Part shown: positions 1 to 64,000 of the stretch, one piece after another
Layout: each line of letters begins with the position of its first letter
Position numbering within the stretch: position 1 is the first letter of the stretch
Origin: Defluviitaleaceae bacterium
GTDB lineage: Bacteria > Bacillota > Clostridia > Lachnospirales > WRBF01
Direction: 5' to 3'
Length of the DNA: 64,000 nt
Assembly (NCBI GenBank): GCA_009784685.1
Contig: WRBF01000003.1
Coordinates: forward strand, 1-64,000
The notes under the pieces: model-generated
The model's database searches: none
What the model saw: the letters and a program-made list of their open reading frames with translations, nothing else
What the model was told of the DNA's origin: nothing
Made by a program: the position numbers and the translations under genes

Positions 1-139
1 CCGAGAATAATTCAGTACTTTTGCCTACGGCAAAAGCGGCTACGCCGTCGGACTTCCTTCCGATACGTGAAGAAGCGAATTTTTAGCGGCTTTAGGCGTG
101 TTGTACATTGTATTGCAAGGGTATATTCGTTGTTTTACA
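1..139. other. Intergenic end region with small hairpins
   Basis: No gene is supported here. The stretch is richer in G+C than its surroundings and holds several short inverted repeats, for example TTTTGCC-TAC-GGCAAAA near 18-34. The right end (92-123) carries a 32-bp segment found again at 31443-31474 with one mismatch. It lies downstream of dpaB, so one of the hairpins may end that transcript, but no clear T-tract follows on the minus strand. Confidence 0.4.
92..123. repeat. 32-bp dispersed repeat, copy 1
   Basis: The segment beginning TTAGGCGTGTTGTACATTGT recurs at 31443-31474 with 31 of 32 positions identical. Both copies lie between genes: this one just downstream of dpaB, the other between a terminator and the SipW-type peptidase gene. 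No coding function is apparent. Confidence 0.75.
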
Positions 140-742
140 TTATGCGTTAACTACGTCCACATGAGATATTATAGCCGGCTGCATCTGAACCCCTTTAAGG
201 GTGCATATTACCGATTCTTGAAGCAAAGAAAGATCTGCCGTCATGCTTGTTGGTTTTTTTACCGGGTCGTCCTGTCCAAACGGAACAAAAAAGATATTTT
301 TTGTGTTATAAAGCTTCATTATGTTGATGCCGTTCATCCCAAGAGCATCATTTGAAAATAATGCCAGCAAAACCGGTTTGCCGTTTCTAAGCGTTGCTTT
401 TGATGCCATAAGCACAGCACCATCAGATATTCCATTTGCAAGCTTAGCAATTGTATTACCCGTCGCCGGTGCTATAATCATAACATCCATCTGATTTATC
501 GGTCCGAATTTTTCCGCTTCGGCTATTGTACTTATTTCTTCTCTTCCCGATATTTTACGTATTTCGTCTAAAAATAAATCTCTATCATGCAACCGTGAAC
601 GATTCTCAAATACTTCTTTGGAAACTACTGGATAAATATCCGCTCCTAAATCTTTAAGAATTTTAAGCGGCTGAAGTATTTCTGTAACAGTACAAAATGA
701 TGCCGTTATCCCAAAGCCTATTTTCTTACCTTTTAATTTCAT
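140..742 (-). CDS. dpaB: Dipicolinate synthase subunit B
   Basis: This 200-residue protein matches the flavoprotein-like SpoVFB/DpaB subunit. With DpaA it turns a dihydrodipicolinate-pathway intermediate into dipicolinic acid in the mother cell, for uptake by the forespore. Visible family traits are the N-terminal GKKIGFGITASFCT strand-loop, which resembles phosphopantothenoylcysteine decarboxylase-type flavoproteins, and the IIAPATGNTIAKLANGISD segment at about 89-107. The start ATG shares its A with the last base of the dpaA stop codon, a one-base overlap that implies translational coupling. Length is normal for the family. Confidence 0.93.
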   Translation of the reverse strand: MKLKGKKIGFGITASFCTVTEILQPLKILKDLGADIYPVVSKEVFENRSRLHDRDLFLDEIRKISGREEISTIAEAEKFGPINQMDVMIIAPATGNTIAKLANGISDGAVLMASKATLRNGKPVLLALFSNDALGMNGINIMKLYNTKNIFFVPFGQDDPVKKPTSMTADLSLLQESVICTLKGVQMQPAIISHVDVVNA

Positions 743-1518
743 TATTGCTTCCTCCTGCTCAAAATATGGTTTATATATTCGCCTAAAATTTCCCCCGCTG
801 TTTTCACGGCATATTTACCGGGAATCCCGGGAAGAAGGGCTGACTTTTCGTTAAGTTTCTTTGCATAATTCATATCAAACCCAAATGGTGCTGATGCTAT
901 ATCAATAAGAATTGCACCATTTGCTTTATCCAACATTTCATTTGTTAAAATTTGTTCAGGAACGGTGTTAACTATAATATCAAAGCTTAATTTATCAAAA
1001 TCGCTGATATAAATCGGTTTAACGCCGTCAGCGTATGTGTTACACTCTTTTTCCCGGCTTCTTACAAGGGCATAAACATTTGCATCAAGAGCCTTAAGCC
1101 TTTTGCACAAATCTCTCCCGCATATCCCGTAGCCTATTACAAGCACTTTACTGCCGGCGACAGTATTTATACGGTTTGCGATGAGATATAGTATTACTCC
1201 TTCCGATGTCGGGACAGCATTTCTTACAGCAACGCATGAATCGTCCATCATAACATGATATAACAGTTTATATTCCTCACATTTTTTTGTTAGGTATTGG
1301 CTTCTTATCCCGGAAAAAATTGGGGTTCCCTCTTTAAGAGACGAAAAAAAGCCATCATCGTAAATAGATTCATCAACCGACTGCTTAAACGGAAAAATTA
1401 TAAAACCTAGATTATCCGCCGGAAAATTTCCCTTTTGAAAAGTATGTCCACAAGTTATAAGATAATCTTCCGTGTAATCATACCTTGTGTCATCTTTCAA
1501 AATAATTCCTTTAATCAT
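742..1518 (-). CDS. dpaA: Dipicolinate synthase subunit A
   Basis: This 258-residue protein is the NAD(P)-binding subunit of dipicolinate synthase (SpoVFA). The Rossmann motif VLVIGYGICGRDLCKRL is seen at about 124-140, and the C-terminal part contains ILIDIASAPFGFD, typical of the family. It is slightly shorter than the B. subtilis protein (close to 300 residues). It is first in a two-gene operon with dpaB and has a good Shine-Dalgarno sequence (GGAGGGG) ahead of the ATG. A close sigma-K promoter match lies about 37-64 bp upstream, in keeping with late mother-cell expression. Confidence 0.92.
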   Translation of the reverse strand: MIKGIILKDDTRYDYTEDYLITCGHTFQKGNFPADNLGFIIFPFKQSVDESIYDDGFFSSLKEGTPIFSGIRSQYLTKKCEEYKLLYHVMMDDSCVAVRNAVPTSEGVILYLIANRINTVAGSKVLVIGYGICGRDLCKRLKALDANVYALVRSREKECNTYADGVKPIYISDFDKLSFDIIVNTVPEQILTNEMLDKANGAILIDIASAPFGFDMNYAKKLNEKSALLPGIPGKYAVKTAGEILGEYINHILSRRKQ

Positions 1519-1554
1519 ACTCCCCTCCTATCGGCAACATTAATGCTTATCTCA

Positions 1555-1582
1555 TATAATATGCAGCAAGTCCATGTTAGGT
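1555..1582 (-). promoter_or_regulatory. Candidate sigma-K promoter of dpaAB
   Basis: On the minus strand ACC (1582-1580) is followed by 16 bases and then CATATTATA (1563-1555). This fits the published sigma-K consensus of a short AC-containing -35 and a CATAnnnTA -10. In B. subtilis spoVF is transcribed by sigma-K, so the site sits where expected. The match was made by eye. Confidence 0.6.
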
Positions 1583-1675
1583 ACTGTATCAATAGCCTTC
1601 TATATGAATATCATAATAATATCAAATATTTTCGGGAGCTAACTAGATTTTAGCCCCCTGAACGGAGTATAAGAT

Positions 1676-2737
1676 ATGGCAAAACACATGTTTGCGGGCG
1701 CAAGTTCGCCTATTGGGTTTATAGATTTTTTTCACAGCATATTGCCTTTGGATAAAGCGAAGGAACGGTATTTTCTAAAAGGCTCGTCTGGTTCCGGAAA
1801 AAGCACTTTTATTAAGAAGATAGCGGCGGAATTTGAAGCAAAGGGCTTTAACGCCGAAAAATTTCATTGCGCAAACGATGCGGACAGCCTTGATGCCGTT
1901 TCAATTCCGGATAAGGGAATATCTATAATTGATGCTACGCTTCCTCACTCTCATGACCCGGAAATACCTGCGGCGATTGATAAAATTATTGATTTTGCAA
2001 TGTTTTTAGACGGAAATAAAGTCAACAAATATTTAGATGAAATAAAGCCGCTTCTTCAAACAAAAAAAGTTTTGTATCAAAAATCGCTGAGCTGCTTTGC
2101 TTCTTTGGGAGAGGCTTATTTGGCAGGGAAGGCCACCCGAGAATCAGCATTATCGCTTGATTACTTGAATGAGCTAGCGGAAAAAACTTTGCGGATGTTT
2201 GACGTTCACAAAGCAAAATATAGCCCTGGTGCTGATCGGAAGCTGTTTTTGAGCGCATTAACCCCGGATGGATATGTAAGCTTTGCAGGAGAGTTTTTTG
2301 ATGGATGCAAAGTTTACGGGCTTTGCTCAGAAGAAGGAATCGGCGCAGACATTTTCTTAGGCAAGCTAAGAGATGAATTTAACAGATGCGGGATAAATAC
2401 GGAAAGTTTTTACTTCCCTATTGCACCTGATAGGCTGGAGTATTTGTATCTACCGGAAATTAAATCAGCTTTTTCGGTAGCTGGAAGTAAATTTAGTAAT
2501 GAGGTTAACATAGATAAAAAGATTGATATGTGTCACTGTGTTGATACAAAAAAAATAAGCCGCTTAAGACCGAAGAAGGAAAACTGCTTATTTGATAAGA
2601 TGCTAAACGAAACGATTACTTCAATGAAAACAGCCAAAGCAACGCATACCAGAATAGAGGAAATTTATGCAGAGGCTATGGATTTTGAGAAGATTGATAT
2701 TTTGACGGAGGGTATGTTGCGGAAGCTTGTAAAATAG
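1676..2737 (+). CDS. P-loop ATPase, PRK06851-like
   Basis: This 353-residue protein has a clean Walker A (GSSGSGKST, about residues 37-45) in RYFLKGSSGSGKSTFIKKIA. It resembles the uncharacterised Firmicute ATPases of the PRK06851 type, which are usually built as two tandem P-loop halves. Here the second half (after about residue 200) keeps the fold-like order but the equivalent loop reads GLCSEEGIGADIFL, which lacks the GKS/T triad, so only the first site should bind nucleotide. Cellular role is unknown. It is divergent from dpaA across a 157-bp gap and has its own GGAG-type ribosome binding site. Confidence 0.7.
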   Translation: MAKHMFAGASSPIGFIDFFHSILPLDKAKERYFLKGSSGSGKSTFIKKIAAEFEAKGFNAEKFHCANDADSLDAVSIPDKGISIIDATLPHSHDPEIPAAIDKIIDFAMFLDGNKVNKYLDEIKPLLQTKKVLYQKSLSCFASLGEAYLAGKATRESALSLDYLNELAEKTLRMFDVHKAKYSPGADRKLFLSALTPDGYVSFAGEFFDGCKVYGLCSEEGIGADIFLGKLRDEFNRCGINTESFYFPIAPDRLEYLYLPEIKSAFSVAGSKFSNEVNIDKKIDMCHCVDTKKISRLRPKKENCLFDKMLNETITSMKTAKATHTRIEEIYAEAMDFEKIDILTEGMLRKLVK

Positions 2738-2817
2738 GGTATACTTAATATATATTGATCCTCAAATTAAAAATGGGGTATCAGCGCAATAAACTAACGG
2801 AAAGCAGGAAACAACCT

Positions 2818-5763
2818 ATGAAAAAGCTTACAATCGCACTATGCGTATTCACATTATTACTTGGTATATTACCAACCGGAAGGATAGCAGCACTTGCTTC
2901 ACCCACTGTAAGCCCGGCGGATGAATTTCGTGCGGTTTGGGTAACAACTGTTATAAACCTTGACTTTCCATCCAGAACAGGGTTAAGTGTTAATGAGCTT
3001 AAACGTGAAATCGACTCTATAGTAAACACCACGAGAGATCTGGGGCTTAACGCTATCATACTGCAAGTTCGCCCGGAAGGTGATGCGATATATAATTCAA
3101 GCATATTCCCTTGGTCAAGATATTTGTCGGGAACTCAAGGTGTTGCTCCCGCAGGTGGTTTTGACCCGCTCGAATATTGGGTAGAGCAGGCACATAGAGC
3201 AGGGCTTGAGCTTCATGCTTGGATAAATCCATACCGAGTTACCCACACCACTACCCGAATAACAGATGTTAACCTGCTTCATGCTACAAACCCGGCAAGA
3301 TTAAACCCATCTCGTGCAATTGCTTATCAAGGCGCATTATTTCTTGACCCCGGATTACCGGAGAACAGGCAGCTCGTTATTGATGGTATTATTGAAATAA
3401 TCGAAAATTATAACGTTGATGGAATCCACCTTGACGACTACTTTTATCCGGGAATTAATTTCCCTGATAATGCAACATTTGCAAGATTCGGCGGCGGAAG
3501 AAGTCGTGAAGATTGGCGTAGGGATAATGTTAACGAGCTTGTTAAAGGAATCCAAAGGGCGATAAGAGAAACTCGACCTGAAGTACGATTTGGCATATCA
3601 CCTTTTGCTATTTGGCAAAATGCTTCATCAGACCCGCGAGGCAGCAACACACGAGGCAACGAATCATATAGAACAATGTTTGCGGACACCCGCCGCTGGG
3701 TTAAAGAGGGTTGGGTGGATTATATAGCTCCTCAAATTTATTGGTACCAAGGTTTTGAAATTGCGGATTATCGAGTGCTTATATCATGGTGGGCAGATGT
3801 TGCAAGAGGAACTGATGTTGACCTTTATATTGGTCTTGCCGCTTATCGTGAAGACTTTGGCCGAGATAACTGGGAAGGTGAAATAATCCGCCAGCTTACT
3901 CTTAACAGCACAACATACGCAGATGTCGTAAGAGGAAATATCTTTTTTAGGTACAGCAATCTTCTAGGCTCTGTCGGTAATCAAATAAGAGCATTTTACA
4001 GAAACATACCTTCCACACCGCCGCCACCAAGTGTAACGCTGCCTGTTGCTCCGGTAATGAGAAACCTAACAGTTGCACAGCCTTCGAGTGATGTGACGGT
4101 AGCGGAGAGGGGATTCAACTTCTTTGGCACAAGTAACCCGGACATACCTTTGCTTATGAACGGAAATCCTGTTACTAACCGTACTCCGGAAGGGTTTTTC
4201 AGTATTTTTGCAAACCTTTCGGATGGCGTTAATACATTTACTTTTACACAGGAGGGGCAAACTAGCGTAACACGCAGGGTTACATCAAGAGCAGCGACGC
4301 CTGCTGCCATACCAACAATGCCGGAGGTTTCTATTACAAACGTGTTTCCAACTGCGGCTGAATACGTTAGCGCAGGTGATACTATAACGCTTAGGGCTAC
4401 TGCGCCTGTTTCCGCAAGCATTTCCGTAAGAATTAACGGAACGACGATTGAGCTGAACGACGACAATGCGGCACGGAATGCCAACCTTGGAACCGGAAGC
4501 ATTTACCAAACAACATTTAGCGCAACATATCAAGTTCCTGCGGCAACAAGCACCCGACCGATTATTGATCTCGGGAATCCTACCTATACTATGACTTTCG
4601 GCGGCGGCACATATATCGCACATGGCGCTCCTGTTAAGCTTATAAATAGCAATGCACCGTTTTATGCGACCGTAACATCTGATTTTGCTTGGGTATTCCC
4701 CGGACCGACTACCACCGGCGGCACAAGCTGGCATCTGCTTGAAGGGCAGATAGATGCTGTTACCGCAATATCAAGAAATGGTGAATGGGCAAGACTTTCA
4801 ACCGGAATGTGGATTGAAACTGAAAATATTGAAACAGAGCTTAAAAATGAGCGAATTGAAAACATGTTTTCCGGCGGACTTTATGTTCCGGGCGAACACA
4901 CAGATAGCATTAAATGGCTGACCTCTGAATATTTAGCAGTAAACGTGACTTTTGATGGCAGTGAATTTAAGATATATTTTCCTTTGCATACAAATGCGCC
5001 TAGCATCGGCGGACTTACCGACGAAAACATTTCAGAAAAAACGATTTTTAGTGCTATGAGAACCGGTCGTGCTAACGGAGTTCCTTACTATTCCCTTACG
5101 CTTCAGGACGGAATGCGTATTTCAGGATATTACGTTTCGTTTGAAGATGGGGAATTTGCGATTAACATAAGAAGACCAAGACAGCTTTCCCCGGGCAGAG
5201 AGCCGCTTACAGGCTTTACGTTTGTTATAGATGCAGGGCACGGCGGGAACGACACGGGCGCAGTAGGAATGATGGGCGGAGCATTTGCAGAAAAACACAT
5301 AAATCTTATAAACTCAATTAAACTTGGCGACAGGCTTGAACAGCTTGGTGCAACTGTAATCCAAACACGTACGACAGACGAATTTCTTACGCTTTTCGAG
5401 CGCACAGAAATAAGCCGGGAATTTAAACCCGACATGTTTATTTCAATGCACGCAAACTCTTTGGCAGCAACAACAAACGCAACGACGGTAAGGGGCATAA
5501 CTTTCTGGTACAGAAACCCAACAAGCAGACCAATTGCGAATCATCTTATCAATGAGCTGTTTGACGTTAACCCATTAACAACAAGGCTAAGAAGCCCGAA
5601 TCACGCTAACTTTTATGTAACACGCCCCGCTTGGTCAACTTCTGTATTGTTTGAAGTAAGCTTTATGAATAACATCGAAGACTTTGCGTGGATGATAAAC
5701 CCAAGATATCAAAATGAACTGGCAGATAGAGCGGCACAGGCTATCGTTAATTATTTTAGATAA
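2818..5763 (+). CDS. Secreted GHL10 glycoside hydrolase-like / N-acetylmuramoyl-L-alanine amidase
   Basis: From the ATG at 2818, 981 residues. A signal peptide (MKKLTIALCVFTLLLG..., ending near ALA) is followed by a GHL10/DUF187 domain at about 35-400 (FRAVWVTT, LQVRPEGDAIY, HAWINPYR, DGIHLDDYF). A middle part rich in beta strands includes an SH3b-like stretch (residues about 625-680). The C-terminal Amidase_3 domain starts at FVIDAGHGGNDTGAVG (about 803) with SMHANS and the catalytic glutamate in VLFEVSFMNN. It should act outside the membrane on cell-wall glycan and the muramoyl-peptide bond. The upstream in-frame ATG at 2755 would add 21 residues ahead of the signal peptide and is not preferred. 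Confidence 0.88.
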   Translation: MKKLTIALCVFTLLLGILPTGRIAALASPTVSPADEFRAVWVTTVINLDFPSRTGLSVNELKREIDSIVNTTRDLGLNAIILQVRPEGDAIYNSSIFPWSRYLSGTQGVAPAGGFDPLEYWVEQAHRAGLELHAWINPYRVTHTTTRITDVNLLHATNPARLNPSRAIAYQGALFLDPGLPENRQLVIDGIIEIIENYNVDGIHLDDYFYPGINFPDNATFARFGGGRSREDWRRDNVNELVKGIQRAIRETRPEVRFGISPFAIWQNASSDPRGSNTRGNESYRTMFADTRRWVKEGWVDYIAPQIYWYQGFEIADYRVLISWWADVARGTDVDLYIGLAAYREDFGRDNWEGEIIRQLTLNSTTYADVVRGNIFFRYSNLLGSVGNQIRAFYRNIPSTPPPPSVTLPVAPVMRNLTVAQPSSDVTVAERGFNFFGTSNPDIPLLMNGNPVTNRTPEGFFSIFANLSDGVNTFTFTQEGQTSVTRRVTSRAATPAAIPTMPEVSITNVFPTAAEYVSAGDTITLRATAPVSASISVRINGTTIELNDDNAARNANLGTGSIYQTTFSATYQVPAATSTRPIIDLGNPTYTMTFGGGTYIAHGAPVKLINSNAPFYATVTSDFAWVFPGPTTTGGTSWHLLEGQIDAVTAISRNGEWARLSTGMWIETENIETELKNERIENMFSGGLYVPGEHTDSIKWLTSEYLAVNVTFDGSEFKIYFPLHTNAPSIGGLTDENISEKTIFSAMRTGRANGVPYYSLTLQDGMRISGYYVSFEDGEFAINIRRPRQLSPGREPLTGFTFVIDAGHGGNDTGAVGMMGGAFAEKHINLINSIKLGDRLEQLGATVIQTRTTDEFLTLFERTEISREFKPDMFISMHANSLAATTNATTVRGITFWYRNPTSRPIANHLINELFDVNPLTTRLRSPNHANFYVTRPAWSTSVLFEVSFMNNIEDFAWMINPRYQNELADRAAQAIVNYFR

Positions 5764-5836
5764 AATCGTCAAGTTTATCACTATTAACGCAAATGATGCT
5801 TGAGCAATGTAACATGGCTCACAGTCACAGCATGAA

Positions 5837-5861
5837 GATTGCGGGTCAAGCCCGCAATGAC
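5837..5861. repeat. Palindromic GCGGG/CCCGC repeat
   Basis: ATTGCGGGTCAAGCCCGCAAT is a near-perfect inverted repeat followed by TGAC. The same core is found in both arms of the element at 8690-8762. It lies in the gap between the amidase gene and the convergent DUF4405 gene. Confidence 0.7.
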
Positions 5862-5917
5862 GGGCTTTTGAGCATGTTCGTTCAAATTAGATTGACGTGA
5901 GTATGGTAAAACAAGAA

Positions 5918-5956
5918 AAAGCCTGATATTACGGGTTTCCCATTATATCAGGCTTT
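5918..5956. terminator. Bidirectional terminator hairpin
   Basis: AAAGCCTGATAT (5918-5929) pairs with ATATCAGGCTTT (5945-5956): a 12-bp perfect stem with a 15-base loop, flanked by A-rich sequence on the left and T-rich on the right. It sits between two convergent genes (amidase on plus, DUF4405 on minus). The rest of the 5764-6052 gap holds only repeats, including a copy of the ACGCCCTAG repeat at about 6024-6051. Confidence 0.75.
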
Positions 5957-6052
5957 AGTTGTGAACTTGTTAAAGATTAAACCGGAAGCAAGTCAACTGT
6001 TTATGTAATCGCCGCATTCGGGCGCATTCTCACTATCTGAAACGCCCTAGCT

Positions 6053-6517
6053 TTATGTCCTGCTTTCCTGCGGCTTATTCTTTATTCCAAAATATGATTT
6101 GATTTGAGGTATATGTTGAAAAACATGGATGGCAACAAGCACAAGACCTATTCTAGAAGTAACTGCATGAAGCCCGCTAAATCTAGCCATGTTCCCTATA
6201 CCAAACGAAAAATAACCTATAGCAAGGAAGCCTGTAAAAACCGATATGCTCCAAACTGCCAACAAAAGAACATCTATCGCATATTTCCATTTTTGTGGTT
6301 TGTTTAGCTTTCCGCCTAGGAATGACTTTGTAACGGCCCTTAGCCACCTCAAGTGTATGCAAACATGCAAGGTGAAAAATAAAGCGCATACTGTCCCTAC
6401 AATCGCATGAAAAGCAAAATGACTATCTTCCCACCGTACAAACGATAAAACCAGAAAAACTGTCATAAATATATCCACGATAATCTTAGTTGCTGCCCCG
6501 TTCCCTATCATTTTCAT
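6053..6517 (-). CDS. DUF4405 cytochrome b-like membrane protein
   Basis: This 154-residue protein has four membrane helices. Paired histidines in the helices (FHAIVG, LHVCIHLRW, GLHAVTS, IHVFQHI) resemble the bis-histidine haem ligation of small b-type cytochromes and the DUF4405 family. Role is unknown; electron transfer across the membrane is a reasonable guess. It is the last minus-strand gene after agrC and the XRE regulator, 90 bp behind the latter, so it could be co-transcribed with the agr sensor. Confidence 0.7.
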   Translation of the reverse strand: MKMIGNGAATKIIVDIFMTVFLVLSFVRWEDSHFAFHAIVGTVCALFFTLHVCIHLRWLRAVTKSFLGGKLNKPQKWKYAIDVLLLAVWSISVFTGFLAIGYFSFGIGNMARFSGLHAVTSRIGLVLVAIHVFQHIPQIKSYFGIKNKPQESRT

Positions 6518-6607
6518 AAAACATTTCCCTCTATCTTGTTTTTATTTTGTGTTAGCTCGATGACATGGAACAGTGGAACTTGAAAATAAACTGTTAGGTT
6601 CTTATCT

Positions 6608-7003
6608 TCAATGGGTTTGTCTGCTCATTAATGCGTTAATAGACGTAACCGTATCAATAAAATGATCAAGTTCTTGAAGCGAATAATCATATAATAATGA
6701 TTGCAGCTTCGAAAGCTTTGCTTTACGAGGGTCTTCATCAACTACTATGTCGTCAGTACGGGGTTTGTAAAACTCTGAAATGTCAACATTTAATACTTCT
6801 GAAATCATCGAAAGTGCCTTTAATGTTATCCCTCTAGACCCCTTTTCCCATGCTGCGACTGTTGTTGGAGAAAAACCTAATAGGTTTGCAAACTCCGCAT
6901 TCGACAGGCTTACTTCTTTTTTTAGCCGAAATACATTATAGTGGACTAATTCTTTTTGTATTTGACCTTTTTCCCTCAGTGCATTTCTCTTTGCCCTTGG
7001 CAT
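6608..7003 (-). CDS. XRE-family transcriptional regulator
   Basis: From the ATG at 7003 this is a 131-residue protein. A helix-turn-helix covers about residues 30-80 (VSLSNAEFANLLGFSPTTVAAWEKGSRGI, then LKALSMISEVLNV). The start was chosen because GAGGGGG lies nine bases upstream; an in-frame ATG twelve codons earlier has no such site. It follows the AgrC-like kinase by 65 bp on the same strand. An XRE regulator inside an agr locus is not part of the staphylococcal system, so it may tune the locus or act on the DUF4405 gene next door. No DNA target can be assigned. Confidence 0.8.
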   Translation of the reverse strand: MPRAKRNALREKGQIQKELVHYNVFRLKKEVSLSNAEFANLLGFSPTTVAAWEKGSRGITLKALSMISEVLNVDISEFYKPRTDDIVVDEDPRKAKLSKLQSLLYDYSLQELDHFIDTVTSINALMSRQTH

Positions 7004-7068
7004 ACTTTTGTTCCCCCTCAAAAATTTTTTTATAATCAAGAAGCGTAAATGCTTCCGGACTAGAATAC

Positions 7069-8346
7069 CTATGCTGCTTGTGGTCTTATCTGTTGCAGCG
7101 TGATTCTTAGCGAAAATATCCCTTCATCAACTACGGTTTCCATGTAACCGCTGTATCTATCTACAGCGTCTTGTATGCTTTCCATACCTAAACCATGACC
7201 GGGTTCGTTTTTTATACTTTGGAAAAATCCGGTTTGTTTTGCTACAGGAGCAATTACAAATGTGTTATCAATCCTTATATCTAAATGTTCATCATAACGA
7301 AATGTTATATTGATTCTTTTTTCCGATGCGTTTACTCTTTCACAAGCCTCTATCGCATTTTCCAACCCGTTTCCGATTATGGTTACTATATCAATTGGAT
7401 CAACCCAACGCATTTGCAACGGTAAAATACCGATTACGCTAAATGTAATTCCCTTTTCCTGCGCTTTCTTCTGTTTTGGAAATAAAATGCAGTCAATATC
7501 ATAATTGCCTGTTATCAAATTAGAAAAGCGGTTTAAGCGCAGCAGCCGGGCTGTATATTCATGCACATCTTCAATAGTCGTTAACGTTGATAAATATTCA
7601 ATATGATGGTACGAATCATGAGCTAACATATCCCTCTGGCGAATTATTATTTCCCTTTCTTCTATCCACTGCTTTTTAAACCATGTGGTTTCTTGCGCTG
7701 TTCTTAGCTGTTTATCCAGAAGCCTTTTTTCCTCTTTGTGTTGGAGAAAACCTACCATAAATACGCAGGTTAAAAAGCCTAGCATGGCAAATACCAGCAT
7801 TCGTCCGAATGCTTCGTTATTGTCGAAATTTGTGCCGTAGATCCAGCTAAGAATAGCAAATATACCAAGTGGGATGGGCATATATTTCAGCCATCTTGAA
7901 ATGTAAAGATCGGAATATCTAATCTTTAAAAACAGCAAAGCAGACATAGTCAAAAACAATTTATGCAAAGAGTATGCTGCATATCTATGGGTTATGTTTT
8001 CTAATGAAGGGGTTTCTCCAAAAACTAACGATACTGTTACTACCGCAACAATCTCGAAGCACAATGTGATAGTGCAATAAATAATCAGCAAAGCAGCTTT
8101 TTTCTTAATATTTTGGTGATAGCATAAAATAAATATCAATACAAGAACAATTATAGTTAAAAAAATACTTGACAAGGCTTCTATATCGATAACTTCAACT
8201 ATTACCCGCCTTACTACTTGTGAGCCAATGAATATTGAATAGATAAATGCTTGGTGAAATCTCTTATCAAGTAGTCTGTTTGCAACAAAAGCTAAAAGAC
8301 AGTATTCAATTGATAAAAATATCATACCAATAATTATAACATCCAT
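7069..8346 (-). CDS. agrC-like: AgrC-like sensor histidine kinase (GHKL type)
   Basis: This 425-residue protein has about six membrane helices in residues 1-205, then a cytoplasmic kinase part. The likely phosphoacceptor is His243 in AHDSYHHIEYL. The ATP-binding lid carries the N-box IGNGLENAIEAC and the G-box GHGLGMESIQDAV, the pattern of HPK10 kinases that sense cyclic peptides. The start has AGGAG eight bases upstream. It is divergent from two AgrD-like genes and near a LytTR regulator and AgrB, which supports a role as receptor for the modified peptides. Ligand choice between the two peptides cannot be read from sequence. Confidence 0.88.
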   Translation of the reverse strand: MDVIIIGMIFLSIEYCLLAFVANRLLDKRFHQAFIYSIFIGSQVVRRVIVEVIDIEALSSIFLTIIVLVLIFILCYHQNIKKKAALLIIYCTITLCFEIVAVVTVSLVFGETPSLENITHRYAAYSLHKLFLTMSALLFLKIRYSDLYISRWLKYMPIPLGIFAILSWIYGTNFDNNEAFGRMLVFAMLGFLTCVFMVGFLQHKEEKRLLDKQLRTAQETTWFKKQWIEEREIIIRQRDMLAHDSYHHIEYLSTLTTIEDVHEYTARLLRLNRFSNLITGNYDIDCILFPKQKKAQEKGITFSVIGILPLQMRWVDPIDIVTIIGNGLENAIEACERVNASEKRINITFRYDEHLDIRIDNTFVIAPVAKQTGFFQSIKNEPGHGLGMESIQDAVDRYSGYMETVVDEGIFSLRITLQQIRPQAA

Positions 8347-8370
8347 AATGGTCTCCTAATAGAGTTCATG

Positions 8371-8428
8371 CATTTTTAAACCGAGGTTGTACTCTCTGTT
8401 CTTTTCTTATATCCATTCAAGATATAAT
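8371..8428 (+). promoter_or_regulatory. Promoter of first agrD, repeat copy 1
   Basis: TTTTTAAACCGAGGTTGTAC begins at 8373 and a TATAAT -10 lies at 8423-8428, 40 bases after the conserved GAG (8383). Nearly the same layout occurs at 8791-8847 and 9053-9111. GTT triplets at 8386 and 8398 are 12 bases apart, a spacing seen in LytTR half-sites. The conserved block is a candidate binding site for the LytTR regulator encoded at 9406-10239. Confidence 0.6.
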
Positions 8429-8476
8429 CTGAAATTACTTGATATTAAAGCTTTATGCGAAAGGAGGAGGGTATAC

Positions 8477-8617
8477 GTGAACCCATTTATTCAATGGATA
8501 TCCGGCTTGCTAATTAGCATGACAGCTATGACTTTGAGTTTCCCTTGGCCAGGAACAGGTTGCTCATTTTTTGTCCACCAACCGAAAGTACCAAACAAGC
8601 TTCGTGAAAAGGAATAA
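8477..8617 (+). CDS. agrD1: AgrD-like cyclic peptide precursor 1
   Basis: A 46-residue pre-peptide starting at GTG 8477, with an ideal AAGGAGGAGG six bases upstream. An amphipathic N-terminal helix (VNPFIQWISGLLISMTAM) is followed by FPWPGTG, then Cys29 and the ring candidate CSFFV, then a charged tail HQPKVPNKLREKE. This is the three-part layout of AgrD: membrane leader, thiolactone peptide, recognition tail cut by AgrB. A Cys-to-residue-33 thiolactone of five residues is predicted. The second copy at 8876-9016 has the same length and the same Cys position. A 30-codon extension upstream is open but lacks a ribosome binding site and is rejected. Confidence 0.88.
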   Translation: MNPFIQWISGLLISMTAMTLSFPWPGTGCSFFVHQPKVPNKLREKE

Positions 8618-8689
8618 TTCGTGCTAATTAGTCACCTCTAACCGAGTTTATATATTTTTAATGCGAATCAAGGGTTGCATAGAATCACT

Positions 8690-8762
8690 GTCATTGCGGG
8701 CTCGACCCGCAATCTCATCAATTCAATTTGCTTACAAGATTGCGGATCAAGCCCGCAATGAC
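8690..8762. mobile_element. Small inverted-repeat element between the agrD genes
   Basis: The left arm TGTCATTGCGGGCTCGACCC... (8690-8716) and the right arm ...CAAGCCCGCAATGACA (8736-8762) are 27-bp inverted repeats with few mismatches around a 19-bp AT-rich centre. The arms share their core with 5837-5861. It is non-coding and looks like a miniature inverted-repeat or palindromic repeat inserted into the spacer of the duplicated agrD cassette. On RNA it would fold as a strong hairpin and could end the agrD1 transcript. Confidence 0.7.
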
Positions 8763-8790
8763 AAAAGTTTATTTTTTGGCTCTTGATTGG

Positions 8791-8847
8791 CGTTTTTAAG
8801 TCGAGGTTATACTCGCTTTTCTTTTTTTCATTAATTCAAGCTATAAT
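8791..8847 (+). promoter_or_regulatory. Promoter of second agrD, repeat copy 2
   Basis: TTTTTAAGTCGAGGTTATAC starts at 8793, with TATAAT at 8842-8847, 39 bases after the conserved GAG (8803). It also shares an ATTCAAG block just before the -10 with copy 1. The similarity covers about 57 bp and includes no coding sequence, which argues for conserved regulation or recent duplication. Confidence 0.6.
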
Positions 8848-8875
8848 TAATTACTTGAGGAAAGGCGTGACAACA

Positions 8876-9016
8876 GTGCATCAATTTATTCAATGGGTAT
8901 TTGAACTCCTGATAAATGCAACTGCCGTGGCTTCGGGTGCTCCTTGGTGGGGAAATGGTTGCACACTTTTTATTCATCAACCCAAAGTACCGGATAAGCT
9001 CCGCAAAAAAGAATAA
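8876..9016 (+). CDS. agrD2: AgrD-like cyclic peptide precursor 2
   Basis: A 46-residue paralogue of the first pre-peptide. It starts at GTG 8876 behind GAGGAAAGG; GTG 8867 is a possible alternative adding three residues. Leader VHQFIQWVFELLINATAV is followed by PWWGNG, Cys29, ring candidate CTLFI and tail HQPKVPDKLRKKE. The tail is almost identical to copy 1 while the ring differs (CSFFV against CTLFI). Both should therefore be processed by the same AgrB but yield different signals. It lies downstream of its own promoter copy. Confidence 0.87.
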   Translation: MHQFIQWVFELLINATAVASGAPWWGNGCTLFIHQPKVPDKLRKKE

Positions 9017-9052
9017 CCCTTGCGGTCAATAACCGACCTTTACTGAGTTTAT

Positions 9053-9111
9053 TCGCTTTAAAACAGAGTTTGTATTTATTTTTGCTCTTATGCGTTTTTT
9101 GCAGATATAAT
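9053..9111 (+). promoter_or_regulatory. Third agr-type promoter, in front of a non-coding region
   Basis: CGCTTTAAAACAGAGTTTGT (9055 on) and TATAAT (9106-9111) repeat the pattern of the two agrD promoters, with the -10 again 40 bases after the GAG at 9066. No AgrD-like or other convincing reading frame follows. The next 270 bases fold into several hairpins. In Staphylococcus the second target of AgrA is the RNAIII promoter, and this site is in a comparable place. Confidence 0.55.
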
Positions 9112-9117
9112 CCCACT

Positions 9118-9381
9118 TATCTTGATTATGTTAGATTATAAGAAGTTGATATGTTTAAGGGGACAGTGCGTCTTTTCATGCGCTACCAAGGATACATTCC
9201 GTTATTGAGGGGGGCTCATTAAAGGGTATACCTTGGCAACAGCATAAAAAGCTCCGCCGAGGTGAGCTTATAAGTAGTGGCGGACATCCGAACCATCATC
9301 ACTTTTTGTCAAAGCGGAGGCTGTAAGATTGCCCGTTTACAAAGATGTTTGAATGATCAAGATGTTCGTCACTACTTTTTT
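9118..9381 (+). ncRNA. Candidate RNAIII-like structured RNA
   Basis: Non-coding, about 264 bases from the expected start to a T6 run (9376-9381). Visible pairings are AGTGCG/TGCGCT (9165-9184 with G-U pairs), and CCAAGGATAC with GTAT-A-CCTTGG (9186-9195 with 9226-9236), enclosing TGAG-GGGGG-CTCA (9206-9218). Further pairings are AAGCTC/GAGCTT (9249-9269) and a closing AAGTAGTG (9272-9279) with CACTACTT (9370-9377). It ends 25 bp before the convergent response regulator gene. A 61-codon frame inside it (9277-9462) has no ribosome binding site and would cross the terminator. The exact ends are inferred. Confidence 0.5.
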
Positions 9382-9405
9382 CCATCAGCCACTATGCAAT
9401 ATGCA

Positions 9406-10239
9406 CTAAAAAGCACTAGCCAAACCTTTCAAAAGAGAATGGTCTTTGTAATTGGATGCTAAATCGGCAGATGTACTTTTGAGTTCCCTTCCTGAGTATA
9501 CAGTATAAGTTGTTGAAGAGTCCATCGGAAGCATTGAATGACGGTATCTTGAATATTCAGCTAAAACACTGGTTATGCGGAGTTCTCCAACTGTAATTTT
9601 TTTCCCATTAATCAAAAGAGCAGTTTTATCTCTTCTGTCTATGCTTACAACATGGCGAAGATTAACCAAGCATGATTTATGAGTGCGGCAAAACCCTTTA
9701 TCGGACAAAAATTTTTCTAATTGTCCAATAGGATGGTTATATCTGTAATAAGTCACAGCGGTATGTACATGTAACATGCTGCGGTAGCTTTCTATGTAAA
9801 GTACGTCTTTTAGTGGAACAAACGCCATAGCTTCCTTTGCTTGAATACGAAGCATTTCGCCTATGTCCTCGTTTGCAATCAGCCTGGCACGAGTAACCTC
9901 TGCGCTAAGCCTTTCTTTATCAATAGGTTTTATTAAGTAGTTCGACGGTCGGATTTCAAAGCTTCTTAGGGCATAGTCTCTATGATTAGTCGTAATTATA
10001 ATTTGGGTATTAGGGTTGGTTGACTGCAATTCACGGGCAGTTTCAATTCCGTTTAGCATAGGCATTTCAATATCAAGCAGCAGTAAATCCATAGGATAAG
10101 GCATATTATTTATATCATCTAACAAGTCTGAACCGTTTGAGTAAGTCGATATACGGTCACATGGTTGAGCGATACTTTGTACTGTACTTTCAAGAGCAAG
10201 CCTGTATTTAGCTTCGTCATCACATATGCCAATCCACAT
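9406..10239 (-). CDS. agrA-like: LytTR-family response regulator (AgrA-like)
   Basis: This 277-residue protein has an N-terminal receiver domain (acidic CDDE near the start, phosphoacceptor Asp about 56 in LLLDIEMPMLNGIE, and a KP near residue 108) and a C-terminal LytTR DNA-binding domain. Features of the latter are VLYIESYRSMLHVHT, FCRTHKSCLVNLRHV and NGKKITVGE. It is the expected partner of the AgrC-like kinase, though it lies apart from it on the far side of the agrD genes. It is divergent from agrB with an 84-bp gap. A tail of about 30 residues after the LytTR fold is extra compared with AgrA. Confidence 0.88.
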   Translation of the reverse strand: MWIGICDDEAKYRLALESTVQSIAQPCDRISTYSNGSDLLDDINNMPYPMDLLLLDIEMPMLNGIETARELQSTNPNTQIIITTNHRDYALRSFEIRPSNYLIKPIDKERLSAEVTRARLIANEDIGEMLRIQAKEAMAFVPLKDVLYIESYRSMLHVHTAVTYYRYNHPIGQLEKFLSDKGFCRTHKSCLVNLRHVVSIDRRDKTALLINGKKITVGELRITSVLAEYSRYRHSMLPMDSSTTYTVYSGRELKSTSADLASNYKDHSLLKGLASAF

Positions 10240-10323
10240 AGAGCCATCCCTTTCTTGTCTGTTTTTATCAATGTGTAAGATGTTCTAAATCTTAGATTAT
10301 CAAGTTATCAAGGAGAGATTAAA

Positions 10324-10890
10324 TTGATTGAGAGCCTAGCTAACAGAATCAGCTTATATTACGTGCGAAACAACATGGTAAAAGAAGATGACCGAGAAGT
10401 TATTTCTTATATGTTGTTTCTTATATTTTCTAACGTACAGCAAATTCTGGCTTTTATCGCCGTAGCATTTATTTTTAATGCTTTCCCACAAACGATAGCA
10501 TTTGCTGTCTTTTTTGCTGTGTTAAAAAATCAAGCGGGTGGTGCTCATTCAAATAAACATTGGGTATGTTTTGTAGTAACAACAAGCTTAGCTTTCATTG
10601 TATGTTTGTTAAGTACAATGTTTACATTTCCTACATTTGTACCCATTATTGCTTCGATGATTATGCTGCTGATTGTTGTTCTTAAAGCACCGATAATTCA
10701 TCCAAACAACCCTAAAACTCCCAGAAGGCAAAAGATTATGCGGAGAAATTCCATCTTTATCGCCATATCTCAATGTTTCTTAATAGCAATCTTTACCCTG
10801 TTCCTGCCGATTTTAGCATTACCTAGCGCACTAGGCAGTCTAACGTCAGCATCTACATTGTTATTTCCTGTACCGGAAAACGAAAGCTAA
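10324..10890 (+). CDS. agrB: AgrB-like peptide-processing membrane protease
   Basis: This 188-residue membrane protein starts at TTG 10324, six bases after AAGGAGAG. It carries the AgrB signature QAGGAHSNKHWVC with His75 and Cys82, the same His-plus-seven-Cys spacing as the catalytic pair H77/C84 of S. aureus AgrB. AgrB removes the C-terminal tail of AgrD and forms the thiolactone. About four to six membrane helices surround the motif. Only one agrB is present, so it probably serves both precursor peptides. Confidence 0.92.
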   Translation: MIESLANRISLYYVRNNMVKEDDREVISYMLFLIFSNVQQILAFIAVAFIFNAFPQTIAFAVFFAVLKNQAGGAHSNKHWVCFVVTTSLAFIVCLLSTMFTFPTFVPIIASMIMLLIVVLKAPIIHPNNPKTPRRQKIMRRNSIFIAISQCFLIAIFTLFLPILALPSALGSLTSASTLLFPVPENES

Positions 10891-10914
10891 ACAATAACTA
10901 TTATCTGTATAAAG

Positions 10915-10950
10915 GCATAGCAATGTGAAAATTTGCTATGCTTTGTTATT
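10915..10950 (+). terminator. Terminator after agrB
   Basis: GCATAGCAA (10915-10923) pairs with TTGCTATGC (10933-10941) and is followed by a T-rich stretch. It lies 25 bp beyond the agrB stop codon. Confidence 0.7.
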
Positions 10951-11272
10951 ATATCCCAAAATAAGACCAATAGCAATATTAAAAGTGAAAAAATCGTCAT
11001 AATAAATTGAATTGTTTACGGAGGTTCTCCATCAGCATTTTTTGTACTGACAAATTTTCGCATTTTTGGCTTATCAAACTCACACTTTTTGTAATATGGT
11101 AAATATTGCAATCATTTCGTAATTCTTCCCATTACACAATTCATACATCCCGGTATTTTAAAGCATTACTTCATTACAAAGATATGTTAATGTAGTATAA
11201 TTATGCTTATCACAAAAAAATAAAACAAAATTAACTCCACCTGTAGATGAAGTAAAAGGAGGGATTTTATGA

Positions 11273-11434
11273 TATAGTAATATTCGCTCAAAGCAGTAAC
11301 AAAAACTTGCCTTTTTGCTGCAATGCTGCGTCAGCTCCTCCTGACGTGCCACGAGCACGCTTCGTCGTCGCTTTCTTGCCTTGCAACAAAAATTCTGCGT
11401 TTTTCTGTTACTGTTTGGAGTGAATATTGCTATA
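11273..11434. mobile_element. 162-bp palindromic miniature element, copy A
   Basis: Terminal inverted repeats of about 33 bp begin with TATAGTAATATTCGCTCAAA on the left and end with its near complement on the right (TATAGCAATATTCACTCCAAA read on the other strand). The centre is richer in G+C and has smaller palindromes such as CGTGC-CACGA-GCACG. A second element of 163 bp with related ends and centre is at 37630-37792. It encodes nothing and looks like a MITE or a large palindromic repeat. The rest of the 10951-11618 gap shows no gene. Confidence 0.7.
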
Positions 11435-11618
11435 AATTTTTCTTAGAAGCATAAAATTAAGCAAATGTGCACAAAAAGTCTTTAAAATTGACCGCTTAGA
11501 TGTTATACTGGAATAAACAAGCCTGTTTACAATGGCAGTCAAATTTTTCAGAACAGAAATAAATCAGATGATGCGTTATGAAGTTTGCATAAAAATAAGG
11601 CTGAGAGGGTGTTTAGAC

Positions 11619-12743
11619 ATGAACATCAACAAAAGAACTATTATTATGGTAGACGATAATATATCTAACTTAACGATAGGCGCTAATGCGCTGGAACATT
11701 ATTGTAACTTAATAACTATGAATTCCGGAGACCGGCTGCTAAAAGCACTTGAAAAGAAAATCCCTGACTTGATACTGCTTGATGTCGATATGCCGGGATT
11801 AAGCGGATTTGAAATCATAAAACTGATTAAAGAACAAAAGAAATATGCGAATATTCCGATCATTTTTCTAACGGCAAAAAACGATAGCACAAGTGAGCTT
11901 GAAGGATTGTCATTAGGAGCTATCGACTATATAACAAAACCTTTTTCGCCGCCGCTTTTATTGAAGCGTATCGAGCTTCATCTACTACTTGAATCACAAA
12001 AAGAAGAATTAATTGAACAGAAGCAAGAGCTTGAAAAGTTCAATGAAAACCTACAGGAAATGGTCGATGAAAAGACCAAAACGGTATTTGAGCTTCAAAA
12101 TACAATCCTAGGCACAATCGCTAACCTTGTAGAACGCCGTGATGATACTACCGGAGGGCATGTAGAAAGAACGCAGAGCTATTTGCGTATATTGCTTAAT
12201 GTGCTTTATAAGCACAATGCTTATTGGGATGAAGTATCAACATGGGATATAGAGCTTCTTTTGCAATCAGCACAGCTGCATGACGTAGGCAAAATTTCCA
12301 TAGATGATAGTATATTGAGAAAACCGGGTAAACTTACCCAAGAAGAGTTTGAGAAGATAAAAGAGCATACAGAAATAGGTCAAAGAATTATCGAAGGAAT
12401 CGAAATAAGGACATCGCATAGAGCGTTTTTAGAACAGGCAAAAATATTGGCTGTTACGCATCATGAAAAGTGGGACGGCAGCGGTTATCCCAATTCGCTT
12501 AAAGGTGAAGAAATACCTCTTCAAGGGCGGTTAATGGCTATCGCCGACGTTTATGACGCTTTGATTTCTGATAGACCTTATAAAAAAGCATTTACTCATG
12601 CGCAAGCTGTTGAAATTATCAAGAAAGACAGCGGCACTCATTTCGATCCATCTTTAGTTGAACTGTTTTTAAGCGTTAGCAATGAATTTGAACAAGTATC
12701 CAAACAAGTATCTATACATGGCGATAAAAATCCTGAAAATTAA
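11619..12743 (+). CDS. Response regulator with HD-GYP domain
   Basis: From ATG 11619, 374 residues. A receiver domain (about 5-125) has phosphoacceptor Asp55 in LLLDVDMPG and the conserved lysine in YITKPF. After a coiled linker (130-165) comes an HD-GYP domain with His221-Asp222 in LHDVGK, THHEKWDGSGYP and AIADVYDAL. Such proteins hydrolyse cyclic di-GMP to lower its cellular level. It is first in an operon with two FIST proteins and a hybrid kinase whose signal it probably receives. The upstream in-frame ATG at 11532 would add 29 residues that match no receiver sequence. Confidence 0.92.
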   Translation: MNINKRTIIMVDDNISNLTIGANALEHYCNLITMNSGDRLLKALEKKIPDLILLDVDMPGLSGFEIIKLIKEQKKYANIPIIFLTAKNDSTSELEGLSLGAIDYITKPFSPPLLLKRIELHLLLESQKEELIEQKQELEKFNENLQEMVDEKTKTVFELQNTILGTIANLVERRDDTTGGHVERTQSYLRILLNVLYKHNAYWDEVSTWDIELLLQSAQLHDVGKISIDDSILRKPGKLTQEEFEKIKEHTEIGQRIIEGIEIRTSHRAFLEQAKILAVTHHEKWDGSGYPNSLKGEEIPLQGRLMAIADVYDALISDRPYKKAFTHAQAVEIIKKDSGTHFDPSLVELFLSVSNEFEQVSKQVSIHGDKNPEN

Positions 12744-12761
12744 AAGAAAGAAGGAAGTATT

Positions 12762-13928
12762 ATGCTTAAATGTGCAAATGCCTACACCCATGAAATTGAT
12801 AACCCGGAGGCGGCGTTTAAAGAAATCAAAGCACAGCTTGATGAAAGAATAACGCTTCAGGAGAATTCCATCGGTATAATCATGTGTCACCCTGAATTTG
12901 TTAATAGCGACACACTGCGGTATGTATGCGATCATATGCTGTTTGAGGTTGTAGGGATTACAACCCCATCACAGGCGGTCAATAATACAACCGATGAAAT
13001 GATTTTAACTGTTTTCGTGATTACATCGGATGATTGTCAGTTCAAAATAGGCTTAGCTGAAGGACTTGATGAAAACATTACTGAGCCAATAAAAACCGCT
13101 ATGGAGAAAACAGCATTAAAAAATTGCGGATATCCTGCGTTAGTGCTTATATTCCCGCCGTTAATACTAAAATATTCGGGAGATTCCTATGTAAAAGCAA
13201 TGCAGGAATTTATCCCCGGAATACCGATATTCGGTTCGATAGCGATAGATGACACGCTAGATTTTGATTTGGCTGAGACTATTTATAATGGCGAGACTTA
13301 TAAAAATGCTATGCCATTTATATTGTGTTATGGGGATATAAATCCCCGATTTATAATTGGCACATTCCCGGAAGAAAATGCATTGCCGTATAAAGGCGAA
13401 ATTACAAAATCACAAGGTTCCCTTGTTCATGAAATTAATGATATGAACGCATTAAAATATTTTGAAAGCAAAGGTCTTGTAAATAATGGCATTCTTTCAG
13501 ACAGCTTTAACCTGATGCCGTTCGTAATCAACCACGAAAAACGGACAGGCTATAGCGTCATACGAGGACTCGCTATGTTTACGGATGATGGAACTGCGGT
13601 TTTTCGTGGAGATATTGATGAAGGCTCCGAGTTTTCTATGCTAACATACGAGTTTAAAGATGTATTATCAACAACTCAGCAAAAAATTGAATTGTTAAAT
13701 GATTTGCCTGATGTAAATGGCGCACTTATATTCTCATGCATTGGACGCCGCATGATGATAATGAGCACCGACCCTATAATCGAATTAGATACCGTAAGAG
13801 ATGTAATACGCCCTGAAATTCCTTTTATAGCAAGCCACGTTGGCGGCGAAATATGCCCTTTATTAGTCAATGACGGTGTCTGGGCAAACAAATATCATAA
13901 TTATTCGCTAATTATCCTTGTTATTTAA
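12762..13928 (+). CDS. FIST-domain signal sensor 1
   Basis: This 388-residue protein has FIST_N (about 15-210) and FIST_C (about 220-385) features: IGIIMCHPEF, LIFPPLILKYSGDSY, FGSIAIDDT, GALIFSCIGRR and ASHVGGEICP. FIST proteins are cytoplasmic ligand-sensing partners of signalling enzymes; some (NosP) bind haem and sense nitric oxide while controlling a hybrid kinase. It lies 18 bp after the HD-GYP gene with AAGAAGGAAG as ribosome binding site. Ligand is unknown here. Confidence 0.85.
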   Translation: MLKCANAYTHEIDNPEAAFKEIKAQLDERITLQENSIGIIMCHPEFVNSDTLRYVCDHMLFEVVGITTPSQAVNNTTDEMILTVFVITSDDCQFKIGLAEGLDENITEPIKTAMEKTALKNCGYPALVLIFPPLILKYSGDSYVKAMQEFIPGIPIFGSIAIDDTLDFDLAETIYNGETYKNAMPFILCYGDINPRFIIGTFPEENALPYKGEITKSQGSLVHEINDMNALKYFESKGLVNNGILSDSFNLMPFVINHEKRTGYSVIRGLAMFTDDGTAVFRGDIDEGSEFSMLTYEFKDVLSTTQQKIELLNDLPDVNGALIFSCIGRRMMIMSTDPIIELDTVRDVIRPEIPFIASHVGGEICPLLVNDGVWANKYHNYSLIILVI

Positions 13929-13944
13929 CAGCGGAGGTATTAAA

Positions 13945-15111
13945 ATGCTAAATTGTGCAAGCGTATATACCTATGAAATTGAAAATGCAGAAATTGCTTT
14001 GCTTGAGATTAAATCACAGCTTGAAGAAAAAATAACGCTTCTTGAAAATTCTATAGGCATAATTATGTGCCACCCTGAATTTATTACTTCCGGTGTCTTA
14101 AAACACATATGTGATAATTTGCCGTTTGATGCTGCCGGGACAACCACCACATCTCAAGCAGTAAACGACGAAGCAGGCGAGCTTATCCTGACTATGTTTG
14201 TCATGACAGCGGATGACGTTCGCTTTAAGTCGACCATTACAGATGATTTGAACGATAATATTAATGATACAGTAAAAACTGCTTATAAAAAAATCTCAGC
14301 GGATGAACATGATCCGCCTAAACTTGCTTTTATATTTCCCCCTTTTCTTGTGGAACAGTATTCGGGAGACACATATATAGAAGCATGGAAAAATATTCTT
14401 CCCGACACACTGCTTTTTGGAACACTTGCCATAGACGATACCCTAACATTCAAAGATAGCGAAACCATTTATAACGGCATTAACAAAAAAAATGCTATGC
14501 CGTTCGTTTTGTGTTATGGAAATATACAGCCACGCTTTTTATTGGCTACGCTGTGTGAAAACAGTGCTTTGTCTTTGCGTGGTGTGATTACAAAGTCTAA
14601 AGATAATATCATATACGAAATAAACCACATAAATGCGCAGGAATTTTTTACGAATGCAATGGGGCTTTCTGAAAACTTGCTTACCTTTCCACTACTAATT
14701 GAACCGCCTGTAAGCGATAACTATGATGATGTTCCCACAATCCGTGAGCTTACTTTTTATAACGAAGACGGAGCGGGAGTGCTTGGCGGAAATATTAAGG
14801 AAGACTCGACCGTTTCATTACTAAAGTTTGATGCAGATTCAATATCATTACCATCTATCCCTGTGATTGAAAAAATTAACGATTTGCCGGATGCCAAAGG
14901 CGCATTGTTGTTTTCCTGCGTTTCACGGCGTATAGCACTTATGGGTTATAACACACCTTTAATGGAGCTACAGCTTGCAAAAAATACAATAAAGCAAGAT
15001 ATCCCTTTTATGATGGGCTATTCAGGCGGTGAAATATGCCCGGCATTAAACAAAGGGGGTATTTGGTCTAACAGGTATTATAATTATTCGATAGTTATCC
15101 TTGTTGTATAA
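13945..15111 (+). CDS. FIST-domain signal sensor 2
   Basis: This 388-residue protein from ATG 13945 (GCGGAGG seven bases upstream) is a clear tandem paralogue of the preceding gene: IGIIMCHPEF, IFPPFLVEQYSGDTY, FGTLAIDDT, GALLFSCVSRR and GYSGGEICP recur in the same order. The two proteins are equal in length, so this is a gene duplication with divergence that may have split ligand range. Both lie upstream of a hybrid kinase, their likely target. Confidence 0.85.
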   Translation: MLNCASVYTYEIENAEIALLEIKSQLEEKITLLENSIGIIMCHPEFITSGVLKHICDNLPFDAAGTTTTSQAVNDEAGELILTMFVMTADDVRFKSTITDDLNDNINDTVKTAYKKISADEHDPPKLAFIFPPFLVEQYSGDTYIEAWKNILPDTLLFGTLAIDDTLTFKDSETIYNGINKKNAMPFVLCYGNIQPRFLLATLCENSALSLRGVITKSKDNIIYEINHINAQEFFTNAMGLSENLLTFPLLIEPPVSDNYDDVPTIRELTFYNEDGAGVLGGNIKEDSTVSLLKFDADSISLPSIPVIEKINDLPDAKGALLFSCVSRRIALMGYNTPLMELQLAKNTIKQDIPFMMGYSGGEICPALNKGGIWSNRYYNYSIVILVV

Positions 15112-15139
15112 TCAAGGTTTTATTAAGGAGGAAAACAAT

Positions 15140-17842
15140 TTGAGCACTCACTGCGATTATGATAATAAATACAATGAATTGCTGCAAAAATATCAATCCG
15201 CCGAGATGGAAAAAAACAAGCTTGCGCGGGAGTTAAGAGTGCTTAAAAGAAACCAAGAAGTCAGCAGGTTAAATATTGATACCCAATCAACCCTTAATAA
15301 ATTGATCATCAATGAGAAACAGAAGCACGAAATGTATCTTCGCTTGCTTCTTGAAACATGCCCGGATTTAATCTTTATTTTTGGTTTCAGATTTGAATTC
15401 TTAATGGGAAGCAAGTCCATTGAGAAACCGTTAGGAATAAGAGACACTTCATTATTAAATGGGCGCAGCCTTGACAGCATCATTGAACGGTATCGCCCTG
15501 CTGTATTAAATAATAAAGTGGTCGAACAAATAAGGTGTGTAATTTTAACAAAAGGTAAAACTTCATTTAAGGATGCCGTTGAAGTTTCAACTGACACCAA
15601 TAAATATAGAGTTAACATACTGCCGTTTTTTCAGGGTGAATCTGAATTTATTGGTGTTTTTGTAATTATGAATGACATTACTGATATTTCTCGAAAAGAA
15701 ATTGCAGAGAGGGCAAGCCGAGCTAAAAGCGACTTTCTAGCTCGTATGAGCCATGAGATACGCACGCCCATGAATGCTATACTAGGCATGGCAGAACTTT
15801 CGCTCCGTGAAGAATTGCCGGATTCTGCTGCAAAATTTGTTATGACTATAAAACAAGCGGGCGTAAATCTTTTAGATATAATCAACGATATATTAGACTT
15901 TTCGAAGATAGAAAGCGGTCAGTTAGACATATTGCCCGAAGAATATATGCTGTCCTCTTTAGTCAATGATACAATAAATGTTATTAAACAAAGAACTCTT
16001 GATTCACGGCTGCGGCTTGTGGTTGACGTAGACTGCAATATGCCAAGTGTAATAAAAGGTGATGCAGCACGGATACGCCAAATAATCCTTAACCTGCTTA
16101 GCAATGCGGTAAAATATACAGATAAAGGTCATGTGTCCTTTTCGTTATCAGAAGAACCTATTGACGAAAATAGCCTTAATTTAATAATAAAAGTTGAGGA
16201 TAGCGGCAGAGGCATAACTAAAGAAAATATAGAGATGCTTTTTGATGAGTTTGCCCGATTCGATGTAAAAATGAACAAAAACGATGAAGGAACGGGATTA
16301 GGACTTGCAATAACCGACAACCTTATCAAAGCAATGAACGGAAAAATTCATGTCGAGTCAGAATACGGAAAAGGCTCAATTTTTACTGTTATACTGCCTC
16401 AGCTAATTGCCAACCGAGAAAAATTGGCATGGGTAAACGATAGGGAAAATCAAAATGTGCTTGTTTTTGAACGGCGTGAAATTTGCATAAAATCAATAAC
16501 ACGTGCAATGGATGATTTAGGTGTTAAACATAAACTCGTTTCTTCCTCTTCGGAATTTCACGATGAGTTGACTTGTAATAAGTATTCGTTTGTTTTTTTG
16601 GCATCTGCACTGCATGACAGCGTGAAAATGCACTATGGGAACATGGAAACCGACGCAACTATCGTACTTGTCGCAGAGTTTGGAGAAGTAGTCCCGGTAA
16701 AAAATGTCAATATACTTACCACACCCATATTTTCTATTCCGTTAGCCAACATACTAAACGGTGTTTCTGATGAATATACCCAAACATTTAATAATAAACT
16801 CGAAGCAGGGTTTGCGGCACCCGAAGCTAAAGTGATGATTGTTGATGATATAGATACCAACCTGTTTATAGCAGATAGAATAATGCAGCCATACAACATG
16901 GAAATAACTTTGTGTTCTAGCGGCTTTGACGCAATTGATGCAATAACGTCCAGTCGTTACGATTTGATATTTATGGATCATATGATGCCTGAAATGGACG
17001 GCATAGAAACTACAGCACGGATTAGAGAAATGGCAGGTAAAGACCCTTATTATGCGGAAGTACCTATTGTTGCCCTAACAGCCAACGCCGTGGACGGTAT
17101 TAAAGAAATATTTATGGAAAGCGGTTTTAATGATTTTTTGTCCAAGCCTATCGACATAATTAAGCTAAATACAATTTTAGAAAAATGGATACCCAAGGAA
17201 AAGCAAGGAAGGCGTCAAGATAAAATTCAAGATCCGTTAAGCAAAACAGAAGCAACTATAAACATACCAGGGATTGACACCGATAGAGGTATTTTTATGA
17301 CAGGCGGAACAGTTGATAATTACTTAAAAACCCTTACTATTTATCGCAGTGATGGTCTTGATGTGATTAAAAAGATAAAGGAATGCTTGGATGATACAAA
17401 CATACCATTATTCACAACATATTTCCATGCATTAAAAAGTGCTTCAGCAAGTATTGGAGCCGATGCAATATCTGCTGCTGCCAAGGTATTAGAAGCGGCC
17501 GGACTGCAAATGGATATAGATTTCATACAAGCAAACTCTGATAAGTTTTTAACAGATTTTGAAGCTTTGCTTGAAAAAATTAATGAAGTCTTGATAACAG
17601 AATCGAAAGCAAAAGAATCAAATGAAATCCCATTTGATATGGATGATTTGAGGGTCGATTTGCTTAAGTTAAAGGCAGCTTTTGACGATTATGATACTCC
17701 TGTTATTAATGAAATTTCGATGAAATTAGAAAACATTGCTTACATCCCAGAAATAGGCGATAAAGTAAATGCCATTTTACGATGCAAGCTCATTGGCGAA
17801 TATGATGAAGCTGTGATGCTGATTGATAATATGCTAAAATAA
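15140..17842 (+). CDS. Hybrid sensor histidine kinase with receiver and Hpt domains
   Basis: 900 residues from TTG 15140 (AAGGAGG eight bases upstream). Order: N-terminal coiled coil (10-70), PAS-like domain (about 75-190), HisKA with His205 in MSHEIRTPMNA, HATPase with LGLAITDN, a degenerate region about 440-550, a receiver with Asp613 in FMDHMMPEMDG, and an Hpt domain with His763 in YFHALKSASASIGA. There are no membrane helices, so it senses a cytoplasmic state, probably through the two FIST proteins. The phosphorelay output may be the HD-GYP regulator encoded first in the operon. Confidence 0.92.
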   Translation: MSTHCDYDNKYNELLQKYQSAEMEKNKLARELRVLKRNQEVSRLNIDTQSTLNKLIINEKQKHEMYLRLLLETCPDLIFIFGFRFEFLMGSKSIEKPLGIRDTSLLNGRSLDSIIERYRPAVLNNKVVEQIRCVILTKGKTSFKDAVEVSTDTNKYRVNILPFFQGESEFIGVFVIMNDITDISRKEIAERASRAKSDFLARMSHEIRTPMNAILGMAELSLREELPDSAAKFVMTIKQAGVNLLDIINDILDFSKIESGQLDILPEEYMLSSLVNDTINVIKQRTLDSRLRLVVDVDCNMPSVIKGDAARIRQIILNLLSNAVKYTDKGHVSFSLSEEPIDENSLNLIIKVEDSGRGITKENIEMLFDEFARFDVKMNKNDEGTGLGLAITDNLIKAMNGKIHVESEYGKGSIFTVILPQLIANREKLAWVNDRENQNVLVFERREICIKSITRAMDDLGVKHKLVSSSSEFHDELTCNKYSFVFLASALHDSVKMHYGNMETDATIVLVAEFGEVVPVKNVNILTTPIFSIPLANILNGVSDEYTQTFNNKLEAGFAAPEAKVMIVDDIDTNLFIADRIMQPYNMEITLCSSGFDAIDAITSSRYDLIFMDHMMPEMDGIETTARIREMAGKDPYYAEVPIVALTANAVDGIKEIFMESGFNDFLSKPIDIIKLNTILEKWIPKEKQGRRQDKIQDPLSKTEATINIPGIDTDRGIFMTGGTVDNYLKTLTIYRSDGLDVIKKIKECLDDTNIPLFTTYFHALKSASASIGADAISAAAKVLEAAGLQMDIDFIQANSDKFLTDFEALLEKINEVLITESKAKESNEIPFDMDDLRVDLLKLKAAFDDYDTPVINEISMKLENIAYIPEIGDKVNAILRCKLIGEYDEAVMLIDNMLK

Positions 17843-17852
17843 AACAATTTAC

Positions 17853-17897
17853 AAGACGGAATTCATCCTCAAAAAAGAGGTTAAAATCCCGTCTTTT
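17853..17897 (+). terminator. Terminator of the FIST-kinase operon
   Basis: AAGACGG (17853-17859) pairs with CCGTCTT (17889-17895), with an inner CCTC/GAGG pairing and a short T-tract. It follows the kinase stop codon by ten bases. Confidence 0.75.
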
Positions 17898-17950
17898 GCG
17901 TTGTGGTAAAGTAGAAAAATCTACATGTATTTATAATGACCTGACTTAAT

Positions 17951-19429
17951 CTATAAAATAATACAAATTAGCCCGCCGCTGCCTTCGTTAATAATCTTTT
18001 GCAATGTTTCTTGAAGCTTAATTTGTGCGTCTTCCGGCATGTGATAAAGCTTATTTTGCAGACCGTCTTTAACTAACTCATACATTGACTTGCCAAACAT
18101 ATTAAGTGCCCAAATATTGTTAGGATCTTCCGCTGTTTCAGCTGCAATGTATTCAATAAGGTCTTCACTTTGTTTTTCTGTGCCTACTATTGGGGAAATT
18201 TCGGTTTCTATATCTGCCCTAATAAGATGTATTGAAGGTGCGCTAGCTTTCATTTTAACTCCATATTTAGCTCCATGCTTAAATATTACAGGCTGTTCAA
18301 GCTTCATCTCATCAAGCTGCGGCGTTACTATGCCGTAACCTTTGCGGCGAACTTCTTCAAGTGCAAACTTAATTTTGTCATATTCCCGCTTTGCTTCGGC
18401 TAAAACTTTAATTGTTGATATTAGCTGATATTCACCGCTTATATCCATTCCGGTTGTTTCTGATATGACTCTGTAGAACAAATTGTCATCAACCGCAGCT
18501 TCAATATGCGCAGACCCTTCACCTAGGGAAATTCTGTCAACATAGGCTTTTTTGATGTACTCATTCTCTTCCATGCCAACTATGGATTCTTTGATTTCAC
18601 GTAGCTTCGTTACATCATTCAATACATCTTTTACTACTTTTATCATTTCTTTTTTCAGCCAATGGGTTGTATCAAGTGTTTCAATCCATTTTGGGAAGTT
18701 GATTTTAATTTCAAGCAAAGGAAATTCGTACAGAATTTTTTCTAGAATTGAGCTTATATCTTCCGCTTTAAGCTGTGCGCAGTTAACCGCAATTACCGGG
18801 ACGCCATGTTGAGCGCTTAAATCGCTCTTCAATTTTTCTGTTTCAGGCGCATATGGCTTTGATGTGTTTACCAACACGACAAAAGGTTTGTTCATTTCCT
18901 TTAGCTCATTTATGACACGCTGTTCTGCTTCTATGTAGTCTTCCCTTGAAATATCCGTGACCGACCCATCAGTCGTAATAACTATCCCTATCGTTGAATG
19001 TTCGGTTATTACTTTACGGGTTCCCAGCTCTGCCGCCTCAAGAAATGGCATTTTTTCTTCCGCCCAGGGAGTTGAAATCATACGAGGCATATCGCCGTCC
19101 AAATATCCGTTTGCTCCCGGAACAAGATATCCTACACAGTCTATCATGCGAACTTTAAAGTTTAAACTATCGTCAATCACTATGTCAACAGCCTCGTTCG
19201 GTACAAACTTTGGCTCTGTTGTCATAATCGTTTTGCCTGCCGCACTTTGCGGCAGTTCGTCTTTTGCCCGCTCCCTGTTAAAATTGTTTTCAATGTTCGG
19301 GATTACTAAAAGATCCATGAATCTCTTAATAAATGTTGACTTGCCGGTGCGTACCGGACCGACTACGCCTATGTAAATTCCACCTGCTGTTCTTTCCGCT
19401 ATGTCTTTGTAGATTTCGTAGTTTTCCAA
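17951..19429 (-). CDS. spoIVA: Stage IV sporulation protein A
   Basis: From TTG 19429 (AGGAGG nine bases upstream) the protein is 492 residues, the same length as B. subtilis SpoIVA. The N-terminal GTPase-like ATPase domain has GVVGPVRTGKSTFIKRF and the family hallmark DELPQSAAGKTIMTTEPKFVPN. The C-terminus EGSGGLICIIL matches the conserved membrane-anchoring tail. SpoIVA hydrolyses ATP to polymerise on the forespore surface and forms the basement layer of the spore coat. A fitting sigma-E promoter lies upstream. Confidence 0.97.
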   Translation of the reverse strand: MENYEIYKDIAERTAGGIYIGVVGPVRTGKSTFIKRFMDLLVIPNIENNFNRERAKDELPQSAAGKTIMTTEPKFVPNEAVDIVIDDSLNFKVRMIDCVGYLVPGANGYLDGDMPRMISTPWAEEKMPFLEAAELGTRKVITEHSTIGIVITTDGSVTDISREDYIEAEQRVINELKEMNKPFVVLVNTSKPYAPETEKLKSDLSAQHGVPVIAVNCAQLKAEDISSILEKILYEFPLLEIKINFPKWIETLDTTHWLKKEMIKVVKDVLNDVTKLREIKESIVGMEENEYIKKAYVDRISLGEGSAHIEAAVDDNLFYRVISETTGMDISGEYQLISTIKVLAEAKREYDKIKFALEEVRRKGYGIVTPQLDEMKLEQPVIFKHGAKYGVKMKASAPSIHLIRADIETEISPIVGTEKQSEDLIEYIAAETAEDPNNIWALNMFGKSMYELVKDGLQNKLYHMPEDAQIKLQETLQKIINEGSGGLICIIL

Positions 19430-19470
19430 AATAAAACCTCCTATTATACAATTAATGTATCGGTACAATT

Positions 19471-19499
19471 AATGTATGTTAGGAAACTAAGAGATATGC
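19471..19499 (-). promoter_or_regulatory. Candidate sigma-E promoter of spoIVA
   Basis: On the minus strand GCATATC (19499-19493) is separated by 14 bases from CATACATT (19478-19471), a close match to the sigma-E consensus. spoIVA is a known sigma-E gene. The 14-bp sequence TACAATTAATGTAT occurs twice in direct orientation here (19447-19460 and 19464-19477). Confidence 0.65.
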
Positions 19500-19514
19500 A
19501 GAATCCAATAGCTT

Positions 19515-20129
19515 TTAGCCGTATGTACTTAAAATATTATTGAATTTTTCAAAAAGTTCTTCGTTTTGTTTTATAATTAAATCTAAATTAAGACTATCAA
19601 TAAACTTTCCGGAATCAGGGTTACTACCCTTATTATAAACTTTATCAGCCTTTTTAAATAAGTGTTTCAACTTGTCCTCTCCTGAATTACCTTTCAATGC
19701 TTTGTGCTGAATGGATCTAATGTTCAAATATTTGCAAACGCTTTCTAAGTCAAATAAAAACCAATCTTCGATTGATTCTTCAGCAATTATGTTATACACC
19801 TCTTGGACATCTTGAAGCTTAGAAAGCCCTTTCTTCAGATTATCATAGTCAAATGGTGGATTTTGGGCAAATTTACGTGTAAAGATATCTGAATCATAAC
19901 ATAGGAAAATATATGTTGGAATATCTTTTTTCTTTTTATGCAGCAGATAATATTCACATTTTCTAAGCGAATCCTTTTTGAAATTACCAATCCCTTTAAC
20001 ATTTATTATCTTAAATTCTATATTGCTCAACTTTCGCCTGTACTCAAATTTATCTAGAAAGCTATCGTAAAAATATTTGTCGGTATCACCTTCTACAACA
20101 AGGACAATAGCACAGATCTTTTCAATCAT
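19515..20129 (-). CDS. TOPRIM-like protein paired with an OLD-type ATPase
   Basis: This 204-residue protein opens with IVLVVEGDTDKYFYDSF, where Glu13 fits the TOPRIM glutamate, and has FLCYDSDIF with Asp79 and Asp81 as the DxD motif. ESIEDWFLFD follows in the C-terminal half. Such small TOPRIM-like proteins work with P-loop ATPases in anti-phage systems of the OLD/PARIS/RloB kind. It starts two bases after the stop of the ATPase gene, so the two are translated together. I cannot tell which described family it belongs to, or whether it cuts DNA or RNA. Confidence 0.65.
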   Translation of the reverse strand: MIEKICAIVLVVEGDTDKYFYDSFLDKFEYRRKLSNIEFKIINVKGIGNFKKDSLRKCEYYLLHKKKKDIPTYIFLCYDSDIFTRKFAQNPPFDYDNLKKGLSKLQDVQEVYNIIAEESIEDWFLFDLESVCKYLNIRSIQHKALKGNSGEDKLKHLFKKADKVYNKGSNPDSGKFIDSLNLDLIIKQNEELFEKFNNILSTYG

Positions 20130-20131
20130 AG

Positions 20132-21475
20132 CTACACCCCCATGTACATACGAATCATTTCAAAATCGTCATCATCTCCAGACAAAAGGCTAAAAATATA
20201 GTCTCCAAGTGTTTGATCATACTTACTGGCATCATCGATAATTTTTTTAGAACCTTTGCCAACTATGTTGCTAAAGCTTGCAATTCCTTTTGAATTTGGA
20301 ACTGATATATAAACATTCCCAGGTTTTAAGTATCCAATTAAGTGTGATGAATGGCTACTTATAAGTATTTTACAATCACCTGCAAAATCTGAAAGTATAC
20401 GTATTAAGCTTTGCAACAAGTCAGGATGAATGAAATTTTCAGGTTCCTCCAAAGCAATTACTGATATTTTATTTATTTCTGCTGACATGACGATTGTTAG
20501 TAGGAGAAGAACTCTTCTTGATCCTTCTGACAAAAAGAGAAGCGGAACGGATTGGTTTAGGTTTTCGTCCGTAATGTACATTTCATAGGCTTTATTCTCT
20601 ATCGTAAAAGGCAATTCTGTATAATTTGTTGCTTCTGTCTGCTCTATTGCTTCTGCCGCATCTCCACTTTCATATTTAGTAGTTGTGCGCTCAACTCTTA
20701 TATTTTTTATGTCAACTTCGTAAATATCAATATTTATTATATTTGAAAAAAGTGTTTTAAATGCGTGCATCAACATTTCATATTTTTTTGGATACTTAAC
20801 CTTAATCTTGTATAGATGCCTTGGGATATTTTCGATGCTTTCCATTTCTAGGGACTCAGAAGAAAGCTTTCTATACCTTATAGGAGTCGGGTCAAAACAA
20901 TTTTCGACATCCATTCTATTTTCCCTATATAGCCCAAGCGAATTGATTTTTTGTATAATATCGTAATAGAATAATTTATCATGGAGCATAAGCTTATTAA
21001 TAACAAGCTCATCATCATTTATATTTATTGGGCTTGAACATCTGCCACTTGTAGCACTTTTGAATAAAGCCTTATCCTCACTTCTACTAATATGTGTGAC
21101 AGGTTTAGCACTTAGTTTTATTTTTAAGTGTTCACTAATAATTTTTGCACCTGTGTTAGCATCATTTTCCCACTCAAATGAAAATGCATACTCAACATTG
21201 CATAAAGCTTCTTCATGCAGTGCAGTCATTTTTAGTTTAAATTGGCACTCCCTTGTTTTCAGGTATTTGTTGATTGGTATCGCTATTGGATATTGCATCA
21301 TAGTCTTTTTGTTCCTGGAGGGTGATTTTATAAAATCCATACAAAAATCAAATGCTTCAAGTACATTTGACTTTCCAAATCCATTAGGTGCTACCAAGGC
21401 AGTTATATCACTTAAATCTAATTTCACATTAGATAAATTCTTATATCCTGAAATTTCAATGGCATCAATAATCAT
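20132..21475 (-). CDS. OLD/ABC-type ATPase, candidate defence protein
   Basis: 447 residues from ATG 21475 (AAAGGAATG upstream). The Walker A APNGFGKSN is at 29-37, the ABC signature-like FLSEGSRRVLLLL near 335, the Walker B with catalytic glutamates in ISVIALEEPENFIHPD, and the H-loop in ILISSHSSHLI. This is the architecture of SMC/ABC-like ATPases of overcoming-lysogenization-defect type without a fused nuclease. The nuclease-like partner is the next gene. Unlike the housekeeping neighbours, the pair is self-contained and looks acquired. Confidence 0.72.
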   Translation of the reverse strand: MIIDAIEISGYKNLSNVKLDLSDITALVAPNGFGKSNVLEAFDFCMDFIKSPSRNKKTMMQYPIAIPINKYLKTRECQFKLKMTALHEEALCNVEYAFSFEWENDANTGAKIISEHLKIKLSAKPVTHISRSEDKALFKSATSGRCSSPININDDELVINKLMLHDKLFYYDIIQKINSLGLYRENRMDVENCFDPTPIRYRKLSSESLEMESIENIPRHLYKIKVKYPKKYEMLMHAFKTLFSNIINIDIYEVDIKNIRVERTTTKYESGDAAEAIEQTEATNYTELPFTIENKAYEMYITDENLNQSVPLLFLSEGSRRVLLLLTIVMSAEINKISVIALEEPENFIHPDLLQSLIRILSDFAGDCKILISSHSSHLIGYLKPGNVYISVPNSKGIASFSNIVGKGSKKIIDDASKYDQTLGDYIFSLLSGDDDDFEMIRMYMGV

Positions 21476-21544
21476 AAAGTCATTCCTTTGTGCAATTATT
21501 TTTTGCTTTTTTTCTAATTTCATATTATAATATACCACTTTTAT

Positions 21545-21577
21545 AGATTATATGCAATATATTATTGCATATAATCT
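21545..21577. promoter_or_regulatory. Perfect 15-bp palindrome upstream of the ATPase gene
   Basis: AGATTATATGCAATA (21545-21559) and TATTGCATATAATCT (21563-21577) are exact inverted repeats around a three-base centre. The site is 70 bp upstream of the ATPase start and contains a TATAAT on each strand. It could be an operator over the promoter or a short hairpin. The remaining AT-rich bases to 21765 show nothing else clear. Confidence 0.5.
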
Positions 21578-21765
21578 AATTTCACTCAAAACTATACCTA
21601 AATATAGAAATACAACCAAGGTATTCGTTTTATGCTATTGCGGATTAATATTGCAAAAACTCAATAAATATTGTATTATACTTAATATTACACCGCAAAT
21701 TAAATACAACTGCTCATTTTGCGGCGCAGCCCCTTTCTAAGGGGTGAAAGGGGAGAGCTATCCAA

Positions 21766-23568
21766 ATGTCAGAAAATTTATCCGGAATGAAAAGAACTCA
21801 TTACCTTGGAGATGTTAATGAATCCATGATTGGCGATACTGTTACCGTTATGGGCTTTATAAATAAAAGAAGAGATTTAGGCAAGCTTATATTTATCGCA
21901 ATGCGTGATAGGACAGGCATTTTGCAAGTAACAATCGACGGCGATAAAGCATCTGACGAGCTGTTTAAAAAGGCAGAGACTGTCAGAGGAGAATATGTAA
22001 TCGCTGTTAAGGGCATTGTCTGTGCTCGAAATGAAAAGGACATAAATCCGAACATGAAAACAGGCAAAGTTGAGCTTGAAGTTTTAGAACTGCGGATTTT
22101 ATCCGAAGCGGCTGTTCCGCCGTTCCAAGTTGCTGATACAGGCGTTGCTATTGATATGCGGCTTAAATACAGATATATTGACCTTCGTCGCCCGGAGCTT
22201 CAACGCAATTTGTTCCTGCGCCATAAAGCATCTCAATCCGTCCGTAATTTCTTATCAGACGAAGGTTTTATCGACGTTGAAACACCCATGCTTACAAAAA
22301 GCACTCCCGAAGGAGCAAGGGATTATCTTGTACCAAGCAGGATTCACCAAGGCAAGTTTTATGCATTGCCGCAATCCCCGCAAATATTTAAACAGCTGCT
22401 TATGGTTTCGGGTTTTGATAGATACTACCAAATAGTTAAATGCTTCCGAGATGAAGATCTAAGGGCAGATCGTCAGCCGGAATTTACTCAAATAGATATT
22501 GAAATGTCGTTCGTTGATATCGAAGATATAATCGAAGTTAACGAAAGGCTTATGAAAACTCTATTTAAGGATGTTTTGAATTTAGAAATCAAAACGCCGT
22601 TCCCACGAATCACCTTTAATGAAGCAATGGAGCGTTTTGGATCGGATAAACCGGATATGCGCTTTGGGCTTGAGATTGTTGATATATCTGACATAGTTAA
22701 AGGCAGTGAGTTTAATGCGTTTGAAAATGCGATAACTTCCGGCGGTTCTGTTAGAGGTATTAATGCGACAGGTGCAGGAAATATGCCAAGAAAACAAATA
22801 GATTCGCTTGTCGAACATTCAAAAACCTATGGAGCAAACGGTCTTGCATGGATTACAATAACAGAAAAAGGTGAGTTTAAAACCTCCCTATCTAAATTCT
22901 TTGATGATGCTAAACTTATAGAAATCAAAAATGCATTTGGCGCAAAAAATGGGGATACTATCTTCCTTTGTGCAGCAAAAACAGACGTTGTGTTAACGGC
23001 ATTAGGCGCAGTTCGCCTTGAGTTTGCTAAACGCTTGGAACTTGTAAAGCAGGATGAATATAACTTCGTTTGGGTTACAGAATGGCCGCTTCTTGAATGG
23101 TCGGAAGAGGACAACAGGTTTTACGCAAAACACCATCCCTTCACATCGCCTATGGACGAAGATGTTGAACTTTTAAAAGCAGGATCGGTTGAAGACCGTA
23201 TTAAAATACGTGCAAAGGCATATGACTTGGTGCTTAACGGCAATGAAATAGGCGGCGGCAGCCTGCGTATTTATAACAGCCAAATTCAAGAAAAAATGTT
23301 TGAAGTTCTTGGGTTCTCAAAAGAAGAAGCACATGAAAGATTCGGGTTTATGCTTGACGCCTTCCGTTACGGAGTTCCGCCGCATGGTGGAATTGCATTT
23401 GGTTTTGACCGCTTAGTTATGCTGCTTACAGGCGAAGAGGCAATTAAAGATGTTATAGCGTTCCCTAAAGTTAACGATGCGTCATGCCCTATGACAGATG
23501 CGCCTAATGTTGTTGATATCAAACAGCTTGATGAACTTGGGATTGCGGTTAAAGAGACCAAGGAGTAA
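21766..23568 (+). CDS. aspS: Aspartyl-tRNA synthetase
   Basis: This 600-residue protein has the N-terminal OB fold (VMGFINKRRDLGKLIFIAMRD), class II motif 2 (FRDEDLRADRQPEFTQID) and motif 3 (GIAFGFDRLVMLLTG), and the bacterial GAD insertion (about 290-420). Length and layout are those of bacterial-type AspRS. A purine-rich AAAGGGGAGAG precedes the ATG. Confidence 0.98.
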   Translation: MSENLSGMKRTHYLGDVNESMIGDTVTVMGFINKRRDLGKLIFIAMRDRTGILQVTIDGDKASDELFKKAETVRGEYVIAVKGIVCARNEKDINPNMKTGKVELEVLELRILSEAAVPPFQVADTGVAIDMRLKYRYIDLRRPELQRNLFLRHKASQSVRNFLSDEGFIDVETPMLTKSTPEGARDYLVPSRIHQGKFYALPQSPQIFKQLLMVSGFDRYYQIVKCFRDEDLRADRQPEFTQIDIEMSFVDIEDIIEVNERLMKTLFKDVLNLEIKTPFPRITFNEAMERFGSDKPDMRFGLEIVDISDIVKGSEFNAFENAITSGGSVRGINATGAGNMPRKQIDSLVEHSKTYGANGLAWITITEKGEFKTSLSKFFDDAKLIEIKNAFGAKNGDTIFLCAAKTDVVLTALGAVRLEFAKRLELVKQDEYNFVWVTEWPLLEWSEEDNRFYAKHHPFTSPMDEDVELLKAGSVEDRIKIRAKAYDLVLNGNEIGGGSLRIYNSQIQEKMFEVLGFSKEEAHERFGFMLDAFRYGVPPHGGIAFGFDRLVMLLTGEEAIKDVIAFPKVNDASCPMTDAPNVVDIKQLDELGIAVKETKE

Positions 23569-23573
23569 AAATT

Positions 23574-24011
23574 ATGATTACCTTAAAAGAAATCGACAGG
23601 CATAATTTTAAGGAAATAATAGAGCTATCTGTCACAGATGACCAAAAGGACTTTGTTGCAAGCAATATGCGCTCTTTAGCACAGTCAAAAGCTCAGCCGG
23701 AATGTATTCCGCTTGCAATTTATAATGGAGAAGATGTCCCGGTCGGGTTTATAATGTATTGTTTAGATTTTGAAGATAACGAATACTGGATATATCGGCT
23801 TATGATTGACAAAAATTATCAAGGCAAAGGCTATGGTCGTGAAGCTTTAAAGTGTGTGCTTGAAGAAATTGCAAAAGACAAAAAGTACGACAAGGTCTAT
23901 ATAAGCGTTGTACCGGGCAACGAAGGCGTAGCAAAATTATATGAAGAATTTGGATTTAAACCCGACAGCCGGGTTTTAGAAGGAGAAATTGTTTACTGTT
24001 TGCAAAAATAG
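23574..24011 (+). CDS. GNAT-family N-acetyltransferase
   Basis: This 145-residue protein has the acetyl-CoA binding motif A (IDKNYQGKGYGREALK, about 75-90) and YEEFGF in the last third. It is closest in feel to the BltD/PaiA-like polyamine acetyltransferases, but substrate cannot be fixed. Its ribosome binding site AAGGAG overlaps the end of aspS, so the two are co-transcribed. Confidence 0.85.
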   Translation: MITLKEIDRHNFKEIIELSVTDDQKDFVASNMRSLAQSKAQPECIPLAIYNGEDVPVGFIMYCLDFEDNEYWIYRLMIDKNYQGKGYGREALKCVLEEIAKDKKYDKVYISVVPGNEGVAKLYEEFGFKPDSRVLEGEIVYCLQK

Positions 24012-24037
24012 ATATTATAAAACGGGAGGAAAATACT

Positions 24038-24421
24038 ATGAACAAAAAAGTAATAAGCGCAAAAAACGCACCGGAGGCTTTAGGTCCTTACTCACAGGCA
24101 GTCAAATGTGGTAATATGTTGTTTTTATCAGGTCAAACGCCAATTATACCGGCTGATGGAACTCTTATCAAAGACGATATAAAAGCGGCAACGGCTCAGT
24201 GTTTTGAAAACATTAAATCAGTTCTTGAAGCAGCAGGAGCAAGCCTTGAAAACGTTGTTAAAATGACCGTTTTTCTTAAGGATTTCGATGATTTCGCCGC
24301 TATGAACGAAGTGTACAAAAGCTATTTCTCAGGATCTTTCCCGGCAAGAAGCTGTATACAAGCTGCTAAGCTTCCGCTTGACTGCATGGTTGAGATTGAA
24401 GCAATTGCAATGGTAGATTAA
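24038..24421 (+). CDS. ridA: RidA-family reactive imine deaminase
   Basis: This 127-residue protein has the complete RidA/YjgF pattern: APEALGPYSQAVKCGNMLFLSGQ, FENIKSVLEAAGASLENVVKMTVFL, and PARSCIQAAKLPLDCMVEIEAIA with the catalytic arginine. It hydrolyses enamine/imine intermediates made by PLP enzymes. It has the ribosome binding site GGGAGG. Confidence 0.95.
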   Translation: MNKKVISAKNAPEALGPYSQAVKCGNMLFLSGQTPIIPADGTLIKDDIKAATAQCFENIKSVLEAAGASLENVVKMTVFLKDFDDFAAMNEVYKSYFSGSFPARSCIQAAKLPLDCMVEIEAIAMVD

Positions 24422-24434
24422 TAAGGAGCATTTT

Positions 24435-25370
24435 ATGCTAGACGTTTGCCTTTTGGGCACCGGCGGGATGATGCCGCTTCCTAACAGATTTTTAACATCA
24501 CTTATGTGTCGGCTTAACGGCAAAATGCTCGTGATTGACTGCGGTGAAGCTACACAAATAAGCATAGCCCTTTTAGGTTGGGGCTTTAAAAGCATTGATG
24601 TAATATGCTTTACACATTTTCATGCAGATCATGTTTCGGGGCTGCCCGGGCTTTTGCTTGCTATGTCAAATTCCGGGAGGGAAGAAGATGTTACGCTTAT
24701 CGGTCCTCAAGGTCTCAACCATGTTGTTAATGGACTAAGGGTTATTGCACCCAGACTTCCTTTTAACATAAACTGCATCGAAATAACACCGGATAAGTTT
24801 TTGGAAATAGCTCAAAACGGAATTTTAACAGCCGGGTTTCAAATAAGTGTATCAAAAGCGAGGCATCAAATTCCATGCTTTAGCTATCGGCTTGATATTT
24901 CCCGCAAAGGAAAGTTTGATCCTGAGCGGGCAAAGTCACTTGGAATCCCGTTAAAGGTTTGGAGTACACTTCAAAAAATGGGCTATGCAAAACTTGACGG
25001 CGTTGAATATTTTGATCATATGGTAATGGGAGAAGACCGTAAGGGGATTTCTGTAGCGTATTGCACAGACAGCAGGCCAACGAAGTTTTTACCCGAATTC
25101 ATTAACGAGGTTGATCTTTTCATATGCGAAGGACTTTATGGAGACAATGATAAAAAAGAAAAGGCCGCAGAGCATGGTCATATGATATACAGCGAAGCGG
25201 CGGAAATAGCAAAGGCAGGAAATGCAAAAGAGCTTTGGCTTACGCATTTTAGCCCGGCAATGACAAACCCTAAGGAGTTTTTGCGAAATGCTAGGGATAT
25301 TTTCCCTAAATCGTTTGCCGGATATGACAGGATTTGCAAGACACTTACGTTTGAGGATGAAGCCAAGTAG
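24435..25370 (+). CDS. rnz: Ribonuclease Z, metallo-beta-lactamase fold
   Basis: This 311-residue protein has the zinc motif THFHADH (60-66) with SGLPG after it, as in tRNase Z. It also has the later ligands in YCTDSRPT and the end motif LTHFSP. It removes the 3' trailer of tRNA precursors lacking encoded CCA. It follows ridA by 13 bp. The first residues GTGGMMPLPNR replace the more usual GTGAGxPT loop, so a different RNase-Z-like hydrolase remains possible. Confidence 0.88.
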   Translation: MLDVCLLGTGGMMPLPNRFLTSLMCRLNGKMLVIDCGEATQISIALLGWGFKSIDVICFTHFHADHVSGLPGLLLAMSNSGREEDVTLIGPQGLNHVVNGLRVIAPRLPFNINCIEITPDKFLEIAQNGILTAGFQISVSKARHQIPCFSYRLDISRKGKFDPERAKSLGIPLKVWSTLQKMGYAKLDGVEYFDHMVMGEDRKGISVAYCTDSRPTKFLPEFINEVDLFICEGLYGDNDKKEKAAEHGHMIYSEAAEIAKAGNAKELWLTHFSPAMTNPKEFLRNARDIFPKSFAGYDRICKTLTFEDEAK

Positions 25371-25388
25371 TAAGAAAGGAGATAACAT

Positions 25389-25628
25389 ATGTCAAGTATG
25401 CAAGTTATAGCTGTAAGGTACATTCAACAGCTTTCTGAAAATAAGTTAAGCAGCGCAGTAGATTATCTTCGGTTTTTGTGCGAACAAGATCATCAACTAG
25501 ATGAACTAGATGATTTTGACTATGCTTTATCTCAAGACGCTGATAAAGATAAAAGTACCGAAACCGTGGATTTTGATAATCTTTTGAAAGATTTAGGGAT
25601 AAGTTATGATGAGCTGCAAGAAAATTGA
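25389..25628 (+). CDS. Putative antitoxin of a RelE-type module
   Basis: This 79-residue acidic protein begins with a short helical part (VIAVRYIQQLSENKLSSAVDYLRFL) like the DUF2281/Phd-linked antitoxins. It continues with an acidic tail ending [16 protein letters not shown] that could wrap a toxin. It overlaps the toxin gene by 23 bp. AAGGAG lies seven bases before the ATG. Confidence 0.75.
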   Translation: MSSMQVIAVRYIQQLSENKLSSAVDYLRFLCEQDHQLDELDDFDYALSQDADKDKSTETVDFDNLLKDLGISYDELQEN

Positions 25629-25899
25629 GTTCAAGAAGTCAGCCGAAAAATTTATCAAAAATCGGTCACGACAAGATCAGTTGAGATTGCTTTCAAAAAT
25701 ATATAAATTGCCTGAAGGTGAGCATATTAAAAAAATGAAAGGCTATGACAATCGCTACAGACTCAAAATTGGAGATTTTCGTGTGATTTATGAAATATAT
25801 AATGACCCATCAAATGTAAAAAATGATTGTGCTTCTCTTCAATCTATACTACACATTCTAGTTGTCGACATCGGAAATAGAGGAGATGTTTACAAATGA
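25606..25899 (+). CDS. RelE/ParE-superfamily toxin
   Basis: This 97-residue protein has the RelE fold signature: [23 protein letters not shown], then [30 protein letters not shown], then [14 protein letters not shown]. The conserved basic residues of mRNA-cutting RelE toxins ([11 protein letters not shown] and the final GNRGDVY) are present, so it may be active. It overlaps both the antitoxin and, by four bases, tsaD downstream. Confidence 0.85.
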
Positions 25900-26903
25900 T
25901 GAATAAAATACTAGCAATAGAAACTTCCTGTGATGAAACATCAGCAGCGATTGTCGCCGATGGCAAGACCGTTTTATCAAACATAATTTCATCACAAATT
26001 GACACACATAAAATATACGGCGGGGTTGTACCTGAGATTGCATCCCGCAAACATGTTGAGACAATCAGCGCTATCGTTGACGAGGCTCTTTCAGCTGCTG
26101 ACACTAAACTCTCAGAAGTTGATGCAATTGCCGTAACATACGGACCTGGTCTTGTCGGTGCTGTTTTGATAGGTCTTTCGTATGCTAAAGGTCTTTCATT
26201 TTCGCTTAAAAAACCACTTATTGGGATTAATCATATCGAGGGGCATATTGCTTCGAATTATATCGAAAATCCGGACTTTGCACCCCCCTTTATATGCCTT
26301 GTCGTTTCCGGAGGTCATACATACATAGTGCATGTTAAAGATTTTTGCGACTATGAAGTATTAGGCAAAACAAGGGACGATGCAGCAGGTGAAGCTTTTG
26401 ATAAAGTAGCAAGAGCAGTAGGACTTGGCTATCCGGGAGGACCAAAGATTGACAAAGCCGCAACAACTGGCGATAAAAACGCAATTAAATTTCCAAGGAT
26501 ATATCTTGAAGAAGAAAGTTATGATTTCAGCTTCAGTGGTTTAAAATCAGCAGTCTTAAATTATTTGAACAAATGTAATATGATGGGGCAAGAAATAAAC
26601 ATAAACGATGTAGCGGCTTCGTTCCAACAAGCGGCTGTTGAAGTTTTGGTTAATAAAACAATATCGGCTGCGATTAGAACAGGTGTTAGCAAAATAGCCC
26701 TTGCGGGCGGTGTCGCTGCCAATACGTTCTTACGCCATGAAATGTCAAATGCCTGCGCACAAAATAATATGACTCTTAATGTACCAAAGCCTGTTTATTG
26801 CACAGATAATGCCGCTATGATAGCTTGTCAAGGATATTTTCGTTATTTGAATGGTGAATTTTCTGAGCTTGATTTGAATGCAGTTCCGGGGCTTGGATTG
26901 TAA
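25896..26903 (+). CDS. tsaD: tRNA N6-adenosine threonylcarbamoyltransferase
   Basis: This 335-residue protein is TsaD (formerly Gcp). It has the [12 protein letters not shown] start, the metal-binding HIEGH in [38 protein letters not shown] and [12 protein letters not shown]. It transfers threonylcarbamoyl to A37 of ANN-decoding tRNAs. Its ATG overlaps the toxin stop (ATGA), an odd position for an essential gene. AGAGGAG ten to fifteen bases upstream is inside the toxin gene. Confidence 0.97.
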
Positions 26904-27005
26904 ATTCTTTAAGAATTAGCTGGTTCCTAAATAATATGACATTTTTTGCCGAAAGAAAAGCATGTACAATTTGGAAAAATATGTTAAAATAAGGAGAGTG
27001 GTTTC

Positions 27006-27530
27006 ATGGCTAAAACATCTAAAAATAATTACGCAAAGCAGCAAAACAGGTATTCATTAAGAGTTGTCATCTTTTTTGTAGTCTTCTCTGTTTTGGCAAT
27101 AGCTGCAACTATTATTTGGCAAAACGTTGTGACCCAACAGCAGACAACAATCTCGGCTGACTTTGTTAGAGTTCCGCGTGTCACGACAAGCCTTTTCTCA
27201 ATTGATGGAGAACCAAGAAGCGTTACCGCCGTTTTCTTTGTTGAGGCAGACCCAGGCATGGCGAATGCAGTGGACAGTGACGTCGTATCATCGCATATTA
27301 GAACAATTTTGGCAGGCGGAGATTACTATATGTTAACCGGAACAGAAAGTGTTGAGTACGCAAGAAACCTTATAAATGAAAATCTTCCAAACATGATGGA
27401 TGTTTCAAATATCGCTAATCTGTATATTGTTGACCTTCAAGCAGGAAACCCAAACAGGTTTTTTATTGATGATGACCCGGTAAGCGGCAGCAGTTTAAAT
27501 GATTTCTTGAGGGGGCTTCGTTTTAACTAA
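27006..27530 (+). CDS. Single-pass membrane protein, possibly FliL-like
   Basis: 174 residues with a basic N-terminus, one membrane helix (about 19-41) and an extracytoplasmic domain. The part IRTILAGGDYYMLTGTESVEYARNLINENL has the look of the C-terminal FliL domain, but no flagellar gene is near. I do not recognise it with certainty. It has AAGGAGAG before the ATG and lies about 100 bp after tsaD. Confidence 0.4.
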   Translation: MAKTSKNNYAKQQNRYSLRVVIFFVVFSVLAIAATIIWQNVVTQQQTTISADFVRVPRVTTSLFSIDGEPRSVTAVFFVEADPGMANAVDSDVVSSHIRTILAGGDYYMLTGTESVEYARNLINENLPNMMDVSNIANLYIVDLQAGNPNRFFIDDDPVSGSSLNDFLRGLRFN

Positions 27531-27653
27531 CTGACAGTCACCATTATGCAAATTTGGAATATTTTTCCAATTAAGTATAATCCATCCAAATATTGTTAAT
27601 TATTTATACATGAAGTTAGATTATATGAAGCATAGAGCAGGGTGATTATTAAT

Positions 27654-27992
27654 ATGGAAGACAGGATAATTCTTGTAGAGGGCGATAATTCTAAATGGTA
27701 TGAGCAAGCGATATTTATAGTACGCAAAAACATCCCTCAAAGCAAAGTGCCGGTTGACTTTGTAGCAGAGGCCGAAAAAATAGTTAATAACTATATGCGC
27801 ATTAAAACAACCGGCTTTAAACCCAACCATTTAGCGCATAGTTCTAGTGAGGCTGCACCAACGGCTCATGTCTCGCCTTCAAGAAAACCTGCCGCAAAGA
27901 AAAAAAGCGGATTTGACACATTTATTAATTCAGTTTTATTTATTGGATGTGTTGCACTTTTAGGGCTTTTGGTGTATGCTTGGATGATGTAG
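27654..27992 (+). CDS. Small protein with C-terminal membrane anchor
   Basis: 112 residues from ATG 27654 (AGGGTG upstream). The N-terminal half (EDRIILVEGDNSKWYEQAIF) is soluble, the middle is a basic, Ser/Pro/Ala-rich linker, and the C-terminus is one membrane helix (SVLFIGCVALLGLLVYAWM). It is a tail-anchored protein of unknown role. No family was recognised. It is followed 46 bp later by the M55 peptidase gene. Confidence 0.6.
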   Translation: MEDRIILVEGDNSKWYEQAIFIVRKNIPQSKVPVDFVAEAEKIVNNYMRIKTTGFKPNHLAHSSSEAAPTAHVSPSRKPAAKKKSGFDTFINSVLFIGCVALLGLLVYAWMM

Positions 27993-28038
27993 GGTATGTG
28001 TACATGCCCTATCATAATTTCGAAAGGGGTAACCTACA

Positions 28039-28863
28039 ATGAAAAAAGTATACATATCTGCGGACATAGAGGGTGTTTGTGACATAGTATCAAGCATCTC
28101 TTGCCTCCGCACCAGCCCGGACTTTACATACGCAAGAACACGATTCGCAAACGAAATTAACGCTGCTGCAAGAGCATGTTTTGATTTTGGCTGTACGGAC
28201 GTCACAATTTGCGAAGGTCATGCAGACATGGAAAATATTATTATCGAACAATTAGACCCAAGGACTAGATTAATATCCGGAGCAATGCGCAAAAGCCTAC
28301 AAATGGAAGGAATTGAAATGGGATACGATGCATATGTATCATTTGGACATGCAGGCGCAGGGCTTAATATTGACGGCGTGTTAAATCATTGCTATAACGG
28401 TAAAAAAATACATAATATACGCCTTAACGGACAAACAATTAATACAGAAACTGTAATAAATGCAACTATTGCAGGGCATTATGGCATACCTTTAATAGCT
28501 GTGATAGGTGACAGTGCTGTTTGCCGTGAGGTTAAAGAATTTGTTCCAAATTGTGAAGGAATCGCTGTTAAAGAAGGTCTTTCACGCAGCTGCGCAATAT
28601 CTTACCATCCTCAGGTTTGCGAAAAAATGATTTACGACGGAGTAACTGCTGCACTTAAAAAAGCGGAAGAAATAAAACCTCTGTTCCTTGGCGATTTAAT
28701 AACTATGGAAATTGATTTCAAAGAAACCGGAATGGCAGACACAGCAGAGCTTGTCCCTGGAATTGAACGCATAGCCCCAAGAACTATAAGATATACGGGC
28801 GAGGCGGAAACTGTATTTAAACTTCAAAATTTGTTAATATACAGGCTTGTCGATAATGTTTAA
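28039..28863 (+). CDS. dppA: M55 D-aminopeptidase, DppA family
   Basis: This 274-residue protein starts KVYISADIEGV, giving the Asp and Glu zinc ligands, and goes on with ICEGHADMEN and FGHAG histidines and GHYGIPLIAVIGDSAVCREV. DppA releases D-amino acids from D-Ala-containing peptides and helps recycle cell-wall peptides in sporulating Firmicutes. GAAAGGGG precedes the ATG. Confidence 0.92.
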   Translation: MKKVYISADIEGVCDIVSSISCLRTSPDFTYARTRFANEINAAARACFDFGCTDVTICEGHADMENIIIEQLDPRTRLISGAMRKSLQMEGIEMGYDAYVSFGHAGAGLNIDGVLNHCYNGKKIHNIRLNGQTINTETVINATIAGHYGIPLIAVIGDSAVCREVKEFVPNCEGIAVKEGLSRSCAISYHPQVCEKMIYDGVTAALKKAEEIKPLFLGDLITMEIDFKETGMADTAELVPGIERIAPRTIRYTGEAETVFKLQNLLIYRLVDNV

Positions 28864-28916
28864 GAAATATTGGCTTAAATATTAACAACTTCACTTTAAG
28901 TGTTAGCAAAACCCTA

Positions 28917-28945
28917 TTGACATAAAGGGTAATCTGTAGTACACT
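28917..28945 (+). promoter_or_regulatory. Promoter ahead of the exported-protein cluster
   Basis: TTGACA (28917-28922), a 17-base spacer and TACACT (28940-28945) form a good vegetative-type promoter. GTAGT-AC-ACTAC, a small inverted repeat, overlaps the -10 and could be an operator. The next gene starts about 180 bases downstream. Confidence 0.55.
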
Positions 28946-29126
28946 ACTTTAACATATAAATAAGGATTTGATAAGCAAGTGATGAGCCGCTGGTCTTTAC
29001 AAACACAAGCTTCAAGTCGCATACATATTAAACAACAACATGAACTGGCACAGCTTGAACATTTTCTTATCGAAGCTTTACCTTGTTTTTTGTTATTCAA
29101 AACATTATAAAAAAGGGGGAATTGAG

Positions 29127-29609
29127 CTGAAACAGAAGTCTCTTGGGCGCAATTATCGTAAGCTTCTTTTTAAGCGCAGACTAAGATTTTGCATTATAGC
29201 TTTTCTTGGCATAACTTTTGTTGCGGGTACAGCCTTTGCCTTTACCGCTAACACCCCTCTACACTTTATAGGCACAACTGCGGTATTCTTTAGCGAAGAA
29301 GATATGTCAGAATTTATGCTATCATCTCTTCCGCCGCAAGGCGGCGGCGGTTATGGCGATGAAGAAGATATCGATGATGATGACTATATTGATGACGATG
29401 ACATCTATGATGATAATGATGCGAATGAAGATGAAGATCGCATAGAGGATGAAGATTTCGACATCGAAGGCACATCGCCCGAAGAAAATGAAAACACAGA
29501 AAATGGCTCTAATAATGAGCAAGCAACAGACGACCGAAACACCGACACGCAAAGCGGCGGTAACGATTCGGCTTCCGAATCGCAAGCTGAAACTAATTCA
29601 GTCGAATAA
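29127..29609 (+). CDS. Small exported protein with acidic tail, TasA/camelysin-like N-terminus
   Basis: About 160 residues if started at CTG 29127, seven bases after AGGGGG. No ATG, GTG or TTG lies close enough; the first in-frame ATG (29040) has no ribosome site. A basic stretch and a hydrophobic core end in AGTAFAF, then TANTPLHFIGTTAVFF, which aligns with the starts of the next two exported proteins. The remainder is low complexity, rich in Asp and Glu (about 75-110), then Asn/Ser/Thr/Gln. It probably is a substrate of the SipW-type peptidase; it lacks the beta domain of its neighbours. Confidence 0.55.
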   Translation: MKQKSLGRNYRKLLFKRRLRFCIIAFLGITFVAGTAFAFTANTPLHFIGTTAVFFSEEDMSEFMLSSLPPQGGGGYGDEEDIDDDDYIDDDDIYDDNDANEDEDRIEDEDFDIEGTSPEENENTENGSNNEQATDDRNTDTQSGGNDSASESQAETNSVE

Positions 29610-29791
29610 ACGGTCTATTTGTATATCAATTTCAATACGATTGATACATATTGTAAGTCGATCCTTGAAAACCAGACAGCAATTTAGAGCAATAAGTAAT
29701 AGGGGAATAATCTATGAATTATTTGGCGTTTGCCATTTAGTTATACGAAAGGGAGAAGAACACATAAGCAAGCAATAAAGGAGATATCCTT

Positions 29792-30394
29792 ATGAACAAA
29801 TTCAAAAGCAAAAGGCAGTTAACCATAATGGTTGCAGTTTTTGCAGTGGTTTTCCTAGCCAGCTCTGCTTTTGCGTTTGTGTCTGCCAGTCCTTTGGTAT
29901 TTGAAGGCACAGTTAATGTAAATGCCAGTTTAAGTATGCACATCATTCATTTCGAAGTTGAGCATAGCGACGGTGTCAGCGGAGCAAGGACTACTCCGTA
30001 TCGTCCGAATAATCCTGATGGAAACTTGGTTAATCCAATGTTTCCGCCTGGTATAAGAAGTGTTGATCACTATTCTGTATTCTCTACACCAGGCGATTAC
30101 ATAATTTGGTCTTTCACGGTGAAAAACACAGGCACAGTCCCAACAAGGATTGATAGCATAGAAATCGTGGAAAGATGGATTGACAGCAACCCAACTATTG
30201 GATCTTTTGGAATTATCGGAAGAACCAACGTGGGTCAATTAATCGGAACAGTTGTCCAACCTGAGGATTTTGTCCTTTTGGAAGTTCGATTTGATTGGTG
30301 TCCTATTCTTTTTCTAGAATCAGGGTTCACTGGGGATATGCTTGATTTCTATCATGGATTTACAACAACACTTGAATACGGCATGGCGCATTAG
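29792..30394 (+). CDS. TasA/camelysin-like exported protein 1
   Basis: This 200-residue protein has signal peptide LTIMVAVFAVVFLASSAFA, then the motif ASPLVFEGTVNVNASLSMHI shared with the later paralogue. The beta-rich body contains IWSFTVKNTGTVPTRIDSIEI, which resembles the FxFxNxG pattern of TasA and camelysin. TasA-type proteins form matrix fibres after cutting by SipW. AAAGGAG lies upstream of the ATG. A short open stretch at 29714 codes eight residues behind AGGGGAA and may be a leader peptide. Confidence 0.7.
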   Translation: MNKFKSKRQLTIMVAVFAVVFLASSAFAFVSASPLVFEGTVNVNASLSMHIIHFEVEHSDGVSGARTTPYRPNNPDGNLVNPMFPPGIRSVDHYSVFSTPGDYIIWSFTVKNTGTVPTRIDSIEIVERWIDSNPTIGSFGIIGRTNVGQLIGTVVQPEDFVLLEVRFDWCPILFLESGFTGDMLDFYHGFTTTLEYGMAH

Positions 30395-30466
30395 TCACTG
30401 AGCAAGCCACAAATTCTTTGTTAGGCGTAAAAACTGCAATAGGCTTTAAGAACAAGCTCTAAGTTC

Positions 30467-30681
30467 AAAATTTTTTAAAATTTTCTTCACTTAACTTTTG
30501 TGAAGAAAAGCATCCATTCCAAAAGGATGCAAATATGCGTTTAACCACGATTTTCGTAAAATCGCGGCTGAAAAAGGAGAACCACAACTCCAAAATAAAA
30601 GCGGCTGAAAAAAGGGAACCACAACCCCATAATAAAAGCGGCAATATTAACTGCATATTAAAAATTTTGGAGGAATCAATT
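30467..30681 (+). promoter_or_regulatory. Multi-hairpin leader with a possible SD-masking switch
   Basis: In order: an AAAATTTT palindrome (30467-30484), TTTTCTTCAC/GTGAAGAAAA (30481-30490 with 30500-30509, nine-base loop), GCATCC/GGATGC (30510-30515 with 30525-30530, nine-base loop), CGATTTT/AAAATCG (30548-30564), GGAG/CTCC in repeat 1 and GGG/CCC in repeat 2. CTCCAAAAT (30588-30596) is an exact complement of ATTTTGGAG (30664-30672), the ribosome binding site of the next gene. This looks like a leader able to choose between two folds. No known riboswitch class was recognised. Confidence 0.5.
30564..30643 (+). repeat. 37-bp tandem repeat in the leader
   Basis: Two adjacent 37-base units (30564-30600 and 30601-30637), each starting GCGGCTGAAAAA, plus a third start GCGGC. 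The units differ at paired positions: GGAG-AACCACAA-CTCC in the first and GGG-AACCACAA-CCC in the second, so the stem survives while the bases change. The short unit count and lack of spacers exclude a CRISPR array. Confidence 0.75.
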
Positions 30682-31341
30682 ATGAAAATAAGAAATAAAA
30701 AGAAACTTAATGCTTTTATTGCAGTATTCATGGTAGTATTCATGGCTGGCAGTGCATTTGCTCTTTCTTCACAAAGCGCATTAATCTTTGAAGGTACTGT
30801 TCATGCTAACACAGCTTTAGAACTTAACATCACTGAATTTTTCCCTATCGGCGTTTCTGCTATCCAACCTTTAGGTCATGTTCCTTGGCCAGATGATGAA
30901 CACGAAGAAGCAGAAGTTGAAATTGAATCTCCTTTAATGCACTGGGGAATTCTTCCGGGCAACAGAGCAGCTGAATTTGATATAGAGTTTTTCCAACCTA
31001 ACCAATATATCACGTTTGCTACAGTTATCGCAAACGTTGGTACAGTAGCTGCTGATATCTATGACTTAGATCTTTTCGATTATCATGCAATTCAAGGCGT
31101 TACTTACAAATTAGAAATCCATGAAGACGAATGCTGGGCTTCTCCTTCTAACGTACTTTTACCAGGCGGAAATCACCCAGTTATAACTCTTAACCCAGGT
31201 GATGAAGTATGGGCAAGAGTTACTGTTGCATTCCTCACTGATGGTCCTCTTGATAACACATGGCAAATCGACACTGGTTACAATCCTGCAACATACAGAT
31301 TGTCAGTGGACTACAGAGCTGCTTTAAGCCTTTGGGATTAA
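30682..31341 (+). CDS. TasA/camelysin-like exported protein 2
   Basis: 219 residues from ATG 30682 (GGAGGAA eight bases upstream). Signal peptide with core FIAVFMVVFMAGSAFA, then SSQSALIFEGTVHANTALEL as in the preceding paralogue. The body has YITFATVIANVGTVAADIYDL, the TasA-like strand pattern, and a long acidic segment near 80-95 (DDEHEEAEVEIE). Codon use is unusually even and the leader is complex, suggesting a highly expressed product such as a major matrix protein. An in-frame upstream ATG at 30535 runs through the leader hairpins and is rejected. Confidence 0.72.
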   Translation: MKIRNKKKLNAFIAVFMVVFMAGSAFALSSQSALIFEGTVHANTALELNITEFFPIGVSAIQPLGHVPWPDDEHEEAEVEIESPLMHWGILPGNRAAEFDIEFFQPNQYITFATVIANVGTVAADIYDLDLFDYHAIQGVTYKLEIHEDECWASPSNVLLPGGNHPVITLNPGDEVWARVTVAFLTDGPLDNTWQIDTGYNPATYRLSVDYRAALSLWD

Positions 31342-31400
31342 TTCGAAGCTTTATTACAAGCAAATATCAACGAAACATTTTTTTACTAAATACTTACTAC

Positions 31401-31437
31401 AAAACAGCGGCTTCTCCCTTTCGCCGCTGTTTTGTTT
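31401..31437 (+). terminator. Terminator after the exported-protein genes
   Basis: AAAACAGCGGC (31401-31411) pairs with GCCGCTGTTTT (31423-31433), 11 bp perfect, followed by GTTTT. It separates the substrate genes from the peptidase gene, so sipW probably has its own start or gets read-through. Confidence 0.88.
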
Positions 31438-31442
31438 TGGTA

Positions 31443-31474
31443 TTAGGCGTGTTGTACATTGTATTACAAGGGTA
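31443..31474. repeat. 32-bp dispersed repeat, copy 2
   Basis: Near-identical to 92-123 (one mismatch). It lies between the terminator and the ribosome binding site of the SipW-type peptidase gene, where a promoter for that gene would be expected. TTGTAC and TTGTATTACAAGG are inside it. Confidence 0.75.
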
Positions 31475-31493
31475 ACTGTTGGAGGATTATAAG

Positions 31494-32675
31494 ATGGCAA
31501 AACTTGGCTTAATTTATACAGGAATAACATGCGTGGTGCTTATATTGGTACAAACCACGTTTTTTTTTGTACCGCCAAGTTTACTTGCGATTTTCAGATG
31601 GGGAATTAGGCCGGGAATTTATGCTTTACTGTTATTAGGCGTCGTCGCCTTTTTCGGTAAGGATTCAAGACCTATTCGAAAAGCATATCATTCAAATATT
31701 GTAGCAATAATAGGACTGCTTTTGTTCGGCTCTATGATAATTATTGTTTCTGTAATTTTTGGCGGAGGGCGCAACGCTATGATGCCCAGTTTTTGGATGA
31801 TACTGCCCAATTTATGGACTATGATTCTGCCACTTTGTCTCGTAGAAACTGTGCGCTATCGGCTTATAAAGAATACAGATAAAAACAATAGAATCTGGAT
31901 AGCATTTTTATTAAGCTTTGCTTTCGCTTTTGCAAACTTGGACGAGTTAAGAATGGCACTTAACTCTGAAAATCATGAATGGATTAGCTTTTTCTTTGAA
32001 AGCATTTTACCTGTGTTGACAGCAAGCATTCTTGTATCTATAATTGCTATAAACGGAAGTCTTTTTTCAGTTTTATTGATCAGCTTTGTTTATAATTTAG
32101 GCGGAACTTTTTCTCCGTTACTGCCATCTATTGACAGAATCGCATGGTCGCTCGTTTTATACGGCATGATGTTTGCCGTAGGCATCTTAAACTACTATTT
32201 AACAGATGACAACAGTGCAGCACAAAGAAAAAGGGTAGCCCGCACAGTTAAGCATACTTCAGGCGGTCCTGCAAAGTACATTATAGGCATCCCCGTGTCG
32301 ATATTTACCATCGCCTTCTTTCTTCAAGTATTTGCCATATATCCGGTAGTTATTTTAACCGGATCAATGACAGGTTATATTGATATGGGAAGCATGGTTA
32401 TAATGCGAAGAATCCCCCCTGATGAAACTCTTCATAGGGTACAGGTTGGAGATGTCCTGCATTATCGATTTAGAGGAATTGAAGTTGTGCATAGAGTCAG
32501 AGATTTCACGTATGATAATGATGTGCGTTTTTATGTGACGCAAGGAGATGCAAACGAATTTCCTGACCCTGACTTACTAGCGATGGAAGATGTACTTGGA
32601 ACCCCAATATTTACGATACCTTTTGTCGGTTATCCCAATATAATATTTAGGTCAATCTTTGGAGGGATTTTTTGA
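31494..32675 (+). CDS. sipW-like: SipW-type (ER-type) signal peptidase I
   Basis: 393 residues from ATG 31494 (GGAGG nine bases upstream). About seven to eight membrane helices fill the N-terminal 250 residues, much more than in B. subtilis SipW. The catalytic part follows: Ser291 in VILTGSMTGYIDMGSMVIMRR and His333 in GIEVVHRVRDF, the Ser-His pair of ER-type peptidases rather than the Ser-Lys pair of ordinary bacterial ones. FYVTQGDANEFPDPD is also typical. It should release the TasA-like proteins encoded upstream. Confidence 0.88.
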   Translation: MAKLGLIYTGITCVVLILVQTTFFFVPPSLLAIFRWGIRPGIYALLLLGVVAFFGKDSRPIRKAYHSNIVAIIGLLLFGSMIIIVSVIFGGGRNAMMPSFWMILPNLWTMILPLCLVETVRYRLIKNTDKNNRIWIAFLLSFAFAFANLDELRMALNSENHEWISFFFESILPVLTASILVSIIAINGSLFSVLLISFVYNLGGTFSPLLPSIDRIAWSLVLYGMMFAVGILNYYLTDDNSAAQRKRVARTVKHTSGGPAKYIIGIPVSIFTIAFFLQVFAIYPVVILTGSMTGYIDMGSMVIMRRIPPDETLHRVQVGDVLHYRFRGIEVVHRVRDFTYDNDVRFYVTQGDANEFPDPDLLAMEDVLGTPIFTIPFVGYPNIIFRSIFGGIF

Positions 32676-33838
32676 TTAATAATAATGATTTAGATGGTCT
32701 AAAAACGCCAAAAGACATTTTAACAAGACCCAAAGACCTCAAAAAATGGTCTGTACCAATTATCAGCGGACTTATCCTTGTATTTACCGTAATTTTAGCA
32801 GTTATCTATGCCTTTTCTCTTACGCACGAAGGGGATTTAATTACTGCTACCGGGCGTAATAATGTTGATTTTGGTGTGCATTATCATGAAAATGAATTTT
32901 TTGGAGAGAATCCTGTACCAAACAATTTGCATTTTTTGGGTCATTTTACAGATTTCATTGAAATATTTAGCAGTTTTTCGGCTGATTTCAGCGATGAGTT
33001 CGATATAAGCTACCAATATATTGCTCAAAAACGCTTTGTTATTACGCATACATCCGGCGGTATAAGCTCTGTTATTCATGAACAAGTTTTGGATATATCC
33101 AATGCAAGCGGCAGAATTTTTGGTAATAGTCTTGAATTTTTAAGTGACAGCGGCGATGATTTGCCCGGAGGAACATACGTGATTTACCCGCAGGATTATA
33201 TGGATAAATTCCTTGAATTCCTGGTATATAACGACCAGCATTTAGGCGTTGATACAGGCGGAGCACCGGCATTTCGTAATTTTTCAGCTACGCTGTTTAT
33301 TGAATTCACCTACCAAATAGCTGCTTTCCCTATTGGCATAACAGAAAGCAGTATGCGAGGGTTTCAACTGCCAATTGGTGACGATGTTTTTACCCTTACA
33401 GAACTTGGAACACCGGGCTTTACTTCCTCTTTAAACCTATCCCCGGAAGTACGTGAAGTCAACAATTTTATGATTATAATATTTGTCTTAGTGTTTGCAT
33501 CAAGCGGGCTTGGTTTGTTTATTGGAATATCACGCCTTTCTGTTGATCCCAATGAGGATCGACAAAGAGCTAACACAATCTTGAGAAAATATGCTAGTGA
33601 AATTGTTATTTCAAAAACCTCTTTGGATTTATCCGGCTATAAGATTATGGAAGTAGACGAATTTGAAGAGATTTTAAAACTGGCGATTAATTTAAACAAG
33701 CATATTATTTGCTTCCGCAGCAGCATTAAAGCGGAATTTTGCACTTTGATAGATGAATATGCTTACTATTATGAAATAACTTACCCTGAAAACTTATCAA
33801 GCATTAACCATCATATAGTGAAAGGCGATTACTTATGA
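32672..33838 (+). CDS. DUF5305-type membrane protein
   Basis: This 388-residue protein starts at TTG 32672, overlapping the sipW stop by four bases (TTGA), with GGAGGG upstream. A membrane helix at about 31-50 and a second near 268-290 enclose a large outside domain with the DUF5305 hallmark VDFGVHYHENEFFGE. DUF5305 proteins are often encoded next to SipW-type peptidases, which is where this one lies. Its role is unknown; assistance in export or assembly is a guess. Confidence 0.75.
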   Translation: MINNNDLDGLKTPKDILTRPKDLKKWSVPIISGLILVFTVILAVIYAFSLTHEGDLITATGRNNVDFGVHYHENEFFGENPVPNNLHFLGHFTDFIEIFSSFSADFSDEFDISYQYIAQKRFVITHTSGGISSVIHEQVLDISNASGRIFGNSLEFLSDSGDDLPGGTYVIYPQDYMDKFLEFLVYNDQHLGVDTGGAPAFRNFSATLFIEFTYQIAAFPIGITESSMRGFQLPIGDDVFTLTELGTPGFTSSLNLSPEVREVNNFMIIIFVLVFASSGLGLFIGISRLSVDPNEDRQRANTILRKYASEIVISKTSLDLSGYKIMEVDEFEEILKLAINLNKHIICFRSSIKAEFCTLIDEYAYYYEITYPENLSSINHHIVKGDYL

Positions 33839-33885
33839 TGAAAAAACTATACAGATTTGAAAATACAGGAGAAAACATCTTATGA
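33835..33885 (+). other. 16-codon ORF bridging two genes
   Basis: ATGATGAAAAAACTATACAG starts inside the DUF5305 stop and the frame ends with TGA inside the ATGA start of the lactate permease gene. Both junctions are ATGA-type overlaps, and the permease's ribosome binding site AGGAG lies within it. It may be a coupling device or a chance frame; the peptide MMKKLYRFENTGENIL shows nothing. Confidence 0.3.
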
Positions 33886-35423
33886 CGATACTTCTATCTT
33901 TAGCTCCGATATTAACACTGCTCCTTTGCCTAATATTTTTTAAGATGCCGGCAAGTAAAGCAGGGGCAATTTCTATGATTTTCGCCTTTATAATTGCGCT
34001 TTCCTTTTTTGGAATAGATTTTTTTGGTATGTCAGTCGCTATGGGAAAAGGGATTACACTTGCGTTTTTTGTTTTGCTAATTGTATGGGCTGCCCTTTTT
34101 CTTTATCATTTAGTCGATGATTTTAAAGCACTTGATGTTATCAATAAAAATATATTGATTTTTGTCAAAGATAAGTTCGTACAGTTCCTGCTGATAGCTT
34201 GGCTGTTCTCTGCTATGTTACAGGGAATTGCCGGCTTTGGAGTCCCCGTAATAATAACTGTCCCTATTTTAATTTCACTTGGATTTAACCCTGTCACGTC
34301 TGTTGTTGCCGTTTTAATTGGACATTCGTGGGCAGTAAGCTTCGGCTCTATGGGTTCATCTTTTTACGCAATTTTCTTAATGACCGGGGTTCCTCAGCAG
34401 TATTTAGGTTTTGCTTTATGGATTTTTGGAACTACTGCAATGATCTTAACAGGGCTTGCTGTTTGTTATCTTTACGGTGGAGTCAAGCAAATGTTCAAAG
34501 GGCTTGTATACATTTTACCGGTAAGTGCGTTAACATCTGCAACAATTTTTTTAACTGTAAATTTACAGTTGTTTTCACTTGTAGGCTTATCGTCCGCACT
34601 GGTCGGGTTAATAACAATGTACACAATATACCGACTTAGCGCAAAAAAAGAAGGCAAGGACAAGCTGTATTCCTCGTCACTTAATTTATGGCAGGCGGCC
34701 TTACCCTATTTTTCGGTAATAGTTTTAACACTTTTAATCCAATCTTTAGGCATCAAAAATATCGCAGCGTTATCTTTTAGCTTCCCCGGGTTTACAACAG
34801 AACTTGGTCATGTAGTAAGCGCAGAGCCCGCATATTCAACAATCAGACTGTTTGGTCATCCCGGACCTATTTTGTTCTCTGCCGCCGGGATTGGGGTATT
34901 AACTTACAAAATAGCCGGTGTATGGGATGTTAAAATATTTAAAGGTACTGTTAAAAAAACCTTCGCCCGCTGTGTTCCAACCTCATTAAGCTTGCTCTGC
35001 TTAATAACTATGGCAGTAATAATGATGGATTCAGGGATGACAACAGAGCTCGCAACCAGAACCGCAGAGGTATCAGGAAGGTTTTATCCTATTTTCGCAC
35101 CGCTTTTTGGTGTCCTTGGAAGCTTTATAACAGGCAGTAACACGAATTCAAACGTCCTGTTTGGGCAATTTCAATATACAATCGCAAAAAATCTTGGCGT
35201 AAGCACAGCTGTTATGTGTGCGGCACAGTCAATCGGAGGCTCTATAGGCGTAAGCACAGGCCCGAATGGTGTATTAATGGGCGCAACAGCATCAAAGCTT
35301 GTTGGACAAGAATCGTTAATATATAAGAAAGTATCATGGATTGCGCTGTTAATAGCACTTGCTCTTGGAATTTTAAATTTCATATTGTTGGAAGTGCTGC
35401 AATTAAATATAGGGGGCATATAG
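33882..35423 (+). CDS. lctP: L-lactate permease family transporter
   Basis: This 513-residue protein has about 12-14 membrane helices and the LctP family signatures GIAGFGVPVIITVPILISLGF, GHSWAVSFGSMG and GSNTNSNVLFGQFQ. It moves lactate or glycolate together with protons. The length is a little under that of the E. coli protein (551). It follows the DUF5305 gene closely with CAGGAG as ribosome binding site, though its function has no evident link to the exported-protein genes. Confidence 0.93.
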   Translation: MTILLSLAPILTLLLCLIFFKMPASKAGAISMIFAFIIALSFFGIDFFGMSVAMGKGITLAFFVLLIVWAALFLYHLVDDFKALDVINKNILIFVKDKFVQFLLIAWLFSAMLQGIAGFGVPVIITVPILISLGFNPVTSVVAVLIGHSWAVSFGSMGSSFYAIFLMTGVPQQYLGFALWIFGTTAMILTGLAVCYLYGGVKQMFKGLVYILPVSALTSATIFLTVNLQLFSLVGLSSALVGLITMYTIYRLSAKKEGKDKLYSSSLNLWQAALPYFSVIVLTLLIQSLGIKNIAALSFSFPGFTTELGHVVSAEPAYSTIRLFGHPGPILFSAAGIGVLTYKIAGVWDVKIFKGTVKKTFARCVPTSLSLLCLITMAVIMMDSGMTTELATRTAEVSGRFYPIFAPLFGVLGSFITGSNTNSNVLFGQFQYTIAKNLGVSTAVMCAAQSIGGSIGVSTGPNGVLMGATASKLVGQESLIYKKVSWIALLIALALGILNFILLEVLQLNIGGI

Positions 35424-35424
35424 G

Positions 35425-35589
35425 ATGAATTTTATAAAAAAATTGTTGTTATCTAAGAGTTTTCAACTGATTTTATTCGGCATAGCTTTTGCTTTTATCT
35501 ATACTTCAATACATTCCGGGGATATGACTTTAGGCTATGTCGGGATTTTGATAATCATTGCTGATGCTGTGTTTATTTTAGTGACATAG
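35425..35589 (+). CDS. 54-residue membrane protein
   Basis: Starts at ATG 35425, one base after the permease stop, with AGGGGG upstream. It has a basic N-terminus (MNFIKKLLLSKS) and two hydrophobic segments (FQLILFGIAFAFIYTS and VGILIIIADAVFILV). It may be an accessory subunit of the permease. No family was recognised. Confidence 0.6.
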   Translation: MNFIKKLLLSKSFQLILFGIAFAFIYTSIHSGDMTLGYVGILIIIADAVFILVT

Positions 35590-35629
35590 CAAGAACCTGT
35601 TTAACGATATATTAAACAGGTTCTTGCTA
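35587..35629. terminator. 18-bp perfect hairpin between convergent genes
   Basis: TAGCAAGAACCTGTTTAA (35587-35604) and its exact complement (35612-35629) enclose a seven-base loop. It begins within the stop codon of the 54-residue protein. No T-tract follows on plus, so it may work as a bidirectional stop or an RNA stabiliser. Confidence 0.7.
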
Positions 35630-35641
35630 TGAGCAGCAGCA

Positions 35642-36223
35642 CTAAATATTGTTAAAAATATTACTTAGATCTATATCAAGCTGTTCAGCTGAAGAAAAAT
35701 GGATAGTTGTTATACCTAAGCAATCAGCAGTATTTAAGTTATCAATATTATCATCAATCATTATTGCATTCACAGGGTCTACGCAAAGCTTCTTAAGGGT
35801 AAGCTCAAAAATATCAATGTTTGGTTTTGCTTTTCTCTCTTCGCTTGATACTATAATTAACTCAAATAATCCTTCAAGGGAAAAGTCATTTATAATTTTA
35901 CGAACAAACTTTGACGGTGCATTTGTCAAAAGTGCGACTGGATTCGTTTTTCTATACCTTTTTATTATTTCAACTACTTGAGAATTAATTGATACTAATT
36001 CCATCCAGGAATCTTCAATTTGCCTAGGAGAAACCCCGGTTTTATCTGATAACATTACAAACATTTCTTCTTGCGTTATACTACCGATATCAGCCTTTGA
36101 TACAATTTCTTGTTTAACTTGCTTTGCCTCTTCTTTTGAAAAGTATCTTTCCAACCAAAAGGGAGCGATTTCAGAGCAAATTACTCCAAAAAAATCAAAA
36201 ATAATAACGGCATCTTTCGTCAT
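35642..36223 (-). CDS. HAD-superfamily phosphatase
   Basis: 193 residues from ATG 36223 (AAAGGAG eight bases upstream). Motif I is FDFFGVI, so the nucleophile Asp is kept while the usual second Asp is Phe, as in some YihX-like HAD members that have other residues there. Motif II is LLTNAPS, the lysine of motif III is in ERKAKPN, and motif IV is MIDDNIDN. It is most like small sugar-phosphate phosphatases. It lies 37 bp after the TIR-DeoR fusion gene and is probably in the same operon. Confidence 0.82.
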   Translation of the reverse strand: MTKDAVIIFDFFGVICSEIAPFWLERYFSKEEAKQVKQEIVSKADIGSITQEEMFVMLSDKTGVSPRQIEDSWMELVSINSQVVEIIKRYRKTNPVALLTNAPSKFVRKIINDFSLEGLFELIIVSSEERKAKPNIDIFELTLKKLCVDPVNAIMIDDNIDNLNTADCLGITTIHFSSAEQLDIDLSNIFNNI

Positions 36224-36260
36224 AATAATTCTCCTTTCTAAATTTTTATGTCTACACGCT

Positions 36261-37592
36261 CTATGCAAACAGTATTTTGTTAGGTATTATTTTTTTTATT
36301 TCTTCCAGATATGTGTTTGACGGATTTGAATTTACAATCAATGTAAAGTCATCATCATAATCAGCAAGTTTTGACTCTAAAGATATTCCAAATTTTGAAT
36401 CGTCACACACAAAAACTTTTCTCTTCGACAAGTTTAGCGCACTTATTTTGCAGCCTACTTCATCATTGCTGTGTGTTGTTATTCCTGAATCAATATGAGC
36501 ACCGTTAAGCCCAATAAATCCAACATCAAACTCGTCTCTTACGCTCGAAAGGTTTGTTAGAATATTTTGATCGTTATCAATTGGTACAATTGCTTGCGTT
36601 GAAGTTCTAACCTGACCATACGGTATGTATAACTTTACTGAAGAAAATCTATCATCAAACCCCATAGAGACGCAGCAAGTAGTAATAATATTTGCTATTT
36701 CAATAGAATTTGTTGCAATTGAAATGTTCGATAAAGATCTCATTTCCACTTTTTTGCAAATAATGTTTGCAATTTCTTTTGTTGTTGAACCTGCATCTAA
36801 GTAAATATACATATCATTTTTCAACAAACTGGAAGCTTTACGAGCAACCATAACTTTTTGCTTGTGGTTAAGCTCATTTTTCCACGAAGAGTGTTCCTCT
36901 ATTAGATATAGTTCATATCCATCATAGGACAATCCGGGTATTAAATTCCTTTGAGTAATTAAGTTTAAGATGTTTTCAAATTCTAAATCAGATAGCGCTA
37001 TTTCTGAGTTATGCGAAATCAATTCTTTTAAAGAGGATATAGATATCGGATTTTCTTGTCTATGAGGAAACACAGCTTTTCTTATAAGGCTAGCAATTAT
37101 AGTCAACAAGGACTCTGCTTCTTCAATTGCTTGAGTTGGCTTAATTAATTTAGGCTCGTGATATCGTTTTAAGTCACGGCATATCAACGCAAATAGCTCT
37201 GATGAAATATCATTAGCCATGTGCTTAATTGCACCCTCTGAAAAATTTGAAATTTTAATATATTTTCTACTGCTCATTTCTGGAAAATATTCTTCTAGCG
37301 ATATGTCATCAATTAATATTGGCAGGACAAAAACTCTGCTTAGCTCTCGTTCTTTTTTTAACGCCCATTCAACTTCTTGTTTAACCCATTTTGATTTTGC
37401 AGCCAGTTCGCTAATAAAAAGTAGAACATAATCCACATCGCTCTTTATAGCTTTTTCAAGAACATTAGAAAGATTATCTCCAATTAAAATATTGTTTTCG
37501 TCTATCCACCCTAATATGTGATTTGGAAAGCTATTTTTGATTTCCCTAACTAACGGTTTATGATGACTTTCATGGCTCATAAAAATTTTCAT
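36261..37592 (-). CDS. TIR domain fused to a DeoR-type sensor domain
   Basis: 443 residues; GAGGTGA precedes the ATG. Residues 1-140 are a TIR domain (MKIFMSHESHHKPLVREI, DYVLLFISELAAKSKWVKQEVEWA) with Glu73 in the place of the NADase catalytic glutamate. Residues 155-235 are helical and may be a divergent winged helix. Residues 242-443 are a DeoR C-terminal phosphosugar-binding domain: YIYLDAGSTTKEIA (263-276), ATNS (293-296), FDVGFIGLNGAHIDSGITT (355-373) and DDSKFG (397-402). The DeoR DNA-binding helix (RRDL type) is not visible. Likely a TIR effector whose activity is gated by a sugar phosphate or nucleotide. Confidence 0.8.
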   Translation of the reverse strand: MKIFMSHESHHKPLVREIKNSFPNHILGWIDENNILIGDNLSNVLEKAIKSDVDYVLLFISELAAKSKWVKQEVEWALKKERELSRVFVLPILIDDISLEEYFPEMSSRKYIKISNFSEGAIKHMANDISSELFALICRDLKRYHEPKLIKPTQAIEEAESLLTIIASLIRKAVFPHRQENPISISSLKELISHNSEIALSDLEFENILNLITQRNLIPGLSYDGYELYLIEEHSSWKNELNHKQKVMVARKASSLLKNDMYIYLDAGSTTKEIANIICKKVEMRSLSNISIATNSIEIANIITTCCVSMGFDDRFSSVKLYIPYGQVRTSTQAIVPIDNDQNILTNLSSVRDEFDVGFIGLNGAHIDSGITTHSNDEVGCKISALNLSKRKVFVCDDSKFGISLESKLADYDDDFTLIVNSNPSNTYLEEIKKIIPNKILFA

Positions 37593-37629
37593 AAGTTAAT
37601 CACCTCAAAATATAATCTGCGCCCTTTAT

Positions 37630-37792
37630 TATAGACAATATACTCCAAAACACTACCGCCAAACTTGACATTTTCCGATAAGCTGCGTTGCCGGAACCTC
37701 GCCGTACCTTCGGGTACGCCGAGAACCCGTCGCCTTGCTTATCGAAAAATCTCTGCGCTTGGTCGGTAGCGTTTTAAAGTATAACGTCTATA
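37630..37792. mobile_element. 163-bp palindromic miniature element, copy B
   Basis: Ends TATAGACAATATACTCCAAA on the left and the imperfect complement on the right (TATAGACGTTATACTTTAAA read on the other strand). The interior has CTTGACATTTT and GCTGCGTTGCC, comparable to CTTGCCTTTTT and GCTGCGTCAG in copy A (11273-11434), and a strong inner hairpin CCGTACC-TTC-GGGTACG. It lies between the 3' end of alaS and the start of the TIR gene. No coding content. Confidence 0.7.
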
Positions 37793-37796
37793 ACTT

Positions 37797-40463
37797 TTAC
37801 AACTGCCCTTCGATAACTTCCCTCGCCTTAGCAAGTGCCGCCTCAATCTTATCAAATTCAACGCCGCCGCCGGCTTGAGCAACATTAGCTTTGCCTCCGC
37901 CTTTGCCTCCGACAACTGCTATCGCTTCTTTAGCAATATTTCCCGCATGGATACCTTTTTTGACTACATCATCGGTTGCCATTACGACTATGCTTATTTT
38001 GCCTTCAAACCCTGCCGCTAAAGCTACTACACAAGTGCCTAGCTTATCACGCATTTTGTCGCCGTGTTCTCTTAAAGCTGCGACATCTGTTTCTTCTAAA
38101 TAAGCCGTTATAACAGGAATATCTTTAATGTTGATCACCGCATTTGATATAAGCTCGTCAACAATCCCGCCTGACATTTTAGATTTCATCTTGCTAATTT
38201 CAACTGATTGCTCTTTAATCTGTGCCATAATTGAATTAACCTTTTGAACAACATCCTGAGGCTGAGTCTTAACGGCTTCGCTAATTTGAAGAAGCTTGCT
38301 TTGAGCTTCTTTGTAGTGATTTATTGCATTTTTCCCCGTAACGGCTTCAATGCGCCGCACACCTGATGCAATGCCTGTTTCAGATAAAATAGCGAAACAG
38401 CCAAGTTCAGATGTATTTTTCACATGTGTACCGCCGCAAAGCTCGATACTGTAATCTGAAACGTTTACGACACGCACAATCTCACCGTATTTTTCACCAA
38501 AAAGTGCGCTTGCGCCTTCTTTTTTCGCTTCGGCAATTGATTTTTCAGCCGAGCTTATATCAAGACACTCAAGTATTTTCTCGTTAACTTTTCTTTCAAC
38601 TTCATCAAGCATTTCACGGCTTAACGGCTCAAAGTTTGTAAAGTCAAAGCGGAGACGGTTTGCATCAAGACTTGAACCTGCTTGCTCTACGTGGCTGCCC
38701 GCCACTTCTTTAAGTGCCTTATGGACTAAATGTGTTGCTGTATGATTGCGGCATATATCAAGATGTATATTTTTATCGACGATCGTCTCTGTTATATCGC
38801 CTACTTTTAAGCTGCCCCTTGTTACCGTACCAATATGCGCTTCTCGTTCTCCTGATATTAAAATACAGTCAGTTACCTGAACTTCACCGTTTTCGGTTTT
38901 AATTATGCCTATATCGCCTTTTTGCCCGCCTTTTTCAGCGTAAAACGATGTTTTATCAGTTATAACCGATACATCCATCCCCTTGTTTATAACATCTACA
39001 ACTTCATCACCGGAGATAAGAGCGACAATTTTTGCATTTTCCAAATATATATTTTCATAGCCTGTAAATTCCGTTGCTTTAGAATCGCTTCCAAGCTTAT
39101 GATAAACTGTTGTATCTGCCCCCATATAGCCTGTCTCTTCCCTTGCTGCCCTCGCCCGCTCTCTTTGTTTTTCAAGCTGTTCTGAAAATGAAGTTTCATC
39201 TACTGTTATGCCATGTTCTTCAAGAAGTTCTTTCATAATGTCGAGCGGAAGACCATAAGTATCATAAAGCTTAAACGCTTCTTGTCCATCCAATATGCTT
39301 GGATTATCACCTTTAAGCGTTGTCATTTTTTCAATTGTATCTTTCAAAATTGATGACGCATGGCGAATGGTATCGTTAAATTTTTGCTCTTCAGCAGCTA
39401 TAATTTTGTGAATATGATCCCGCTTTTCACTAAGTTCAGGATAGGCATCTCCGGAAACTTTTATCACAACTTCACTTAAATCAGCAAGAAAAGATTTATC
39501 AGTATTTAAAATACCAAGTGCCTGACCATGTCTTAACGCACGGCGAAGCAATTTACGAAATACATAACCCCTGCCTTCCCCAGACGGCATAACACCGTCT
39601 GCAGTCATAAACGTAATCGCTCGGATATGGTCTGTTATAACTCTTATGTGAACATCCATATTTTCATCTATGCCATATTTTACATTAGCAGCCTTGCAAA
39701 TATCATCACGTATAATCTTCAAAGTGTCGATGTCAAAAATAGAATGCACTCCTTGCATTAAAAGTGCAAGACGTTCAAGCCCCATACCTGTATCAATGCT
39801 CTTTTTTTCAAGAGGAGCATATGATCCGTCTTCCTGCTTATCAAACTGTGTAAAGACAAGATTCCAAAACTCCATATACCGCTCACAGTCACAGCCTACA
39901 GCGCAAGTATCTTTGTCACAGCCGTATTCAACACCTTTGTCGTAATATATTTCGGAACAAGGTCCGCAAGGCCCAACGCCTACTTCCCAAAAATTATCCT
40001 CTTTGCCAAGCCGAGTGATTCTTTCTTTAGGCAGCCCTATTTTCTGATGCCAAATATCAAAGGATTCATCATCATCAAGATAAATTGAAACATGAAGCTT
40101 GTCTATCGGAATTTCCATTATTTCCGTTACAAATTCCCAAGCCCACACTATACTCTCTTCTTTAAAGTAATCACCAAAAGAAAAATTGCCCAACATCTCG
40201 AAAAAAGTTCCATGTCTTGTTGTTTTTCCAACATTGTCAATATCGCCGGTTCTCATACACTTTTGACAAGTAGTAACACGCTTTGACGGGGGAGTTTCTT
40301 GCCCCGTAAAATAAGGCTTAAGCGGTGCCATACCTGCGTTTATAAGTAAAAGACTTTTATCATTCTGTGGAACAAGCGGGAAACTCGCCATTTTATAATG
40401 GTTTTTCCCTTCAAAGAAAGATAAGAAGCTTCCTCTAAGCTCGTTTAGCCCTAGGTTTTTCAT
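37797..40463 (-). CDS. alaS: Alanyl-tRNA synthetase
   Basis: This 888-residue protein has the class II core (FFEMLGNFSFGDYFKEE, TRHGTFFEM), the editing-domain zinc motif HTATHLVHKAL with the later CGGTHV, and the C-terminal glycine-rich GGKGGGKANVAQAGG. Length is normal. AGGAGG precedes the ATG. A hairpin lies in the leader. Confidence 0.98.
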   Translation of the reverse strand: MKNLGLNELRGSFLSFFEGKNHYKMASFPLVPQNDKSLLLINAGMAPLKPYFTGQETPPSKRVTTCQKCMRTGDIDNVGKTTRHGTFFEMLGNFSFGDYFKEESIVWAWEFVTEIMEIPIDKLHVSIYLDDDESFDIWHQKIGLPKERITRLGKEDNFWEVGVGPCGPCSEIYYDKGVEYGCDKDTCAVGCDCERYMEFWNLVFTQFDKQEDGSYAPLEKKSIDTGMGLERLALLMQGVHSIFDIDTLKIIRDDICKAANVKYGIDENMDVHIRVITDHIRAITFMTADGVMPSGEGRGYVFRKLLRRALRHGQALGILNTDKSFLADLSEVVIKVSGDAYPELSEKRDHIHKIIAAEEQKFNDTIRHASSILKDTIEKMTTLKGDNPSILDGQEAFKLYDTYGLPLDIMKELLEEHGITVDETSFSEQLEKQRERARAAREETGYMGADTTVYHKLGSDSKATEFTGYENIYLENAKIVALISGDEVVDVINKGMDVSVITDKTSFYAEKGGQKGDIGIIKTENGEVQVTDCILISGEREAHIGTVTRGSLKVGDITETIVDKNIHLDICRNHTATHLVHKALKEVAGSHVEQAGSSLDANRLRFDFTNFEPLSREMLDEVERKVNEKILECLDISSAEKSIAEAKKEGASALFGEKYGEIVRVVNVSDYSIELCGGTHVKNTSELGCFAILSETGIASGVRRIEAVTGKNAINHYKEAQSKLLQISEAVKTQPQDVVQKVNSIMAQIKEQSVEISKMKSKMSGGIVDELISNAVINIKDIPVITAYLEETDVAALREHGDKMRDKLGTCVVALAAGFEGKISIVVMATDDVVKKGIHAGNIAKEAIAVVGGKGGGKANVAQAGGGVEFDKIEAALAKAREVIEGQL

Positions 40464-40502
40464 TTTTAGTTCCTCCTGTTTAAGCAGTCTTAACTATACC
40501 CC

Positions 40503-40543
40503 TGCACCAAACACAAGACAATCTTTGCAGTCTTTTTGGTGCA
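40503..40543 (-). promoter_or_regulatory. Hairpin in the alaS leader
   Basis: TGCACCAAA (40503-40511) pairs with TTTGGTGCA (40535-40543), with an inner AAGAC/GTCTT pairing. It sits 40 bases upstream of alaS. There is no T-tract and no T-box sequence. A TTGACA with a TAGAAT 15 bases on lies just upstream, so the hairpin would be in the 5' untranslated RNA. Confidence 0.5.
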
Positions 40544-40594
40544 ATGGTAATATTCTATAATATACACCATATTGTCAAATAAAAACAGCCCCTT

Positions 40595-42127
40595 TTACAT
40601 TAGCGGGGCAAAAAAGTGCAGTATCGCATCAATAAACTCATTCAAAAAAGTTCTTTTTTCACTGAAAACCTCGCGTCCGTCGGACATAGTTTTAAGTGCA
40701 TCTTCTTTTACATCTTTTATAATGCTTGAATTATACAAAAGTGTTGCACATTCAAAATGCAGATAAAGGCTTCTGTAGTCAAGGTTTATTGTCCCTACAA
40801 CTGCTATTTCATCGTCACAAACAAAACTTTTCGCATGAAGAAACCCTAGGGAATACTCATAAATCCTTATCCCAACATCAAGCAGATATCTGTAATAAGA
40901 GCGAGTTAGCCTGTAAACAATTTTTTTATCAGGAATGCCCGGGGTTACAATCCGAACATCAACGCCTCGTTTAGCCGCCATTTGAAGCGCATGAATCATT
41001 TTTTCGCTTATAATTAAATATGGCGTAAATATGTAAACATAACTCCTCGCCTGATTAAGTATTTCAATATAAACATTCTCTCCTAACTGCTCACCATCAA
41101 GCGGCGAATCACCGTAAGGAAGAACAAGTCCGTCGCTTACCGGCTTTTCGGTTGACATATTCTTATATGATGTATAATCATCAATGCGTTCGCCGGGTTT
41201 ACAAAAAGCATCCCAAGTTTCAATAAACATAAGCGTAAAGCTCCAAACAGCATCACCTTTAAGCCTAACGCCGGTATCTTTCCAAAGACCTAAGCGGTCG
41301 TTTAAATTGATGTATTCATCAGCAATGTTCATACCTCCGTTAAATGCCGTATGCCCGTCTATAACCACGATCTTTCTATGATTGCGGTTATTCATAAACC
41401 CTGACAAAAAAGGGACAATAGGGCTGAACCGAACTATTTTAATATTTTTTGATCTAAGATCAGCTATGTAAGAATTCGTAAACAGCTTAAGAGAGCCAAA
41501 ATCATCAAAAATCAATCTAACATCCACACCATCAGCTGCTTTTCTGATCAAAATTTCAATAATTCTATCCCACATTTTGCTTTCAGATATAATAAAGTAT
41601 TCAACAAAAATGAATTTTTCAGCGGATTCAAGTTCGGTAAGCATATCTTCAAACATTAACTCGCCAAAAGTATAATACTTTGCCCCGGTATTTTCAAATG
41701 CCGGATAAGATGAAGCACGCCTAATATACTGTATAAGCCCCGCAGATCTGTCACATCCTACCCGACAGCTGCTTGATTTAACACTGTCGCAATCCAAAAC
41801 ATTTGCAATAAGTGCATGTTCTTTCATCATGGCAGCTATTTTTCTCGTAGGGCGTTTATCCCCGTACAGAAGATATACAATCCCACCAAACACAGGAAAT
41901 GACATGACAATAATCAGCCACTTAACTTTGTACGCAGAGGCTTTGTCTTTTTGAATTAAATCTAAAATAACGAAAAAGCTGATTAGATAAAAGATAATGG
42001 AAAGAGCCGGAAGATGATTAGCTATCCTATTTGCCACTGCTATAAAAATTATAACTTGAGCAATAATCAAAACAACGAAAAAAATGATTATGTTAAGCCT
42101 TGTTGTTATGCTTTTCCAAATCTTCAT
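40595..42127 (-). CDS. cls: Cardiolipin synthase
   Basis: This 510-residue protein has two N-terminal membrane helices, a PLDc_N region and two phospholipase D motifs: HRKIVVIDGHTAFNGGMN and HAKSFVCDDEIAVVGTIN. It joins two phosphatidylglycerol molecules to cardiolipin at the membrane. Its last codons overlap a GCCCC/GGGGC hairpin followed on the minus strand by TTTTT (40580-40609), a probable terminator. Confidence 0.96.
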   Translation of the reverse strand: MKIWKSITTRLNIIIFFVVLIIAQVIIFIAVANRIANHLPALSIIFYLISFFVILDLIQKDKASAYKVKWLIIVMSFPVFGGIVYLLYGDKRPTRKIAAMMKEHALIANVLDCDSVKSSSCRVGCDRSAGLIQYIRRASSYPAFENTGAKYYTFGELMFEDMLTELESAEKFIFVEYFIISESKMWDRIIEILIRKAADGVDVRLIFDDFGSLKLFTNSYIADLRSKNIKIVRFSPIVPFLSGFMNNRNHRKIVVIDGHTAFNGGMNIADEYINLNDRLGLWKDTGVRLKGDAVWSFTLMFIETWDAFCKPGERIDDYTSYKNMSTEKPVSDGLVLPYGDSPLDGEQLGENVYIEILNQARSYVYIFTPYLIISEKMIHALQMAAKRGVDVRIVTPGIPDKKIVYRLTRSYYRYLLDVGIRIYEYSLGFLHAKSFVCDDEIAVVGTINLDYRSLYLHFECATLLYNSSIIKDVKEDALKTMSDGREVFSEKRTFLNEFIDAILHFFAPLM

Positions 42128-42139
42128 CTGATTTTCTCT

Positions 42140-42988
42140 CTACCCTTCTTCGTTTACTGCTATTTCAAGCTTTTCTCGGGCAATTTTTGCAATATAAAGC
42201 AGATTGCCATTTTCCGCCACATATCTATAATGCTCTTCTTGTTTTTCAGTATCATTTACTCCTTCATACGCCATAGCTAAGTTATAATTAGCGTATACTC
42301 TACCGTACTTAGTTTCCGATTTAAGCTGCGTATGAACTTTATAAAACTCTAGCGCTTTTTCATAGCGTCCATTAGCTAAATGGAATGCGGCGTCAAGGTC
42401 TTCAATAGCAAATTCAAGCCATTTTTTGTTTGGAGAATCTTTAAAGACAGCAAGATATTCCTTTATAGCTTCATAATGCTTAAGAGCCCCACCAATATTA
42501 CCCTTTTGCAGCTGAATAGAGCAAATATTTGAGTGAACAATTGTGTTAAAAACGAAGTCGTTGCTGTTTTTTTCTTTAAGATTTATGCTTTCAAGAACTT
42601 CGATAGCTTTGTCAAAATCACCATTTGCATAATATCCTGTTCCCAGATTGTTTTTTGCAAGCCTTAAAACATTACTCTTTTTCATAATCGAGTTCTTTTT
42701 AACGGCAAATTCAGCAAGCAAGCTGTTAACTTCTTCTTTAGCTTTTTCGATAAAGCGAACCGGGTCACACTCATCATAAAGAATGTTTCGGAAGTTATCC
42801 GGCTGTTTAAGCGTCTTTATAAATTTAACAGCCAAATAAAGCAAAACTAAAGCAACTGCAACCATAACGCCATAAGTCGTTACAAGATCAGCCGCTCCTT
42901 CAACAGTTATTATAAATTGTACAAGCAAGTATGCTCCCATACTTACCAGGGCGATTATTATTACGTTATATATGTTGATTCCTTTCAT
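42140..42988 (-). CDS. Membrane protein with TPR-like repeats
   Basis: This 282-residue protein has two N-terminal membrane helices (about 8-28 and 38-58) and then a helical part with TPR-like units (LGTGYYANGDFDKAIEVLESI, IQLQKGNIGGALKHYEAI, FHLANGRYEKALEFYKV). Probably a scaffold for protein contacts at the membrane. It starts directly after a toxin-antitoxin remnant (ATGA overlap) and precedes cls by 12 bp. Confidence 0.75.
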   Translation of the reverse strand: MKGINIYNVIIIALVSMGAYLLVQFIITVEGAADLVTTYGVMVAVALVLLYLAVKFIKTLKQPDNFRNILYDECDPVRFIEKAKEEVNSLLAEFAVKKNSIMKKSNVLRLAKNNLGTGYYANGDFDKAIEVLESINLKEKNSNDFVFNTIVHSNICSIQLQKGNIGGALKHYEAIKEYLAVFKDSPNKKWLEFAIEDLDAAFHLANGRYEKALEFYKVHTQLKSETKYGRVYANYNLAMAYEGVNDTEKQEEHYRYVAENGNLLYIAKIAREKLEIAVNEEG

Positions 42989-43074
42989 TTGTGGACAACA
43001 CCTTTCTGGATTGATAAAATATCATCTTGAGAGATTCTATATTTTGATAACTCAATTGAAACAGATTTATCCAT
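42985..43074 (-). pseudogene. Remnant of a HEPN-domain gene
   Basis: A 29-codon frame starting ATG 43074, whose start MDKSVSIELSKYRISQDDIL resembles the first helix of MNT-associated HEPN proteins (YRLxKA... region). After that it runs into the TPR gene with a TGA inside the latter's ATGA start. It follows an MNT remnant with a near overlap, the gene order normal for MNT-HEPN modules. The rest of the HEPN gene is gone. Confidence 0.5.
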
Positions 43075-43255
43075 GCAGCTCAACCCCATCTCTGATAACA
43101 TTTTGATAGAATGGGAGTATATGTGAATAACGATCAAACTATGAGCCAAACAAAATTACTTTTTTAAGCTTATCACCTAAAGTATCTTTTGCGGCATTTA
43201 TAACTTTTTGTGTTACGGCATTCACACATTGGTCTGTAATATGTCTGTGTCTCAT
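43067..43255 (-). pseudogene. Decayed MNT-type nucleotidyltransferase antitoxin gene
   Basis: From ATG 43255 (GGGAGGAG upstream) 38 codons run to a TAG right after KKVILFGS, the start of the nucleotidyltransferase GS motif. Past the stop the same frame goes on FDRYSHILPFYQNVIRDG and VELHG and ends in TAA. FDRYS-like and LPFYQNVIRDGVEL segments are the normal continuation and C-terminus of MntA-like proteins, but the catalytic middle is missing. An internal deletion plus a stop inactivated it. The gap up to addA (43256-43299) holds nothing else. Confidence 0.65.
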
Positions 43256-43299
43256 GATAAACACTCCTCCCGTCATAGCTTTTCTAAAAGGGCTTAAAC

Positions 43300-46200
43300 T
43301 TAACTACAAACAACTTTCTCCCCCTCAAACAAATAAAGCAAACACTCCTTAACCTTCTTCCCAGTCCCCCGCTCAATCCCTTCTTTATAAAGTTCCATCT
43401 GCATTTTATATCTCGCTGCAATTTCCCCTTCTGAACCTTTGTCTGACTTATAATCAACGATTATAATTTCGCCGTCTTCTTCAAAATAACAGTCGATAAC
43501 GCCCTGTACTATAACAGCTTGTTCACTTTCTAAATGTTCTTCGCCGTAAATCGTATGAGGCACTACATCCATTATAAACGATACCTCACGCTTTACGCTA
43601 CTGCTATTTCGCATTCTTTCCGCAAGTTTTGAATTGGCGAAGTTATATATTTTTTCTACAGGTATTGAAAGCGCAAGCTTTTCACTTAAAATTTGCTTAC
43701 TAATCAACTCGATTATCAGCTCTTTTATATCTGAAATACCCCTGTGCTTATCAAGGTCGATATGCTCCATAACTGTATGAATTGCCATCCCGCGTTCACT
43801 GCCTGTAACAGGCTTTTTCCCCGTTATAAAATCGGGAAGAATCGGAGCTAACGATCTTTTAAACAATGGCTCGGCATCTGTTGTCTCTGTTAAGCTTTGA
43901 TAAATACGCTTTGCCTCTGAAACAGAAACTTTTGCACGGATTGCACAGTCACTTTTATAAGGGTAAGCCCAATCGAACTTGCTATTTATTTCAGATAAAA
44001 TCTTTTTGTCAGCACTGTTTTTTATTTGGATCAAATCTTCGCTTTGATCTACTATTTTGCTTGCATTGCTTGCTGTCAATACTTCATCTTTGCTAAGATA
44101 TGATACATCAAATTTTGTATCAAATGCAAGATAATCAGATCTTTTAACGGATGTCATTATCAAATCTAAAAAATTATCCGTTTGGGCTATGAAATGCATA
44201 GGAAGTTTTATTTCTTTCCGAGTTGAATATCGCTCCCATTTAGATTTGCTTTTTTCCACATCTTTTACTGTTCCTGTGAAAATCAGCTTTTCTTTCGCTC
44301 TGGTCGCTGCGACATATAAATTTCTTAACTGCTCGCTTGTATCATCAAGTCGTGCCTTACATTTAAGGGCTGTCCTTGATATCGTATCAATCCGATACTT
44401 TATGTCATCCTTAACAGTTAAATACCTCAAACCAAACCCAAGGGATGAGTTAAAAAGTATTGGTTCGGATTCATCCTTCCTATTAAATTTCGATCCTGTG
44501 CGGCATACAAAAACAACAGGGAATTCAAGTCCTTTACTTTTATGTATTGTCAAGATGCGTACAACATTATCACCTTCTGACAAAAGACTTATATCTGCAT
44601 CATCAGATTTCGCTCTTTTAAGCCTTTCTATATATTTCACAAAGTTAAATATGCCTTTGTAGCTTGACTTTTCATATTTAAATGCATATTCTTTAAGGGC
44701 TAGAAGGTTCATCTGCCGCTCTTTACCTTTTAACATAACACCGACATAGTTTAAATATCCCGTCTCGGTCAAAACTGTATCAAGAAGCTGGCTAATAGGG
44801 GTTGTTAATGCAAGTTCTTGCCATCTATGCAAGTCGCTAATGAACTTTTCAAGTTTTTCATACAGCGGGTTGTTTTTGTTTGGTTCACCGCTAATATAAA
44901 CGATAATTTTATTATAAAACCCGTGATTATCAAATTCACTTGGTTCATCTAATACACCAAGACCGCATAACTGAACCATTTCATCCGCAGTAACGCTATA
45001 AACAGGGGAATATAAAACTGCCGTAACCGCTATATCTTGCAATGGATTATCAATTATTTGCAAGAAACTGAGAACGACCTTCACTTCAAAAGAGTCAAGA
45101 TATCCTCCCTTCGCCCCAACATAAAGCGGGATACCTGCTTTTTTGAAAGCTTCATCAAAATAATCGGATACGCTTTTAACCGAGCGGGTTAAAATTGCTA
45201 TATCCCCATATTTTATATTTCTTAATCCATCTATTTTCTTATCAAAAACTTGAAGCGGGCTATTGCCATTTACCATTTCTTGAATATAATTTGCAACAGC
45301 GATTGCTTCTATTTCTGCTGATTTCAAGTCACTACTATCTTCATCAAAACCATTTGAATTAGATGTTAAGTCATCATTTATTTCAGCTTCTTCTATATCA
45401 TCAAAATGTTCATAGCTTTGCGCTATTTTGTCAGACGAATCAATTATTAAAATTTCGACAGCACTTGCATTCTCTTCTTCAAGTGATAAATTGACATTTG
45501 TATTTCCGCCGGTAAGCTCTTCTTTTTCGCTGTAATCGGTACCGCCGTACTGCTCGGTCAGAAGTTGTTTAAACAAAAAGTTTACGCTGTTTAAAACAAA
45601 TGCGCTGCTTCTAAAGTTACCGGAAAGATCTATTTTTTGGTTTGGGCTTCCCTCTTCATATAAATAACTCTTATATTTACTGGAAAAAAGCTCCGGTTTT
45701 GCTTGACGGAAGCGGTAAATACTCTGCTTCAAATCTCCGACCATAAAGCAGTTATTGTTCGAAACGCACTGCAAAATCAGCTCTTGGAGCTCGTTAATAT
45801 CTTGATATTCGTCAACCATAACTTCGGCAAATTTTTCACGCAAATTTAATGCTGCTTGTGATAAAATTATGTTTTGGCTTGTTGAATTTTGATCTAAAAG
45901 GCACTTAATGCAATTCAGCTCAAGGTCGTTAAAGTCAAGCAAGGCTTTGTCTTTTTTCAGTTCGTTGTATTCGCTTGTAAATTCTTTTGTAACACGACAT
46001 AACTCGTCTATTATTTCATATGCTGCTTTTATGTCGTTTATAAGAAGGCTTCCGCTCTTCATAAAAAAATTTGTGATAAGCTTTTTAATTGCATCCTTAA
46101 CCGATTTAGTTCTAATATCTTTAACATGTTCATGAGCTTTTGAATCTTTAACTTTTATGCCTTTTGCCGCCTTTAGAGTTGCAGGCTTATAGCTTTTAGC

Positions 46201-47082
46201 CGCATTTACTATATCATCAAATGTACTATATTCGCTTTCAACCGTTTCAAGGATAACTTCAAGCTGTTCAATGTCGTCTTCAAGGGCTTCATCGTAGCCA
46301 AAAGCTTCACTTCTTGCGATATTTAAAAGCTCATTACATGTTGAAATCGCACCGTTAAGCGCAATTCGGACCTCATCTTTAATAATCAACGCCCAAGGCG
46401 TATTATTAAGTGTATCTGTATCTGATAAGTTAAACTCATTTTTATGTTTTTCAATCCATTCATCATGCCAATATGTAGAGCTTAGAAATTCATAGAGTTT
46501 AAGAATTGTCTCTCTAAGAGTTTCCGCATCTCCTTTTTCAGAAAAAGCCTGATACAGTTTAGCAAACTTGCCGTCTTCATCCGGCTTAACATATTCTCGA
46601 TTCAATATGTTATCCAGAGCTTGTATTTTAAGCAAGTCACTCTCAGCTTTATCAGCAGTTTTAAAAAAAGGATCAACACCTATTGCAAAGAAATTCGTGC
46701 GGATTACATTTAAGCAAAATGAATGAAGGGTGCTTATTTGAGCTTTATTAAGAAGCAGCGACTGTTTTCTTAAATGCTCATAAAGGATTTTGTTTTCAGA
46801 TATTTGATCAGCAGCAGGTGCAGTAAGTTCGTTAAGCCTTTCATATATTGCATTTGAAATTCTGAGCCGCATTTCAGTAGCAGCGGCATCGGTGAAAGTT
46901 ACTACCAAAACTTTATCAATATCAAGAGGCTTCTTGGGATTAGTTATAAGCTTGATTATACGCTCGACTAAAACAGCTGTCTTGCCTGAGCCTGCGGCGG
47001 CAGATACCAGCAGGTTGCATCCGGTTGTGTTAATTGCACTTTTTTGTGCAGGTGTATAGTCAAAACTTTTTGATATCTGCAT
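43300..47082 (-). CDS. addA: ATP-dependent helicase/nuclease subunit A
   Basis: This 1260-residue protein is a UvrD-type helicase with Walker A LLVSAAAGSGKTAVLVERI near the N-terminus, motif II VDEYQDINELQ, motif III GDLKQSIYRFRQAKPELF, LTIHKSKGLEFPVVF and VAATRAKEKL. The C-terminal nuclease has IIIVDYKSDKG. It opens DNA ends for recombination repair and cuts foreign DNA. AddB normally sits just upstream of AddA in Firmicutes but is absent here; exonuclease III is the upstream neighbour, four bases away. Confidence 0.95.
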   Translation of the reverse strand: MQISKSFDYTPAQKSAINTTGCNLLVSAAAGSGKTAVLVERIIKLITNPKKPLDIDKVLVVTFTDAAATEMRLRISNAIYERLNELTAPAADQISENKILYEHLRKQSLLLNKAQISTLHSFCLNVIRTNFFAIGVDPFFKTADKAESDLLKIQALDNILNREYVKPDEDGKFAKLYQAFSEKGDAETLRETILKLYEFLSSTYWHDEWIEKHKNEFNLSDTDTLNNTPWALIIKDEVRIALNGAISTCNELLNIARSEAFGYDEALEDDIEQLEVILETVESEYSTFDDIVNAAKSYKPATLKAAKGIKVKDSKAHEHVKDIRTKSVKDAIKKLITNFFMKSGSLLINDIKAAYEIIDELCRVTKEFTSEYNELKKDKALLDFNDLELNCIKCLLDQNSTSQNIILSQAALNLREKFAEVMVDEYQDINELQELILQCVSNNNCFMVGDLKQSIYRFRQAKPELFSSKYKSYLYEEGSPNQKIDLSGNFRSSAFVLNSVNFLFKQLLTEQYGGTDYSEKEELTGGNTNVNLSLEEENASAVEILIIDSSDKIAQSYEHFDDIEEAEINDDLTSNSNGFDEDSSDLKSAEIEAIAVANYIQEMVNGNSPLQVFDKKIDGLRNIKYGDIAILTRSVKSVSDYFDEAFKKAGIPLYVGAKGGYLDSFEVKVVLSFLQIIDNPLQDIAVTAVLYSPVYSVTADEMVQLCGLGVLDEPSEFDNHGFYNKIIVYISGEPNKNNPLYEKLEKFISDLHRWQELALTTPISQLLDTVLTETGYLNYVGVMLKGKERQMNLLALKEYAFKYEKSSYKGIFNFVKYIERLKRAKSDDADISLLSEGDNVVRILTIHKSKGLEFPVVFVCRTGSKFNRKDESEPILFNSSLGFGLRYLTVKDDIKYRIDTISRTALKCKARLDDTSEQLRNLYVAATRAKEKLIFTGTVKDVEKSKSKWERYSTRKEIKLPMHFIAQTDNFLDLIMTSVKRSDYLAFDTKFDVSYLSKDEVLTASNASKIVDQSEDLIQIKNSADKKILSEINSKFDWAYPYKSDCAIRAKVSVSEAKRIYQSLTETTDAEPLFKRSLAPILPDFITGKKPVTGSERGMAIHTVMEHIDLDKHRGISDIKELIIELISKQILSEKLALSIPVEKIYNFANSKLAERMRNSSSVKREVSFIMDVVPHTIYGEEHLESEQAVIVQGVIDCYFEEDGEIIIVDYKSDKGSEGEIAARYKMQMELYKEGIERGTGKKVKECLLYLFEGEKVVCS

Positions 47083-47085
47083 TTA

Positions 47086-47841
47086 TTATGTCTCCAACAT
47101 GATCCCAACCGGGCAATGGTCGCTTCCATAAATATCAGCGTGAATTTCCGTATGGGTTACTTTGTCTGTCAGTCTATCTGATCCTAAAAAATAATCAATC
47201 CGCCAGCCGACATTTTTTTCACGAACTCCGGGCATAAACGACCACCATGTGTAAGCATCATGCTTGTCCGGGTTGTAATATCGGTAAAAGTCTGTAAAAC
47301 CTGATGCTAAAAGAGCAGTCAGCTTGCCCCTCTCTTCTTCTGTAAACCCTGCGCTTCGTGTATTTGACTTAGCATTTTTAATATCTATTGCTTGATGAGC
47401 ACAGTTTAAGTCGCCGCAAATTATAACAGGCTTGGTTTTATCCAACTTAAGAGCAAATTCTCGAAAATCATCTTCCCATTTCATACGATAATCAAGCCGC
47501 AAAAGCTCCCTTTTTGAGTTCGGTACGTATACGTTAACCAGATAAAATTCTTCAAACTCAAGGGTTATAATCCGCCCTTCATGGTCATGTTCATCAATCC
47601 CCATACCGTAAGTTACAGTCATCGGGGGGATTTTTGTAAATATTGCTGTTCCGGAATAGCCCTTTTTGTCAGCACTATTCCAGTATTCATGATAGCCGCT
47701 AAGGTCAATTTCCGCTTGCCCTTGCTCCATTTTTGTTTCTTGAAGGCAAAAAATATCAGCGTCAAGCTGCTTAAATATATCCAAAAAGCCTTTTTTAAGG
47801 CAAGCTCTAAGACCGTTTATGTTCCATGATATAATCTTCAT
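47086..47841 (-). CDS. exoA: Exodeoxyribonuclease III
   Basis: This 251-residue protein has ISWNINGLRA, CLQETKMEQGQ, VNVYVPNS, ICGDLNCAHQAID, WRIDYFLGS and the final GSDHCPVGI, the full set of the ExoIII/AP endonuclease family. It cuts at abasic sites in base-excision repair. Its start overlaps the preceding membrane-protein gene by 35 bp. Confidence 0.96.
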   Translation of the reverse strand: MKIISWNINGLRACLKKGFLDIFKQLDADIFCLQETKMEQGQAEIDLSGYHEYWNSADKKGYSGTAIFTKIPPMTVTYGMGIDEHDHEGRIITLEFEEFYLVNVYVPNSKRELLRLDYRMKWEDDFREFALKLDKTKPVIICGDLNCAHQAIDIKNAKSNTRSAGFTEEERGKLTALLASGFTDFYRYYNPDKHDAYTWWSFMPGVREKNVGWRIDYFLGSDRLTDKVTHTEIHADIYGSDHCPVGIMLET

Positions 47842-48493
47842 ATTGTTTTTTCTCCAGTAGTTTGTAATAAATTATATTCCAAATTTGTGATAATGCCCCA
47901 AACACATACATGACTAAAATTATGTATATTCTCCAAGTTATGTTTATCCCAACGATTGGACCTACTTCACGAATGAAGTTTATTTCTCGAAATTCCATTA
48001 TCGACATTATGACAAAAAGTATAAATAGCATCACATTATACTTAAAAGTTCCATCTAAAATACACAGCTTCGCCTGTAATATGTCTTTTTTATCAGCTAA
48101 ATGTTCGATTTCAAGCTCAGCTTTTAAAGCGTTAAATTCTACAAGGCGTTTTCGGCGCATTATTTCACAAATAATTGCAATTACAGCAAAAAACGCCGCA
48201 ATTACTAGAGGAAGATAATCGTAGATGTTTGTAAAATAGTTGTAAAGAAACGCTAACGAAAAAGCTGAGAACATCAGCATTGGTGAAAACCAGAAATTCA
48301 ACTTCAAATAAGCCGGCACAAGCCTTTTATCATCATAAAACTTACGATTAAACCAAAACATACCCATTCTAAAGCAATGATGTACATCTTTAAGTATTTT
48401 TCTTTCCCTGGAATATCCAATAAAACTCGCAGCAGTTAGAATTACAACGATAATTAATAAGCTGACTAAATAGCCTGTGCCAAAACCTGTCAT
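47807..48493 (-). CDS. Membrane protein of unknown function
   Basis: This 228-residue protein has five hydrophobic helices (about 8-24, 71-88, 93-110, 153-170 and 187-205) and a charged amphipathic linker between the third and fourth. No family was recognised. It overlaps exoA by 35 bases and follows gpsA by about 40. Confidence 0.6.
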   Translation of the reverse strand: MTGFGTGYLVSLLIIVVILTAASFIGYSRERKILKDVHHCFRMGMFWFNRKFYDDKRLVPAYLKLNFWFSPMLMFSAFSLAFLYNYFTNIYDYLPLVIAAFFAVIAIICEIMRRKRLVEFNALKAELEIEHLADKKDILQAKLCILDGTFKYNVMLFILFVIMSIMEFREINFIREVGPIVGINITWRIYIILVMYVFGALSQIWNIIYYKLLEKKQYEDYIMEHKRS

Positions 48494-48531
48494 CTACAAT
48501 CACATCCTTGTAAAGCTATTTGAGTTCATTT

Positions 48532-49530
48532 TCACAAGTTCTCAAACGCCCGATCCCTAGTCATAAGTTTCATAACTATATCAGCAGGTTTTTTGCCTTC
48601 AAATAATATAGAATTAACCGCCTCAAGTATAGGCATTTCCACGCCTAATTTTTTAGCAAGGGCGTGAGCAGATTTTGCCGTAACAACCCCTTCTACCACC
48701 ATATGTACTTCTTTAAGCGCTTCATCAAGCGTTTTGCCCTGTCCGATAAGTATTCCCGCACGTCTGTTACGGCTTAGCATACTCGTACAGGTTACTATTA
48801 AATCGCCTATGCCTGTTAACCCGCTAAATGTTTGACGGTCAGCGCCCATAGCTTCGCCTAACCTTGATATTTCTACGATGCCTCTTGTCATAAGTGCCGC
48901 TTTAGTATTGTCACCAAAGCCCAATCCATCGCATATCCCGGCAGCAAGAGCTATAACATTTTTAAGCGCACCACCGAGCTCAACGCCTATTATATCAGTA
49001 TGGGCATAAACACGAAACACATTGCTTATAAAAATATCTTGAATTTCTCTTGCTATTTCCGGTTCTCTAAAAGCAGTTACACAAGCCGTCGGCAAACCTC
49101 TGCCGACTTCTTCAGCATGGCTTGGTCCTGCTAACACACCTACGCTACAAGTTGGGAAAATACCTTCAAGCACCTCGGATAATGTTGTTAATGCAGTTTG
49201 ATGGATACCCTTAGAAGCGTTAACAATAATTTGATTTTTATTAAGAAACGGCGCAAATGACTTAGCAACGTTTTCACAAAAAGCCGATGGAACAACCATA
49301 ACAGCAACTTCACAATCTGCCGCCGCTTCAACATCAGATGTTACATATATTTTCTCGCTTAAATGCACACCGGGCAAAAATTCTTTATTTTCACGATATT
49401 GAATAATACTTCTGGCTTCATCTTCTTTAAACGACCAGAGAGTAACATCGTGCCCGTTATTGTTAAGCAAAAACGCAATTGCACTTCCCCAGCTGCCTGA
49501 ACCTATTACCGTTATTTTTCGCTTTTTCAT
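48532..49530 (-). CDS. gpsA: NAD(P)-dependent glycerol-3-phosphate dehydrogenase
   Basis: This 332-residue protein has N-terminal VIGSGSWGSAIAFLL, then VNASKGI, VLAGPSHAEEVGRGLPTA, ELGGALKNVIALAAGICDGLGFGDNTKAAL and LTGIGDLIVTC. It makes sn-glycerol 3-phosphate for membrane lipids. Length fits the family. Confidence 0.98.
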   Translation of the reverse strand: MKKRKITVIGSGSWGSAIAFLLNNNGHDVTLWSFKEDEARSIIQYRENKEFLPGVHLSEKIYVTSDVEAAADCEVAVMVVPSAFCENVAKSFAPFLNKNQIIVNASKGIHQTALTTLSEVLEGIFPTCSVGVLAGPSHAEEVGRGLPTACVTAFREPEIAREIQDIFISNVFRVYAHTDIIGVELGGALKNVIALAAGICDGLGFGDNTKAALMTRGIVEISRLGEAMGADRQTFSGLTGIGDLIVTCTSMLSRNRRAGILIGQGKTLDEALKEVHMVVEGVVTAKSAHALAKKLGVEMPILEAVNSILFEGKKPADIVMKLMTRDRAFENL

Positions 49531-49549
49531 AGTCCACCTGTCCTTGTAT

Positions 49550-49783
49550 CTACAGTTTTTTCATAAATTCTTCAAGGGACAATCCTGCCTGCTCTAAAAT
49601 ACTTTGTAATGTACCTTTCGCTATTTCGTTATGCATTGGTATGATTACAGTTCTTGTTGGCAAATTTGAGCTTACCTTGATATACTTCGCATGGCTGCCT
49701 TTTTGTGACTTAAAGACAAATCCGAATTTTTCAAGAGCTTTTATGACTTCAGAAGGTCTTAAAACAGGATATTTTGAGCCCAC
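49550..49783 (-). CDS. hicA: HicA-type toxin
   Basis: This 77-residue protein has the double-stranded RNA-binding-like fold with the catalytic histidine in SQKGSHAKYIKV and VIIPMHNEIAKGTLQSILEQAG. HicA cuts mRNA in a ribosome-independent way. It starts at GTG 49783, whose G is the last base of the hicB stop. Catalytic residues appear intact. Confidence 0.93.
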   Translation of the reverse strand: MGSKYPVLRPSEVIKALEKFGFVFKSQKGSHAKYIKVSSNLPTRTVIIPMHNEIAKGTLQSILEQAGLSLEEFMKKL

Positions 49784-49989
49784 TATATAGCAACCTCCAA
49801 AGTCGTAATATAAAACTTTTTTGCGGGAGGAGCTTCATCATAATCTTCAAAATACAGTTCTAAAGCTTCTTTTAAGTTTTTAATAGCTTCATCAATGGTC
49901 TTCCCTTGCGAAGCTACGCTATTTTCCAAGCATTTTGCAACAAACCAATTATCTTCTTGTTGTATTGTTACTGTAGCGGTGAAACTCAT
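49783..49989 (-). CDS. hicB: HicB-type antitoxin
   Basis: This 68-residue protein has the partial RNase H fold of HicB: FTATVTIQQEDNWFVAKCLENSVASQGKTIDEAIKNLKEALELYFED. It lacks the C-terminal DNA-binding domain that longer HicB proteins have, so autoregulation may need a different factor. Gene order is hicB-hicA, the reverse of E. coli. GGAGAG precedes the ATG. Confidence 0.92.
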   Translation of the reverse strand: MSFTATVTIQQEDNWFVAKCLENSVASQGKTIDEAIKNLKEALELYFEDYDEAPPAKKFYITTLEVAI

Positions 49990-50086
49990 TTTAAACTTCT
50001 CTCCTTATTTTTGCAAATTTTTGCCTTGATTGGCACAGAATCCGCTGAAAACCTGCGCATTTCCGATAGTGGCAACACGCCCTAGC

Positions 50087-50599
50087 CTAATATTTAATCA
50101 ACGACCGAACCTCATACCCGTCAAATAGCTTACGCCCATTTAAATCCACAAGTTCAATAAGGCAAAGAACACCCGCAACAACACCGCCAGCTTCTTCAAT
50201 AAGATCAACTATGGCTCTGGCGGTTCCTCCTGTTGCTAAAAGATCATCTGCAATCAAAATACGATCACCTTTTTTTATAGCATCTATATGCATTTCTATG
50301 ATATCTGAGCCGTATTCAAGATCGTATGACTTCGATATCGTTTTAAAGGGAAGTTTACCTTTTTTACGCACAGGAACAAAGCCCTTTTCTAGCTTATATG
50401 CAAGAGGTGTGCCAAAAATGAATCCCCTTGATTCAGGACCAACAATTACGTTAAAGTCAAACTCTGCCGCAGCTTCTGCCATTTCTTCAATTGATTGTTT
50501 AAAATATTTTCCGTCTTGCAAAATAGTTGTAATATCTCTGAAAGTAATGCCCTTTTCAGGGAAATCAGGTATAGCTCTGATAATTTCTTTTAAGTCCAT
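50087..50599 (-). CDS. apt: Adenine phosphoribosyltransferase
   Basis: This 170-residue protein has FPEKGITFRDITTIL, VGPESRGFIFGTPLAYKL, FVPVRKKGKLP and the PRPP-binding RILIADDLLATGGTA. It salvages adenine to AMP. In many Firmicutes apt lies next to recJ and relA, and here it follows recJ. AAGGAG lies upstream of the ATG. Confidence 0.98.
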   Translation of the reverse strand: MDLKEIIRAIPDFPEKGITFRDITTILQDGKYFKQSIEEMAEAAAEFDFNVIVGPESRGFIFGTPLAYKLEKGFVPVRKKGKLPFKTISKSYDLEYGSDIIEMHIDAIKKGDRILIADDLLATGGTARAIVDLIEEAGGVVAGVLCLIELVDLNGRKLFDGYEVRSLIKY

Positions 50600-50620
50600 A
50601 TTTATCTACTCCTTGGTGTA

Positions 50621-50650
50621 AGGCGTGCCCACTATCGAAAACGCCCTAGT
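50621..50650. repeat. Short ACGCCCTAG palindromic repeat
   Basis: AGGCGTGCCCACTATCGAAA followed by ACGCCCTAG, partly self-complementary. Related copies ending ACGCCCTAG are at about 6024-6051 and 50066-50095. All three are in short intergenic gaps just 3' or 5' of minus-strand genes. Confidence 0.55.
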
Positions 50651-52417
50651 CTATTGACTATAAACATTATAGTCCTTTATCTTCATCTGCACAGAAACAT
50701 CACCGTTATACTCATTTATATCAATATTGTATACAGCATCCATACAAAGCGTTGTATGGCGTAATATCCCTGCTAAAACCTTTTGTGTATCATATGTATC
50801 AAATATACCCAACAGCTTTTCTTTTAAAACATCAACATTTTCAAATAAGACCGCTTTGATCCTTTTTTTCTCATCCATATCAGACAGTGTAAAAATAACC
50901 GTATTTTTAGCCTCTATAGCTTTAACGCTTAAAACTTTAAGAGAGTATGTAACAAAAAAGGGCTGCCTATTTCCTTTACCAAATGGTGCCATTATATCAA
51001 TATTTTTAGCAAGTCGAAATGTTATATCGCTGATATCCAGTTTATGATCTATAAGTATTTTCTCTGTGAAATCATCACCTGTCAGCAGGCAATTTTTGTT
51101 TAATCTGTTGCGTAATTCATCTATGTTTTCCGGTAATATGGTAAGCCCTGCTGCCATCGGATGTCCCCCAAAGCGTTCAAGTATATCAGCACATTCACAA
51201 AGCTCTCGCTGCATATTATACCCTTCTATTGAACGCCCGGAACCCTTTGCAGCATCACCGTTTGAAGTCAAAACAAACGTCGGGCGGTACATCCGCTCTT
51301 TAACCCTTCCGGCGATAATCCCCGCTATGCTTTCGTGTATTTCATCATCATAAAAAACAATAACCTTATCAAGAGGGGCTTCTTTCAAAGCGTTCATAAC
51401 CTTATCAGTTTCCACATTCGTAAGAAGTTTGCGCTCTTCGTTAAGCTCGACCAAATGAACGGCAAGCTCTTCTGCTCGCTCGTCGGATTCTGTTAATAAA
51501 AGCTCGACAGCACGTTCAGCCTGTTCAAGCCTTCCCGTTGCATTGATGCATGGACCTATTATGAACCCTATATGAAACTCAGTGATTTCTTTATCAGATA
51601 TATTTCGTTCTTTAATAAGCGCATACAAGCCTCTGTTGATTTGTTTGTTGCTATTTAAAATATCAAGACCGTTTTTAGCAAAAACCCTGTTTTCGTCAAA
51701 TAAATCAACAATGTCACAAAATGTTGCCAACGCTGCCATTACAAGCAGTTCATCATGCAAAGAAAACTCTGTTTTCATGTATTTATGAAAATATTTTGCA
51801 AACTTAAAACAAAGCCCGCCGGCACACATAAGTTTAAATGGATATTCACAATCAGGACGTTTTGGGTTTACAAACGCATCAGCATTCGGGAATATCGCCT
51901 CGTCCTCTGCAATTTCAAGCTCGTGATGGTCAATAATTACTACACTAACCCCTAAAGATTTTGCATACTCAATTTCTTCAACAGCTGAAGTTCCATTATC
52001 GCAAGCGATTATCACCTCCGCACCTTTTTCCCGCAGAGAGGCTATTGATGATTTATTAAGTCCGTAGCCATCTTCTTCTCGAATTGGTATGTAATATGAA
52101 ACCTCGCCGCCGAAATTTTTGATTGTCTTGTATAAAATTACAGTGCTAGTAACACCGTCAACATCATAATCACCATAAATTACAATTTTTTTGCCATCTT
52201 TTATATATTTTTTTAAAAGCTCTGCGGCTTTTTTCATGTCTTTCATTGTGCCTTCATCATTTTGAAACTCAAGCTTAGGGTTTAAGAATTTTATCGCTGT
52301 ATTTTTAGTTCTTATCCCTCTGTTTACAAGTATTTGAGCCGTTATTTCATCTATGTTAAGAATTTCCGACATAAGCTTCAAGTCGGCAGTTTCCTTTTTT
52401 ATTTCCCAAATGGACAT
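50651..52417 (-). CDS. recJ: Single-stranded-DNA-specific exonuclease RecJ
   Basis: 588 residues from ATG 52417 (AAAGGAG seven bases upstream; an ATG ten codons earlier has no site). DHH motifs are IVIYGDYDVDGVTSTVILY, CDNGTS, VVIIDHHELE and GGLCFKF; DHHA1 shows GRVKERMYRPTFVL and RFGGHPMAAG. It degrades single strands 5' to 3' in repair and recombination. It is divergent from a D,D-carboxypeptidase gene. Confidence 0.96.
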   Translation of the reverse strand: MSIWEIKKETADLKLMSEILNIDEITAQILVNRGIRTKNTAIKFLNPKLEFQNDEGTMKDMKKAAELLKKYIKDGKKIVIYGDYDVDGVTSTVILYKTIKNFGGEVSYYIPIREEDGYGLNKSSIASLREKGAEVIIACDNGTSAVEEIEYAKSLGVSVVIIDHHELEIAEDEAIFPNADAFVNPKRPDCEYPFKLMCAGGLCFKFAKYFHKYMKTEFSLHDELLVMAALATFCDIVDLFDENRVFAKNGLDILNSNKQINRGLYALIKERNISDKEITEFHIGFIIGPCINATGRLEQAERAVELLLTESDERAEELAVHLVELNEERKLLTNVETDKVMNALKEAPLDKVIVFYDDEIHESIAGIIAGRVKERMYRPTFVLTSNGDAAKGSGRSIEGYNMQRELCECADILERFGGHPMAAGLTILPENIDELRNRLNKNCLLTGDDFTEKILIDHKLDISDITFRLAKNIDIMAPFGKGNRQPFFVTYSLKVLSVKAIEAKNTVIFTLSDMDEKKRIKAVLFENVDVLKEKLLGIFDTYDTQKVLAGILRHTTLCMDAVYNIDINEYNGDVSVQMKIKDYNVYSQ

Positions 52418-52576
52418 GTTAACTCCTTTAAAAAAATCAATGATCAATCTGATTTATTTTACATTACTTTACTCAAAAAAGCAAATTTAAACCTTATTAA
52501 TTCGTATAATCTTAAAAAAGGGGAAATACTATCTTTTATGTCTATTATAAAATTAATTTTAACACGGAGGCTAACA

Positions 52577-53755
52577 ATGAAAAAATTAATAACGTTATCT
52601 CTTTTACTTACTTTTATATACCCTGCAAATATTTATGCAGAAGAAACGAAAAAACCTGAAGTAAATGCTCATGGGGCGATTATTATGGACTACAAAACAG
52701 GCAGAGTGCTGTGGGGCAAAAATGAAAATGAACCAATGTCAATGGCGAGCACAACAAAAATAATGACTGCGATAGTCGCTCTTGAAAACGGCAACATGGA
52801 CGACATGGTAACCGTTTCAAAACTTGCGGCGGCTTCGCCTAATGTTCAGATGCACCTTACTCCCGGTGAAAAGATAAGGCTTGGAGACCTTATGTACGCA
52901 CTGATGTACACTTCATACAATGATGCCGCCGTTGCAATAAGTGAACATGTCGGCGGATCGGTTGAAAATTTTTGCAAAATGATGACCGACAAGGCAAAGG
53001 AAATCGGCGCGGTTAATACGCTATTTGAAACTCCAAGCGGGCTTGATAAAGGAGATCATCATTCAACGGCATATGACCTTGCGATTATCGCAAAATATGC
53101 GCTTGATAATGAAGAGTTTATGAGCCTTATCAGCGGGTCTGAAAAAGTGGTTAGAACCGAGCGGCGGGAATACTACCTAGTCAACAAAAACAGGCTGCTG
53201 CGAGAATTTAAAGGCGCAAACGGCATGAAAACCGGCTTTACAAATAAAGCGGGGCATTGCTTTGTAGGAACAGCAAAAAGGGATGATATGCAGCTTATAA
53301 CGGTTGTTTTAGCAAGCGGCTGGGGCAGCAAAGGTCGAGAGCAAAAGTGGGTAGATACTAAAAGACTTATGAATTACGGCTTTGAAAATTACGAATACAA
53401 GGAAGTTATTGTAAAAGACGATGAGGCGGGGAAAATTGAGGTTTATCGCTCAAAAAATACAAACATACCTGCTTTATACAGCGAAGGTCTGATTATACCG
53501 GTAAACAAAGAAGAACTCGAAATTATTTCTGTTCATGAAGAAATCCCCGAATCTTTAAAGGCTCCGGTTGTTTTGGGCGATAAACTGGGCACGGCTAAAG
53601 TTTATTTAGGTGATCAGTTGTACACCGAAATTTCAATTATTGCATCAGAAGGCGCAGAAAGACATGACCTTAAAACTTCACTTGAAAAAGTTATAAGCAG
53701 TTGGATTGGGCTTTCTACCTGGGCAGATGTTAAGGTTGAGCTGCCGGAGTTTTAG
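52577..53755 (+). CDS. dacF-like: D-alanyl-D-alanine carboxypeptidase
   Basis: 392 residues from ATG 52577 (CGGAGG upstream). The signal peptide ends near NIYA. Penicillin-binding motifs are ASTTKIMTA (SxxK), TSYNDAA (SxN) and MKTGFTNKAGH (KTG); a PBP5-like C-terminal domain follows at about 270-360. It trims the terminal D-Ala from wall peptides; DacF-like members act in spore cortex modification. The upstream in-frame extension to 52334 has no signal peptide and overlaps recJ, so it is rejected. Confidence 0.93.
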   Translation: MKKLITLSLLLTFIYPANIYAEETKKPEVNAHGAIIMDYKTGRVLWGKNENEPMSMASTTKIMTAIVALENGNMDDMVTVSKLAAASPNVQMHLTPGEKIRLGDLMYALMYTSYNDAAVAISEHVGGSVENFCKMMTDKAKEIGAVNTLFETPSGLDKGDHHSTAYDLAIIAKYALDNEEFMSLISGSEKVVRTERREYYLVNKNRLLREFKGANGMKTGFTNKAGHCFVGTAKRDDMQLITVVLASGWGSKGREQKWVDTKRLMNYGFENYEYKEVIVKDDEAGKIEVYRSKNTNIPALYSEGLIIPVNKEELEIISVHEEIPESLKAPVVLGDKLGTAKVYLGDQLYTEISIIASEGAERHDLKTSLEKVISSWIGLSTWADVKVELPEF

Positions 53756-53774
53756 ATAGTAAGTTATACTCAAA

Positions 53775-53814
53775 AAAAGGGCTGACCAAATCTTTGATTG
53801 TGGCAGCCCTTTTT
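53775..53814. terminator. Bidirectional terminator
   Basis: AAAAGGGCTG (53775-53784) pairs with CAGCCCTTTT (53804-53813) and is bounded by A and T runs. It lies between the carboxypeptidase gene and convergent fhs. Confidence 0.9.
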
Positions 53815-53834
53815 ATATCCTAAATAGTCAAAAT

Positions 53835-55505
53835 CTAAAACAACCCGGAAATATTCCCATTCTCATCAATATCAATTTTCTCAGCCGAAGGAACTTTAGG
53901 AAGACCCGGCATAGTCATTATTTCCCCGGTTAAAACTACTAAAAATCCTGCACCGGCAGATACTTTAACTTCGCTTATGTTAACTTCGAAACCAGTAGGA
54001 GCTCCTAACAGATCAGGATTATCAGAGAAAGAATATTGGGTTTTTGCCATACATACAGGCAAATTTCCAAAACCCATTTTGTTTATTCTTGATATGTTGG
54101 CTTTTGCTTTGTTTGAAAGCTTAATGCCGTCTGCTCCGTAAATTTTCGTGCAAATTGCTTCAACTTTAGCTTCGACCGGAAGATCAAGATCGTATAAATA
54201 TTTGAAATCCGCAGGTTTAGTGTCGAGTATTTCAACAACTTTTTCAGCAAGTTCTCTTCCGCCTTCGCCGCCTTTTGCCCAAACATTTGATACAACAAAT
54301 GCTGTGTCCATCTCGTTGCAAAGTTCTTTAACAACAGCTAACTCTTTTTCCGTATCACTGACAAAATGATTGAGCGAACAAACGACAGGCACACCGAACT
54401 TTTGAAGATTTGAAATATGTCTTTTTAAGTTCACAACGCCTTTTTTAACAGCTTCCACATTTTCAGCCGATAAATCTTCTTTTTTAACGCCGCCATTATA
54501 TTTAAGAGCACGGATAGTTGCAACTAAAACCACTGCATCCGGATTCAAGTTAGCTTTTCTACATTTAATATCAAAGAATTTTTCAGCTCCAAGATCTGCG
54601 CCAAAACCCGCTTCAGTTACTGTTACATCGGCCAATTTAAGAGCTAATTTTGTCGCTCTAACAGAGTTACAACCATGCGCTATATTTGCAAACGGACCAC
54701 CATGGATAATCGCCGGGGTATGTTCAAGTGTTTGCACTAAATTTGGCTTTATCGTTTCTTTTAAAAGAACTGCCATTGCTCCGTTTGCACCTAAGTCACC
54801 TGCTGTAACAGGTTGATTCTGTGTGTTATATCCTATTATAATTTCACCAAGGCGTTTTTTAAGATCCATAAGGTTTTCAGCAAGACAAACGATTGCCATA
54901 ACTTCGGACGCAACGGTAATTTGAAAACCATCTTCACGAGGAACGCCGTTTGATTTTCCGCCGAGTCCAACAACGACATTTCTAAGGGCTCTGTCGTTCA
55001 TATCAAGAGTACGCTTCCAAGTTATTTGACGTTGATCAATCTGAAGGGTGTTCCCTTGCTGAATATGGTTGTCAATCATCGCTGAAAGAAGATTATTCGC
55101 CGCTGTCATAGCATGAAGGTCGCCTGTGAAATGAAGATTTATGTCCTCCATAGGTACGATTTGCGCATAACCCCCGCCTGCTGCCCCGCCTTTAACTCCC
55201 ATACAAGGACCGAGAGAAGGTTCACGAAGGGCAACAATAGCCTTTTTACCAATAAGGTTTAATGATTGACCAAGACCAACAGTTGTTGTAGTTTTACCTT
55301 CACCTGCGGGGGTCGGGTTTATAGCCGTAACAAGTACCAGTTTGCCATCCTTTTTGTCCTTTAAGCTCTCATATAGACCATCGTCTATTTTCGCTTTGTA
55401 CTTACCATACATATCCAAATAGTCGGGGCTGATACCAAAGCTTTCAGCAACTTTAGTAATCGGGCTCATTTTTGCTTCTTGAGCAATTTGAATGTCTGAT
55501 TTCAT
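53835..55505 (-). CDS. fhs: Formate-tetrahydrofolate ligase
   Basis: This 556-residue protein has the ATP loop [50 protein letters not shown] and [16 protein letters not shown]. It makes 10-formyl-THF from formate, the first methyl-branch step in acetogens and a common one-carbon entry in Clostridia. GGAGAGAG precedes the ATG. Confidence 0.99.
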
Positions 55506-55520
55506 ATGTACTCTCTCCTT

Positions 55521-55537
55521 AGAGCCTGTTAGGCTCT
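55521..55537. promoter_or_regulatory. Perfect 7-bp hairpin next to the fhs ribosome site
   Basis: AGAGCCT-GTT-AGGCTCT is at 55521-55537. On the minus strand it lies between the trmL stop and the fhs Shine-Dalgarno sequence. It may reduce read-through, or protect or block the fhs start. Confidence 0.5.
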
Positions 55538-55995
55538 TATTTTAAACCTATAAATCCATTTTGCCTTAAAGCCTCGTAAAGCACAATTGCAACGCTGTTT
55601 GAAAGGTTTAACGAGCGATTATTTGGAATCATAGGTATTCTGATACAATTTTCGGCATATTTATTTAATATTTCATCCGGAATTCCCCTAGTTTCCTTTC
55701 CGAACATAATATATGAATCTTTTGAATAGCTAACATTTGTATAGCACTTAATCCCTTTTGTTTCAACCATAAAAACTTGAGGATTATTATTTTTCAACAA
55801 AAAATCCTCAAAATTATCGTAATATGAGACATCTAAAAGATGCCAATAATCAAGCCCCGACCTGCGTACTGCTTTTTCGCTTGTATCAAAAGCCAACGGT
55901 TTAATCAAGTGAAGTTTTGCGTCTGCAGCAACACATGTGCGGCCTATATTGCCTGTATTCTGGGGTATTTCCGGTTCATGAAGAACTATATTCAT
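55537..55995 (-). CDS. trmL: tRNA (cytidine(34)-2'-O)-methyltransferase
   Basis: This 152-residue SPOUT-class protein has [43 protein letters not shown] and [28 protein letters not shown]. It methylates the wobble base of leucine tRNAs. It overlaps cheX by four bases (ATGA). Confidence 0.96.
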
Positions 55996-56465
55996 CCTCT
56001 TATCAATATGTCTATAGTAAAAACATCCCCGCTGGCAAATGAAAGAGGAACGCTGATTAACTTTTCTTCCGGAAGGACTTTTGAAACGGCACCGGGGACT
56101 GTTCCTGCATCAAGAATTGGCGGTTTTATATCCACTGTTGCCCCTTTTGAAGCAATCATTGTTGCAACATTTCCGGATATCATATTTCCAAGTTCCGATA
56201 CTGCACTTTTCGCTATATCGTTAAAAGACTCAACGGGCATTCCCATCATCATTTTCGATGCAATGTAGCGCGCCAAAGGCTCACCCATACCATAAATTCC
56301 GTAGCCTGATACACTACCGAAAAACTCTATAGTTATAGCAATCGGCTCGCTAGAATAAGGGAGACTTTTTACCTTAACAGCTCCAAGAGCCGGCTTTTCT
56401 CCACATACTGTATTTATTGTATTTTGAGCACCCTGAATAAACGGGTTTATATATTCGACATTCAT
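55992..56465 (-). CDS. cheX: CheX-type chemotaxis phosphatase
   Basis: This 157-residue protein has the CheC/CheX active-site helix DIAKSAVSELGNMISGNVA, with the ExxN pair (E and N in SELGN), and MNVEYINPFIQGAQNTINTV at the start. CheX removes the phosphate from CheY or related receivers. No other chemotaxis gene is in the window. GGATGAA-type ribosome site upstream. Confidence 0.88.
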   Translation of the reverse strand: MNVEYINPFIQGAQNTINTVCGEKPALGAVKVKSLPYSSEPIAITIEFFGSVSGYGIYGMGEPLARYIASKMMMGMPVESFNDIAKSAVSELGNMISGNVATMIASKGATVDIKPPILDAGTVPGAVSKVLPEEKLISVPLSFASGDVFTIDILIRG

Positions 56466-56535
56466 GTTTCATCCCACCCAAGCTTCTAAGAGGTATGCAA
56501 GCATAGTATACCATGGTGTTATTATATCACTTTTT

Positions 56536-56934
56536 TTACTCGTTGACAAACTCTATATCAAAATCTTCCGGGTCTTCTTCTTCGTTTTTGTTAAATATGC
56601 CGCTAAGTTTGCCTAAAATGCCCGGAACCATATCTACAAGCTTATTCATGCTGTCTTGGTTTTTAATATTGACTAGCTGGACATTGCCGTCGTTTATTAC
56701 CAGAACAGCTGAAGGCATAATTTTCGCACCTACTCCGCCTAAGCTTCCGGATTTATCTTTCGGTTCTTGCTTGCCTTCATTACCGCCGGCACCAACGCCG
56801 AAAACTACGTCAACAAGCGGGAGTATTATTGTGTTTCCGAATTCGATAGGCTCCCCCACTACAGTTTTAGATGAAATAAAGTTTTCCATCTTGCTAAATA
56901 ACACTTCAAGATTTGAGCTTGCTGCATTTGCCAT
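56536..56934 (-). CDS. gerW: GerW/YtfJ-family sporulation protein
   Basis: 132 residues from ATG 56934 (GAAAGGATG upstream), starting MANAASSNLEVLF. The family part is SKTVVGEPIEFGNTIILPLVDVVFGVGAGGNEG with GGVGAKIMPSAVLVINDG. GerW (YtfJ) is a spore protein needed for normal germination in B. subtilis. It lies next to a DUF2953 gene, as in the ytfI-ytfJ pair there. Confidence 0.92.
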   Translation of the reverse strand: MANAASSNLEVLFSKMENFISSKTVVGEPIEFGNTIILPLVDVVFGVGAGGNEGKQEPKDKSGSLGGVGAKIMPSAVLVINDGNVQLVNIKNQDSMNKLVDMVPGILGKLSGIFNKNEEEDPEDFDIEFVNE

Positions 56935-56969
56935 TGATATCATCCTTTCAATTTAAAAACTAAAAACAT

Positions 56970-57788
56970 TTACAACACAGATTTTATTATCTTCCAAATC
57001 GGTTTTACACGTACAAACCGTATAGTAGGCAAAATTATACTAAGTAAATTAAACCATCCTTTTGCATGAATGTCAATTTCAAATATCTCATTTTCAAAAT
57101 CAGCCTCAACCAATATTTGATCTGCTTGGCTTACTTTAATAAACGGCTTTATAGAGCTGATTGCGGCTAATGTTATTCCTGTGTCAAACGGGTTAGACAT
57201 TCCAAAAAGGCATTTGATTTTCAGCTTTTTTGGCTTTATTGCATTTATTATTTCTTTTAGCAGCTTTAATGTCGCTTTTAAAACCGTTTTTTTATGCGGA
57301 TAATTTTTAAAATCCTTAATTGATACCCATAAAGATTTTATCCTTTTCCATCTTTCCGCTTTTCTTTCTTTTTTAAAGCGGCGTTTTTCGCTTTTAGAGC
57401 TTTCAAAAGTGTTCGTTTCCTTGTTATTATCCGGCTTTTCTTTAGAAGTTTCATCAGTTTGAGCATCTGAACTTTCCAAAGTTTTTTCTTTAAGAGATTC
57501 CTCAGATTTTTCTCCACTTGATGCCATATTTAATTTTTTGCGAAATATCCATAATATACGAAGGGTTATAGGATCTTTAAGCGTGCTGTCACCGCTGACT
57601 ATTACAGTACGCAAAAAGGTCGATATCTTGAATTTATATTCCGTTTTTGATTTATGAGTTACCGCAATTTTATAATATAAGGGAGCACAGATTATATATG
57701 CAAATACCACCAACAAAAAAAGCAGTATGAAAAGCAATACAAGTGCTATTATTCCTATTATGTTTAAGACGGTTAAAAACGCACCCAT
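56970..57788 (-). CDS. DUF2953 membrane protein (YtfI-like)
   Basis: This 272-residue protein has an N-terminal hydrophobic helix (about 5-33), a charged linker (95-160, Lys/Glu/Ser-rich) and the DUF2953 part ending KIKCLFGMSNPFDTGITLAAISSIKPF. It is co-transcribed with gerW, as ytfI with ytfJ in Bacillus, so a role in spores is likely but unproven. Confidence 0.82.
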   Translation of the reverse strand: MGAFLTVLNIIGIIALVLLFILLFLLVVFAYIICAPLYYKIAVTHKSKTEYKFKISTFLRTVIVSGDSTLKDPITLRILWIFRKKLNMASSGEKSEESLKEKTLESSDAQTDETSKEKPDNNKETNTFESSKSEKRRFKKERKAERWKRIKSLWVSIKDFKNYPHKKTVLKATLKLLKEIINAIKPKKLKIKCLFGMSNPFDTGITLAAISSIKPFIKVSQADQILVEADFENEIFEIDIHAKGWFNLLSIILPTIRFVRVKPIWKIIKSVL

Positions 57789-57906
57789 AAAAGTATCACC
57801 ATAGTAATTATTGCCCTATTATCGTATAATCTATCAACCTATTATAAAGCTGTTCATATTTAATTGCAAGGATATCCTCATTAAACTCAAAAAATCAAAA
57901 AAATAT

Positions 57907-57934
57907 AAACGGCGCAGCACACGCTGCGCCGTTT
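57907..57934 (-). terminator. Terminator of gltS
   Basis: AAACGGCGCAGC (57907-57918) and GCTGCGCCGTTT (57923-57934) pair perfectly around ACAC. On the minus strand the hairpin is followed by a T-rich stretch (57906 down to about 57890). It closes the gltS transcript. Confidence 0.9.
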
Positions 57935-57963
57935 GCTCGTCGCCAACTCTTAATTTTTATTTA

Positions 57964-59199
57964 TTAAGCAAAAGTCGTGATTAAGAATATAATAGTCGGT
58001 ATCGCCACAATATCAACAAATACTGCACCGCCAAGCGGTACAATCATAAACGCTTTAGGCGAGCGAAGGTTATATTTTTCGCAAATCGCACCCATACAAA
58101 CAACGGCTGTCGCAGCAATTCCCGTACCCCAACCCGCATAGCCGCCGGTCATAACCGCACTGTCGTAATTTTTGCCCATTGCACGGAACAGTATGAATAT
58201 TGCAACCAAAATAAGGAATATCCATTGAACTGCAACAATTGCAAGAAGCGGAACAGCAAGGTCAATAAGTTCCCACATACGAAGGTTCATAATAGCCATC
58301 GTCAAGAATATTGACAGACCTACTTCCATTATTAGGTTAATAATTCTTGGATCAAGTTTAAGAAGTTCCTTTTTATCATTAATGTTCCTAAACACAATCG
58401 CTAAGAACATAGCCCCTACGTAATGCGGCAAAGAGAAGTTTGTAATGTCTAAAAGATCAATCAAATCTGCTATCCAAAGCCCACCGAACATAAAGACTAA
58501 AATTATTGAGAAGTGAGACATGAATGACTTTAAACTGAACATACCTGTTGGTTCGCTTGCATCTTCTTTTACTTCAATTTTAATCTCATCTGTTTTAATT
58601 TCTACTTTGTTTTTCCTGATAATAAAATCACCAACCGGACCGCCTGTTAAGTTACCAAGAACTAAGCCAAGCGTAGCGGCGGCAACTGCAACTGCTGTCG
58701 CACCATGAACACCAACACCTTCCGCAACAGGACCCCATGCAGCGGCGTTGCCATGCCCGCCAACCATAGATACAGGACCTGCCATAACGCCTAATACAGG
58801 GTGAATTCCGAATAAATATGCCATCCCAACTCCAATTGCTCCTTGAGCCATTGCTAAACCCCAACAAGCAATCAAAAACACAATAAGCAGGCGTCCGCCG
58901 GTTTTAAGCATTTTAAAACTCCCGCTAAAACCTACACAAGTGAAAAATGCAAGCATAAACGGTGTTTGAAAAGTAGTGTCAAAACTAACTTGCATTAAAT
59001 CCGTTGCTCTTAGTATCCAAACTAAGATTGAGCAGAGAAAACCTCCGATTACAGGTGCAGGAATACACATTTTTTCTAAAAACTTAACCCTGTCTCGTAT
59101 CGCATAACCAAGCAAAAGCAGCACGCTCGCAAGTGCGGCTACCCCAACCATGTTAATGCTTAATACTCGTATTCCCGCTTCATTAATTGCAATATTCAA
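57964..59199 (-). CDS. gltS: Sodium/glutamate symporter
   Basis: This 411-residue protein starts at TTG 59199 (AAAGGGGAG six bases upstream). It has about ten to twelve membrane helices and GltS hallmarks: MAGPVSMVGGHGNAAAWGP and GGYAGWGTGIAATAVVCMGA, the two re-entrant signature loops. It takes up glutamate with sodium ions. Flanked by terminators on both sides, it is a single-gene unit. Confidence 0.96.
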   Translation of the reverse strand: MNIAINEAGIRVLSINMVGVAALASVLLLLGYAIRDRVKFLEKMCIPAPVIGGFLCSILVWILRATDLMQVSFDTTFQTPFMLAFFTCVGFSGSFKMLKTGGRLLIVFLIACWGLAMAQGAIGVGMAYLFGIHPVLGVMAGPVSMVGGHGNAAAWGPVAEGVGVHGATAVAVAAATLGLVLGNLTGGPVGDFIIRKNKVEIKTDEIKIEVKEDASEPTGMFSLKSFMSHFSIILVFMFGGLWIADLIDLLDITNFSLPHYVGAMFLAIVFRNINDKKELLKLDPRIINLIMEVGLSIFLTMAIMNLRMWELIDLAVPLLAIVAVQWIFLILVAIFILFRAMGKNYDSAVMTGGYAGWGTGIAATAVVCMGAICEKYNLRSPKAFMIVPLGGAVFVDIVAIPTIIFLITTFA

Positions 59200-59336
59200 T
59201 TAAAACTCCCCTTTCCTTATTTTGTCCGCTAACCAAGCTCTTTGCGCTAGAAGACCACTCTTCAAAGTATAATCCACATATTACCAAACATCTTGTGTCT
59301 TAGCAAGAGAAATTTGTCGAAAATACATATTATTAC

Positions 59337-59376
59337 GCAAAAAAACTCGACGAGATTTAACCCGCCGAGTTTTTTG
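59337..59376 (-). terminator. Terminator of the S15 hydrolase gene
   Basis: AAAAACTCG (59341-59349) pairs with CGAGTTTTT (59366-59374), with T runs on the minus-strand side. It lies 12 bp after the stop of the secreted hydrolase gene. Confidence 0.85.
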
Positions 59377-59388
59377 TTGTTTTTTAGT

Positions 59389-62300
59389 CTATCTAAGTTC
59401 GAATGTTACAACGTTGCTGCCGTTATTTCTTATGTCATATAAGATAGTACATCCTTCAAGTATATGACCTTCACCAAACACATAAGCGCCTCTGTGGTTC
59501 GCATTTGCACCAGGAAGCGTAAAGCTTGATTCAAAGCGGTTGTAAGAAATATCACTAAATGTTTGAGTAACCCAGAAACTTATAGCCCACTGCCTTGAAT
59601 TTCTTGCAGTTTCCCCAATTCTGATAAAGTCAGCCGGGGAGGTAGTCAAAGCAAATGTGATAATATCAAGATTAATTATCCTGCCTGTAGCTCCTCTACC
59701 TATTGCGATTTCCCAAGTTTCTGTTATTGATTCTGATGATACAAGTCTCGCAATTATAGATATTTCAGAAGGTAAATTAAAGCGAGCCCTTATATATGAC
59801 TCTATCGCTTCTGTTCTTTGTACCGAATCCATGATTGCATCAAAAGGAACAAGTATTTCTAATTTTTCCTGTATACCATACTCATCGAATAATTCGCCTC
59901 TGATATTTTCATAAACTTCAATCACAAGCTCATCTTCAACAAAAAGAGGGCTAATAGAAGGGATATCAACGAAAGTATTTGCTCCGGTTCTAATTGTTAC
60001 TTCCGGCGGGTTTTCAGGTGTTAAAGTATAGCGGTAGTCGGTTGTGAAAACCATAATCGCTAATTGCGTACCTGCTTCAAATTCCCAGTCCATTGTTTGG
60101 AACGAGAACACATATGTATTAAACTCGCCCGGTTCCGGAATTATGCTTTGGAAATAGAAGTTAGGGATAAAGTTTTGATGCCCTGCTTCCATATAAGTTC
60201 TGCCGCGGGTAAGTCCTTCAAATCCTTCAGCAACAGTATGGAAATCACAAACAGTTATGATGTCTGTTTGGTTAGGGTTTTGAATATCAGCGTGACCCAT
60301 AGTAAGCTTTTTGTAATCAATCCAGAAGTTGTTGCCTGATGGATTAACAGGTGGGTTAGGAGCTAAAATATTGATAGCACCAACACCGTTATGAGCAGGT
60401 ATAGTTCTTACAATATGTGTGTTTATACCCGCTCCTGCTCCTGCTGCGCCTGTGCCAAATGTACGCCCTTGGCTTGCAGGGCGTATTTCAACAAGAGCTG
60501 CTGAAATATTACCGAATGGGCGGTCAGAAGCGGCTTCAATACTTGCTACAATTGTTCCGCTCATTCTTACATCTTCTTCGATATCAATTACAAAAGCAAG
60601 TCTTTCTGTGCTTTGTGCTCCAAGGTTATTAACGTTAAACAAAGCTCTTTCCCAGTTAGCAAGCCGAGAAGCACGAGTGCCGTCGGCAACTATTGCACCT
60701 ACACCACCATCACGATCAAAAAATGCCGGGGAAACAAATTGTGAACCGGCAGCAGGTGCTGCAGTAGCATTCCACCTTGGATTCCAGTGATTTTGAGCAT
60801 CTTGAATAGTAAATTCACGAGATTCAGGAACCGCAAACCCTAAAGTACCTGTAGTGTTGGTTGGATTTTCCCATGAAGGCGTTAAGAAATATCTTCTGTA
60901 AGCAGCACCGGCAATTGGCCAGCTGTCAAAGCTTTCATAAGCTCCAGTAACGCTGCTTTGAATTTGAACTTTAGGCATATCTAAAGCATTGTTTGGAATC
61001 CCATTAAGGAAATGGTCAAACCATAAATGCTGCCAGTCAAACAACGCATCATGCGTATGGAAACCACTGTGACCTGATCTATTAAGAACTACTCTCATTT
61101 CAGCGTTAGAATGCTCAGCAACTGCACGATAGAAAACATCAAAATGTCTTGGCATAACGTTAAAGTCGTTAAGAGCATGCTGCATAATTATACCTGCTGT
61201 AATTCTGTCTGCTGTAGCAAGATAGTTGCGGTCATCCCAAAAACGGTTATAGTTACCGGATGCAATATCCTCAGCTTCTATCATAGCTGCCCAGTGAGCA
61301 TCAGCATTTGCTCTAAGCATTCTGCCTTCGTCAGTATCCGCATGGAAGCGAACGAACGAAGGAATATCTCTGGCTATTGCATTTAAAGATGATGCGGCAC
61401 TTACACCTCTTCTGGTAAAACACAGTAAAGCAAGGTCAGAAGCTTCTTCACCAGGGAAACCTGCATGCCAAGCATTATTTCTGCCCGGATACATAACTGT
61501 GCCGCTTCCACGATGATAGTAATACCAATTAGAAATAGCTGCCTGTGGAATAATTAAGCCAAGTCCTTCAACGCCTGTTGCGGCTGCGGCTATCGGTAAT
61601 GTTCCATTATATGAAACACCAGCCATAGCGACCATACCGTTTGACCAAGAAGTAGCATCAACTTCATAAATAGCGTTTTGGCAAGTAAAAGCACGTGCAT
61701 TGCCGTTAAGCCATTGAATAGCAGCTATTGATGACAACGTTTCACAAATACCGCCTGTTGAAGTAAAACCATCAGAAAATACGTTACCAACAGAGTTAGT
61801 TGCAACTACAGCATAACCACGTACAAACATATATTGAGCAAAAGTTCCGCCGTGGTTAGTGTGCCCGCCACCGCCTGTAGCAGGGACAGGATTTCCGCGT
61901 GTAACAACATTTTCAGGTGCAACAGCAGGACGAGCGGCAGGAATTACGCCGATATCAAGAGTTGCGGCTTGTGTTCCTGTACGCCATACTCTAGCATCAA
62001 CATCCCAATAAATAGCTTCGTCTCTATCCCACGGCCAATCAGCGGCACGAGGCAGTAAACTTTCAACATCAGCAAAAGTAAAATGTGATGTATCCGGAGC
62101 TGCAAATCTAGGGCGGGTAATATCAACTACAGTGAGCGTTAAAGTACCGTCTCTATAAGGGCTTACTTCCAAAAAAGCAGGGATTCTAAGACCGGGAACA
62201 CGCTCTGATTCAACCGGACGGCGAATTGTTGCCCTAATCAAATCACGTTTACCATCACCATCAGTATCAATAGGAAGCTCAATGAAGACTTCTTCTACGA

Positions 62301-62712
62301 TATTGAAGTCGTTATCTCGGTTAGGTCTTTCATTCCAAGTTGTACCAACAAGGTCATGTGTTTCATTGCCGGTCCATTGAAAAGCGGCTCCGGTTCTGCC
62401 TGTTTCAGCATCCCAAAGCGCAGGGAACAATTCAACATTTTGCAGGAATTGCTCGTAAATTGTAAGATTATTTGGAGTATCGGCAGGTTCATCTTCGTAA
62501 CCCAAATGATCAACTATTGCTTCCAATTCAAGATCATCATATGCCGGTTCATCTTCGTAATAATAGTCATCATCTTCATGATAATCAATTATCGCACCAT
62601 CGTAAGCGACAAGCTGCGTAATTGCCAATACCGGAGAAGACATACCCAAAAGAGCAGCTAATAAGATAGCCATAGCCCTAAACCACAAGCTTTTTTTATG
62701 AGTCCGTTTCAT
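59389..62712 (-). CDS. Secreted S15/CocE-type alpha/beta hydrolase
   Basis: This 1107-residue protein has a signal peptide ending SSPVLA, then an acidic stretch with many Asp, Glu and Tyr (about 40-75). The S15 (X-Pro dipeptidyl-peptidase/CocE) core follows with nucleophile Ser367 in MAGVSYNGTLP, an Asp in HALNDFNVMPRH and a His in RSGHSGFH. A beta-rich domain about 590-870 fits the PepX_C fold. The last 90 or so residues (from LTTSPADFIRIGETARNSRQ) repeat in the next gene. It probably cuts proline-containing peptides or esters outside the cell. GGGAGG precedes the ATG. Confidence 0.85.
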   Translation of the reverse strand: MKRTHKKSLWFRAMAILLAALLGMSSPVLAITQLVAYDGAIIDYHEDDDYYYEDEPAYDDLELEAIVDHLGYEDEPADTPNNLTIYEQFLQNVELFPALWDAETGRTGAAFQWTGNETHDLVGTTWNERPNRDNDFNIVEEVFIELPIDTDGDGKRDLIRATIRRPVESERVPGLRIPAFLEVSPYRDGTLTLTVVDITRPRFAAPDTSHFTFADVESLLPRAADWPWDRDEAIYWDVDARVWRTGTQAATLDIGVIPAARPAVAPENVVTRGNPVPATGGGGHTNHGGTFAQYMFVRGYAVVATNSVGNVFSDGFTSTGGICETLSSIAAIQWLNGNARAFTCQNAIYEVDATSWSNGMVAMAGVSYNGTLPIAAAATGVEGLGLIIPQAAISNWYYYHRGSGTVMYPGRNNAWHAGFPGEEASDLALLCFTRRGVSAASSLNAIARDIPSFVRFHADTDEGRMLRANADAHWAAMIEAEDIASGNYNRFWDDRNYLATADRITAGIIMQHALNDFNVMPRHFDVFYRAVAEHSNAEMRVVLNRSGHSGFHTHDALFDWQHLWFDHFLNGIPNNALDMPKVQIQSSVTGAYESFDSWPIAGAAYRRYFLTPSWENPTNTTGTLGFAVPESREFTIQDAQNHWNPRWNATAAPAAGSQFVSPAFFDRDGGVGAIVADGTRASRLANWERALFNVNNLGAQSTERLAFVIDIEEDVRMSGTIVASIEAASDRPFGNISAALVEIRPASQGRTFGTGAAGAGAGINTHIVRTIPAHNGVGAINILAPNPPVNPSGNNFWIDYKKLTMGHADIQNPNQTDIITVCDFHTVAEGFEGLTRGRTYMEAGHQNFIPNFYFQSIIPEPGEFNTYVFSFQTMDWEFEAGTQLAIMVFTTDYRYTLTPENPPEVTIRTGANTFVDIPSISPLFVEDELVIEVYENIRGELFDEYGIQEKLEILVPFDAIMDSVQRTEAIESYIRARFNLPSEISIIARLVSSESITETWEIAIGRGATGRIINLDIITFALTTSPADFIRIGETARNSRQWAISFWVTQTFSDISYNRFESSFTLPGANANHRGAYVFGEGHILEGCTILYDIRNNGSNVVTFELR

Positions 62713-62741
62713 AAAGTACCTCCCTATTTTATATACTCAAA

Positions 62742-62773
62742 TTCCCGGTGATTATTATGCATATCACCGGGAA
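62742..62773. terminator. 11-bp perfect hairpin between the two secreted-protein genes
   Basis: TTCCCGGTGAT (62742-62752) and ATCACCGGGAA (62763-62773) pair around a ten-base loop. The minus-strand T content after it is low, so it may weaken rather than stop read-through into the S15 gene. Confidence 0.6.
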
Positions 62774-62825
62774 CGAGTCATTTAAAATTAATAAATATTA
62801 AATTTTACTTTTGGTACTAACCTAA

Positions 62826-64000
62826 CTATCTGAGGTCTAAAGTTACAACATTGCTGCCGTTGTTCCTTATATCGTGTAATAAAGTACGACCTGCAAGTAT
62901 GTGACCTGCTTCAAATGTGAAAGCACCTCTAAAGTTAGCGTTTGGACCTGGTAAAGTAAGTTCAGTTGCAAAACGTCTGGAAGAACCGTCTCTAAACGTT
63001 TCAGTAACCCAGAAGCTAATAACCCATTGTCTTGAGTTTCTAGCTGTTTCTCTGATACTGATGAAATCACCAGGAGTCGTAGTCAATATAGACCTTGAAG
63101 TAACTTCAATATCTGCGCCGTTAGTTATTGGCCAGTCAAGACGAAGTGTTACTGTAGCAATGTCTCCATTTACTTCAAAGTTCCAGAAGTAGAAATGAGT
63201 AAACTGACCGTCTATCTTAAGGTCAAAGCTTGTTTGAGCGTTGTTGTTTGTTACTTCTTGCCCATTATAAACTACGTCGAACTCTACCAAAGCAGGACGA
63301 GAAGGAATTCTCTCTGAACCTGCAACAACCATAGCAGATACCGGTGCTGCGAGAGCCGATATTTCCGCAGTTCTTACTGGTCTTTGTACACCGCCCGTTC
63401 TATGGAACGGATGAGTTTGGTTTTGGAAAGGAGTCATTTGCTCTACAGGAACAGTTCCGAATGCAGGCATTGGATGATGAGGTGTACCACCACGCTGTGC
63501 ATCAATTCCTGTTGCTTGGAAATCAGCCCCGGCAAAGTCAAATCTGTTGTTCGGGAAGTTTGGATTTGACGGCTCAAGGTTAGGATATACATCCCAAATA
63601 TGTGGAACATTCCAAGATACCCATCTTATTCTATTATCAATTTGCGAACCGAATGCTGCGTTATTACGAGCTTCAGTGTATGGATTATGATGCGCAGTTT
63701 CTATGATAGATGCGCCCCATGCCATAAGGTAGCTTGAGCTAGTCCAGTGAGCAAACTCAGGGTTTTGATCTCTAAGAAGTTCCCAATCTTCAAGCATTAC
63801 TCTATAATTAGGGTTACCAACTTGAGGATTGCCGTTTGCATCATTAAACCATAAACCAAGTTCGCCGTTCCAAGAAAGTCTTCTCCATCCTTCAAAGCCC
63901 CATGGGTCGTAACGGAAAAACTCTTCTCTTGTGCTTACAGGTGTCCATACGCCATCGTTAGTGCCTGAGAATGACTCACGCATAGTACCTGCCCAGTAGT
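62826..64000 (-). CDS. Secreted-type protein, 3' part only
   Basis: The frame is open to the window edge (YWAGT precedes the first internal Met), so the gene starts outside. About 390 residues are visible. The N-terminal part (FRYDPWGFEGWRRLSWNG, WFNDANGNPQVGN, IRWVSWNVPHIWDVYP) was not recognised. The last 90 residues (from LTTTPGDFISIRETARNSRQ) are about 65 percent identical by eye to the C-terminus of the S15 protein. Trp/Asn/Gly-rich composition fits an extracellular protein. Confidence 0.7.
   Translation of the reverse strand, partial: YWAGTMRESFSGTNDGVWTPVSTREEFFRYDPWGFEGWRRLSWNGELGLWFNDANGNPQVGNPNYRVMLEDWELLRDQNPEFAHWTSSSYLMAWGASIIETAHHNPYTEARNNAAFGSQIDNRIRWVSWNVPHIWDVYPNLEPSNPNFPNNRFDFAGADFQATGIDAQRGGTPHHPMPAFGTVPVEQMTPFQNQTHPFHRTGGVQRPVRTAEISALAAPVSAMVVAGSERIPSRPALVEFDVVYNGQEVTNNNAQTSFDLKIDGQFTHFYFWNFEVNGDIATVTLRLDWPITNGADIEVTSRSILTTTPGDFISIRETARNSRQWVISFWVTETFRDGSSRRFATELTLPGPNANFRGAFTFEAGHILAGRTLLHDIRNNGSNVVTLDLR

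Follow-up and report, generated by a model that had tools for sequence, protein, structure and literature searches.

A complete agr-type quorum-sensing locus in the window (the whole 64-kb stretch of DNA analysed here) contains, beside its peptide-precursor genes, an additional agr promoter copy, P3, that leads into a candidate agr-controlled small RNA of about 264 nt (9118..9381, plus strand; predicted start about 9118, end in T6). The locus, its promoter copies, their uniqueness and the fold are read directly from the sequence. We consider it likely that P3 makes a plus-strand RNA ending near 9381, and on balance we favour that RNA being a trans-acting regulator under quorum control. It probably works like the staphylococcal RNAIII, although on present evidence it does not belong to the RNAIII family.

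The locus encodes all components of an agr circuit. Profile searches identified an AgrC-like GHKL histidine kinase (7069..8346, minus; PF14501, 1.8e-16), two agrD genes, an AgrA-like response regulator with receiver and LytTR domains (9406..10239, minus; PF00072, 4.9e-18; PF04397, 8.9e-17) and the peptide-processing protease AgrB (10324..10890, plus; PF04647, 6e-33), so the kinase, precursor, regulator and protease genes all stand at a single locus. Both precursors are 46 aa long: agrD1 (8477..8617, plus) encodes a cyclic-peptide precursor scoring 23.4 bits on TIGR04223 (cut-off 19), and agrD2 (8876..9016, plus; start possibly GTG 8867) scores 27.2 bits. Their cores differ (FPWPGTGCSFFVHQP and APWWGNGCTLFIHQP), possibly giving two peptides that share one receptor, or an agonist and an antagonist. 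On the NCBIfam AgrA profile the regulator reaches 30.9 bits against a cut-off of 400, making it AgrA-like and not the staphylococcal equivalog; we presume that it activates the promoters of the locus. The same genome, assembled to 1.5 Mb and 77% complete, carries two further agr-type loci, on contigs C5 and C36. The agrD of the C36 locus is preceded by AATTATTCCA repeats with a spacing of 22 bp, and TACAAT follows them after 39 nt; at the C5 locus, AgrB is paired with a receiver-type regulator in which a LytTR domain was not obvious by eye.

P3 shares its design with P1, the promoter of agrD1. Each of these intact promoters has a pair of half-sites exactly 21 bp apart and TATAAT 40 nt past the second half-site. 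The dual site of P1 (8362..8428, plus) comprises GAGTTCATG (8362) and GAGGTTGTA (8383); the predicted tandem LytTR half-sites of P3 (9045..9074, plus) are GAGTTTATT (9045) and GAGTTTGTA (9066), with the -10 box at 9106..9111 (plus). No match to a -35 element was found for P3; LytTR/AgrA/VirR-type promoters likewise combine a -10 with two direct half-sites spaced by about two helical turns and have no good -35. The original prediction correctly named the GAG half-site and the -10 but missed the upstream half-site, so that the promoter starts at 9045 and not at 9053. Likewise, the 40-nt interval from GAG to TATAAT that it ascribed to all copies holds at P3 (9066/9106) and agrD1 (8383/8423) but is 39 nt at agrD2 (8803/8842).

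Pattern searches upheld P3 as a third copy of the agr promoter. A pattern drawn from the agrD promoters only finds P3 at 3 mismatches in 26 positions and otherwise just P1. None of 100 shuffles produced a match at the level of P3, and the best matches in random 64-kb windows had 5-8 mismatches. Across the whole assembled genome, the dual site with a TTTNAA spacer has two matches, P1 and P3; with the spacer bases dropped, the next matches appear at 2-3 mismatches, which is the control level. Because these whole-genome patterns were derived from P1 and P3 jointly, the zero mismatches of both arise by construction, and the independent tests are the shuffles and random windows searched with the agrD-only pattern. 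Within its half-sites, P3 has three bases that deviate from the agrD consensus. As a predicted promoter copy, it could hardly be better supported by sequence alone.

P3 has stayed intact while a neighbouring agrD promoter was broken. P2, the promoter of agrD2 (8644..8847, plus; -10 at 8842), has half-sites at 8644 and 8803 that are parted by a MITE insertion (8662..8799; 138 bp including a 7-bp target duplication, TTTTTAA). The MITE has matching terminal inverted repeats and an inner inverted repeat at 8689-8763, and the genome holds about eight near-full-length copies, this one included, plus dozens of fragments. Joining the P2 flanks without the MITE yields GAGTTTATATATTTTTAAGTCGAGGTTATACTCG, in which the half-sites are again 21 bp apart, indicating that the three tandem units once shared the same promoter design. 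Only P1 and P3 are intact today. That the RNA promoter survives where an agrD promoter does not weakly suggests that P3 is not dispensable.

By their layout, P1 and P3 agree with the LytTR class. When repeats identical at 9 of 10 positions and followed by a -10 were tallied over about 40 agr loci of the order, their spacing peaked at 21 bp (11, versus about 2.5 at other spacings), and most of the 18 dual-site promoters inspected across the order stand before agrB, agrD or agrA. The Clostridioides difficile spoZ promoter has the same 21-bp interval between its essential Gs, at -51 and -72 (PMC10602386). If transcription starts at 9118 as predicted, the second G of each GAG in P3 lies at about -50 and -71, and the geometry of P3 would equal that of spoZ to within about one base. 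Two agr loci of relatives also combine dual-site promoters with long leaders, one (L110, 211-626) of 337 nt before agrA and the other (L102, 6789-6550) of 181 nt before a secreted-looking protein.

The candidate RNA is predicted to be structured. Its minimum free energy is -80.9 kcal/mol (z -3.56), and 0 of 200 shuffles were as stable. A 5' stem-loop, H1 (9120..9160, plus; firm stem at 9121-9159; pair probabilities mostly >0.9), precedes a second stem-loop, H2 (AGTGCGT/ATGCGCT; 9165..9184, plus; P about 0.7). The stems first described for this interval are present, including the TGAG-GGGGG-CTCA hairpin with its G5 loop (9206-9218, plus; P about 0.98), the stem CCAAGGATAC/GTAT-A-CCTTGG around it (9186..9236, plus; P 0.45, about half of the ensemble) and the T6 at the end. 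An alternative hairpin, ACCTTGGC/GCCGAGGT (9224..9269, plus; P 0.54), competes with the enclosing stem, so that the predicted ensemble holds two central stems that exclude each other. Strongest of all is a 17-bp terminal hairpin (9272-9288/9361-9377) followed by T6 (9376-9381), a probable long-loop terminator (9272..9381, plus); it is the longer of two such matches on the plus strand of the window, and the 72 nt it encloses are unusually long for a terminator. An antiterminator pairing, UCCGCC/GGCGGA, was rejected, the terminal stem having a pair probability of ~1.

This terminal hairpin could also belong to an agrD1-agrD2 transcript, as part of a structured 3' UTR with a common terminator, leaving P3 a duplicated, unimportant promoter remnant. 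The stretches separating agrD1, agrD2 and the RNA showed no recognisable terminator, so read-through from P1 would stop at 9381, and much of the folding signal lies in the terminal hairpin (z -4.5 for the 3' half versus -1.1 for the 5' half). Against this reading, P3 retains both half-sites at their proper distance and its TATAAT is perfect, while an insertion interrupts P2, and 264 nt is long for a terminator. We regard this 3' UTR as unlikely.

The predicted transcript appears to be non-coding, as initially proposed: 9118-9381 holds no convincing open reading frame (ORF). The only listed ORF of at least 30 aa that starts within it on the plus strand (GTG 9277, 61 aa) continues across the terminator and lacks an evident ribosome site. 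An RNA serving mainly as mRNA for a very short peptide, delta-toxin-like or a third signal peptide, is improbable. One such frame, MFKGTVRLFMRYQGYIPLLRGAH (9151-9222, 23 aa), is open and its product cationic/hydrophobic, and S. aureus RNAIII, which encodes a peptide, offers a precedent, although the embedded delta-toxin is absent in S. lugdunensis and S. saprophyticus (PMC3673130). The frame has a poor ribosome site, though, and its start is buried in H1. Locally aligned with the two agrD units, the RNA did not score above shuffles at the DNA or protein level, which counts against the peptide reading and led us to reject a decayed third agrD.

Assignment to the plus strand rests on the promoter and the T-run, not on folding energy. 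The reverse complement of 9118-9381 has a z of -6.1 versus about -3.5 on the plus strand, so energy alone cannot settle the strand. A structured RNA on the minus strand would belong to the agrA mRNA as its 3' tail, the coding region ending at 9406 on that strand, and would display a C5-loop hairpin. The higher minus-strand z is not proof of such an RNA, because it partly reflects base composition, with fewer G and U for random wobbles, and because H1, H2 and the terminal stem contain wobble pairs that form on the plus strand only. With promoter and T-run both on the plus strand and no terminator recognised on the minus strand, we give the minus-strand RNA a low probability. Very improbable is a cis-acting antisense device in which P3 transcription meets or pairs with the agrA transcript coming from the opposite direction and any read-through would run into agrB: only 25 nt separate the RNA end (9381) from the agrA stop (9406), and C. 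difficile SpoZ is antisense to a neighbour, but here the terminator precedes agrA and no overlap with its coding region is predicted.

The plus-strand RNA from P3 has no detected homologue among the genomes searched. Membership of the RNAIII family found no support, as Rfam gave no RNAIII match at the gathering score in the window, nor at E up to 1 in 9040-9410. A known RNA family was rejected: the sole sub-threshold Rfam match is a minus-strand one that falls short of its gathering score, and we take it as chance. BLAST found no homologue in 56 relatives, and a covariance model found none in 392 genomes of the order, where two E-values near 0.006-0.01 are chance at that scale. Agr loci located through AgrB in 392 genomes of the order and 391 of the class likewise held none; a LytTR scan of genome contigs returned distant matches only, and in viral contigs three exact 16-mer matches do not extend. 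Nor did BLAST or covariance searches find a copy in the genome's own C5 and C36 agr loci. The RNA is single-copy in its genome, unlike the neighbouring MITE, and a multi-copy mobile element was rejected. The relatives returned for comparison included no genome from the same family; for a fast-evolving small RNA in a lineage without close relatives compared, missing homologues are expected and are weak evidence either way.

Predicted duplexes did not single out a target. The best of 51 leaders in the window paired at -43.2 kcal/mol, versus -41.4 +/- 2.5 kcal/mol for shuffled RNA, which is not above chance. The original contrast between a G-rich loop and the C-rich loops of RNAIII is correct on the plus strand, but is uninformative about targets.

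We infer transcription, regulator dependence, base-pairing function and timing of the candidate RNA. In the model that we favour, the agr system is self-contained, and one promoter type would serve two kinds of output: a small RNA alongside the precursors encoded by agrD1 and agrD2. AgrB would mature the AgrD peptide or peptides, and the AgrC-like kinase would sense them. The phosphorylated LytTR regulator would then bind the two half-sites, spaced by 21 bp, ahead of a -10 without a -35. At P1 this would yield more peptide; at P3 it would yield the RNA, ending at its own hairpin and T-run. Given its three half-site deviations from the agrD consensus, P3 may fire after P1, much as the S. aureus P3 fires later than P2. 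The RNA would most likely be diffusible and pair with mRNAs, as RNAIII and VR-RNA do, and may also affect agrA, whose mRNA tail faces it. More tentatively, RNAIII-type wiring may have an independent origin outside Staphylococcus, in which tandem duplication placed an agrD promoter in front of an unrelated RNA; the bistable centre of that RNA would be a switch.

Resemblance to RNAIII lies in arrangement. Like RNAIII, the candidate RNA gene stands beside agr with its own copy of a LytTR-type agr promoter, and in both cases the RNA promoter is the more diverged copy. The RNAIII-like reading stands for the promoter copy, the structured unit with its own terminator and the AgrA-like neighbour, but not for family. 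Unlike RNAIII, which measures 514 nt, the candidate is about 264 nt long, has no Rfam match or good peptide ORF, exposes a G-rich instead of a C-rich loop on the plus strand, and is co-directional with agrD (RNAIII is divergent) in a different agr gene order. The S. aureus P3, the RNAIII promoter, carries a two-base substitution (PMC3673130).

Regulatory RNA output from clostridial LytTR systems has precedents, contrary to the novelty first claimed for it. In C. difficile, the LytTR regulator RgaR activates both agrB1D1 and the small RNA SpoZ through repeats 21 bp apart; in C. perfringens, VirR activates VR-RNA, VirT and VirU (PMC10602386). As presumed for our candidate, one LytTR regulator in C. 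difficile serves an agr peptide gene and a small RNA. Compared by promoter layout and description, the two differ in that the candidate sits within the agr locus, whereas spoZ and agrB1D1 are separate RgaR targets; SpoZ, at about 560 nt, lies antisense to a neighbouring small ORF, and RgaS-RgaR does not sense AgrD1 (PMC10602386). According to work published in 2013 on the agr locus of C. difficile, an RNAIII divergent transcript had not been identified there (PMC3754575). The C. perfringens RNAs share with the candidate a LytTR regulator, paired direct repeats and a regulatory RNA product, and VirS is a proposed receptor for an agr-type peptide; yet they are not described as agr-locus RNAs, and VirR does not activate agrB1D1 (PMC10602386).

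What appears to be new is a small RNA within a non-staphylococcal agr locus on a duplicate agrD promoter; we found no description of a small RNA inside such a locus in the open-access literature. If transcribed as predicted, it would give an agr locus outside Staphylococcus a built-in RNAIII-like arrangement. Together with SpoZ and VR-RNA, it would then seem that LytTR quorum sensors recruit unrelated small RNAs repeatedly, with promoter duplication as one route to such recruitment.
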